From: Bacteroidia bacterium
GTDB lineage: Bacteria; Bacteroidota; Bacteroidia; Bacteroidales; JAPLDU01
Direction: 5' to 3'
Assembly: GCA_026391255.1 (NCBI GenBank)
Contig: JAPLDU010000088.1
Coordinates: forward strand, 1 to 35,110
Length of the DNA stretch: 35,110 nt
Shown: positions 1-35,110 of the stretch, in pieces
How the letters are laid out: every line of letters starts with the position of its first letter
Position numbering within the stretch: the first letter of the stretch is position 1
The notes under the pieces: model-generated
Told to the model about the DNA's origin: nothing
Seen by the model: the letters and a program-made list of their open reading frames with translations, nothing else
Databases searched by the model: none
Position numbers and translations under genes: made by a program

Positions 1-185
1 CCACTGCGGATGAGGTGATTTTTTTCTTTTCATACTATTACGCAATTACGTAATAGCAAATAAACACAACAATTTACTTCTATGCAAGCAATGTTGATAT
101 TTTGTTAATAAATATTACGTAAAAACGTAGCGGAGTTACAGTTCAATTGTATTTCTGTGTATATAAAATGATTTTCATCGAACCA

Positions 186-2420
186 TTATCTACAATAAGC
201 TCTAATATCCATTTTGCATTCCTCATCACCTAGCTGTGCGCCTTTCAACCATTGACGGCATGCGTCAGATTTGTTTCCGGAATTGTAGCTGCATGTTCCG
301 AGGGCAGCATACGCCATGGCAAAGGAGCCATTCAGTCCGGTACACTTGTTCAGGTTTTCAATAGCTGTTTGATAATCTTTATTTTTCATTTTAAGTCTGG
401 CAATGTTGTAATAGGCATGAAAAGATTTGGGATTGATAACGATAGCTTTTGACAAATCGTCCATTGCGCCTGCATCATCATTATTCTTCATTTTCAGGGA
501 GCCGAGGTTCACATAAGCATCTTCATAGCGGGGATTGCAACGGATTGCTTCGTTGTATGATGCTATTGCAGACTGAACCAGTCCCGAGTCAGAGTAAGCA
601 GCGCCACAAGCGAACATGGCTTCACAATAGCCTGGTTTCAGTTTCATTGCCTGTTCAAAATCCTTCACTGCTTTTTCATATTTTTTCAGATTGATATTAG
701 CCGCACCCCGGTTGAACCACGCCAGATAATAATCGTTTTTGCACTGAATGGACTTGTTGAAATCATCCAATGCGCCTTTCAGATCATTGGTCTTCATTCT
801 GGTTGCACCGCGGTTATTATAAGCCAGGTAATATCCGGGATCTGATCTGACAGCTTCGTTAAAATCACGCATGGCGCCAGTATAATCTCCCGAGTCGGAA
901 ATGATCAACCCACGCATTGCCAAAGCTTCCGGGTAATATTTTTTTGCATTGATAAGCCTGGTCAGATCTTCATACGCACCTTTGGTGTCATGAGATTCCT
1001 GCCTGTAACGGGAACGGTTCAGATAAGCTTTATAGGCACTGGATGGATAATGAATTATCATGTCATCCCATAAATTCGTATCGGTCTTCCATACTTTTAT
1101 CCGGGTTTCAGCAGCATAAGTAAAGCCGGCAGTTAAGACCAGAACAACAACTATGGCGATCTTTCCGGTCAATGCAGATCTGCCATTCCCGTATTCATAA
1201 ATTTTTACCAGCCAGACGGCAAGCAAATAAAAGACTCCGAGAAAAGCGATGTATGTATACCGGTCAGCCATTACGGCTTCGCCCACAGGGATTAGCTGCA
1301 ATACGAGCAACAGGTTTGCAAGGAAAAACAATGCGGCAAATGCAACATCTCTTGATTTCCTGATCGAAAATAATACAGCAGCAATGATAACCAGGGTAAT
1401 GACAGGCCCCGCATAATAAACAGACGGCAGGGAATTCCCGGCCATTTCCGGCCATGGATAAAGAGCTGATAATCCCGTTGGTAATATTACCATCAGCAGA
1501 TATCGCAGTACCGTGGTGTTGACTATCATTATGCTTTGCAACCCGCTGTAATGCATTACATCATTAATGGCTTTTTCCTGCGATCGTAAAGTAATGATCC
1601 CAAAAATAAAAGCCAGGACAAAAAATGGCAGCTTCTCGAGGAACATCCTGGCAGACAATCGCCGGTGAAGTAAAAAATCCAGCAACAGTAAGGTTACCGG
1701 AAGAATGACCGCTGCTGATTTTGACAACAGGGACAACAGGAAAAATATCAATGAGGCAGCAAAGTATTTCCACAGTTTGTTTCCTGATCGGATTACCGCA
1801 TTCTTTGGTTCATTCAGAAAATTTCCATTTCTCAGGAAAAGCAGGTAAGTTCCTGCCGATAGCAGATAAAACAAGCTGTAAAGAAGATCTTTTCTCTCGG
1901 ATATCCAGGCAACCGATTCGACATGAGCCGGATGTATGGCATGAAAAAGTGCAACAATCAGGGCAATGGAATTTTTTTTCGTGATCAGCCTGAACACCCA
2001 GAAAACCAGGATAATATTGATAAGATGCAAAATCAGATTATCAAGATGATAGAGAATGGGTGATTTATCACCAACGGCAGAATATTCCAGAGCCCAGCTC
2101 AATGTTGTGAGAGGATGGTAATTGAATGCATAAAATCCCGAAAATATTTCACTGATATGCTGGAAGTCCAGTTTATGTATGGCACTGTTTTCAAGAATAT
2201 AAGTATTATCGTCCCAATTCAGGAGATTGCCTGAAAGTGAACCTGAATATAATACCACAGTAAGGATCAGGATAGCAGCAAGGTACAGCCAGTGCAAATG
2301 TTTTTTTGAAGGTTTTAAACTTTCAGAAGAATTTCCGGTAATTTTTGAATCCGGGTTTCGTACTTTTCGTGAGGATTTTGCTGTTCCCGAGATTGATGAT
2401 TTTACCTTTTTATTTGACAT
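186..2420 (-). CDS. TMTC-like polytopic glycosyltransferase with C-terminal TPR repeats
   Basis: A membrane protein of about 744 residues. The N-terminal part is Lys/Ser-rich and cytoplasmic-looking, followed by about ten hydrophobic segments. The first loop carries NWDDNTYI and a later loop HPAHVESVAWISERKDLL, which resemble the acidic motif and the HPxHxEAVA...RxDLL motif of GT-C enzymes of the TMTC / O-mannosyltransferase type. The last ~300 residues are about eight TPR units of ~34 residues (for example AYNNRGATRMKTNDLKGALD). By family knowledge such enzymes move a sugar from a lipid-linked donor to protein or glycan outside the membrane; donor and acceptor are unknown here. The longer frame opens with TTG at 2438; the ATG at 2420 (MSNKKVK) is preferred. 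The gene stands alone, tail to the window edge, and no TAnnTTTG promoter was found directly upstream. Confidence 0.75.
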   Translation of the reverse strand: MSNKKVKSSISGTAKSSRKVRNPDSKITGNSSESLKPSKKHLHWLYLAAILILTVVLYSGSLSGNLLNWDDNTYILENSAIHKLDFQHISEIFSGFYAFNYHPLTTLSWALEYSAVGDKSPILYHLDNLILHLINIILVFWVFRLITKKNSIALIVALFHAIHPAHVESVAWISERKDLLYSLFYLLSAGTYLLFLRNGNFLNEPKNAVIRSGNKLWKYFAASLIFFLLSLLSKSAAVILPVTLLLLDFLLHRRLSARMFLEKLPFFVLAFIFGIITLRSQEKAINDVMHYSGLQSIMIVNTTVLRYLLMVILPTGLSALYPWPEMAGNSLPSVYYAGPVITLVIIAAVLFSIRKSRDVAFAALFFLANLLLVLQLIPVGEAVMADRYTYIAFLGVFYLLAVWLVKIYEYGNGRSALTGKIAIVVVLVLTAGFTYAAETRIKVWKTDTNLWDDMIIHYPSSAYKAYLNRSRYRQESHDTKGAYEDLTRLINAKKYYPEALAMRGLIISDSGDYTGAMRDFNEAVRSDPGYYLAYNNRGATRMKTNDLKGALDDFNKSIQCKNDYYLAWFNRGAANINLKKYEKAVKDFEQAMKLKPGYCEAMFACGAAYSDSGLVQSAIASYNEAIRCNPRYEDAYVNLGSLKMKNNDDAGAMDDLSKAIVINPKSFHAYYNIARLKMKNKDYQTAIENLNKCTGLNGSFAMAYAALGTCSYNSGNKSDACRQWLKGAQLGDEECKMDIRAYCR

Positions 2421-2508
2421 CTCATTTAAATAATTCAAAGAAATTCTTTAATTTTTACATGATTCTATGATGTAACTTGATTTTAATGACTTGAATTACA
2501 GCCATTTA

Positions 2509-2563
2509 TTTCTATAATATTTCTATTGTATTTCTATAATATTTCTATTGTATTTCTATTGTA
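2509..2563. repeat. 11-bp tandem repeat, five units
   Basis: Five consecutive 11-base units of the form TTTCTATWRTA (two TTTCTATAATA and three TTTCTATTGTA), followed by a partial unit. It lies between the starts of the TPR glycosyltransferase (minus) and the end of the symporter (minus). An 11-base period places each unit on about the same face of the helix. No function is evident. Confidence 0.8.
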
Positions 2564-2617
2564 TTTCTGAAAAGAGTACTTGAATTTCAATTGAACAAAC
2601 AAGTTATTTTTATATAG

Positions 2618-4069
2618 TTATTGTTTTATTCTTCTCATCAGAAATAAACCGGCAAAAGTCAGGGCGCCATTCAGGATCAGCAATTCGAATCCGAATTTAT
2701 AACCACCGAACCATTGGGATGAATAATCGCTGATAATATAGCAGATGATGGGTGAAAGCACCGCTACCCATGGCACAAACCTGTCCTTTACTTCAAATTT
2801 TGTAAACAGGCCGAATGAAAAAAGACCGAGCAATGGTCCGTATGTGTAACCTGCAACAGTGAACAATTTATCAATCACAGCCCGGTCGTTGATGGCACGG
2901 AACATAATGATGATAAGCAAAAGCAATACAGCAAAGCAAATATGCACAATGTAGCGTATCCTGGTTTTTGTTTGTTCTGAAAGATGATTTTTTTCCTTGA
3001 GGCCAAGAAAGTCTATACAGAAAGACGTAGTGAGAGCAGTTAACGCACCGTCAGCGCTTGGGTAGGCGGCAGATATCAGGCCGATCATGAAAACCAATCC
3101 GGCCAGGGGCCCAAGGTAACGCAAAGCAATGACAGGGAACAGATCGTCAGAGCGTGCAGGCATTTCCATCCCTTTCTGTGAGGCGAATATATACAGGACA
3201 GCCCCAAGCATAAGGAACATCAGGTTAACCAGCACTAATACGAAACTGAAAGTGAACATATTTTTTTTTGCATTCTTCAGCGAACTGCAGCTCAGGTTTT
3301 TCTGCATCATTTCCTGGTCAAGACCTGTCATGGCAATGGTAATGAATATCCCGCTCAGGAATTGTTTGAGATAGAAACGCTTATCATGCCAGTCGCTGTT
3401 AATTACGTTTGAATAATGGCTGTGAAAAATCCTCGAAATGATCCCTGGTATGGTTAATTTTAATTCGTGTGTAATAAATACTACCGACAAAATAACTGCA
3501 AGGAGCATAAAGGTGGTTTGAAGTGTATCTGTCCAGATTATGGTTTTAATCCCGCCTTTAAAGGTGTAGAGGATGATCAGCAGAATAAAAACGGCTACGG
3601 TAATACCGAAAGGAATGCCCCATGCATCAAAAATAAAAATCTGCAGGACATTAGCCACCAGGAACATCCGGAATGATGCCCCGATGGAACGCGATACCAG
3701 GAAAAAGAATGCACCTGTTTTATATGACCAGAAACCAAAACGCTGTTGAAGGTAGGTATAGATTGAAGTGAGGTTAAGCCTGTAATACAAAGGCATCAGC
3801 ACCATTGCAATAGTGAAATAACCGAACAGGTAACCCAATACAACCATCATGTAGCTGAATTGTGTATCACCCACCCACCCGGGTACCGACATAAAAGTGA
3901 CCCCGGATAATGAAGCGCCAATCATCCCATAAGCAACTATGTACCAGGGAGATTGCTTATTCCCGATATAAAATGATTCACTGTTGGCCCGTCTCGCAGT
4001 TATCCAGGTAACAAGAAAAAGAATACCCGTATATGCAATAAAACAGGCAAGAAGCAATAATGGTGTCAT
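2618..4069 (-). CDS. Sodium:solute symporter (SSS family)
   Basis: A 483-residue polytopic protein with about 13 hydrophobic segments, the layout of the SSS family, which imports a solute together with Na+ across the inner membrane. Supporting features are the early segment YIGNKQSPWYIVAYGMIGAS with its Ser/Gly-rich stretch (SGVTFMSVPGW), the YTFKGGIKTIIWTD loop and a helix with SAAYPSADGALTALTTS, all typical of Bacteroidota members. The substrate cannot be told from sequence. The frame can be extended to a TTG at 4123, but that extension (MCKITSK) runs across the TAATTTTG box of the divergent recR promoter and is not hydrophobic, so ATG 4069, which opens directly with MTPLLLLACF, is the better start. 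It is transcribed away from recR. Confidence 0.88.
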   Translation of the reverse strand: MTPLLLLACFIAYTGILFLVTWITARRANSESFYIGNKQSPWYIVAYGMIGASLSGVTFMSVPGWVGDTQFSYMMVVLGYLFGYFTIAMVLMPLYYRLNLTSIYTYLQQRFGFWSYKTGAFFFLVSRSIGASFRMFLVANVLQIFIFDAWGIPFGITVAVFILLIILYTFKGGIKTIIWTDTLQTTFMLLAVILSVVFITHELKLTIPGIISRIFHSHYSNVINSDWHDKRFYLKQFLSGIFITIAMTGLDQEMMQKNLSCSSLKNAKKNMFTFSFVLVLVNLMFLMLGAVLYIFASQKGMEMPARSDDLFPVIALRYLGPLAGLVFMIGLISAAYPSADGALTALTTSFCIDFLGLKEKNHLSEQTKTRIRYIVHICFAVLLLLIIIMFRAINDRAVIDKLFTVAGYTYGPLLGLFSFGLFTKFEVKDRFVPWVAVLSPIICYIISDYSSQWFGGYKFGFELLILNGALTFAGLFLMRRIKQ

Positions 4070-4110
4070 TAATCTGATCTTATATGAACCGGAGTTACAG
4101 TTTTTACTTG

Positions 4111-4118
4111 TAATTTTG
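4111..4118 (+). promoter_or_regulatory. Putative -7 box of the recR promoter
   Basis: TAATTTTG matches the Bacteroidota -7 consensus TAnnTTTG and lies 39 bases before the recR ATG. No TTTG sits at the expected -33 spacing, so it rests on the -7 match alone. Confidence 0.5.
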
Positions 4119-4157
4119 CACAAAAATAAACGATTAGTCTAATTTCCGAAACTTAAG

Positions 4158-4787
4158 ATGAATATAGATGGTTTTCCGTCGAGGCTGCTGGAAAATGCAG
4201 TCACTGAATTTGCCAAACTGCCGGGTATTGGTAAGAAAACAGCATTGAGACTGGTTCTTCACCTTTTAAAACAGAATTCTGAAGAGGTGGAACAGTTTGG
4301 TAATTCGGTCATCCGGCTGAAGCAGGAAATAAAACACTGCCAGATCTGCAATAATATTTCGGATGACGAAATTTGCAGGATTTGTTCTGATGACCGGAGG
4401 GATTCATCTCTTGTATGTGTGGTTGAAAACGTGAAAGACATTATGGCCATTGAATCTACCCGCCAGTACACAGGTGTTTATCATGTCCTGGGAGGGATCA
4501 TATCTCCCATGGACGGGATTGGACCTGGCGACCTTAACATTGAACCTTTGGAACAGAAACTTGCCGGGAACCGGGTAAAGGAAATCATCTTTGCCCTTAG
4601 TACCACCATGGAAGGCGACACTACTAATTTCTACCTGTTCAGGAAATTCAGCAGATTCGATGTGAGGATAAGCGCAATCGCCCGCGGTGTTTCAATCGGC
4701 GACGAACTGGAGTACACCGATGAAGTCACCCTTGGAAACTCAATCATGAACCGTGTTCCATATGAAAAAACCATATCATCAAGATAG
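4158..4787 (+). CDS. recR: Recombination mediator protein RecR
   Basis: A 209-residue protein, close to the usual ~200 of RecR, which works with RecO/RecF in loading RecA on gapped DNA. Visible parts in order are the helix-hairpin-helix LPGIGKKTA at residues 21-29, the four-cysteine zinc site C61-x2-C64-x8-C73-x2-C76, and a Toprim domain from about residue 83 ([15 protein letters not shown]) with the GVYHVLGG stretch. The C-terminus ([17 protein letters not shown]) has the form seen in Bacteroidota RecR. The ATG lies just downstream of a TAATTTTG promoter box, so it is probably expressed on its own. The neighbouring symporter is divergent. Confidence 0.95.
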
Positions 4788-5203
4788 GCTTTTAAAGTAA
4801 GTACCTGGTATCAAGAATCAAGTATCAGGACTGAGTGATGAATTATGAGTGATGAGTTATAAGTAATGTATTAGATATCAACATTTTCAAATTTTCAAAT
4901 TTTCAAATTTTCAAATCCTGATACCTGATACCTGATTTCAATGTTTACAGTCTGAATAGTTTCGATATTTGCGGCTGTAGCGTCTTTTGCGTTAATTTCT
5001 AAACGTAATGTCTGCTAATGAAGCAAATTTTTATATTTTTGCATCATAGATAATTAATAGATTCACTGGTTTGCAATTAATTATTTAAAGAAATCCTGCG
5101 AATGGAAGCCTCCGCAGTTATTTCAAAATAGACAAACTTTGACCCGTTAATTTATATAGTTAGTATTTAATTAGTTATTGTAAAATATTTTATTAAAATT
5201 GAA
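4788..5203. repeat. Intergenic region with nested short tandem arrays
   Basis: This 416-base gap holds several arrays and no gene. Three 7-base units of the TATCAAG type occupy 4809-4829. Five 7-base units (GAGTGAT, GAATTAT, GAGTGAT, GAGTTAT, AAGTAAT) occupy 4833-4867. Four exact 8-base TTTTCAAA units occupy 4884-4915. Three 7-base CCTGATA/CCTGATT units occupy 4917-4937. The first and last arrays are inverted relative to each other, so the segment could fold. The rest is AT-rich leader of the downstream secreted-protein gene. Confidence 0.75.
5034..5041 (+). promoter_or_regulatory. Putative -7 box upstream of the DUF4412-like gene and ftsK
   Basis: TATTTTTG fits TAnnTTTG and is followed by an AT-rich leader of about 160 bases before the ATG at 5204. 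It could drive the three-gene run up to the lolA-like gene. No -33 TTTG was found. Confidence 0.35.
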
Positions 5204-5890
5204 ATGAAAAAAACGACAAGTTTATTATTAATGATTCTTTTTGTTGTCCTGATTTCAGGCAGGCTTTTAGCCCAGAAAGAAAGCAAACCATTTGAAGGTT
5301 ATGTCACTATGGGGATATCCATGGAAGGCGCTAATCTGAGTGAAGCCCAGAAGGCACAGGTTCCAAAGGAAGCCACAATTACGATTAAAGGAAATCTGGT
5401 TAAAACCGAAAATAAAACCATGTTTTATGACGAGATCAGTATTTCCGACTGTGACAAGCAGACACTCCTCGAGATAATCAATGTTGAATCGGCCGGGATG
5501 AAGAAATATATAAAAATGAGTAAGGAAGATGTGGAAAAAGGATTCACCAGCCTTCCGACTTATGATGTCAAGGAAGTGAATGAAACAAAAGAAATTGCCG
5601 GCTATACCTGCAAAAAGGCCGAGATCACCGATGAAGAAGGAAATGTGAACATTATTTATTACAGTGCTGATATAAATGTAGCAAACAGCAACTGGGATAA
5701 TCCGATCATGAAAAATATCAAGGGTTTTCCTCTCGAATACAGCCAGCCGGCCGGCGGCAATACCACCATCAAATATGTTGCCAAGGATGTGAAAAAGAAA
5801 AAGGTGAAAGACAGCGAATTTGCTGTTCCTGACGGATATACCGAAATGACTAAGGAAGAAGCAGCCCAGATGATGGGAGGCGGCATGTAA
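5204..5890 (+). CDS. Secreted DUF4412-like protein
   Basis: A 228-residue protein with a clear signal peptide (MKKTTSLLLMILFVVLISG, probable cleavage near LLAQ), so it is exported to the periplasm or beyond; there is no lipobox cysteine. The mature part is Lys/Glu-rich and has the segment ETKEIAGYTCKKAEI, typical of DUF4412/GLPGLI-like proteins of Bacteroidota, followed by IIYYSADI and a Met/Gly-rich end (AQMMGGGM). The biochemical role of this family is not known to me. It ends 18 bases before ftsK on the same strand, so co-transcription with ftsK and the lolA-like gene is likely, and an envelope role would fit that context. The family assignment rests on motif resemblance only. Confidence 0.7.
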   Translation: MKKTTSLLLMILFVVLISGRLLAQKESKPFEGYVTMGISMEGANLSEAQKAQVPKEATITIKGNLVKTENKTMFYDEISISDCDKQTLLEIINVESAGMKKYIKMSKEDVEKGFTSLPTYDVKEVNETKEIAGYTCKKAEITDEEGNVNIIYYSADINVANSNWDNPIMKNIKGFPLEYSQPAGGNTTIKYVAKDVKKKKVKDSEFAVPDGYTEMTKEEAAQMMGGGM

Positions 5891-5908
5891 TTATCGCAAT
5901 AAAAAATA

Positions 5909-8302
5909 ATGGCAAAAAAAAATCAGGCGGCAAAGGAAAAAGACGGAAAGCCGGCAAAGGGAAAAGTCGGGAAGAATAATCCCTTCCGGTTTTTTACTGA
6001 TGAACATTTTACTTTTTCGCTGGGAATATTTTTTCTCATTGCCTCTGTAATCCTGATCCTTGCCTTTATTTCCTTTCTTTTTACCTGGGAAGCAGACCAG
6101 AATTTCGACTGGTCAAATATCTTCCGTTCAACATCGAATGCACAGAACTGGTCGGCAAAAATTGGCGCTGTTCTTGCCAATAACTTTATCAGCCGCGGGT
6201 TCGGATTGGCTGCATTTTCCATTCCTTTCCTGCTGATCATATTTGGATTCAGATTACTTAAAATAAGGCTTCTGAACACGGGCAAAACGTTAAAATATAC
6301 CATCTATCTGACTTTATGGTTATCGGTTGCCCTCAGTTTTATCATGAATGATGCCGGAGGTTATCTTTACAGCGGTCCCGGTGGTTGTTACGGTTATTTT
6401 ATCAGCGGCTGGCTGAAAAGTTATATTGGAATAGCAGGAACCGGCCTGCTGCTGGCTTTTACCTTATTCATCTTTATTATTGTCAGCATTGCCAGTTCCC
6501 TCGAATGGTTCAAAAATCTGTTTAAAAAGAAAATACGGCCGGAAATACCTTTAAGTGAAACAGAAGCACAGGATGCTGAATTATCATTAGCTGATGAACA
6601 GGAGCCTCCGTTTACCATTGAAATAACCGACAACGAAGCAAGAGCATACCAGCCCCCTGTTACGGTTATTAATGAAATTGCCGGTCCGGAAACGGAAGAT
6701 GAACCTGAATTGGTAAGTCATGATGAAGTCGAAATGTCCGTGGAAAAAAGGCAGGAAGAAGTAACACTTCCTGAAAAACTGATCCAGGAAATGGGTAAGT
6801 ATGATCCAACACTTGATCTGTCAAACTATAAAATGCCGCCTATTGATCTTCTGATTGATCATAAGTCGGAAAACTCAGAGGTGACAAGGGAAGAGCTTAC
6901 ATCCAACAAAAATAAAATTGTTGAAACATTAGCGAATTACAAAATTCAGATCGATAAAATCAAAGCTACCATTGGCCCGACCATTACCCTGTATGAGATT
7001 GTGCCGGCGCCCGGTATCCGTATTTCTAAGATAAAAAACCTTGAGGACGATATCGCTCTGAGTCTTTCAGCCCTCGGTATCAGGATTATTGCGCCTATTC
7101 CAGGTAAGGGAACGATAGGTATTGAGGTGCCCAACCAGAATCCTGAGATCGTTTCGATGAGGTCAATCATTTCTTCGGCAAAATTCCAGGAATCAAAATT
7201 CGAATTGCCCATTGCCCTTGGTAAAACCATTTCAAATGAGACCTATGTGCTCGATCTCACCAGGCTTCCTCATTTGCTGGTGGCAGGCGCTACCGGCCAG
7301 GGTAAGTCAGTGGGGATTAATGCAATTCTGACTTCCATCCTGTACAAAAAACATCCATCGGAAGTTAAATTTGTACTGGTTGATCCCAAGAAAGTTGAAC
7401 TTACCTTATATTCAATGATTGAAAAGCATTACCTGGCAAAAATACCGGGCAGTGACGAAGCAATCATTACAGATGTGCGCAAAGTAGTGAGCACGCTGAA
7501 TTCCCTGACCATTGAGATGGACAGCCGGTACGACCTGATGAAGGAAGCCCAGGTTCGCAATATCAAGGAGTACAATGAGAAATTCACGGCAAGAAGGCTG
7601 AATCCGGAGAAAGGACATCATTATCTGCCATATATTGTACTTGTGATCGATGAATTTGCCGACCTGATCATGACAGCCGGCAAAGAAATTGAAGCGCCCA
7701 TTGCCCGAATAGCACAGCTTGCACGTGCCGTGGGTATTCACCTCATCATTGCCACACAAAGACCATCAATCAATATTATCACGGGTATTATAAAAGCAAA
7801 CTTCCCCGCCAGGATGGCATTTAAAGTATCTTCAATGATCGATTCACGTACCATACTCGACAGCCCCGGTGCCAATCAGCTTGTCGGCCGCGGTGATATG
7901 CTCATCTCCCAAAGCAACGAAATGGTACGAATCCAGTGTGCATTCGTCAATATTGATGAACTGGAAGCCTTGTCAAAATTTATCGGATCACAACAGGGCT
8001 ATCCTTCTGCATTTCTTCTGCCGGAACCTTATGATGAAAATGCAGGCGATGAAAGGGAACTTGACCTCGATAAAAGAGATGAATTATTTGAGGAGGCGGC
8101 AAGGCTTGTGGTGATTCACCAGCAGGGCTCAACATCCCTGATACAACGGAAATTCTCCATAGGATATAACAGGGCCGGACGAATCATTGACCAACTGTAT
8201 GCTGCCGGTATTGTAGGTCCTAACGAAGGCAGCAAAGCACGCCAGGTGCTCTTTACCGATGAATATGGTTTGGAACAATATTTGAATTCAATCTCTAAAT
8301 AG
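5909..8302 (+). CDS. ftsK: DNA translocase FtsK/SpoIIIE
   Basis: A 797-residue translocase that pumps chromosomal DNA at the division septum and aids dimer resolution. A basic N-terminus is followed by about four membrane segments (roughly residues 35-195), then an acidic Glu-rich linker (about 205-290), an alpha/beta motor domain with Walker A GATGQGKSVGIN near residue 460 and Walker B VLVIDEFADLI near residue 580, the IIATQRPSINIITGIIKANFP stretch, and a C-terminal winged-helix gamma domain (QRKFSIGYNRAGRIIDQL) of the kind that reads orientation sequences. The length is typical of Bacteroidota FtsK with a short linker. The start ATG lies 18 bases after the DUF4412-like gene, and a lolA-like gene follows, an order also known from proteobacteria (ftsK-lolA). 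Confidence 0.95.
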   Translation: MAKKNQAAKEKDGKPAKGKVGKNNPFRFFTDEHFTFSLGIFFLIASVILILAFISFLFTWEADQNFDWSNIFRSTSNAQNWSAKIGAVLANNFISRGFGLAAFSIPFLLIIFGFRLLKIRLLNTGKTLKYTIYLTLWLSVALSFIMNDAGGYLYSGPGGCYGYFISGWLKSYIGIAGTGLLLAFTLFIFIIVSIASSLEWFKNLFKKKIRPEIPLSETEAQDAELSLADEQEPPFTIEITDNEARAYQPPVTVINEIAGPETEDEPELVSHDEVEMSVEKRQEEVTLPEKLIQEMGKYDPTLDLSNYKMPPIDLLIDHKSENSEVTREELTSNKNKIVETLANYKIQIDKIKATIGPTITLYEIVPAPGIRISKIKNLEDDIALSLSALGIRIIAPIPGKGTIGIEVPNQNPEIVSMRSIISSAKFQESKFELPIALGKTISNETYVLDLTRLPHLLVAGATGQGKSVGINAILTSILYKKHPSEVKFVLVDPKKVELTLYSMIEKHYLAKIPGSDEAIITDVRKVVSTLNSLTIEMDSRYDLMKEAQVRNIKEYNEKFTARRLNPEKGHHYLPYIVLVIDEFADLIMTAGKEIEAPIARIAQLARAVGIHLIIATQRPSINIITGIIKANFPARMAFKVSSMIDSRTILDSPGANQLVGRGDMLISQSNEMVRIQCAFVNIDELEALSKFIGSQQGYPSAFLLPEPYDENAGDERELDLDKRDELFEEAARLVVIHQQGSTSLIQRKFSIGYNRAGRIIDQLYAAGIVGPNEGSKARQVLFTDEYGLEQYLNSISK

Positions 8303-8310
8303 GCAAAAAT

Positions 8311-8413
8311 GGTGAATGTTGAGTGGTGAATGGTGAATAGTGAGTGGTGAGTAGTGAATGGTGAATGGTGAGTAGTACAATGGTTACTCATAACTCATCA
8401 CTCATAACTCATC
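8311..8413. repeat. Two opposed heptamer arrays between ftsK and the lolA-like gene
   Basis: Nine 7-base units of the RGTGARt type (GGTGAAT, AGTGAGT and so on) run from 8311 to 8373, followed by four units alternating ACTCATA/ACTCATC from 8386 to 8413. The second array is, on the minus strand, an AGTNATG array like that at 4833-4867. The period is strictly 7 bases throughout each array. Confidence 0.85.
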
Positions 8414-8451
8414 ACTATTTCCTGTTACCTGATACTTCAAAAATACAGAAA

Positions 8452-9144
8452 ATGAGAACCTTAAATATATTAATTGCTGTCCTGGTTTTGCCAATCATGC
8501 TGATAGCACAGAAACCGGTTCAGAAAGATAAAAAAGCAGATTACGTTCTGAAAAAGGTGTCCGAACGATATTCAGCATATAAGACCCTCAGGGTTGAATT
8601 CAGCCTGACCACGGAAAACAGCAGGCAGGGTAGCAGGGAAGCAACAAACGGTACAACCTGGATGAAAGGTGACAACTACAAACTTGACCTGATGGATGTG
8701 GAGACAATTTCGGATGGTAAAACCATTTGGTCCTACCAGAAAAAAAGCAATGAAGTGAATATATCCAACCGGGATACTGCTGATAAATCCTTTTTTAACA
8801 ATCCGTCCAGGATATTTTCCGGCTATGATGCAAATTTCAAATACCTGTACAAAGGAGATGAAGAAGTAGGTCAAAAAACCTATTGTGAGATTGATCTTTT
8901 CCCTGCTGCTCTTGACAAAGATGCTATACAGAAAGGAGGAAACAAAACAGGTTACAGCCGCATCAGAATTAAAATTGACAAAACAGACTACCGGATCATG
9001 AATATCAAGTATTTCGGAAAAGATGGCATAGATTTTACCATCGAACTGAACAGGATTGGTCCCAATATTCCTCTCGAAAGTAATTTTTTCAGTTTTGATC
9101 CTTCAAAACATCCCGGGATTGAGGTGATTGATTTAAGGGAATAA
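8452..9144 (+). CDS. LolA-like outer-membrane lipoprotein carrier
   Basis: A 230-residue exported protein. The ATG at 8452 is chosen because it opens directly with a signal peptide (MRTLNILIAVLVLPIMLIAQ); the frame continues upstream only through the heptamer array. The mature part has the LolA-type fold signature in outline: an amphipathic start (KKADYVLKKVSERYSAYKTL), the segment TWMKGDNYKLDLMDVETISD, then DGKTIWSYQKKSNEVNI, and a C-terminal strand pattern ending IPLESNFFSFDPSKHPGIEVIDLRE. LolA carries lipoproteins across the periplasm to the outer membrane. Its place directly after ftsK matches the conserved ftsK-lolA pairing and strengthens the call. Function is inferred from fold-level similarity and context. 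Confidence 0.82.
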   Translation: MRTLNILIAVLVLPIMLIAQKPVQKDKKADYVLKKVSERYSAYKTLRVEFSLTTENSRQGSREATNGTTWMKGDNYKLDLMDVETISDGKTIWSYQKKSNEVNISNRDTADKSFFNNPSRIFSGYDANFKYLYKGDEEVGQKTYCEIDLFPAALDKDAIQKGGNKTGYSRIRIKIDKTDYRIMNIKYFGKDGIDFTIELNRIGPNIPLESNFFSFDPSKHPGIEVIDLRE

Positions 9145-9156
9145 TTATTATAAAAT

Positions 9157-9186
9157 CTTAGTCCTAATCCTAGTCTTAGACTTAGT
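9157..9186. repeat. Hexamer array (CTTAGT type)
   Basis: Five 6-base units in a row (CTTAGT, CCTAAT, CCTAGT, CTTAGA, CTTAGT), starting 12 bases after the lolA-like stop codon. It resembles the 7-base arrays elsewhere in the window, again with an AGT core, but with a 6-base period. Confidence 0.65.
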
Positions 9187-9218
9187 CAGAAGTGAGATCA
9201 GGACTAAGACCAGATCAA

Positions 9219-9422
9219 CATAACCAGGACAAGCCGGAACCAAACAAGAAATCACAAATCTCAAAATACAAATAACAAATAAATATCAATCAACAAAATG
9301 ACAAATTCAAAGTAGTTTTTTTAGTAATTGGAATTTTGATATTGTTAATTATTTGTTTTTTGTGATTTGTTTTTTGGATTTTTTTGCCAAAACACGTTAA
9401 GATTTCCGTAATAATATACTAA
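9219..9422 (+). repeat. ~200-bp interspersed repeat, copy A
   Basis: First of four copies (others at 17238, 23438 and, inverted, 33485). It starts near AACCAGGACAAGCCGGAACC, continues with the AAATCACAAATCTC and AACAAATAAATATC blocks, and closes with TTTGTGATTTG, GCCAAAACACGTTAAGATTT and a terminal TACTAA. Left and right halves are partly complementary (AAATCACAAA against TTTGTGATTT). The terminal TACTAA overlaps the stop codon of the convergent hflX gene. It contains no credible ORF. Confidence 0.88.
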
Positions 9423-10612
9423 TAAATATACTGGTCGTAAGGATAACGTTTTTCATGTATCAACTTCACCGACCGGTACAATAAATCCCTGAAAGCATCT
9501 ATATTCGTTTTCTCTCTTGCCGAAATAAAGATGCACGGTTGATTTTCCTTTGCAATCCAGGTGTTCATTAATTCTTCGAGACTGATATTCTCCTCTGTTG
9601 CCGGTGTCAGGTCGTCATCTTCTTTTTGAATAAAGCTGTATGAATCGATTTTGTTGAATACCAGAATGACAAGCTTGTCAACAGCTCCGATTTCATGTAA
9701 AGTATTTCTGACTACTTCGAGTTGTGCCTCAAAGTTTTTATGTGAAATATCAGCAACATGAAGCAGGATGTCGGCTTCACGGGCTTCATCAAGCGTAGAT
9801 TTAAATGATTCGACGAGATTATGGGGTAACTTGCGGATAAATCCCACGGTGTCAGATAACAGGAATGGCAGATTACCGATGATCACTTTGCGGGTAGTGG
9901 TATCGAGTGTGGCAAAAAGTTTGTTTTCCACGAAAATATCTGATTTGCTGAGCAGGTTCATCAGGGTTGATTTGCCGACATTGGTATAGCCTACCAGGGC
10001 CACTCTCACTAATTTACCCCTGTTCTTACGCTGTGTGGTCATCTGCCTGTCAATCTTCAGCAACTGATCTTTGAGTTTGGCAATCTTTTCGCGGATGATA
10101 CGGCGGTCGGTTTCTATCTCCGTTTCACCGGGCCCGCGCAAGCCAATACCACCCTGCTGTCTTTCGAGGTGGGTCCACATACGGGTAAGACGCGGAAGAA
10201 GATATTCATATTGAGCCAGCTCGACCTGTATGCGGGCATAAGACGTTACTGCCCGTTGTGCAAAAATATCAAGAATAAGGTTTGTGCGGGTGAGAACCTT
10301 ACAGCCGGCCTGATCTTCAATATTACGCTGCTGCGAAGGCGAAAGCTCATCATCAAAAATAATTACATCAATGGAATTATCTTTTACAAAACTGACTATT
10401 TCAGCAAGTTTACCCGTACCAATAAAAGTCCCTGGGTTTGGTCTGTTAATCTTCTGAATGAATTTCCCATAACAGATTCCGCCGGCTGTTTCTGTAAGAA
10501 AAGCAAGTTCGTTGAGGAATTCATCCACCTCTTTTTCATTTTGTTCGGCAGTGATTACACCTACAAGAACGGCTCTTTCAGCTTGGGCTATTATTTCAGA
10601 TTGATCTGTCAT
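9419..10612 (-). CDS. hflX: Ribosome-associated GTPase HflX
   Basis: A 397-residue GTPase that binds 50S subunits and splits stalled or hibernating ribosomes in bacteria where it has been studied. The N-terminal HflX domain is followed by the family signature GPGETEIETDRRIIREKI, a helical linker (KIAKLKDQLLKIDRQM) and the G domain with G1 GYTNVGKST, G3 DTVGF and the ensuing IRKLPHNLVESFKSTLDE, then G4 NKID. The C-terminal extension (LLYRSVKLIHEKRYPYDQYIY) is short. Start ATG at 10612 is supported by a TATATTTG promoter box just upstream. Its 3' end touches interspersed repeat copy A, whose last bases supply the stop codon context. Confidence 0.95.
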   Translation of the reverse strand: MTDQSEIIAQAERAVLVGVITAEQNEKEVDEFLNELAFLTETAGGICYGKFIQKINRPNPGTFIGTGKLAEIVSFVKDNSIDVIIFDDELSPSQQRNIEDQAGCKVLTRTNLILDIFAQRAVTSYARIQVELAQYEYLLPRLTRMWTHLERQQGGIGLRGPGETEIETDRRIIREKIAKLKDQLLKIDRQMTTQRKNRGKLVRVALVGYTNVGKSTLMNLLSKSDIFVENKLFATLDTTTRKVIIGNLPFLLSDTVGFIRKLPHNLVESFKSTLDEAREADILLHVADISHKNFEAQLEVVRNTLHEIGAVDKLVILVFNKIDSYSFIQKEDDDLTPATEENISLEELMNTWIAKENQPCIFISAREKTNIDAFRDLLYRSVKLIHEKRYPYDQYIY

Positions 10613-10634
10613 TCTTATACCAATTAAGGGTTTG

Positions 10635-10642
10635 CAAATATA
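10635..10642 (-). promoter_or_regulatory. Putative -7 box of the hflX promoter
   Basis: Read on the minus strand, TATATTTG fits TAnnTTTG exactly and lies 22 bases before the hflX ATG. No TTTG at -33. Confidence 0.5.
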
Positions 10643-10871
10643 GGCTTTAGCGTGGTTCTTTTGTTAAATGGATATTATTTGATACGTTTGAGGGCAATTA
10701 ATCAGTGCCTGTTCATAAAGTCATTATTTCTGATTTAAGAACAAGGATTAACGATTTTAGATTTCAGATTATCAGTTACTTCTAAAATCATTATTCGTTA
10801 ACTTAGCGAAGCGATTTCACGAACACCTTAAAAAATAAAACATAGTTGTTAGTAATCGATATTCGTTAATC

Positions 10872-11085
10872 ATTATCATTGTTGTCCGATTAAAATATTT
10901 GAGATTCTTCGCTTCGCTCAGAATGACAAGTTGCTCTGTTAATTTATTTGGGATTTGGGTTAATGGAGGCGAAGCCTCCATTAACCCAAATCTTCCACTT
11001 AATAAATGCTTGTCATTCCGAGCGAAACGAAGTGCAGCGAGGAAACATAAGTTTGTTTCGTTATTTTTACCGGACAACAGTGATT
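10872..11085. mobile_element. Palindromic MITE-like element 1 (TTGTCC-ended)
   Basis: A non-coding segment with near-terminal inverted repeats TGTTGTCCG (10880-10888) and CGGACAACA (11071-11079), a second inverted pair inside (TTCGCTTCGCTCAGAATGAC against GTCATTCCGAGCGAA) and a perfect central hairpin with 19-base arms at 10952-10970 and 10974-10992 around the loop GAA. Its left end (ATTATCATTRTTGTCC) and right end (CCGGACAWCWGTGATT) recur at 21794-22048 around a different interior. It encodes no transposase, so any mobility would need one in trans. The rest of the 10613-11136 gap, apart from the hflX promoter, shows nothing I can name. Confidence 0.7.
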
Positions 11086-11136
11086 CATAATATAGAACAT
11101 TATTTATAGCCTAAAAAACAATTTTTTAAAGGCAAT

Positions 11137-11757
11137 ATGGTCATAAAACAAGTCACATTTATTAAAAGCGCTCCGGGACTGGCAGGATGCCCGCCGGAAA
11201 CACTGCCCGAATATGCGTTTGTAGGCAGGTCAAATGTGGGCAAATCCTCACTGATCAATATGCTTACCGACAGGAAAATGCTTGCCCGCATATCGTCAAC
11301 GCCGGGAAAGACAAGCCTGATCAACTACTTTCTTGTGGACGAAAGCTGGTACATGGTCGATTTGCCGGGCTATGGCTATGCAAAACTATCTCACACCCGC
11401 AGGGAAGCTATTTCCAAAATGCTGGATGAATACATTCTTGGCAGGATGAACCTTACCTGCCTGTTTGTATTGGTTGATTGCCGGCTTGAACCACAGAAGG
11501 CAGATATAGATTTTATTTACAGGATCGGAGAACAAGAGGTTCCTTTTGCCATCATTTTCACCAAGACCGATAAAATCAGTTCAAGAGAATTGACCAGGAA
11601 TATGGGCAACTTCGAAAAAGAAATGAACAAGACCTGGGAGTCATTGCCAAAATTCTTTATTTCTTCTGCCAAAGAGAAAAAAGGGAAAGATGAAATTCTC
11701 GGATTTATCGAAAAAACGAATAAAAAAATTTCAAAAAAACTCCACAAAATCATTTAA
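11137..11757 (+). CDS. engB: Ribosome biogenesis GTP-binding protein EngB (YsxC/YihA)
   Basis: A 206-residue single-domain GTPase of the usual EngB length, which acts in late 50S subunit assembly. The G motifs are all present: G1 GRSNVGKSSLIN, G2 region SSTPGKTSLINYF, G3 DLPGYGYAK, G4 TKTDK and G5 SSAKEKKG. The preceding PEYAFVGRSNVG is a family hallmark. The ATG at 11137 follows an AT-rich leader downstream of MITE-like element 1. It stands alone, with hflX divergent on the other side. The tail is Lys-rich (EKTNKKISKKLHKII). Confidence 0.95.
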   Translation: MVIKQVTFIKSAPGLAGCPPETLPEYAFVGRSNVGKSSLINMLTDRKMLARISSTPGKTSLINYFLVDESWYMVDLPGYGYAKLSHTRREAISKMLDEYILGRMNLTCLFVLVDCRLEPQKADIDFIYRIGEQEVPFAIIFTKTDKISSRELTRNMGNFEKEMNKTWESLPKFFISSAKEKKGKDEILGFIEKTNKKISKKLHKII

Positions 11758-12001
11758 AATATTTAATTTTGATATAATAATTAAAAATAGGAATTTGTTC
11801 AAAATGCATTTCCTGATTAGATTAAATATTGACCAATTTTAGCAGTTACCATTTACCTGACTATTCAATTCAGTTTGACTGATTATTTTCATAATAATCA
11901 TTCTTGAACATGACAATCAGGAAGCAGATAGTCTGAGATTTACCGGTTAGAAGTAAATAATAAGATAATTATTTTTTCACGGAAAACTTAAATTTTTGAT
12001 T

Positions 12002-15000
12002 ATGAAAAAAATGGTATTATTCTTCAAAAAAATGAATTGTCTGTTACTTGCATTCATTGTAATCAGTATAATTCAGTGCACATCTTTAAGTTCATCGGCG
12101 CAGGTATGGTGCACCACAGGCCTGTATCAGAACGGTTGCTCATGGGGCGGAATTGTCGGTTTTCATCTCAGCGACATTAATCTTACTGGACATCAATGCT
12201 CCGGTTCAAATGATCTGACTGATATGACCACAACCACAGGTACTCTTGCAGAGGGTGAGACCTATTATTTTTCTATAACCACCAATTCAAGTTATTCATA
12301 TGGTGATTACGTAGCGATCTGGATTGATCTGAATAACAATGGTGATTTTGATGAAGCAGGAGAATTGCTGTTCAGTTCATCGACAGGCGGACAACTTTCG
12401 GGTTTTTTCACCATGCCGGCAGGAATTGATACCGGAATGTTCCGGTTACGTTTACGAACTGCCAGGTGGACGGTTATAACAAATACGGACGCCTGTTCGA
12501 ATTACTGGCAGGGAGAAGCTCAGGATTATACCGCTCATATTGTTGCCGCGCCTGCATGTCCCGGGATTTCCGGGGTTTCAGTTTCCAACATTACTCACCA
12601 CACCGCTGATATCAATTGCGAATGTAGCGGTTGCAGCGGTCCTTTCATCATTGAATATGGGTTGCAGGGATTTGTTCCCGGAACAGATCTATTGCCCGGA
12701 ACAGGAGGCACAGTAAATATTGTCCCGGATCTGTCATCATTTCCATATACACTGACTGGATTATCAGCTTCCTCAGATTACGAGGTTTATATCCGCAGGA
12801 ACTGCAATGAGGCAGGATTCAGCACAAACCTGGGTCCGGTAGGGTTTTCATCAGTCTGGGATGCATGTTCAACGCTTACAGCCATTAATTGCGGTGAACC
12901 TGTCGATTATCAGGTGAGTCCTGGTTACGGGGAATATAATTCGACAAATTGTTCATCGTCTGCTGGTAAGGAAAGAATTTATGAATTCATTCCCCAGGTT
13001 ACCGGAAATTATACCCTTTCCATTCTTACAGGAGTTGATTATTCTCACAACATTATATATTCGTACAAGCCTGCTTCCCTCGGCTGCAATGATTCATCCT
13101 GGATTTGTCTTGATAATTGGGTGGGAATGCACCTGATAGGTACACTGTCTGCAGGTGTACCATACCTGTTCTTACTGGATGAAAATAATACTACCGGTAC
13201 TGAACAGCAATTCCAGATAGATTGCTATGTTCCTTATTATCCCTGCTCGACCATCACCCAGATTAACTGCAGCGAACCTGTTCAGGCTACCATTCCACCC
13301 GGCGTGGGAGCCTACAGCACCAGTTGCGATTTTAATAATACCAACCCCGGCAAAGAAATTATTTACCGGTTTACCCCAACGATAACGGGAATGTATACTC
13401 TGACGGTTATTAACTGCGACTACTCTGCTGAATATAGTTACAAAGAAGTATCTTCCGGATGTGACCAGGGAGGCTGGTTTTGCATTAACTCAGTTTCCTG
13501 GAATAACAATATTATTTTATTACTCGGTACATTAATAGCAAATACAAGCTATTATATCATGCTTGATGCCGGTACGCTTTACGGTGCCAATCATCTTTTC
13601 CAGATTAACTGTGCTGATCTGCAAAACCCCTGTGATTCCATGATTTCAGCTGAATGTGAAACTCCTTTTATTCTGAATATTCCACCCGGAATTGGTCATT
13701 ACTATAATGCTCCTTGTGGTTTCAATGATCCTCCTGTCGGGAAAGAAAAAATAATTCAATATACACCGCAGACTTCAGGTATTGCAGGTATAAATGTAAG
13801 TTATAACGGGTACGGTCTTGATGGTGCACAGTTTTTATACAAGGAAGCTTCGGCAGGATGTGGTCCGGATGGATGGACATGCATAGGTGAATCGGGTGGA
13901 GATCCCTGGCTGCAATTCCCTTCCGCCCTGGCGGCAGGAACTGCCTATTATATCCTGGTTGATGCAGTCGGCTATGCCGGTTCAAGCTTCACCCTCGTCA
14001 TTTCCTGCCCCGAAAACTGGGATCCTTGCCAAACCATCGCTCCAATATCCTGCTCGGTGCCCGTCACTGCTGATATTCCACCCGGTTACGGCGCCTATAA
14101 CATGGTTAACGAAAATAATCAAAACAATTCCTTCGGAAAGGAACTGATCTATTCATTCTCTCCTGATTATTCGGGTTCTGTTCAGATTGATATTTTAAGC
14201 ACTGATTATAACTGGATAAAATATTACATTAAAGATGCCTCTTCAGGCTGTAATGATTTAGGCTGGTATTTAATTGACAACGACGGATACCCGACTGATG
14301 ATTATCCGTATTATTCCCCTATCGTGTTTCAGGCAGGCCATACCTATTATCTTTTGTTAGATGCCGATGAACTTAATGGCGCTGTTCATACATTTGAGAT
14401 TACCTGCCCTGATTCAGAATATGATCCTTGTGCATCAATCCCACAGGTCAATTGCGGGGATACAGTTCAGGTCAATCTTCCGCAGGGACTCGGAGTATTC
14501 AGTTCCCCTTCAAACGGATCGGGAGGTTATGATAACATGGCCGGGAAAGAAGAATTGTTTGAATTTATTCCTGAAATAACAGGGGTCTATATGCTGAATG
14601 TTACTCCCTCCGTAGATTGGGATCCCACCAGTTATTTCTTTAAAGAAGCTTCGACAGGTTGCAATGATAATGGTTGGACCTTCATTACCAATGATTATTG
14701 GGTTGCAGGTACATTTACAGGGCAATTGCTTGCAGGAACGCCATATTATATTAAGATTGACAAATTTTGGACCGGTTCATTATCAGAAAGTTTTGAGATC
14801 ATCTGTCCTTCAGAGGCATATGACCCTTGTGCAAATATCGTACAAATTGCCGATACAGGAGTGGAAGTTACAACCACCCATGCTCCGGGATTGGGCGCTT
14901 TCGGGCTCAATGGATGTGGAAATGAAGAAACAGGTAAAGAAAATATCTTTGAGTTTGCTCCGTCATTTTCAGGAAATTTTTCAATTTCTTCCTCCGGTAA

Positions 15001-17167
15001 TTACGGTGGAGATGTGTATTATTATATAAAGCCGGCTTCCTTAGGATGTAATAGCGGAGGCTGGCAATGTTTTGGCATGGAACAATTCTTTTCAGCAGGT
15101 ACTAGTTATTACATCCTTGCCGCTCCATATGATATATCCGGAGCGGAACAGGTATTTACAATCAATTACCTTGGTATACCTCCTGATCCCTGTGAAAATA
15201 TTACCACGATTACTAATTGCGGATATAATCATATGATGCCCATTAATATTCCGCAGGGATATGCACTGTTATCCCATCCTGCCTGCCAGCAATATCCGTC
15301 ATTTGCCATTGGCCGGGAACAACTCTTCTCATTTACTCCAAATCTTACCACTGATTATAGTATACAAACCTGGGGGTTAAACAATTACGTTAATTTTTAT
15401 ATTAAAAACGCTTCATCAGGTTGTAACGGGAATGACTGGATATGCCTGTATGCGGACTATCCGTATTATGATCCCATCGATTTTCCATTTCCACTGGTTG
15501 CCGGTAATACTTATTATATCATGGCCGCATCAGGATACTATTGGGGTATAAGCGGTAATTGCGGATTCTATATTACTTGTCCGTCGGGTTGTGTTCAATA
15601 TCATGATAATGATGGTGATGGTTACGGCAATCCAAATGAGTTAATGCATATATGCTATCCTGTGTATGGCTATGTCCATAATGGGTTGGATTGCAACGAC
15701 AATGATCCTGCCATCCATCCCGGAGCGCCGGAAATAATTGATGGTACTGATAATAATTGCAACGGCCTGATTGATGAACCCTGCACTCCGGCAGTTCTTG
15801 TTTCTGTCACCGGGGATAATGTTGTCTGTTATAATTGTGCCAATGGTTCATTGCAGGCCATGGTAAATAGCGGTACTGCTCCATATCAGTTCCTGTGGTC
15901 GGACGGATCAACCACCCAGGCAATCAGCGGCCTGGCAGCCGGGACATATGATGTTACCATAACAAGCGCCAATGGCTGTACCGCAACAGCATCCTTTACC
16001 ATAACCAGCCTTGATTTACAGATAATCAACCTTTTGTCCGGCTGGAACATTTATTCGACTTATATTAATCCTGTGGTTGCGAATATCAGTTCTGTATTGG
16101 CTCCTGTGATCGGCAATGTCATCATTGTGAAAGACGAAAACGGCCAGACCTTCTGGCCTCAGTACAATGTGAATAATATAGGAAACCTGATCACCGGCAA
16201 AGGCTATCAGTTTAAAATGAGCAGCAATGTACAACTCACCATAAATGGAACAGCACTTGTTCCGGAGAACACACCTCTTTACCTGCATTCAGGCTGGGGT
16301 CTGATGGGCTACCTGAGGCAGTCGCCGGCATCTGTGGTTCAATTGTTGTCGGGTATAGCCGGTAATATCATTATTATGAAAGACGGAGGCGGCCATGTAT
16401 ACTGGCCTCAGTACAATTATAACAGCATTGGTAACCTGATACCGGGTCTTGGCTACCAGCTAAAAATGAGTAATCCCGTTATACTGGAATTCCCTGCAAA
16501 TTCAGCGAATCTTGAAAAGTGTTCATCTTTGGTAGCTTGTCCCCGTCACTTTATTCTCAATATAAATACAGGAAATAACATGACACTGGGAATTTTCCGT
16601 CAGTTAATGGGGATTGATAAGCCGGCATCAGATGTGGAAATAGGAGTGTATGACCAGGAAGGTCTGCTTGTCGGTTCAGGGGTTCTTAAATCAGGTTTTA
16701 ATGCTATCACTCTGTGGGGCGATGATGTGATGACACCTTACAAAGATGGATTAACCGAAGGGGAAGCATTCAGCCTGATCATGTGGAATCCTGCAACCGG
16801 GGAAGAAACTCCGCTGGTTGTTGAAAAATGGCAGGAAGGCAGCGGCAATTATTCGGTAAATGGCATCAGCGTTGCTGCAATACATAATCCGGCAGACCAC
16901 GAACAACAGGCAATTCTTTATCAGAATAACCCCAACCCGTTTAACCAGTCTACTGAAATCAGGTTTTTCCTTCCTGAAAAGACATTTGCAGAAGTGTATG
17001 TTTGTAATGTTCTGGGGGAAAAGATTGAAGTTTTACTTTCTGAGGAAAAGCCTGCAGGTGAAAACTCAGTTCAGTTCAGCACAAAAAATTATTCTGCAGG
17101 AATATATTTTTATAAGTTAGAAACACCGGGAGCCACCATCAGCCGTGTGATGGAGATCATCAGGTAA
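12002..17167 (+). CDS. Giant T9SS-secreted multidomain surface protein with seven repeats
   Basis: A 1721-residue exported protein. ATG 12002 (MKKMVLFF) is preferred to the TTG six bases upstream. In order: signal peptide; a GEVED-like domain (IWIDLNNNGDFDEAGELLF, about residues 70-180); a fibronectin III-like stretch (to about 285); seven modules of ~130 residues (about 286-1196), each opening like DPCASI..NCG.PV, then IPPGxGAY, GKExIYEFTP, a YKxASxGCNxxGW core and LxAGTxYYI; a MopE-like Asp/Asn-rich calcium-type segment (DNDGDGYGN, DCNDNDPAIHPGA, DGTDNNCNGLIDE, about 1197-1261); a SprB repeat (GTAPYQFLWSDG, about 1263-1337); two ~80-residue copies with LLSGWNIYS / LHSGWGLMGY and FWPQYN / YWPQYN; and a type A sorting domain (NNPNPFNQSTEIRF ... 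AGIYFYKLE) at the end. Such proteins are displayed or released via the Por system; likely an adhesin or matrix protein, with no catalytic domain seen. Confidence 0.88.
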   Translation: MKKMVLFFKKMNCLLLAFIVISIIQCTSLSSSAQVWCTTGLYQNGCSWGGIVGFHLSDINLTGHQCSGSNDLTDMTTTTGTLAEGETYYFSITTNSSYSYGDYVAIWIDLNNNGDFDEAGELLFSSSTGGQLSGFFTMPAGIDTGMFRLRLRTARWTVITNTDACSNYWQGEAQDYTAHIVAAPACPGISGVSVSNITHHTADINCECSGCSGPFIIEYGLQGFVPGTDLLPGTGGTVNIVPDLSSFPYTLTGLSASSDYEVYIRRNCNEAGFSTNLGPVGFSSVWDACSTLTAINCGEPVDYQVSPGYGEYNSTNCSSSAGKERIYEFIPQVTGNYTLSILTGVDYSHNIIYSYKPASLGCNDSSWICLDNWVGMHLIGTLSAGVPYLFLLDENNTTGTEQQFQIDCYVPYYPCSTITQINCSEPVQATIPPGVGAYSTSCDFNNTNPGKEIIYRFTPTITGMYTLTVINCDYSAEYSYKEVSSGCDQGGWFCINSVSWNNNIILLLGTLIANTSYYIMLDAGTLYGANHLFQINCADLQNPCDSMISAECETPFILNIPPGIGHYYNAPCGFNDPPVGKEKIIQYTPQTSGIAGINVSYNGYGLDGAQFLYKEASAGCGPDGWTCIGESGGDPWLQFPSALAAGTAYYILVDAVGYAGSSFTLVISCPENWDPCQTIAPISCSVPVTADIPPGYGAYNMVNENNQNNSFGKELIYSFSPDYSGSVQIDILSTDYNWIKYYIKDASSGCNDLGWYLIDNDGYPTDDYPYYSPIVFQAGHTYYLLLDADELNGAVHTFEITCPDSEYDPCASIPQVNCGDTVQVNLPQGLGVFSSPSNGSGGYDNMAGKEELFEFIPEITGVYMLNVTPSVDWDPTSYFFKEASTGCNDNGWTFITNDYWVAGTFTGQLLAGTPYYIKIDKFWTGSLSESFEIICPSEAYDPCANIVQIADTGVEVTTTHAPGLGAFGLNGCGNEETGKENIFEFAPSFSGNFSISSSGNYGGDVYYYIKPASLGCNSGGWQCFGMEQFFSAGTSYYILAAPYDISGAEQVFTINYLGIPPDPCENITTITNCGYNHMMPINIPQGYALLSHPACQQYPSFAIGREQLFSFTPNLTTDYSIQTWGLNNYVNFYIKNASSGCNGNDWICLYADYPYYDPIDFPFPLVAGNTYYIMAASGYYWGISGNCGFYITCPSGCVQYHDNDGDGYGNPNELMHICYPVYGYVHNGLDCNDNDPAIHPGAPEIIDGTDNNCNGLIDEPCTPAVLVSVTGDNVVCYNCANGSLQAMVNSGTAPYQFLWSDGSTTQAISGLAAGTYDVTITSANGCTATASFTITSLDLQIINLLSGWNIYSTYINPVVANISSVLAPVIGNVIIVKDENGQTFWPQYNVNNIGNLITGKGYQFKMSSNVQLTINGTALVPENTPLYLHSGWGLMGYLRQSPASVVQLLSGIAGNIIIMKDGGGHVYWPQYNYNSIGNLIPGLGYQLKMSNPVILEFPANSANLEKCSSLVACPRHFILNINTGNNMTLGIFRQLMGIDKPASDVEIGVYDQEGLLVGSGVLKSGFNAITLWGDDVMTPYKDGLTEGEAFSLIMWNPATGEETPLVVEKWQEGSGNYSVNGISVAAIHNPADHEQQAILYQNNPNPFNQSTEIRFFLPEKTFAEVYVCNVLGEKIEVLLSEEKPAGENSVQFSTKNYSAGIYFYKLETPGATISRVMEIIR

Positions 17168-17237
17168 ACGAATAATTCATTGTAAATCCCTTAGGGATAA
17201 AATAGATATTATTATTGTTAATTTGAAATGTGATATC

Positions 17238-17440
17238 CCTACCCGGACAAGCCAGAACCAAACAAGAAATCACAAATCTCAAAATACAAATAACAAATAA
17301 ATATCAATCGACAAAATAACAAATTCAAAATAGTGTGTTTCATATTTGAAATTTTGATATTGTTTATTATTTGTTTTTTGTGATTTGTTTTTTGTGTTTT
17401 TTTGCCAAAACGCGTCAAGATTTCAGAAATAAGATACTAA
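17238..17440 (+). repeat. ~200-bp interspersed repeat, copy B
   Basis: Same orientation and layout as copy A: CCCGGACAAGCCAGAACC at the left, the AAATCACAAATCTC and AACAAATAAATATC blocks, a middle TTCATATTTGAAATTTTG, TTTGTGATTTG, and the right end GCCAAAACGCGTCAAGATTT ... AGATACTAA. It ends six bases before the ATG of the TauE/SafE gene, so that gene's leader, and perhaps its promoter, is the repeat itself. Confidence 0.88.
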
Positions 17441-17446
17441 GGGATT

Positions 17447-18211
17447 ATGATTAATCTCACCGATTATTTAATAATTATACTTGCCGCAATGTCTGCAGGC
17501 TTCGTGAATGCACTGGCCGGAGGAGGTACTCTCATCTCGTTTCCGGTGCTTACGGCGATAGGAATTCCGCCGGTTGCGGCTAACATTACCAATACGATTG
17601 CCCTTTGTCCGGGTTATTTTGGCGGAAGCCTTGCACAGCGCCGTGATCTGAAAGGCCAGGGAAGACGGCTTTGGCTCGTGATCCCTGCAGGAATAACGGG
17701 TGGACTGCTGGGTGGATATATCCTTCTTAAGACGGGTGAAAAAACGTTTAAAGAAGTGATTCCATTTCTTATCCTTATGGCATCAGGACTTCTGGCGCTT
17801 CAGGAACCTTTGCGGAAATATTTTATCCGGCATAAAACACAATCCATTGCAGGGAGAGGAAAAGAAATGTGGATAATACTGCCTGTCTGCCTGGCAGCAA
17901 TCTATGGCGGATATTTCGGCGCCGGCTTAGGCGTAATCCTGCTCGCAATAATGGGACTGATTATCAGCGACACCCTGACCCGCATCAATGCGTTAAAACA
18001 GATTGTTTCCCTGTTTACGAATGTTGCGGCTGCTGTGTTCTTTCTTTTTTCCGGCATGGTAGTGTGGCCGGTTGCAATTGTAATGGCAGCAGGAGCCCTG
18101 GCAGGTGGTTCGCTGGGTGGACGATTGGCCGGCAAAATCAACCCTGTTTACCTGAGATGGATTGTTGTCTCGATAGGTGTAGTGGTGGGAGTGATTTACT
18201 TAGTCGGATAG
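17447..18211 (+). CDS. TauE/SafE family sulfite/organic-anion exporter
   Basis: A 254-residue polytopic membrane protein with about seven to eight hydrophobic segments. It shows the two half-repeats of the TauE/SafE family: FVNALAGGGTLISFPVLTAIG with PPVAANITNTIALCPGYFGG in the first half, and YGGYFGAGLGVILLAIMGL with RINALKQIVSLFTN in the second. Family members export sulfite, sulfoacetate and related anions or have unknown substrates; the substrate here cannot be told. The ATG lies six bases after interspersed repeat copy B, and no other genes appear to be co-transcribed. Confidence 0.88.
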   Translation: MINLTDYLIIILAAMSAGFVNALAGGGTLISFPVLTAIGIPPVAANITNTIALCPGYFGGSLAQRRDLKGQGRRLWLVIPAGITGGLLGGYILLKTGEKTFKEVIPFLILMASGLLALQEPLRKYFIRHKTQSIAGRGKEMWIILPVCLAAIYGGYFGAGLGVILLAIMGLIISDTLTRINALKQIVSLFTNVAAAVFFLFSGMVVWPVAIVMAAGALAGGSLGGRLAGKINPVYLRWIVVSIGVVVGVIYLVG

Positions 18212-18280
18212 ATTTTGGCGACAAAACATAATTCAAAATTTGATTACTTAATAATAGAAATAAAAGAACCGGGAAAAATG

Positions 18281-18288
18281 TAATTTTG
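18281..18288 (+). promoter_or_regulatory. Putative -7 box of the restriction-modification remnant
   Basis: TAATTTTG, a full TAnnTTTG match, lies 20 bases before the ATG of the methyltransferase fragment and would drive the fragment, the HNH endonuclease and the 58-residue gene as one transcript. Confidence 0.5.
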
Positions 18289-18308
18289 TAAAAATATGAA
18301 CATTAAAA

Positions 18309-18532
18309 ATGGAAATTAAAACTGACATATATCTTGGTGACAGCAAAGAACAATTGAAACTACTTCCTGATAATTTGGTGGATTTAATAGTGACTTCCCC
18401 ACCTTATGCAGATCAACGTAAGAATACTTATGGTGGTATTCACCCTGATGAGTATGTTAAATGGTTTTTGCCTATTTCCGAGCAACTTTTAAGAGTTCTT
18501 AAACCAACTCAAACGTAATATTTGTATTATGA
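18309..18532 (+). pseudogene. Internally deleted N4/N6 DNA methyltransferase
   Basis: The readable frame gives 69 residues (18309-18518), the start of a beta-class type II DNA methyltransferase: IYLGDSKEQLKLLPDNLVDL, the catalytic TSPPY at residues 29-33, YGGIHPDEYVKWFLPI and LLRVLKPT, after which intact enzymes continue with a GTFxLN strand and another ~200 residues including the AdoMet-binding FxGxG motif. Here the frame stops at TAA. In another frame, TCA AAC GTA ATA TTT GTA TTA TGA (18509-18532) ends in a TGA that overlaps the ATG of the HNH gene as ATGA. I infer that this is the original 3' end of the methyltransferase, and that the body was lost by a deletion near 18507-18512. The fragment cannot methylate DNA. 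Confidence 0.75.
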
Positions 18533-19455
18533 GTTACGAAGGGAAGATGCTTAAGGATTTGAAAATGCCTACTAGAAAAGAAGTTGAAGAAGCATTATTA
18601 AAATCTCTTTTTTACAATAACGGTATCATTAAAGAGTTTGGCGCAGGTGAAGAAATTGTAGATGAAATTGCAAATGAGTTTAATCTTAATAAAGAACAAA
18701 GAAATATATATTTAGAAACCATTTATAAAAAAGAGAATCGTTTAAAAAAATCATCATTATGGCATCGCTTATTGTTTAGGGCTGCTGACAATCTTGCAAA
18801 AGAAAAACTTGTTTCAAGACCATCTTTAACATTTATTATAACAAATAAAAAAGAATGGATGCTAACTGAAGACGGCTATGATAAAGCTTTGAAATTATTA
18901 AGTATACCAAATAATGAAAAAGAGATTTTACCGGTGAAATCGTATGAAGTCCAAAGAATTGTCAAGAAAATCAACGATCAAGAAATACCGTCTGAATATA
19001 ATCCAATCGAACCAAATAAAATCTATACCGTATCAAAGGAAGCTAAGCTAAGAAAAAGAGGTTTCAGATTTGCAATAGTTGAAGCTTACAAATATCAATG
19101 TGCTATTTGTGGATTGAAACTGTTTTCTCCTAATAATCTTCAATGGGAAGTTCAAGCAGCTCACATCGTTCCACATAGTTTAAATGGGAAAGATGATATA
19201 TGGAACGGTTTAGCACTATGTCGTTTGCATCATTGGACTTTTGATGTTGGATGGTTTAGTTTAGAAGATAATTTTCATGTAATTGCTTCAAATAAAATTC
19301 ATTCAATAGATAATATCTATGGAATACGGGGTACTTATAATTTTTTTGAGCATATTTCAAACGAAAAACTATTTTTATTACTCCCTGACAATCAGCATCA
19401 TCATCCCCACATAACCGCTATTAAATGGCATAGAGAAAATATTTTTTGCAAGTAA
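18529..19455 (+). CDS. HNH restriction endonuclease
   Basis: A 308-residue nuclease. The N-terminal ~90 residues (MPTRKEVEEALLKSLFYNNG, DEIANEFNL, WHRLLFRAADNLAKEKLV) look like the winged-helix Mrr_N-type DNA-binding domain found in many restriction enzymes. The C-terminal half holds an HNH domain with a zinc pair C191-x2-C194, the AHIVPH motif at 211-216, Asn in IWNGLALC near 226, C231 and H234/H235. All key residues seem intact, so it is probably active. It begins by an ATGA overlap with the methyltransferase remnant, as expected for translational coupling in a restriction-modification operon. The region is visibly more AT-rich than its neighbours, suggesting horizontal acquisition. With its partner methylase broken, host DNA must be protected otherwise, or the target is modified or foreign DNA. 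Confidence 0.85.
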   Translation: MSYEGKMLKDLKMPTRKEVEEALLKSLFYNNGIIKEFGAGEEIVDEIANEFNLNKEQRNIYLETIYKKENRLKKSSLWHRLLFRAADNLAKEKLVSRPSLTFIITNKKEWMLTEDGYDKALKLLSIPNNEKEILPVKSYEVQRIVKKINDQEIPSEYNPIEPNKIYTVSKEAKLRKRGFRFAIVEAYKYQCAICGLKLFSPNNLQWEVQAAHIVPHSLNGKDDIWNGLALCRLHHWTFDVGWFSLEDNFHVIASNKIHSIDNIYGIRGTYNFFEHISNEKLFLLLPDNQHHHPHITAIKWHRENIFCK

Positions 19456-19468
19456 AATATTTAGGAAA

Positions 19469-19645
19469 ATGAATGAAGAAATAATCTATTTACTAAACAA
19501 AGCAGATATTCAAACTGTCGCACTTGAAGAATTAAATAGGAAGCTGACGAATAAAGAAATTGAGAGTATTATAGAAAAAATTGCTGAAAAGATTAATTGG
19601 TATGATTGTATAGCAAATGCCATAAATGAAAATATTGTAGAATAA
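19469..19645 (+). CDS. Small hypothetical protein (58 aa) in the restriction island
   Basis: A short gene beginning ATG AAT GAA GAA, 13 bases after the HNH stop codon and preceded by an AGGA at 19463-19466. The 58-residue product (start MNEEIIYLLNKADIQTVALE, end CIANAINENIVE) is acidic and predicted largely helical, with a central TNKEIESIIEKIAEKINWYD segment that may form a helical hairpin. No signal peptide or membrane segment is seen. Base composition matches the HNH gene. It may be a regulator, an inhibitor of the nuclease or a passenger; I do not recognise the family. Confidence 0.6.
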   Translation: MNEEIIYLLNKADIQTVALEELNRKLTNKEIESIIEKIAEKINWYDCIANAINENIVE

Positions 19646-19958
19646 ATCTTAAAAATGATTATCTACTTAATACAATCGCAAATACCTTAATATTACTCAA
19701 TTTATACCTTGACGATTCACTATTGATATACTGGTTTTTTATATTTAATCTGCACAAAAGTCAAATCATATTATAATACTATAACTTGAATAAATGAGTG
19801 CAAAGCATAAAAAATAAATACCTTATCAACGAATTGCTGTTTGAGTGAAGTCGAGGAACGAGACGGAACGAGTTCAATTCGTTAAGTCTTTTTTGGTTAC
19901 TTTTTGTGACGACAAAAAGTAATAAAGAAATATTTAAGAAATTCAGTGATCATTTATC
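19646..19958. repeat. AT-rich gap with two inverted repeats
   Basis: This 313-base gap has no gene. AACGAATTG (19828-19836) pairs with CAATTCGTT (19875-19883) around a GAGTGAAGTCGAGG-containing loop. A perfect hairpin follows with 11-base arms TTACTTTTTGT (19897-19907) and ACAAAAAGTAA (19912-19922) and loop GACG. Both look like short dispersed intergenic repeats rather than terminators. The part before 19800 is AT-rich and featureless. Confidence 0.6.
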
Positions 19959-20444
19959 ATGAATAAAAAAGACCAACCCGTTTTGTCTTCAAATGTTTTC
20001 CGTGCCGGGGCAGGCGCCATTATCATAAATGAGCAGGGACAGGTGCTGGCTTTTGAGCGTCTCAATATTCCCGGTTCATGGCAGATGCCGCAGGGTGGGC
20101 TGGATGAAGGGGAAGAACCAATGCAGGCGGTTTTGAGAGAGGTGGAAGAAGAAACGGGTCTGCAACCACAGGATATCAGTCTCATCGCAGAGTACCCGGA
20201 CTGGCTGGCATATGAACTTCCTGTCCCACAACGAAGCCGCAAACATGGCAGGGGACAGGTGCAAAAATGGTTTATATTCAGATTAACAGGTTCAGAAAAT
20301 CAAATTATTCCACAGGCGGTAAGTAATCCTGAATTCAGAGCGTGGAAATGGTTGGAAATGAAAACCCTGATTTCTGAAACCGCTCCTTTTCGCCGCTGCG
20401 TATATGAAAAGCTGGAAATATATTTCAGAGAATTTCTTTATTAG
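19959..20444 (+). CDS. rppH: RNA pyrophosphohydrolase-like Nudix hydrolase
   Basis: A 161-residue Nudix protein of RppH/NudH length. The Nudix box spans residues 46-68 with the pattern G-x5-E-x7-REV-x-EE-x-GL complete. The surrounding PGSWQMPQGGLDEGE and the later KHGRGQVQKWFIFRLTG and FRAWKWLEM match RppH rather than general Nudix enzymes. RppH trims the 5' triphosphate of mRNAs to start their decay; the same fold also acts on diadenosine polyphosphates, which cannot be excluded. It lies alone on the plus strand, converging with the U32 gene across a heptamer array. Confidence 0.85.
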   Translation: MNKKDQPVLSSNVFRAGAGAIIINEQGQVLAFERLNIPGSWQMPQGGLDEGEEPMQAVLREVEEETGLQPQDISLIAEYPDWLAYELPVPQRSRKHGRGQVQKWFIFRLTGSENQIIPQAVSNPEFRAWKWLEMKTLISETAPFRRCVYEKLEIYFREFLY

Positions 20445-20477
20445 TCGAAAGTCAATAGTCGAAAGTCAACAGTCCTG
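20443..20477 (+). repeat. Heptamer array (AGTCGAA type)
   Basis: Five 7-base units, AGTCGAA, AGTCAAT, AGTCGAA, AGTCAAC and AGTCCTG, starting within the rppH stop codon. One of several arrays in the window with 7-base period and AGT core. Confidence 0.85.
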
Positions 20478-20492
20478 AAACCTGATAACGGG

Positions 20493-21779
20493 TTATTCAT
20501 CCTCAAAATAATTCATCTTCACCACTTTATACAGTTTATCCGCCCTCCTGACGAGTTGATCGGTTTTAACCGAAACTTTTGCTCCTTTGGGAGCGTCTGC
20601 CACACTTCCGTTGTCGAGGTGCATTTCAATGATTTGCGTTTCAACAACTCCTGTTGTGGGGCCGGTTACCAAGATTTCATCACCAACCTGAAGCGCGCCT
20701 GCTTCGAGGAGGAATTCGGCAACACCAATGTTGCTGAAATAATTCGTCACTTTTCCAACGTACTGCTTGCGGCGAGTGGCTCCTGACCTGTAAATCCTGC
20801 TCCATTCCCCCATTTTTTCCCCCAGGTAATATCCTTCCCAGAAACCACGGTTAAAAACGGTTGCAAGCCTTTGCTCCCATGCTTTTATCTTTTCGGCTGA
20901 ATAACTTTTATCAAAATACGAATCAATGGCTTCACGGTAACACACAGTAACCGTTTTTACATATTCGGGAGGCCTGGCCCTGCCTTCAATTTTCATCACC
21001 TCAACACCTGCTTCCATTACCAGGTCTAAAAATCCAATGGTGCACAGGTCTTTGGGCGACATAATATACTCATTGTCAATTTCAAGCTCATAGCCTGATT
21101 CTTTATCGGTGACAATGTAGGAGCGACGGCAGGTCTGAAGGCAGGAACCCCTGTTGGCAGAATGGTTGTACTCATGCAGGCTCATGTAACACTTTCCTGA
21201 TATTGCCATGCACAATGCCCCATGAACAAAAATCTCAATCCTGACAAGCTTTCCGGATGGTCCTTTGATTTGCTGTTCTTTTATCTGTCGTGTAATTTCG
21301 GCAACCTGTCTGAGGCTGAGTTCCCGGGCTAGCACCATGACATCGGCAAAATGCGCATAAAATCTAACAGCTTCAATATTGCTGATGTTCACCTGGGTCG
21401 AAATATGAATTTCCATGCCAACCGACCTCGCATAATAAATGACGGACTGGTCAGATGCGATGATGGCTGTTATCCCGTTTACTTTTGCAGCATCAACGAT
21501 GGTCTTCATCAGCTCAACATCATCGTTATAAATTACGGTATTGAGGGTGAGGTAAGTTTTGATATTTTTCTCATTGCAGATGGAAACAATTTTCTGCAGG
21601 TCGTCAATGGTGAAATTAATGGATGATTTAGCCCTCATGTTCAGCTTTTCGATACCGAAATAAACCGAACCGGCGCCTGCCTGTATAGCTGCTGCCAGTG
21701 ATTCCCAGGAACCAACGGGAGCCATCAGTTCAATGGTGTTTCTGTCTGAACTATGATTTATTTGATTTGTGTGATTCAA
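20493..21779 (-). CDS. Peptidase U32 family protein (TrhP/YegQ-like)
   Basis: A 428-residue U32 protein. The family signature is complete: EIFVHGALCMAISGKCYMS, followed by a Cys-rich stretch NRGSCLQTCRRSY that can hold an iron-sulfur cluster, and the N-terminal APVGSWESLAAAIQAGAGSVYFG barrel start. The C-terminal part (KVTNYFSNIGVAEFLLEAGALQVGDEILVTGPTTGV) is the usual beta domain of TrhP. TrhP/YegQ-type members take part in 5-hydroxyuridine formation in tRNA; older annotations call them collagenase-like peptidases. No ATG exists upstream of the conserved start: the options are TTG 21779 (18 residues before ELMAP) or ATG 21725, which would cut the first strand. The TTG is only 15 bases from MITE-like element 2. 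Confidence 0.85.
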   Translation of the reverse strand: MNHTNQINHSSDRNTIELMAPVGSWESLAAAIQAGAGSVYFGIEKLNMRAKSSINFTIDDLQKIVSICNEKNIKTYLTLNTVIYNDDVELMKTIVDAAKVNGITAIIASDQSVIYYARSVGMEIHISTQVNISNIEAVRFYAHFADVMVLARELSLRQVAEITRQIKEQQIKGPSGKLVRIEIFVHGALCMAISGKCYMSLHEYNHSANRGSCLQTCRRSYIVTDKESGYELEIDNEYIMSPKDLCTIGFLDLVMEAGVEVMKIEGRARPPEYVKTVTVCYREAIDSYFDKSYSAEKIKAWEQRLATVFNRGFWEGYYLGEKMGEWSRIYRSGATRRKQYVGKVTNYFSNIGVAEFLLEAGALQVGDEILVTGPTTGVVETQIIEMHLDNGSVADAPKGAKVSVKTDQLVRRADKLYKVVKMNYFEDE

Positions 21780-21793
21780 ATGATTTATATTTT

Positions 21794-22048
21794 ATTATCA
21801 TTATTGTCCCGTTAAATTTTTATGTCGTCACTACGTGACTAAAATGCCGCAATTTATTTCTTGCTACAAAGATTTCATCCCTACGGGATTTAAGTTTTGA
21901 TGTGTCATATTAACCCCGTCAGGGGTGAAATCTTTGTAGAAAAATATTTCTGACAACAATTAGCCCTGTAGGGGTGAAATCTTATAGAAACTTATACATT
22001 CGAGGGATTTAAGATGCTTATAAATATTTTCTCCGGACATCTGTGATT
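21794..22048. mobile_element. MITE-like element 2 (same ends as 10872-11085)
   Basis: Left end ATTATCATTATTGTCC and right end CCGGACATCTGTGATT are near-identical to those of the element at 10872-11085, but the interior differs. Here CTACAAAGATTTCATCCCTA (from 21864) is inverted against GGGGTGAAATCTTTGTAG (ending 21939), and a third partial copy CCCTGTAGGGGTGAAATCTT follows at 21964. There is also GTCAC-TAC-GTGAC at 21827-21839. No ORF. It fills most of the gap between the U32 gene and the GxxExxY remnant. Confidence 0.65.
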
Positions 22049-22072
22049 TTATTTTGTTAATCTTTTAATAAT

Positions 22073-22165
22073 CTAACTTGTCTCACCAAAGTTTATTAAA
22101 AGACCAATTTCAAGATTGTAAGCTTCCAGGTAATTAATTGCCTGGGCAAAATGAACATTAATACC
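22073..22165 (-). pseudogene. GxxExxY protein, C-terminal remnant
   Basis: Thirty codons plus TAG on the minus strand read GINVHFAQAINYLEAYNLE, then IGLLINFGETS. The AQxxNYLxA...GLLINFG pattern is the C-terminal end of the GxxExxY family (about 125 residues, PD-(D/E)XK-nuclease-like), which is often seen as small dispersed genes in Bacteroidota. The conserved GxxExxY N-terminus is missing: the frame opens inside the heptosyltransferase stop region at 22158-22165. It is therefore a broken leftover, probably cut when the heptosyltransferase end and this fragment were joined. It has no start codon and is not expected to be expressed. Confidence 0.75.
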
Positions 22166-23147
22166 TTGTGAACAACAACCTTGCTAAATTAACTATTTTA
22201 TTTTCATCAATATCATTCATACACCTGAAATGTTTTTTCGGGCATTTTGAAAAGCCGATACGGGTGCAGGGACGGCACTTCAGGCCAGTGACTTCCACTA
22301 TCTCTGAATATTCACCGGGAAGATATGGATACATTCCAAATGCCGGAACCGTATTTCCCCACACCGAGATGATGTTTTTCTTAAATGCTGCGGCAATATG
22401 CATAAGCCCTGTGTCGTGGGTGATCGCCAGCCGGGACTGGTGCAGGAGTGATGCAGAACCATTGAGGCTGAATTTTCCACAGGCATTAAAGATCTTGTGG
22501 CCGGCTTCTGCAGCAACCTGTTCACCAATAGTTGAATCATTCCTGTCACCCAAAAGTACTATGGGAAAGTTGATGGCTTTACAAATGGAAATGATCTTTG
22601 CGGGAGGTAATTTTTTAGTGAAATGCTTTGCTCCGATGGCAAATGCAATAAAACCATTCCGGAACTCTTCAGGTAAAACCGAAATATCTGTTTCATCCTC
22701 AGGAGGGACAAAATAATCAAGTCCCTTACCATCATTTACCACATCAAAAAGCCTGACCGCTTCAAAGTACCTGTCCACAATGTGAATGCGCGGAAGTTTA
22801 TCAATTTTAAAGTTGACGAGCAGCCATTTCTGGTATGTCAGCTTGGGAAAAGAGAATGAAAACAGCTTAAGCCGGTCACGGATCATGTTGCTGCGAATAT
22901 TCTTGTGCAGATCGATGATATAATCAAAGCTTTCTGTAGATAAGCTGTCAGTCAGCGCTTTGAGATCATCATCGAAATAATGCAGCTTATCAATATAAGG
23001 ATTGGCCTGAAGAATACCGGCATTCTGTCTTTTGGTCAGGAAGTGCACTTCAGCGCCGGCAACCTGTTGTTTCAGGCATCTGACAACCGGAGTGGTAAGA
23101 ACGATGTCTCCAATTGAACTGAGCCGGATGACAAGAAATTTAACCAA
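22158..23147 (-). CDS. ADP-heptose:LPS heptosyltransferase-like (GT9)
   Basis: A GT9 glycosyltransferase of 329 residues that would add heptose or a related sugar to lipopolysaccharide core at the inner membrane. Features are the N-terminal VIRLSSIGDIVLTTPVVRCL, a first Rossmann half with FDYIIDLHKNIRS, and the donor-binding half with AIGAKHFTKKLP, FPIVLLGDRND, ITHDTGLMHIAAAFKKNIISVWG and a Cys-rich tail (GLKCRPCTRIGFSKCPKKHFRCM). The start is TTG 23147, chosen because the family begins M-K-x-LVIRLSSIGD; the only longer option is another TTG at 23213 that adds 22 residues overlapping atpC. It follows atpC by 10 bases on the same strand, so it is probably the last gene of the atpD-atpC unit. 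Confidence 0.87.
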   Translation of the reverse strand: MVKFLVIRLSSIGDIVLTTPVVRCLKQQVAGAEVHFLTKRQNAGILQANPYIDKLHYFDDDLKALTDSLSTESFDYIIDLHKNIRSNMIRDRLKLFSFSFPKLTYQKWLLVNFKIDKLPRIHIVDRYFEAVRLFDVVNDGKGLDYFVPPEDETDISVLPEEFRNGFIAFAIGAKHFTKKLPPAKIISICKAINFPIVLLGDRNDSTIGEQVAAEAGHKIFNACGKFSLNGSASLLHQSRLAITHDTGLMHIAAAFKKNIISVWGNTVPAFGMYPYLPGEYSEIVEVTGLKCRPCTRIGFSKCPKKHFRCMNDIDENKIVNLARLLFTRY

Positions 23148-23157
23148 TTCAGTATGT

Positions 23158-23409
23158 TCAGATATCTTCAGTTTTATCGGCCAGAACGATGATCTTATTA
23201 TCAGCAGCCTCAACTACTCCGCCTGTGATCTGGTATGTTTCAACTGAACCATCGGCAGACACTATCCTGACTATGCCATGTTTCAGGGTGGAAATTATCG
23301 GAGCATGATTGTTCAGTATTTCAAATGAACCGGATGATCCGGGCAATTGCACAAGGCTGATTTCCCCGGAAAACACTTTTTTCTTTGGTGTGATCAGTTC
23401 TAATGTCAT
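23158..23409 (-). CDS. atpC: F1F0 ATP synthase subunit epsilon (short form)
   Basis: An 83-residue epsilon subunit consisting only of the N-terminal beta-sandwich: MTLELITPKKKVFSGEI, VQLPGSSGSFEILNNHAPII and the GVVEAADNKIIVLAD end. The C-terminal helical domain found in 130-140-residue epsilons, which inhibits ATP hydrolysis in some bacteria, is absent. This short form is common in Bacteroidota. It belongs with atpD upstream but is separated from it by 328 bases containing interspersed repeat copy C, and it is followed 10 bases later by the heptosyltransferase. Confidence 0.93.
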   Translation of the reverse strand: MTLELITPKKKVFSGEISLVQLPGSSGSFEILNNHAPIISTLKHGIVRIVSADGSVETYQITGGVVEAADNKIIVLADKTEDI

Positions 23410-23437
23410 GTTTGATTTATAAGTTACTTTTATATTC

Positions 23438-23645
23438 CTAACCTGGCTGAGTCAGAACCAAACAAGAAATCACAAATCTCAAAATACAAATAACAAATAA
23501 ATTTCAATCAACAAAATGACAAATTCGAAACCGGTTTGTTTCGTATTTGAAAATTTGATATTGTTAATTTTTTGTTTTTTGTTCCGCCGTGGCGGATTGG
23601 AATTTTTTGCCAAAACACGTTAAGATTCTAGAAATAAGGTACTAA
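23438..23645 (+). repeat. ~200-bp interspersed repeat, copy C (between atpD and atpC)
   Basis: Third copy: CCTAACCTGGCTGAGTCAGA at the left, AAATCACAAATCTC, the middle TTTCGTATTTGAAAATTTG, and GCCAAAACACGTTAAGATTC ... AGGTACTAA at the right. Where the other copies have GTGATTTGTTTTTTGG it carries a TCCGCC-GT-GGCGGA palindrome at 23583-23596, apparently a smaller repeat placed inside. Transcription of atpC from an atpD promoter must read through it in antisense orientation, so the transcript could form a long hairpin. Confidence 0.87.
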
Positions 23646-23700
23646 CTATTATAGAACAAAATATTAACTCTGACTGATTAACTATAGTTTCATAACTCAT

Positions 23701-23715
23701 TCCGCCTCAGGCGGA
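23701..23715. repeat. TCCGCCT-C-AGGCGGA palindrome
   Basis: A 15-base inverted repeat with a single central base. It interrupts a short ACTCATN-type array (CATAACTCAT before, CATTCATAACTCA after). Related palindromes lie at 23583-23596 and 28936-28950. Confidence 0.7.
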
Positions 23716-23737
23716 TCATCATTCATAACTCAAATAA

Positions 23738-25282
<1,545 letters not shown>

Positions 25283-25303
25283 TTATACACAATTAATGAA
25301 ATA

Positions 25304-25311
25304 CAAATTTA
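25304..25311 (-). promoter_or_regulatory. Putative -7 box of the atpD promoter
   Basis: On the minus strand TAAATTTG fits TAnnTTTG, 54 bases before the atpD ATG, with no TTTG at -33. Confidence 0.4.
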
Positions 25312-25447
25312 TATGCCTGTTTGTTCGGAAGTAAGAAAAAAGAAAATAGTAACTGGAATCGTTTAAATATATTAAATTTAGAATTACGAATTACGAATAT
25401 AATCAAATGATATTTAGTTGATTAAACAATATTTATGTAATAAATAA

Positions 25448-25712
25448 AACTGCTTATCCACTTCGGTCAAGTAACGACCCCGCCTCCGCAAGTGGCGGAC
25501 TCCCTATTACAGGGGAGGCTGAGAACTGCCAGGTCTTAAAGCCCTCCTGTTTTAGGAGGGTTTGGGAGGTCAAAGGTTATTTCCTGAAATCATTTTATAG
25601 CACATATGCAATATTACATTGATATATAGTCAAATATAAATAAAATCATAAAAATTACGATCAATTAAATTTTGATTTTAAAAATAAACTTGACCGAAGG
25701 GGATAAGCAGTT
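25448..25712. mobile_element. 265-bp MITE-like element with 25-bp terminal inverted repeats
   Basis: The left terminus 25448-25472 (AACTGCTTATCC then CTTCGGTCAAGT around one variable base) is the reverse complement of 25688-25712 at 24 of 25 positions. AAATAA directly flanks both ends (25442-25447 and 25713-25718), a possible target-site duplication, although the area is AT-rich. Inside, the left third is G+C-rich with a TCCGC-GGCGGA palindrome and a hairpin CCCTCCT-GTTTT-AGGAGGG (25542-25560); the right third is very A+T-rich. There is no ORF for a transposase. The rest of the 25250-25797 gap holds only promoter-like sequence. Confidence 0.72.
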
Positions 25713-25769
25713 AAATAAATTTCGGTTTAATATAATTACAGCCATATCGAAAATAGCATAGATTTTCAT

Positions 25770-25777
25770 TAATTTTG
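25770..25777 (+). promoter_or_regulatory. Putative -7 box of the small membrane protein gene
   Basis: TAATTTTG followed by CAT, 20 bases before the ATG at 25798. An exact TAnnTTTG match. Confidence 0.5.
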
Positions 25778-25797
25778 CATACCACGATAATATTCTG

Positions 25798-26175
25798 ATG
25801 AAAAATTCTGATAACTATGGAAATACTGAGCCGGCAGGGAATAATACGGGGAATTCTTCGGATGCTACATTATTATTGGTACATAAGATTCAATTATTAC
25901 TGTCCGAAAAACGTACTTCCTTATCAGTATTAAGAACAGGGATTGCTGTTTTTGCCGTCCCTATTTCTGTTCTCAGTGTACTGATTGCCACTTCGAGATA
26001 TTATAGTCCTGAGAAAGTCTTACAATTTCTCATTCCTGTACTCATTCTTTGCCTGGTAATGACAATTTTGGCATTATACCTTATTATCAGGGCGTTAAAA
26101 AGATTACATCATTTTGATAAGCTGATTAATGACCTGAATAAAACATCAGCAGATATTGCAGGGTTGATGACCTGA
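25798..26175 (+). CDS. Hypothetical protein with two membrane segments
   Basis: A 125-residue protein I do not recognise. A polar Asn/Gly-rich N-terminus (about 40 residues) leads to a first hydrophobic helix (TGIAVFAVPISVLSVLIA, about residues 44-64) and, after a short loop, a second (FLIPVLILCLVMTILALYLI, about 76-98). The C-terminal tail (KRLHHFDKLINDLNKTSADI) looks like an amphipathic or coiled helix. Both ends are probably cytoplasmic. A TAATTTTG box lies just upstream, so it is likely a real, separately expressed gene. It converges on pdxA with a 44-base gap. Confidence 0.75.
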   Translation: MKNSDNYGNTEPAGNNTGNSSDATLLLVHKIQLLLSEKRTSLSVLRTGIAVFAVPISVLSVLIATSRYYSPEKVLQFLIPVLILCLVMTILALYLIIRALKRLHHFDKLINDLNKTSADIAGLMT

Positions 26176-26219
26176 AAGCCTGTTGCCATTAAACCTGACG
26201 AAATAATGGTGTTTGTTTC

Positions 26220-27299
26220 TCAGACGTTATCTTCCGGTCTTTTTACTTCCTGGGGTTGGAGCTGGTTTGCGGTAAGTTCAGCATAACTATGCCGGTTGTT
26301 AAATGCGTCGATGGCAAGGTAAATTGCATGCCTGAATGAATTGTCAGATGCTATGTTCATACCTGTAATTTCGTATGCCGTTCCATGAGCCGGAGATGTC
26401 CGTATGACAGGTAAGCCGCAGGTATAATTAACGCCTTCGTCAAATGAAACAGCCTTGAAGGGAGTCAGACCCTGGTCATGGTACATGGCAAGCACTGCAT
26501 CGAACTTTGCAAAATTGCCTGAACCAAAGAAACCATCAGCAGGATATGGTCCCATTGCCATGATATTTTCTTCTTTGGCTTTTTGGATGGCCGGAATCAC
26601 GATTTCCTCATCTTCTGTTCCGATCAGGCCGTTGTCACCGGCATGCGGGTTAAGTCCGAGTACAGCAATTACAGGCTTCCTGATCCCAAAATCTTCGATC
26701 AGCGCTTTATTCAGTATTTTCAATTTAGCAATGATATTCTGGGAGGTGATTAACGATGGTACCATGCTTATGGGTACATGACCGGTAACAATCCCGACTT
26801 TCATTATTTCACTTACCATAAGCATCAGTACACCGGGGTCGTTGAAACAACTGGCAAGATATTCGGTATGTCCCGGATAAACAAAATCACGAGATTGAAT
26901 ATTATGTTTGTTTACAGGAGCAGTAACCAATACATCAACCTTACCTGCTTTCAGGTCAGAGACAGCTCTTTCAAGAGCCCTGACCGACGCCACGCCAGCC
27001 ATTGGTGATGATTTTCCCAGCTCTACCTTGGTATTCACCTCATCGATGCAATTAATGATATTGGCACGTTTGGGATTCGCATCATCCGGAAAATTGATTA
27101 CATTGAGGCTGAAATTATCAATATTAAGCGTTTTACGATGATAGGCGGCTACTTTAGAAGACCCATAAACAATGGGTGTGCATAATTCAATAATACGGTT
27201 ATCAATCAGTGTTTTGATAATGACCTCATAACCAATTCCGTTTATATCGCCATGAGTGATTGCCACCCGTATTTTATCGTCATTTCTGTGATGTTTCAT
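26220..27299 (-). CDS. pdxA: 4-hydroxythreonine-4-phosphate dehydrogenase
   Basis: A 359-residue PdxA, which oxidises 4-phosphohydroxy-L-threonine in the DXP-dependent route to pyridoxal 5'-phosphate. Family features are THGDINGIGYEVIIK at the start, the VTAPVNKHNI motif with the metal-binding YPGHTEYLA histidine, GLNPHAGDNGLIGTEDEE, and AMYHDQGLTPFKAVSFDEGV with the second metal-binding histidine. The C-terminus has GTAYEITG and SFRHAIYLAID. The ~20-residue tail beyond the usual end is polar. A TAATTTTG box lies 56 bases upstream of the ATG. The pepA gene is upstream on the same strand but 115 bases away, so pdxA probably has its own promoter. Confidence 0.95.
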   Translation of the reverse strand: MKHHRNDDKIRVAITHGDINGIGYEVIIKTLIDNRIIELCTPIVYGSSKVAAYHRKTLNIDNFSLNVINFPDDANPKRANIINCIDEVNTKVELGKSSPMAGVASVRALERAVSDLKAGKVDVLVTAPVNKHNIQSRDFVYPGHTEYLASCFNDPGVLMLMVSEIMKVGIVTGHVPISMVPSLITSQNIIAKLKILNKALIEDFGIRKPVIAVLGLNPHAGDNGLIGTEDEEIVIPAIQKAKEENIMAMGPYPADGFFGSGNFAKFDAVLAMYHDQGLTPFKAVSFDEGVNYTCGLPVIRTSPAHGTAYEITGMNIASDNSFRHAIYLAIDAFNNRHSYAELTANQLQPQEVKRPEDNV

Positions 27300-27354
27300 A
27301 TAAATTCATTGATATTATCTGGAAAAACAGTATTCATAGTTTTTCCGTTTTGTG

Positions 27355-27362
27355 CAAAATTA
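27355..27362 (-). promoter_or_regulatory. Putative -7 box of the pdxA promoter
   Basis: On the minus strand TAATTTTGCAC, containing an exact TAnnTTTG, between pepA and pdxA. No -33 TTTG. Confidence 0.5.
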
Positions 27363-27414
27363 GGAATAATTTGGGATATTTAGACACAGATTAAGTATGT
27401 TGATATACAGCGCG

Positions 27415-28860
27415 TTAATGTTGAATGTCCGCTATTCTTTTAAGTAATTCAAACAGGATTCTCAAACCTGATCCTGTTGCTCCTTTGCCTCTGTAACTGT
27501 CGCCGGTTTTCAGAAAAGCGGAACCCGCAATGTCGAGGTGTATCCAGGGATAAGAAGTAAATCTTTCAAGGAATTTACCGGCAGTAATTGCACCTGCATA
27601 TTTGCCGCCTATATTTTTCAGGTCGGCTATATCTGATTTTATCATTTCAGAATATTCATCCCAGAGGGGAAATCTCACAATCCGCTCATAAACCTGGTAC
27701 CCGCAATCGGTAAGCATTGCGAAAACATTATCATCAGCATTCCCCATTGCCACAATTCCCTGCTGGCCAATGGCAGCAGCTGCCGCGCCGGTGAGAGTCG
27801 CAATATCGATCACTAATTCCGGTTCATATTTTTTTGCAAAACTCAATGCATCTGCAAGTATGAGGCGTCCTTCGGCATCGGTATTCAGAACCTCAACAGA
27901 AAGACCATTGTGCATGGTAATCACATCGCCGGGAGCACATGCTTCGCCACCTGGCCGGTTGTCAGTGGCAGGTACAAGACCAATGACATGTAAGGGCAGA
28001 TTAGCTTTTGATATGGCATACATCACACCGATAACTGCTGCGGCACCGGCCATGTCGGATTTCATGCTGTCCATTGAATCAGGTGTTGGTTTCAGTGACA
28101 AACCCCCGGTATCAAAGACAATCCCTTTTCCCACCAGGACAATTGGCCTGGAATTTACAGCTTTCACGGGCTTCCATTCCATGATGCTGAAAGTGGGTGG
28201 CTCAGGGCTTCCCATGTTGACTGCCAGCAATCCTCCCATTTTCAGCGATTCGATCTGCAACTTATCAAATACTTCAACCGAAAAGCCTGAGTTGCGTGCA
28301 ATCTGTTTTATCTCCTCAGATAATTTTACGGCAGTCAGATAATTTACCGGCTCATTGACCAGATCGCGTGCAAGATAAACTGCTTCCAGGCAATAATGAA
28401 GAGATTTTAGTCCCGGCAGGTTCCCGGAAGGAATGACCAGTCTCAATGATTGGAAGGGTACTGACTTTTCTTCCTTATTATTCAGATATTTGGTAAAGCT
28501 GTAATCGCTCAGAACAAAACCTTCGGCAAATGCCAGCAGGAGTTCGCTGTCATGATTCTGTTCAGTCACAGTAAATGAAGTTATTTTCTGTTCTTTAAGA
28601 ATAGAATAAATCATGTACGAAGTCTTCCTGGCTGCTTCCTTCAGTTCCGTCCGGGGTTTTTCATATTCAAGGATCTGAATGATGATAACTTGAGAATAAC
28701 GGTTGATCATTATGGTTTTTAAACCGAGATCAACGGATTTCTGTACGTACCCCGACTCCTGCTCTGTCAGTCCGGGGATTTGGTTACAGGATGATTTCCC
28801 GGTAATAACCACCAGGTTTTGTCCGGCTTGTGGCTCTTTTATGATTTGAAGGTTTAACAT
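27415..28860 (-). CDS. pepA: Leucyl aminopeptidase (M17)
   Basis: A 481-residue M17 metallopeptidase that removes N-terminal residues from cytosolic peptides. The C-terminal catalytic domain has the two-metal site in order: VGKGIVFDTGGLSLKP (Lys and Asp ligands), MKSDMAGAAAVIG (Asp) and the family signature NTDAEGRLILADAL (Asp, Glu and catalytic Arg). The N-terminal macro-like domain is more divergent, as usual. ARDLVNEPVNYLTAVKL is the typical domain linker. The length fits the family (about 480-500). No exact TAnnTTTG box was found before its ATG. It lies in a row of minus-strand metabolic genes without tight spacing. Confidence 0.93.
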   Translation of the reverse strand: MLNLQIIKEPQAGQNLVVITGKSSCNQIPGLTEQESGYVQKSVDLGLKTIMINRYSQVIIIQILEYEKPRTELKEAARKTSYMIYSILKEQKITSFTVTEQNHDSELLLAFAEGFVLSDYSFTKYLNNKEEKSVPFQSLRLVIPSGNLPGLKSLHYCLEAVYLARDLVNEPVNYLTAVKLSEEIKQIARNSGFSVEVFDKLQIESLKMGGLLAVNMGSPEPPTFSIMEWKPVKAVNSRPIVLVGKGIVFDTGGLSLKPTPDSMDSMKSDMAGAAAVIGVMYAISKANLPLHVIGLVPATDNRPGGEACAPGDVITMHNGLSVEVLNTDAEGRLILADALSFAKKYEPELVIDIATLTGAAAAAIGQQGIVAMGNADDNVFAMLTDCGYQVYERIVRFPLWDEYSEMIKSDIADLKNIGGKYAGAITAGKFLERFTSYPWIHLDIAGSAFLKTGDSYRGKGATGSGLRILFELLKRIADIQH

Positions 28861-28906
28861 GATTTCTTAAAATAATAGGTGCTTACATGAATAGATAATA
28901 AATTAA

Positions 28907-28950
28907 TTTGAAAATTTGAAAATGTGCAAATTTGATCCGCCTGAGGCGGA
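28907..28950. repeat. TTTGAAAA repeat and TCCGCCT-G-AGGCGGA palindrome
   Basis: Two TTTGAAAA units (28907-28922), the reverse complement of the TTTTCAAA array at 4884-4915, are followed by a 15-base palindrome TCCGCCTGAGGCGGA at 28936-28950. This is the same palindrome as at 23701-23715 on the opposite strand. It sits between the starts of pepA and the end of fumC. Confidence 0.65.
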
Positions 28951-29048
28951 TTAAATACGTTTCACGGGAATTAGATTAGCGAAAACATGTTGGTAAGTTT
29001 TGTTACCTAAGCGCCTAATAAAGCACTTTTACGAAAAAAGGTTCAATA

Positions 29049-30443
29049 CTAGTCCAGTTTTCCGACCATCTTTGCCGGATCGACCCATTTGGTAAAATCT
29101 TCATCGGTAACATAACCAAGATCAATGGCTGCTTTTCTCAGGGTCGTATTTTCAGCATGTGCTTTCTTGGCGATCTGTGCTGATTTATCATAACCAATAT
29201 GAGTATTGAGTGCAGTGACCAGCATGAGGGAGTTTTCCACATTTTGTTTTATGGTGTCGAGGTTTGGTTCAATACCTACCGCACAATTGTCGTTGAAAGA
29301 AACGCAGGCATCGCCCAGCAGGCGGGCCGAATGAAGGAAATTGTAAATGATCATTGGTTTAAATACATTGAGTTCGAAAAAGCCATTCATTCCTCCGATA
29401 GTGATGGCCACATCATTGCCGGCCACCTGTGCGCAAACCATGGTAAGAGCTTCAATCTGGGTGGGATTCACTTTACCGGGCATGATGGAAGATCCGGGTT
29501 CGTTTGCGGGAATTGAAATTTCACCAATCCCGCTTCTCGGGCCGGAGGCCAGCACACGGATATCATTCAGGATTTTCATCAGGCTGGTCGCAACTGTTTT
29601 CAGCGTTCCTGAAGCCTCTACCATTGCATCATGGGTAGCCAGCGATTCAAATTTATTCGGAGCAGTGATAAAAGAATAACCTGTGAGTTCGGCAATTTTG
29701 GCTGCAACTTTCTCGGAATATCCATCTGGACAATTAATGCCGGTTCCCACGGCTGTTCCGCCCAACGCCAGTTCTGTAATATGAACCATGGAGTATTTTA
29801 TGGCTTTAATACCATAATCAAGCTGGGCAACATAGCCCGAGAATTCCTGACCGAGGGTGACCGGTGTGGCATCCATCCAGTGAGTCCTGCCAATCTTGAC
29901 AATATTCATGAAATCTTTAGACTTTTTATCTAATGTGTTGCGTAGTTTAATAATTCCGGGGATAGTGGTTTCAGCCAGCATTTTATAGGCTGCAATATGC
30001 ATGGCAGTAGGAAAAGTATCGTTTGACGACTGCGATTTATTTACGTCATCGTTGGGATGAATATATGTTTTTCCCTCACCCAGTTTGTTGCCTGCAAGCA
30101 CATGCGCCCTGTTTGCAATCACTTCGTTCAGGTTCATATTTGACTGGGTTCCCGAACCGGTTTGCCAAACGGTAAGCGGGAACTGTTCATTGAGTTTTCC
30201 CCGGAGAATCTCATCACACACTTTTGAGATGAGTTCACATTTATCGGCAGGTAAAACTCCCAGGTCCATATTGACAATGGCTGCCGCTTTTTTCAGATAA
30301 GCAAATGCTTCTATGATTTCTGACGGCATTGGGTTATTTCCTATTTTGAAGTTCTCAAACGACCGTTGTGTCTGGGCTCCCCAGTACTTATCAGCCGGTA
30401 CTTTCACTTCACCCATGGTGTCTTTTTCAGTTCTATATTCCAT
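29049..30443 (-). CDS. fumC: Class II fumarate hydratase
   Basis: A 464-residue class II fumarase, converting fumarate and malate in the TCA cycle or, in anaerobes, in reverse toward succinate. It opens [20 protein letters not shown] and carries [50 protein letters not shown] and the superfamily signature [30 protein letters not shown] near the end is typical of FumC rather than aspartase, whose products are the main alternative. Length is standard. The region before its ATG is a ten-unit heptamer array with a TAATTTTG box beyond it. Confidence 0.95.
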
Positions 30444-30473
30444 ATTATTTTGGTATTATGTTTGTAAATAATG

Positions 30474-30543
30474 AGTTCAGAGTTCAGAGTTCAAGGTTTA
30501 AAGTTCAAAGTTCAGAGTCCAAAGTTCAGAGTTCAAAGTCTAA
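30474..30543 (+). repeat. Heptamer array (AGTTCAR type), ten units
   Basis: Ten consecutive 7-base units, mostly AGTTCAG or AGTTCAA with variants GGTTTAA, AGTCCAA and AGTCTAA, in strict 7-base register. It lies in the fumC leader, between the TAATTTTG box at 30584-30591 and the ATG at 30443, so it would be transcribed in the fumC 5' untranslated region. Confidence 0.9.
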
Positions 30544-30583
30544 CTTTATGAACTTTACAAACTTTATAAACTCTTTGATTGCA

Positions 30584-30591
30584 CAAAATTA
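30584..30591 (-). promoter_or_regulatory. Putative -7 box of the fumC promoter
   Basis: TAATTTTG on the minus strand, an exact TAnnTTTG match, 141 bases before the fumC ATG and immediately downstream of prfB. Confidence 0.4.
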
Positions 30592-30630
30592 CAGAAAGCA
30601 GGCCTGCCTGAAAATCTTCTTCAGCATAAA

Positions 30631-31720
30631 TTACTGTGAAGAAAACTCCATCAGGTAAGATTTCATGAAATCATTGAGATCGCCATCCAGCACTCCGGTT
30701 GTGTTTGATGTTTCGTACCCGGTACGTATATCTTTAACGAGCTTATACGGATGAAGCGTATAGCTGCGAATTTGAGATCCCCATTCGATTTTTTTCTTGG
30801 AACCTTCAATTTCTGCTTGTATTTCGCGGCGTTTACGAAGTTCGAGTTCGTATAATTCAGAGCGCAGTAACCTCAGGGCATTTTCTTTATTCTGTAATTG
30901 CGAGCGTGTCTCGGTATTTTCAATTACAATTCCGGTAGGATGATGATAAAGCCTGACGCCGGTTTCGACTTTGTTCACATTCTGTCCGCCGGCTCCGCCG
31001 GAGCGATAGGTATCCCAACTGATGTCACCCGGGTTTACGTTGATATCAATAGAATCATCGACCACAGGAGAAACATAAACGGAAGCAAAGGTTGTCTGGC
31101 GTTTATTCTGTGCATTGAATGGGGACAATCTTACAAGGCGGTGAACACCGTTTTCGGCTTTCAGGTAGCCATAGGCGTAATCCCCGGTAATTTCAAGAGT
31201 AACAGATTTGACTCCCACTATTTCACCGGGCTGGAAATCAATTTCGCGGACTTTATATCCATTTCGTTCTCCCCAGCGTATGTACATTCTCATGAGCATA
31301 CCGGCCCAATCGAGGCTTTCGGTACCACCGGCACCTGAATTGATTTTCAGGATTGCGCCCATTATATCCTCTTCTTTGCCAAGCATATTCCTGAACTCAA
31401 GGGCATCGATTACCTTAAACACAGTATTATATTGTGCTTCGACGTCGTCAGCAGATGCTTCACCTTCATTAAAGAAATCGGAAATAACAACCAGGTCGTC
31501 GAGACCAGACTTCACTTTTTCATAGGCATCAGTCCATTGCTTCACGGAAGAAATTTGTCTCAGTTGTTTTTCAGCCGATTTAGGGTCGTCCCAGAAATCC
31601 TTGGAATGAGTTTTTTCAGTTTCCTCAGCAATTAATTTTAGTTTGGCATCTATGTCAAAGATGCCTCCGTAACGCTTCTCCGCGTTTGATCAGATCTCTG
31701 ATCTGTTCAGCAATTATCAT
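30631..31720 (-). CDS. prfB: Peptide chain release factor 2 (programmed +1 frameshift)
   Basis: RF2, which ends translation at UGA and UAA. The first 21 codons (ATG at 31718-31720, [20 protein letters not shown], then Leu) end at a UGA (31655-31657) in the context CTT TGA C, with GGAGG a few bases before it. A +1 shift gives [16 protein letters not shown] and continues to 30631, for 362 residues in all, the normal RF2 length. The main frame has the codon-recognition SPF ([11 protein letters not shown]) and the catalytic GGQ ([12 protein letters not shown]). The arrangement is the known autoregulation of RF2: low RF2 slows stopping at UGA and favours the shift. It follows recX by 40 bases on the same strand. 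Confidence 0.96.
31654..31668 (-). promoter_or_regulatory. RF2 programmed frameshift site
   Basis: On the minus strand GGAGG (31664-31668), CAT, CTT, TGA, C: an internal Shine-Dalgarno-like sequence three bases before the slippery CTT, an in-frame UGA and the following C. This matches the arrangement in E. coli prfB. Confidence 0.92.
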
Positions 31721-31760
31721 ATTAAGAAATTTGCTGTAAAAATAGAATTAAATCCCGACA

Positions 31761-32228
31761 CTATTCATCGGGAGTATATTTGAGAAGTTTCCATACAATA
31801 TCGGGTTCATATCCACGACTGGCGGCAAATTTCAGCAACTTACCGTTCAATTCCCAGGTGTTTATTGCCGCAGTTGCTTTGATTTTTTTTTCCAGCTCAA
31901 TTCTGATCATTTGCAGATATTCCTTTTCGCCAATACTATTTTCAGCTTCAGAGATCAGATTTTCAGACAAGCCTTTGCCCCTTAATTCGTACTTGATTTT
32001 AATCTTTCCCCATTTGTTCAGCCGTATTTTATCCATGAAAAAACAGGCAGCATACCTGGATTCGTCAATATAATTTTCATGAATGAGTTTCTGAATAATG
32101 TCATTTGCCTGATTTTCATTCAACCCCCAGGAAAGGAGCTTTTTCAGCATTTCAGACTTAGAAAACTCCTGTTTGCTGCATAAATGTTTTGCCTTTAACA
32201 AACCTTCATTTTTTGAATACTTATTCAT
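31761..32228 (-). CDS. recX: Regulatory protein RecX
   Basis: A 155-residue RecX-family protein that modulates RecA filaments. It has the helical repeat pattern of the family: AKHLCSKQEFSKSEMLKKLL with a following WGLNENQANDIIQKLIHENYIDESRYAACFFMDKI, and then KWGKIKIKYELRGKGLSENLI. The last repeat (ELNGKLLKFAASRGYEPDIVWKLL) is also visible. Length is in the family's range. It is the first gene of a recX-prfB pair on the minus strand. No exact TAnnTTTG box was seen upstream of its ATG. Confidence 0.9.
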   Translation of the reverse strand: MNKYSKNEGLLKAKHLCSKQEFSKSEMLKKLLSWGLNENQANDIIQKLIHENYIDESRYAACFFMDKIRLNKWGKIKIKYELRGKGLSENLISEAENSIGEKEYLQMIRIELEKKIKATAAINTWELNGKLLKFAASRGYEPDIVWKLLKYTPDE

Positions 32229-32591
32229 AAAAGTACCTGAATATTTTTACTTTACAATATTATAACTTATATGGAACGCCGATAACGCCGATGAATATGA
32301 TAGACCCAGATAATTATTTACATTCAATAAAAAACATACTAATCATAACTATCAGCGTCATCTGCGTTCTGTTTTTTCTTATGAATAATTACTTAAATTT
32401 TATGATTCAAAACTATTCATTTTTCATAAAATTTTCCGAATCATAGGTAAAATAGCAAGGAAATTGAAGAAAATAAGATCAGGTATCGTGTTGAATCATT
32501 ATTGTTTATAAATTATTTTCAAAATAAATAGAAAAAATCGGGTCATATCAGGGCAGGTTTTATATTAAGTAATTGAAGGAAATGATAAGAT
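32229..32591. repeat. Divergent gap recX/comF with GAACGCCGAT inverted repeat
   Basis: This 363-base gap between divergent genes contains GAACGCCGATAACGCCGATG (32274-32293), inverted with mismatches against ATCAGCGTCATCTGCGTTC (32351-32369). It looks like one of the dispersed intergenic repeats. The remainder is AT-rich; both recX and the comF-family gene must be promoted from it, but no exact TAnnTTTG box was seen. Confidence 0.55.
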
Positions 32592-33296
32592 ATGAGAACC
32601 GGAAAATTCATAAGAGGATTGATAGATGACCTGATGGGTTTGTTTTTTCCACGGATTTGTTATGCTTGCGGCGAGGTTCTTTATGGACATGAAGAAGTGA
32701 TTTGCAACTTGTGTATTTATCAGATTCCAAGGACGAATTATCACAGATCGGCAGATAACCCGGTGAGTCGTTTGTTCTGGGGCAGGGTAAATGTGGACGG
32801 TGCAACATCTTTTTTTTCATTCAGTAAAGGGAGTCGTTTTCAGGGACTGATACATCAGTTAAAGTACAAAGGAAAAACTGAGATAGGATATGTGTTAGGA
32901 CGGTTATTTGGTATCGATCTGAAGGAATCACCTGTTTTCAGTCTGGTTGATGTGGTGATACCGGTGCCATTGCATCCGGATAAGCAGAAAAAGAGAGGCT
33001 TTAATCAGTGCTGGTATATTGCAGATGGCATTGCCTTTTCGTTGCAGGTACCTGTTGACTGTAAAAGTTTGTACAGGGGTGTGAACAATGAGACGCAGAC
33101 AAGAAAATCAAGGTTCGAAAGGTGGAAGAATGTTCGTGATATTTTTGGATTGCGTGATAATCACAATCTTGACAACAAACATATTCTGTTAATTGACGAT
33201 GTAATTACCACCGGTGCCACCCTTGAATCGTGTGCAGAGACATTATTAAAAGCAAAAAATGTGAGAGTAAGTATTGCTACTCTTGCTGCCGCATGA
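32592..33296 (+). CDS. ComF family phosphoribosyltransferase-like protein
   Basis: A 234-residue ComF/GntX-family protein. The N-terminus has a four-cysteine zinc motif C23-x2-C26-x11-C38-x2-C41, and the C-terminus the PRPP-binding signature LLIDDVITTGATLESCA (about residues 199-215) of type I phosphoribosyltransferases, with PVPLHPDKQKKRGFNQ and RKSRFERWKNVRDIF between. ComF is needed for DNA uptake in naturally competent bacteria, but family members occur widely in non-competent ones, so competence cannot be claimed. A GGAAATG just before the start gives a modest ribosome-binding site. A strong terminator follows at 33421. Confidence 0.9.
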   Translation: MRTGKFIRGLIDDLMGLFFPRICYACGEVLYGHEEVICNLCIYQIPRTNYHRSADNPVSRLFWGRVNVDGATSFFSFSKGSRFQGLIHQLKYKGKTEIGYVLGRLFGIDLKESPVFSLVDVVIPVPLHPDKQKKRGFNQCWYIADGIAFSLQVPVDCKSLYRGVNNETQTRKSRFERWKNVRDIFGLRDNHNLDNKHILLIDDVITTGATLESCAETLLKAKNVRVSIATLAAA

Positions 33297-33420
33297 AAAT
33301 TAATCACTTATGGATGCAAAGATATTGAGTTTATTGGTGCTTCAATTCCCCCCCAATCCCATCCGGCCAATTGCTCAACTACTTCCTAATTCATTAATAG
33401 CCTTTAACTATTAACTACTA

Positions 33421-33446
33421 AAAAAGGCTCCTCCGGGAGCCTTTTT
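33421..33446 (+). terminator. Rho-independent terminator after comF
   Basis: Stem GGCTCC (33426-33431), loop TCCG, GGAGCC (33436-33441), flanked by AAAAA before and TTTTT after. The A-run and T-run extend the stem, and the structure could also work on the opposite strand. It is 124 bases after the comF-family stop codon. Confidence 0.85.
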
Positions 33447-33484
33447 CGTTATGTAAATATACAGGTTATTTAGACTATAGACTG

Positions 33485-33682
33485 TTAGTATCTTATTTCT
33501 GGAATCTTGACGTGTTTTGGCAAAAAATTCCAAAAAACAAATCACAAAAAACAAATAATAAACAATATCAAAATTTCAAATACGAAACAAATTACTTTGA
33601 ATTTGTTATTTTGTCGATTGAATTTTATTTGTTATTTGTATTTTGAGATTTGTGATTTGGTTCTGGCTCGTCCAGGTTGGGT
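33485..33682 (-). repeat. ~200-bp interspersed repeat, copy D (inverted)
   Basis: Fourth copy, on the minus strand: AACCTGGACGAGCCAGAACC at its left end, AAATCACAAATCTC, a middle TTCGTATTTGAAATTTTG, TTTGTGATTTG and GCCAAAACACGTCAAGATTC ... AGATACTAA at its right end. It lacks about seven bases (ACAAGAA) after GAACCAA that the other copies have. It lies 38 bases past the comF terminator; together with copies B and C it defines the conserved ends. Confidence 0.87.
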
Positions 33683-33728
33683 ATGTAGGAAAATGTAATT
33701 TAAATACTTAAAATTTTTTACTCTTTGT

Positions 33729-33770
33729 CCTGATACCTGATACTTGATACTCGATACTTGATACCTGGTT
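33729..33770 (-). repeat. Heptamer array (CYTGATA type)
   Basis: Units CCTGATA, CCTGATA, CTTGATA, CTCGATA, CTTGATA, CCTGGTT in strict 7-base register. On the minus strand the unit is AGTATCA. The trailing CCTGGTTTCAAAGCCTACAG resembles CCTGATTTCAATGTTTACAG at 4931-4950, so array and flank recur together. The rest of the 33297-33804 gap is taken up by the terminator and repeat copy D. Confidence 0.85.
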
Positions 33771-33804
33771 TCAAAGCCTACAGCCTTCCGGTTAATTGAC
33801 GAAA

Positions 33805-34737
33805 TTACTGATCGACATTCTTCCCGTCAGAAGTAAACTCCATGTGTTGTTTGTTGGTATTAGAAGTAGTATAGGTCAAAGTACCAATGCAGCTGACCTT
33901 TGTACCATCAGGCAGATAATAATCTATGCCAGTTGAAGGATCTTCCTGTTTATAATATCCATTTTCATCAGCTTCAGAAATCAGCGTAAGGTTTTTGTTA
34001 GCCAGTTGATCAATTGAGAAAATGGTTACCTGGTTAGTAAAGGTAATGTCGTTGATATAGTTAAAATCAAATGTATTGTCGGGTTTGTATCTTGCAGCAA
34101 TGTCAACGTTCAGACTCGGAAAGCCATTGAACTGCACACAGGATTTTGATCCGAGGCCATCATCAAGCCAGTGCCAGTCATCGACATATTCATAAGTTCC
34201 TGAAAAAGTTTTACCCCATTGGGCATTCCCTGCATTATCAGGTAACTGGGGATATTTGTATTCGGTTACGTTATAGGTAATAAAAACACGGTAAGTGCCA
34301 TTGGTTTTAATGGTAAGCTCCAGACTGTAATTAATGCTGCTGCTTTTGGTATTGGCATCTTCCCAGTCATGGCCATTATAATTAACCGTGCCGGTACTGG
34401 TCGTTACACTCACAATATCGCGGGTTGTGGTGTATTTCTGATCATAAGATACCAGCATGTTACTGAAATCGTAAGTATAGGTTTTAACGTCATTATAGTC
34501 GTGCACATCAACCCCTGTCGCATTGGGACAATGAGTGGCGTCGTTCCATACAAACTGGTCCTCGAAGTTGTTAAGTATATTGATGTATCCTGATTCAAGC
34601 GACCATACGGCTGACAACCGGCTGTTGCGTGAACGGAAAGATATCCATGGGTCATTTGCTCCCCTGCGGCATCCATTAAATAACGGAATAACAAGCAATA
34701 AACCCAGTGAAAATACGATAATTCTTTTCGTCTTCAT
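33805..34737 (-). CDS. Unknown outer-membrane or periplasmic lipoprotein
   Basis: A 310-residue protein with a lipoprotein signal: a basic start, a hydrophobic helix (IIVFSLGLLLVIPLF) and the lipobox LFNGC, so Cys 23 is probably acylated. The mature part is rich in Asn, Thr, Tyr and Asp and looks all-beta; the repeated aromatic strands (YSLELTIKTNGTYRVFITYN, TFSGTYEYVDDWHWLDDG) recall lipocalin-like domains that many Bacteroidota lipoproteins carry, but this is weak resemblance. No catalytic motif is seen. It has the best promoter match in the window just upstream, so it is likely expressed. No gene follows it on the minus strand for 500 bases. Confidence 0.82.
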   Translation of the reverse strand: MKTKRIIVFSLGLLLVIPLFNGCRRGANDPWISFRSRNSRLSAVWSLESGYINILNNFEDQFVWNDATHCPNATGVDVHDYNDVKTYTYDFSNMLVSYDQKYTTTRDIVSVTTSTGTVNYNGHDWEDANTKSSSINYSLELTIKTNGTYRVFITYNVTEYKYPQLPDNAGNAQWGKTFSGTYEYVDDWHWLDDGLGSKSCVQFNGFPSLNVDIAARYKPDNTFDFNYINDITFTNQVTIFSIDQLANKNLTLISEADENGYYKQEDPSTGIDYYLPDGTKVSCIGTLTYTTSNTNKQHMEFTSDGKNVDQ

Positions 34738-34776
34738 ATTCTGAAATATTTTAATTCAATTATTTAAAAAAACTTA

Positions 34777-34811
34777 CAAATTTATTCTGTTTTTAATTCA
34801 TTGCAAATTTA
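34777..34811 (-). promoter_or_regulatory. Complete Bacteroidota-type promoter of the lipoprotein gene
   Basis: On the minus strand TTTG (34807-34804), a spacer of 19 bases and TAAATTTG (34784-34777), matching TTTG-N19-21-TAnnTTTG. The -7 box ends about 40 bases before the ATG at 34737. The -33 TTTG is itself part of a second TAAATTTG. Confidence 0.7.
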
Positions 34812-35110
34812 AAAGAGATTTTTTAATAAAAAACACAAATTCCTGTTTATTAGTTAATTTGACGGAATAATTATGATTTGGTTGCTTTTAATATTTTTTG
34901 AATAATGTTTATCAGCAGAAAATTACAAATGTCCGGTTCAATAAATTTGAAATGCAACGGAATATTCTTGAATAATGAACGTATTAAGAAACTGTTTTGA
35001 TTTTTTATCATTTATATATATATGATCTTATTGTTTATGATTATTAGCCTAATAATATAATTTTTTACCCTCCCCTTTTTCCCCTCCCTGCTGGCAGGGA
35101 GGGGATTGTC
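34812..35110. other. Gene-free right edge with an 11-bp hairpin
   Basis: AT-rich sequence with no gene. At the edge, CCCCTCCCTGC (35082-35092) and GCAGGGAGGGG (35095-35105) form a perfect hairpin around TG. The neighbouring TACCCTCCCCTTTTT and the G+C-rich type recall the interior of the element at 25448-25712, so this may be the start of another intergenic element cut by the window end. Confidence 0.6.

What the first reader, a model, noticed from the sequence alone, without database searches (positions are those of the whole stretch)
18309..19455. Restriction-modification locus with methylase deleted but HNH nuclease intact
The methyltransferase keeps its TSPPY motif and then breaks off at LKPT, while an alternative frame preserves a plausible original stop (TGA at 18530-18532) overlapping the nuclease start as ATGA. 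This reads as an internal deletion in the methylase with the downstream operon junction saved. Loss of the methylase while a complete nuclease remains is normally lethal, so the nuclease is inactive or unexpressed, the host carries another protecting methylase, or the enzyme has become modification-dependent or anti-phage in its own right.
Basis: partly seen in the sequence, partly recalled or inferred. Interest (0 to 1): 0.6.

Follow-up and report, generated by a model that had tools for sequence, protein, structure and literature searches.

The report
Nuclease cassette replacing a restriction-modification operon
The broken methylase is what remains of a restriction-modification operon that was overwritten by a small cassette carrying a nuclease resembling enzymes that attack modified DNA, and the same replacement is seen again and again in unrelated bacteria.

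Summary
In detail: a 69-residue N-terminal methyltransferase (M) fragment, then an intact 308-residue HNH gene. The reading changes. Near-full-length relatives of this M sit with another nuclease, R (EcoO109I family): R lay beside 39 of 47 such loci, HNH beside none. HNH plus a 58-residue ORF forms a cassette replacing the M/R junction. Of 76 cassette loci with upstream sequence, 39 keep an N-terminal M fragment, never complete; 32 of 75 keep R sequence downstream. M breakpoints run from codon 26 to about 254. One cassette locus matches an intact M-R operon at 92-93% DNA identity except that 112 bp at the M/R overlap became 1,391 bp of cassette. Truncated Ms are not one clade (the window's fragment was too short for that tree), so replacement recurred. 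HNH is predicted to be a winged helix plus an HNH domain nearest TagI and VcaM4I, which are modification-dependent. Best explanation: a DpnI-like enzyme attacking DNA with M's mark (probably N4-methylcytosine), entering M+R+ cells only where one event breaks both genes. Cleavage is untested; two bins with intact M elsewhere, and a few loci with a readable R but no M, argue against it.

The parts
18309..18518 (+). N-terminal remnant (69 aa, TSPPY motif) of a PF01555 DNA methyltransferase (M), cut after codon ~69 of ~292
   Evidence: nearest near-complete M 87% identical over the fragment
18516..18528 (+). junction between M remnant and cassette; no hairpin leader here, unlike several Bacteroidota relatives (by eye)
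18529..19455 (+). 308-aa winged-helix + HNH nuclease gene, intact
18535..18918 (+). predicted N-terminal winged-helix part (model residues ~3-130)
   Evidence: AlphaFold2 model, mean pLDDT 90.6; winged-helix matches with VIA Z up to 8.0; Mrr_N in 3 and HTH_45 in 1 of 68 members
19045..19452 (+). HNH nuclease domain (residues ~173-308)
   Evidence: TagI VIA Z 13.6, VcaM4I Z 11.6; 34% identity to the HNH part of HHPV4I in a profile comparison
19469..19645 (+). 58-aa ORF conserved directly downstream of HNH; predicted three-helix bundle; function unknown
   Evidence: similar ORF in 58 of 75 loci; 60 ORFs extracted, 57 aligned; model

Best explanation
Shown: a cassette (winged-helix-HNH nuclease, in most loci with a ~60-aa ORF) has repeatedly replaced the junction of M-R operons made of a PF01555 methyltransferase and an EcoO109I-family restriction enzyme, breaking M and usually R. 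The window is one such locus: M is cut at codon 69 and R is gone. Inferred: the nuclease is modification-dependent, a DpnI-like counterpart of the system it displaced. It cuts DNA carrying M's mark, probably N4-methylcytosine, so it restricts phages or plasmids coming from M-R hosts and cannot coexist with active M. A cell with active M and R survives acquisition only if M and R are lost together. M and R overlap or abut, so a cassette landing across their junction does both in one step; M and R sequences carried with the cassette could serve as homology arms. Afterwards the useless remnants erode, in some loci to nothing. The role of the small ORF is not known.
For: (1) 39 of 76 loci have an M remnant directly upstream, all sense, all starting at residue 1-10; 32 of 75 have R downstream, all sense. 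With M and R swapped between the flanks the search found 1 distant MTase (L062) and 1 inverted R (L053). (2) No M remnant is complete. Of 48 other M loci, 47 have M in one piece of at least 240 aa; of these 39 have R and 0 have HNH within the ~1.5 kb held. (3) L057 against the intact operon L152: 92% DNA identity up to the junction, 93% after it, 112 bp exchanged for 1,391 bp. (4) L080 and L147, two contigs of one bin, share a flanking gene; one has M and R, the other M fragment-HNH-R. (5) Truncated Ms are not one clade (20 against 26 rows, AU p 1e-90; 12 changes, at least 5 forced by well-supported branches). (6) L057's M is 99% identical to L152's but 91% to L050's, although L050 and L057 HNH are 94% identical; synonymous difference L050/L057 is 0.27 in HNH, 0.61 in M. 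(7) HNH is under purifying selection (dN/dS 0.05-0.21 in the nine of ten pairs with usable dS). (8) Foldseek's three matches with E <= 0.001 are TagI and two VcaM4I chains, both modification-dependent. (9) M's closest solved relative is the N4-cytosine methyltransferase M.PvuII (E 4.5e-34). (10) In Desulfonema magnum, with M and R elsewhere, the HNH gene is interrupted by what look like two insertions. (11) In one family sample of 294 genomes four have a full-length HNH, all four in an M remnant, none with an intact M; a fifth has a partial match only.
Against: No cleavage or methylation data exist. Two bins, G403 and G437, have an intact HNH gene and intact M on other contigs (MAGs, so mixing is possible). 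Intact M in the 80 cassette genomes (4 of 80: G403, G437, G441, G469) is not rarer than in one family sample (about 10 of 294), so genome-wide avoidance is not shown. Six loci keep an R that reads as a long ORF from near its N-terminus (L042, L076, L080, L081, L095; L092 from about residue 18); the both-must-break argument does not predict this unless M is present in trans, and an intact M was found in only 3 of those 6 bins, one of them as a strain variant of the same locus. 29 of 68 loci with both flanks show neither remnant. HNH itself is damaged or partial in 11 of 83 loci. The winged helix has only generic matches (Z up to 8), and reading of N4mC by such a domain is not established. Synonymous distances depend on how pairs are chosen: with pairs picked by low HNH distance HNH is below M in 60 of 61; picked by low M distance, in 7 of 18, many near saturation. 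The window's own fragment was too short for the tree.
Confidence: 0.55

Rival explanations
1. Free-standing homing endonuclease: HNH cuts intact M-R alleles at the M/R junction, and repair from a cassette-bearing copy inserts the cassette. Its spread is selfish and M/R damage is a by-product.
For: Recurrent insertion at one site of one operon family; the cassette removes the junction that would be its target; L080's R looks chimeric: its downstream part is 85% identical to the neighbouring allele while the upstream part does not align at DNA level, as after recombination.
Against: Homing elements normally spare their host gene (recalled); here M is broken in 39 of 39. The best fold matches are modification-dependent restriction enzymes. 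29 of 68 loci with both flanks show no M or R. No divergent donor tract is seen beside the L057 junctions.
Confidence: 0.2
2. Two-gene defence or toxin-antitoxin-like module (HNH nuclease restrained by the small ORF) with its own target, which profits from landing behind M's promoter and start; the mark made by M is irrelevant.
For: The small ORF accompanies HNH in 58 of 75 loci; both show dN/dS below 0.4; M's start region is what persists in the shortest remnants.
Against: Does not explain why, wherever a remnant is recognised, it is this one M-R family, nor why M is never spared.
Confidence: 0.17
3. One reading: HNH is the restriction enzyme of this methylase, and the methylase suffered an internal deletion.
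For: M fragment directly upstream of an intact nuclease.
Against: 47 near-complete M loci of the family show R (39) and never HNH; R remnants lie on the far side of the cassette.
Confidence: 0.04

Closest known systems
DpnI / DpnII alternative systems of Streptococcus pneumoniae (PMC3573125, found passages read)
   Same: Two alternative systems, one restricting methylated and one unmethylated DNA; the dpnI locus holds dpnC (the nuclease) and dpnD. Occupation of the same chromosomal site is recalled, not read.
   Different: Here the replaced operon leaves M and R stubs; the nuclease domain is HNH, not PD-(D/E)XK; the exchange recurs in many phyla; the mark is probably N4mC, not 6mA in GATC.
[quoted passage not shown] HHPV4I/HhiV4I, HtuIII (PMC11037411: abstract, sections 14 and 17, found passages)
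   Same: Winged helix joined to a related HNH domain (hhalign E 1.3e-34 over residues ~159-304). That paper also reports adjacent 4mC or 6mA MTases inactivated by frameshift, for PD-(D/E)XK-wH enzymes.
   Different: Only the HNH part aligned with HHPV4I and two relatives; the winged helix did not. 308 aa against 224-283 aa for its wH-HNH enzymes. Replacement of an M-R junction is not described in the parts read.
TagI (SRA-HNH, domain name recalled) and VcaM4I (EVE-HNH, PMC7897488, search listing) modification-dependent endonucleases
   Same: Same HNH fold (Z 13.6 and 11.6).
   Different: Different reader domain.
SBD-HNH phosphorothioate-dependent enzymes (NF045808; SBD recalled)
   Same: HNH half matches (92 bits, residues 138-306).
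   Different: Below the family cut-off (180 bits); no match to the first 122 positions of the family model.

Membership tests
Modification-dependent (type IV) winged-helix-HNH endonuclease | HNH nuclease domain with conserved catalytic residues | tested here: met
   PF13391 in 68 of 68 members; invariant C/H/N residues; TagI Z 13.6
Modification-dependent (type IV) winged-helix-HNH endonuclease | N-terminal winged-helix reader domain | tested here: inconclusive
   Winged-helix fold predicted, but Z up to 8 is within the common range and the domain did not align with HHPV4I and two relatives
Modification-dependent (type IV) winged-helix-HNH endonuclease | Stand-alone: no active cognate methyltransferase beside it | tested here: met
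   0 of 39 adjacent M remnants complete; one distant MTase (35% identity) lies downstream in L062; other MTase families beside the cassette were not searched for
Modification-dependent (type IV) winged-helix-HNH endonuclease | Cleaves only modified DNA | not testable with these tools
   needs protein and modified substrate
Type II R-M restriction enzyme paired with this M | Intact cognate methyltransferase in the same locus | tested here: not met
   0 of 39; HNH beside 0 of 47 near-complete Ms
DpnI/DpnII-type alternative cassettes | Alternative occupant of the same locus | tested here: met
   L057/L152, same operon; L080/L147, same flanking gene
DpnI/DpnII-type alternative cassettes | Mutual exclusion of active M and active methyl-dependent nuclease in one genome | tested here: inconclusive
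   Intact M in 4 of 80 cassette genomes; one has a broken HNH, one is a strain variant of the locus, two are unexplained
Free-standing homing endonuclease | Insertion without loss of host-gene function | tested here: not met
   M broken in 39 of 39
EcoO109I-family R-M system (the displaced operon) | PF14511 REase next to its MTase | tested here: met
   For the family: PF14511 E 5.1e-93, R beside 39 of 47 near-complete Ms. In the window itself no R remnant at E <= 1

The most novel reading that the evidence does not exclude
A restriction enzyme specific for N4-methylcytosine spreads by overwriting exactly the R-M operons that make its target mark: the resident system's own lethality forces the cassette into the M/R junction, so R-M stubs in many phyla record repeated replacement of one immune system by its opposite.
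Probability: 0.3. Interest if true: 0.82.

Novelty: new variant of a known kind. Interest (0 to 1): 0.65.

Why it matters
If right, methylase stubs beside an intact nuclease are not decayed R-M systems but scars of one immune system displacing another. It would offer a candidate N4mC-dependent nuclease (a useful reagent), a natural case of conflict between restriction systems caught in many stages, and a general way to find modification-dependent enzymes: look for nucleases sitting in wrecked methylase genes.

Tried and rejected
The 'saved junction' ATGA was rejected as a by-product of the Met-Ser start. One ancient insertion followed by co-inheritance was rejected by the M tree and the L057/L152 pair. 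The hairpin leader seen by eye upstream of HNH in several Bacteroidota loci looked like an integron attC site; in L046 it matches Rfam Flavo-1 (RF01705, minus strand), the other five loci scanned gave no such match at the gathering score, and a motif from it occurs 0-6 times per genome in six genomes, so it was not taken as part of the mechanism. No matching ends or target duplication were noticed by eye at the L057 junctions; no systematic test was made. Viral contigs: 46 pattern matches, none a relative. Phages and plasmids gave HNH matches, none covering 80% of the query (at E limits 1e-15 and 1e-8). Only 1 of 59 relatives of the window's genome has the neighbouring TauE-like gene at E <= 1e-40, and its locus was not examined further, so no empty site of the window itself was found. 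The small ORF's fold gave no significant match; Pfam and NCBIfam gave only weak ones. VIA-align listed no methylation-reading winged helix among its 50 rows; that absence is not evidence. The dN/dS line for R at the end was computed in a wrong frame and is not used. Four literature searches showed no description of this replacement in the titles and abstract openings listed; only two papers were opened.

Full report
What is there. The window (G000 contig C155; taxonomy not named by the tools, Bacteroidota-like by its relatives) carries, between a TauE-like permease gene (17447-18211) and a NUDIX hydrolase gene (19959-20444) (both named from their translations, without a family search), a 69-aa fragment of a DNA methyltransferase M (18309-18518), an intact 308-aa HNH gene (18529-19455) and a 58-aa ORF (19469-19645). 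The fragment matches positions 1-47 of 221 of PF01555. The HNH protein matches PF13391 and, in its second half only, the phosphorothioate-dependent enzyme family NF045808 below that family's cut-off.

How general it is. A sample of 395 genomes of the phylum gave five other full-length relatives (47-56% identity), one of which (L003) also has M cut, at a different codon. A scan of GTDB species genomes found 91 relatives and kept the best 80 loci; record titles name Bacteroidetes, Ignavibacteriae, Chloroflexi, Nitrospinota, Neomarinimicrobiota, Deltaproteobacteria, Leptospiraceae, Zixibacteria, WOR-3, Nitrospirae, Verrucomicrobia, Planctomycetota and others. With the window, L002 and L003 the set is 83 loci; L004, L005 and L006 were dropped as copies of L094, L095 and L097, judged from equal contig lengths. 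The HNH frame is clean in 69 of 83, cut by a contig edge in 3, and damaged or partial in 11. No relatives were found in viral contigs; no phage or plasmid hit covers 80% of the query.

Anatomy. Of 76 loci with at least 300 bp upstream, 39 have M sequence there at E <= 0.01, all on the same strand, all starting at residue 1-10 and ending between residue 26 and about 254 of 292. L046 is listed to residue 290, but its frame leaves M near codon 252 and runs into a hairpin; L100 and L052 also carry frameshifts. Of the 39, 34 stand beside a clean HNH frame. Of 75 loci with at least 600 bp downstream, 32 have R sequence, all same-strand, and it runs to R's C-terminus except where a contig ends. Of 68 loci with both flanks, 23 have M and R, 10 M only, 6 R only, 29 neither. 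The small ORF is found in 58 of 75. R is an EcoO109I-family restriction enzyme (PF14511, E 5.1e-93); M's nearest solved relative is the N4-cytosine methyltransferase M.PvuII. So the cassette lies between an N-terminal piece of M and a piece of R. As a control, 48 other M loci were checked; 47 have M in one piece of at least 240 aa (L133, L156, L160 and L165 of these carry stops), and of the 47, 39 have R (at least 180 aa) and none has HNH in the ~1.5 kb held on either side; some of those without R end near a contig edge.

In-place replacement. L057's M piece is 99% identical in protein to that of an intact operon, L152. Their DNA is 92% identical up to the junction and 93% after it; 112 bp of L152 spanning the end of M and the start of R are replaced by 1,391 bp (hairpin leader, HNH, small ORF) in L057. 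L080 and L147, two contigs of one bin, share a flanking gene and differ in the same way: L147 has M and R, L080 has an M fragment, HNH and an R whose downstream part is 85% identical to L147 while its upstream part does not align at DNA level. This suggests recombination between alleles. In one family sample of 294 genomes the full-length HNH occurs in four, all four in an M remnant (a fifth genome has a partial match).

Recurrence. A tree was built of 46 M sequences: 20 of 36 HNH-linked rows (15 under 100 residues, the window's among them, and frame-split L100 left out) and 26 of 49 others (near-copies and one split row left out). The HNH-linked Ms need 12 changes, at least 5 forced by well-supported branches; holding them as one clade is rejected (AU p 1e-90; 17 of 43 inner branches are drawn open). 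L050 and L057 HNH are 94% identical, while L057's M is closer to L152 (99%) than to L050's (91%). The proportion of synonymous difference is 0.27 in HNH and 0.61 in M for that pair; dS is 0.33 in HNH, 1.25 in M and 1.13 in R. Over all pairs with HNH proportion under 0.6 it is smaller than M's in 60 of 61 and smaller than R's in 41 of 41, while M is below R in 21 of 41; seven disjoint pairs all agree. Selecting by low M distance instead gives 7 of 18, so the wide count is partly selection and saturation; the three closest pairs (L047/L056, L060/L066, L050/L057) have HNH below M under both choices. Low dN/dS in the M pieces (0.04-0.13 in four pairs) suggests that they diverged mostly as working genes and were broken recently.

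What the nuclease is. The model from 68 sequences (mean pLDDT 90.6) has a winged-helix part (about 3-130) and an HNH part (about 173-308). Foldseek's three matches with E <= 0.001 are TagI and two chains of VcaM4I; EcoKMcrA (0.007) and ScoMcrA (0.055) follow, the latter level with unrelated ribosomal chains. VIA-align gives TagI Z 13.6 and VcaM4I 11.6, and for the winged helix many generic regulators at Z 8 or less. Mrr_N matches 3 and HTH_45 one of 68 members. The HNH part aligns with HHPV4I and two relatives; HHPV4I is reported as an m6A-dependent enzyme from an archaeal virus (PMC10101028, search listing with title and start of abstract). PMC11037411 reports winged-helix fusions as N6mA-dependent type IV enzymes and, for PD-(D/E)XK-wH enzymes, adjacent 4mC or 6mA methylases inactivated by frameshift (abstract, sections 14 and 17 and found passages read). 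HNH is under purifying selection.

Mechanism. Shown: recurrent replacement of the M/R junction, and an incomplete M at every locus where M is found. R loses its start or more in most loci that keep it: of 13 loci where R reaches its first ~11 residues, 7 have lost the start or are broken or cut. Inferred: HNH attacks DNA carrying M's mark. A cell with active M would then be killed by HNH, and a cell that lost only M would be killed by R, so the survivors are those in which one event breaks both; the M/R junction is where that can happen. Remnants then erode. In Desulfonema magnum, with M and R elsewhere in a complete genome, the HNH gene is interrupted by what look like two insertions, as the model expects.

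Against it. Bins G403 and G437 have an intact HNH gene and intact M on separate contigs, with R complete beside M in L144 and L146 and cut by the contig end in L145. Six loci keep an R that reads as a long ORF: L042, L076, L080 and L081 from the expected start, L095 with a different N-terminus, L092 from about residue 18. An intact M was found elsewhere in the bin for 3 of these 6 and for 1 of the other 74 genomes (Fisher p 0.0009; without G441, the strain-variant case, 2 of 6 against 1 of 74, p 0.014). So where R may still work, M is more often present, but HNH is then beside an active M, which the model does not explain, and for L081, L092 and L095 no intact M was found. The first five loci considered are scattered on the HNH tree (5 changes for 5 rows). 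Genome-wide avoidance of M is not shown. Cleavage, mark and sequence are untested.

Verdict. It is a new variant of a known kind (DpnI-like and winged-helix type IV enzymes), with an unusual, repeatedly visible mode of replacement.

Noticed in passing
L046 5870-5959 (- strand): The hairpin leader between M stub and HNH matches the Flavo-1 RNA family (RF01705, E 1.9e-10); by eye, similar sequence lies at the same place in L039, L048, L049, L057, L066, L079 and L100.
   Followed up: partly
L108 6001-7328: Desulfonema magnum HNH gene interrupted by what look like two inserts of roughly two hundred bases or more, perhaps short mobile elements.
   Followed up: partly
L042, L076, L080, L081, L092, L095: HNH loci with an R that still reads as a long ORF; in the first five the small ORF was not detected and R's first ~70 residues diverge while the rest is better conserved.
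   Followed up: partly
L053 about 3026-3591 (- strand): An inverted, frameshifted R remnant lies upstream of HNH, the only inverted one seen.
   Followed up: no
L062 downstream of HNH: A distant PF01555-like methyltransferase (about 35% identity, open frame of 356 aa) starts roughly 240 bp after HNH.
   Followed up: no
L064 and L077, upstream of HNH: Another family of small proteins directly upstream of very short M stubs.
   Followed up: no
window 11996-17167: A 1,723-aa ORF with internal repeats that looks like a secreted protein; no search was made.
   Followed up: no
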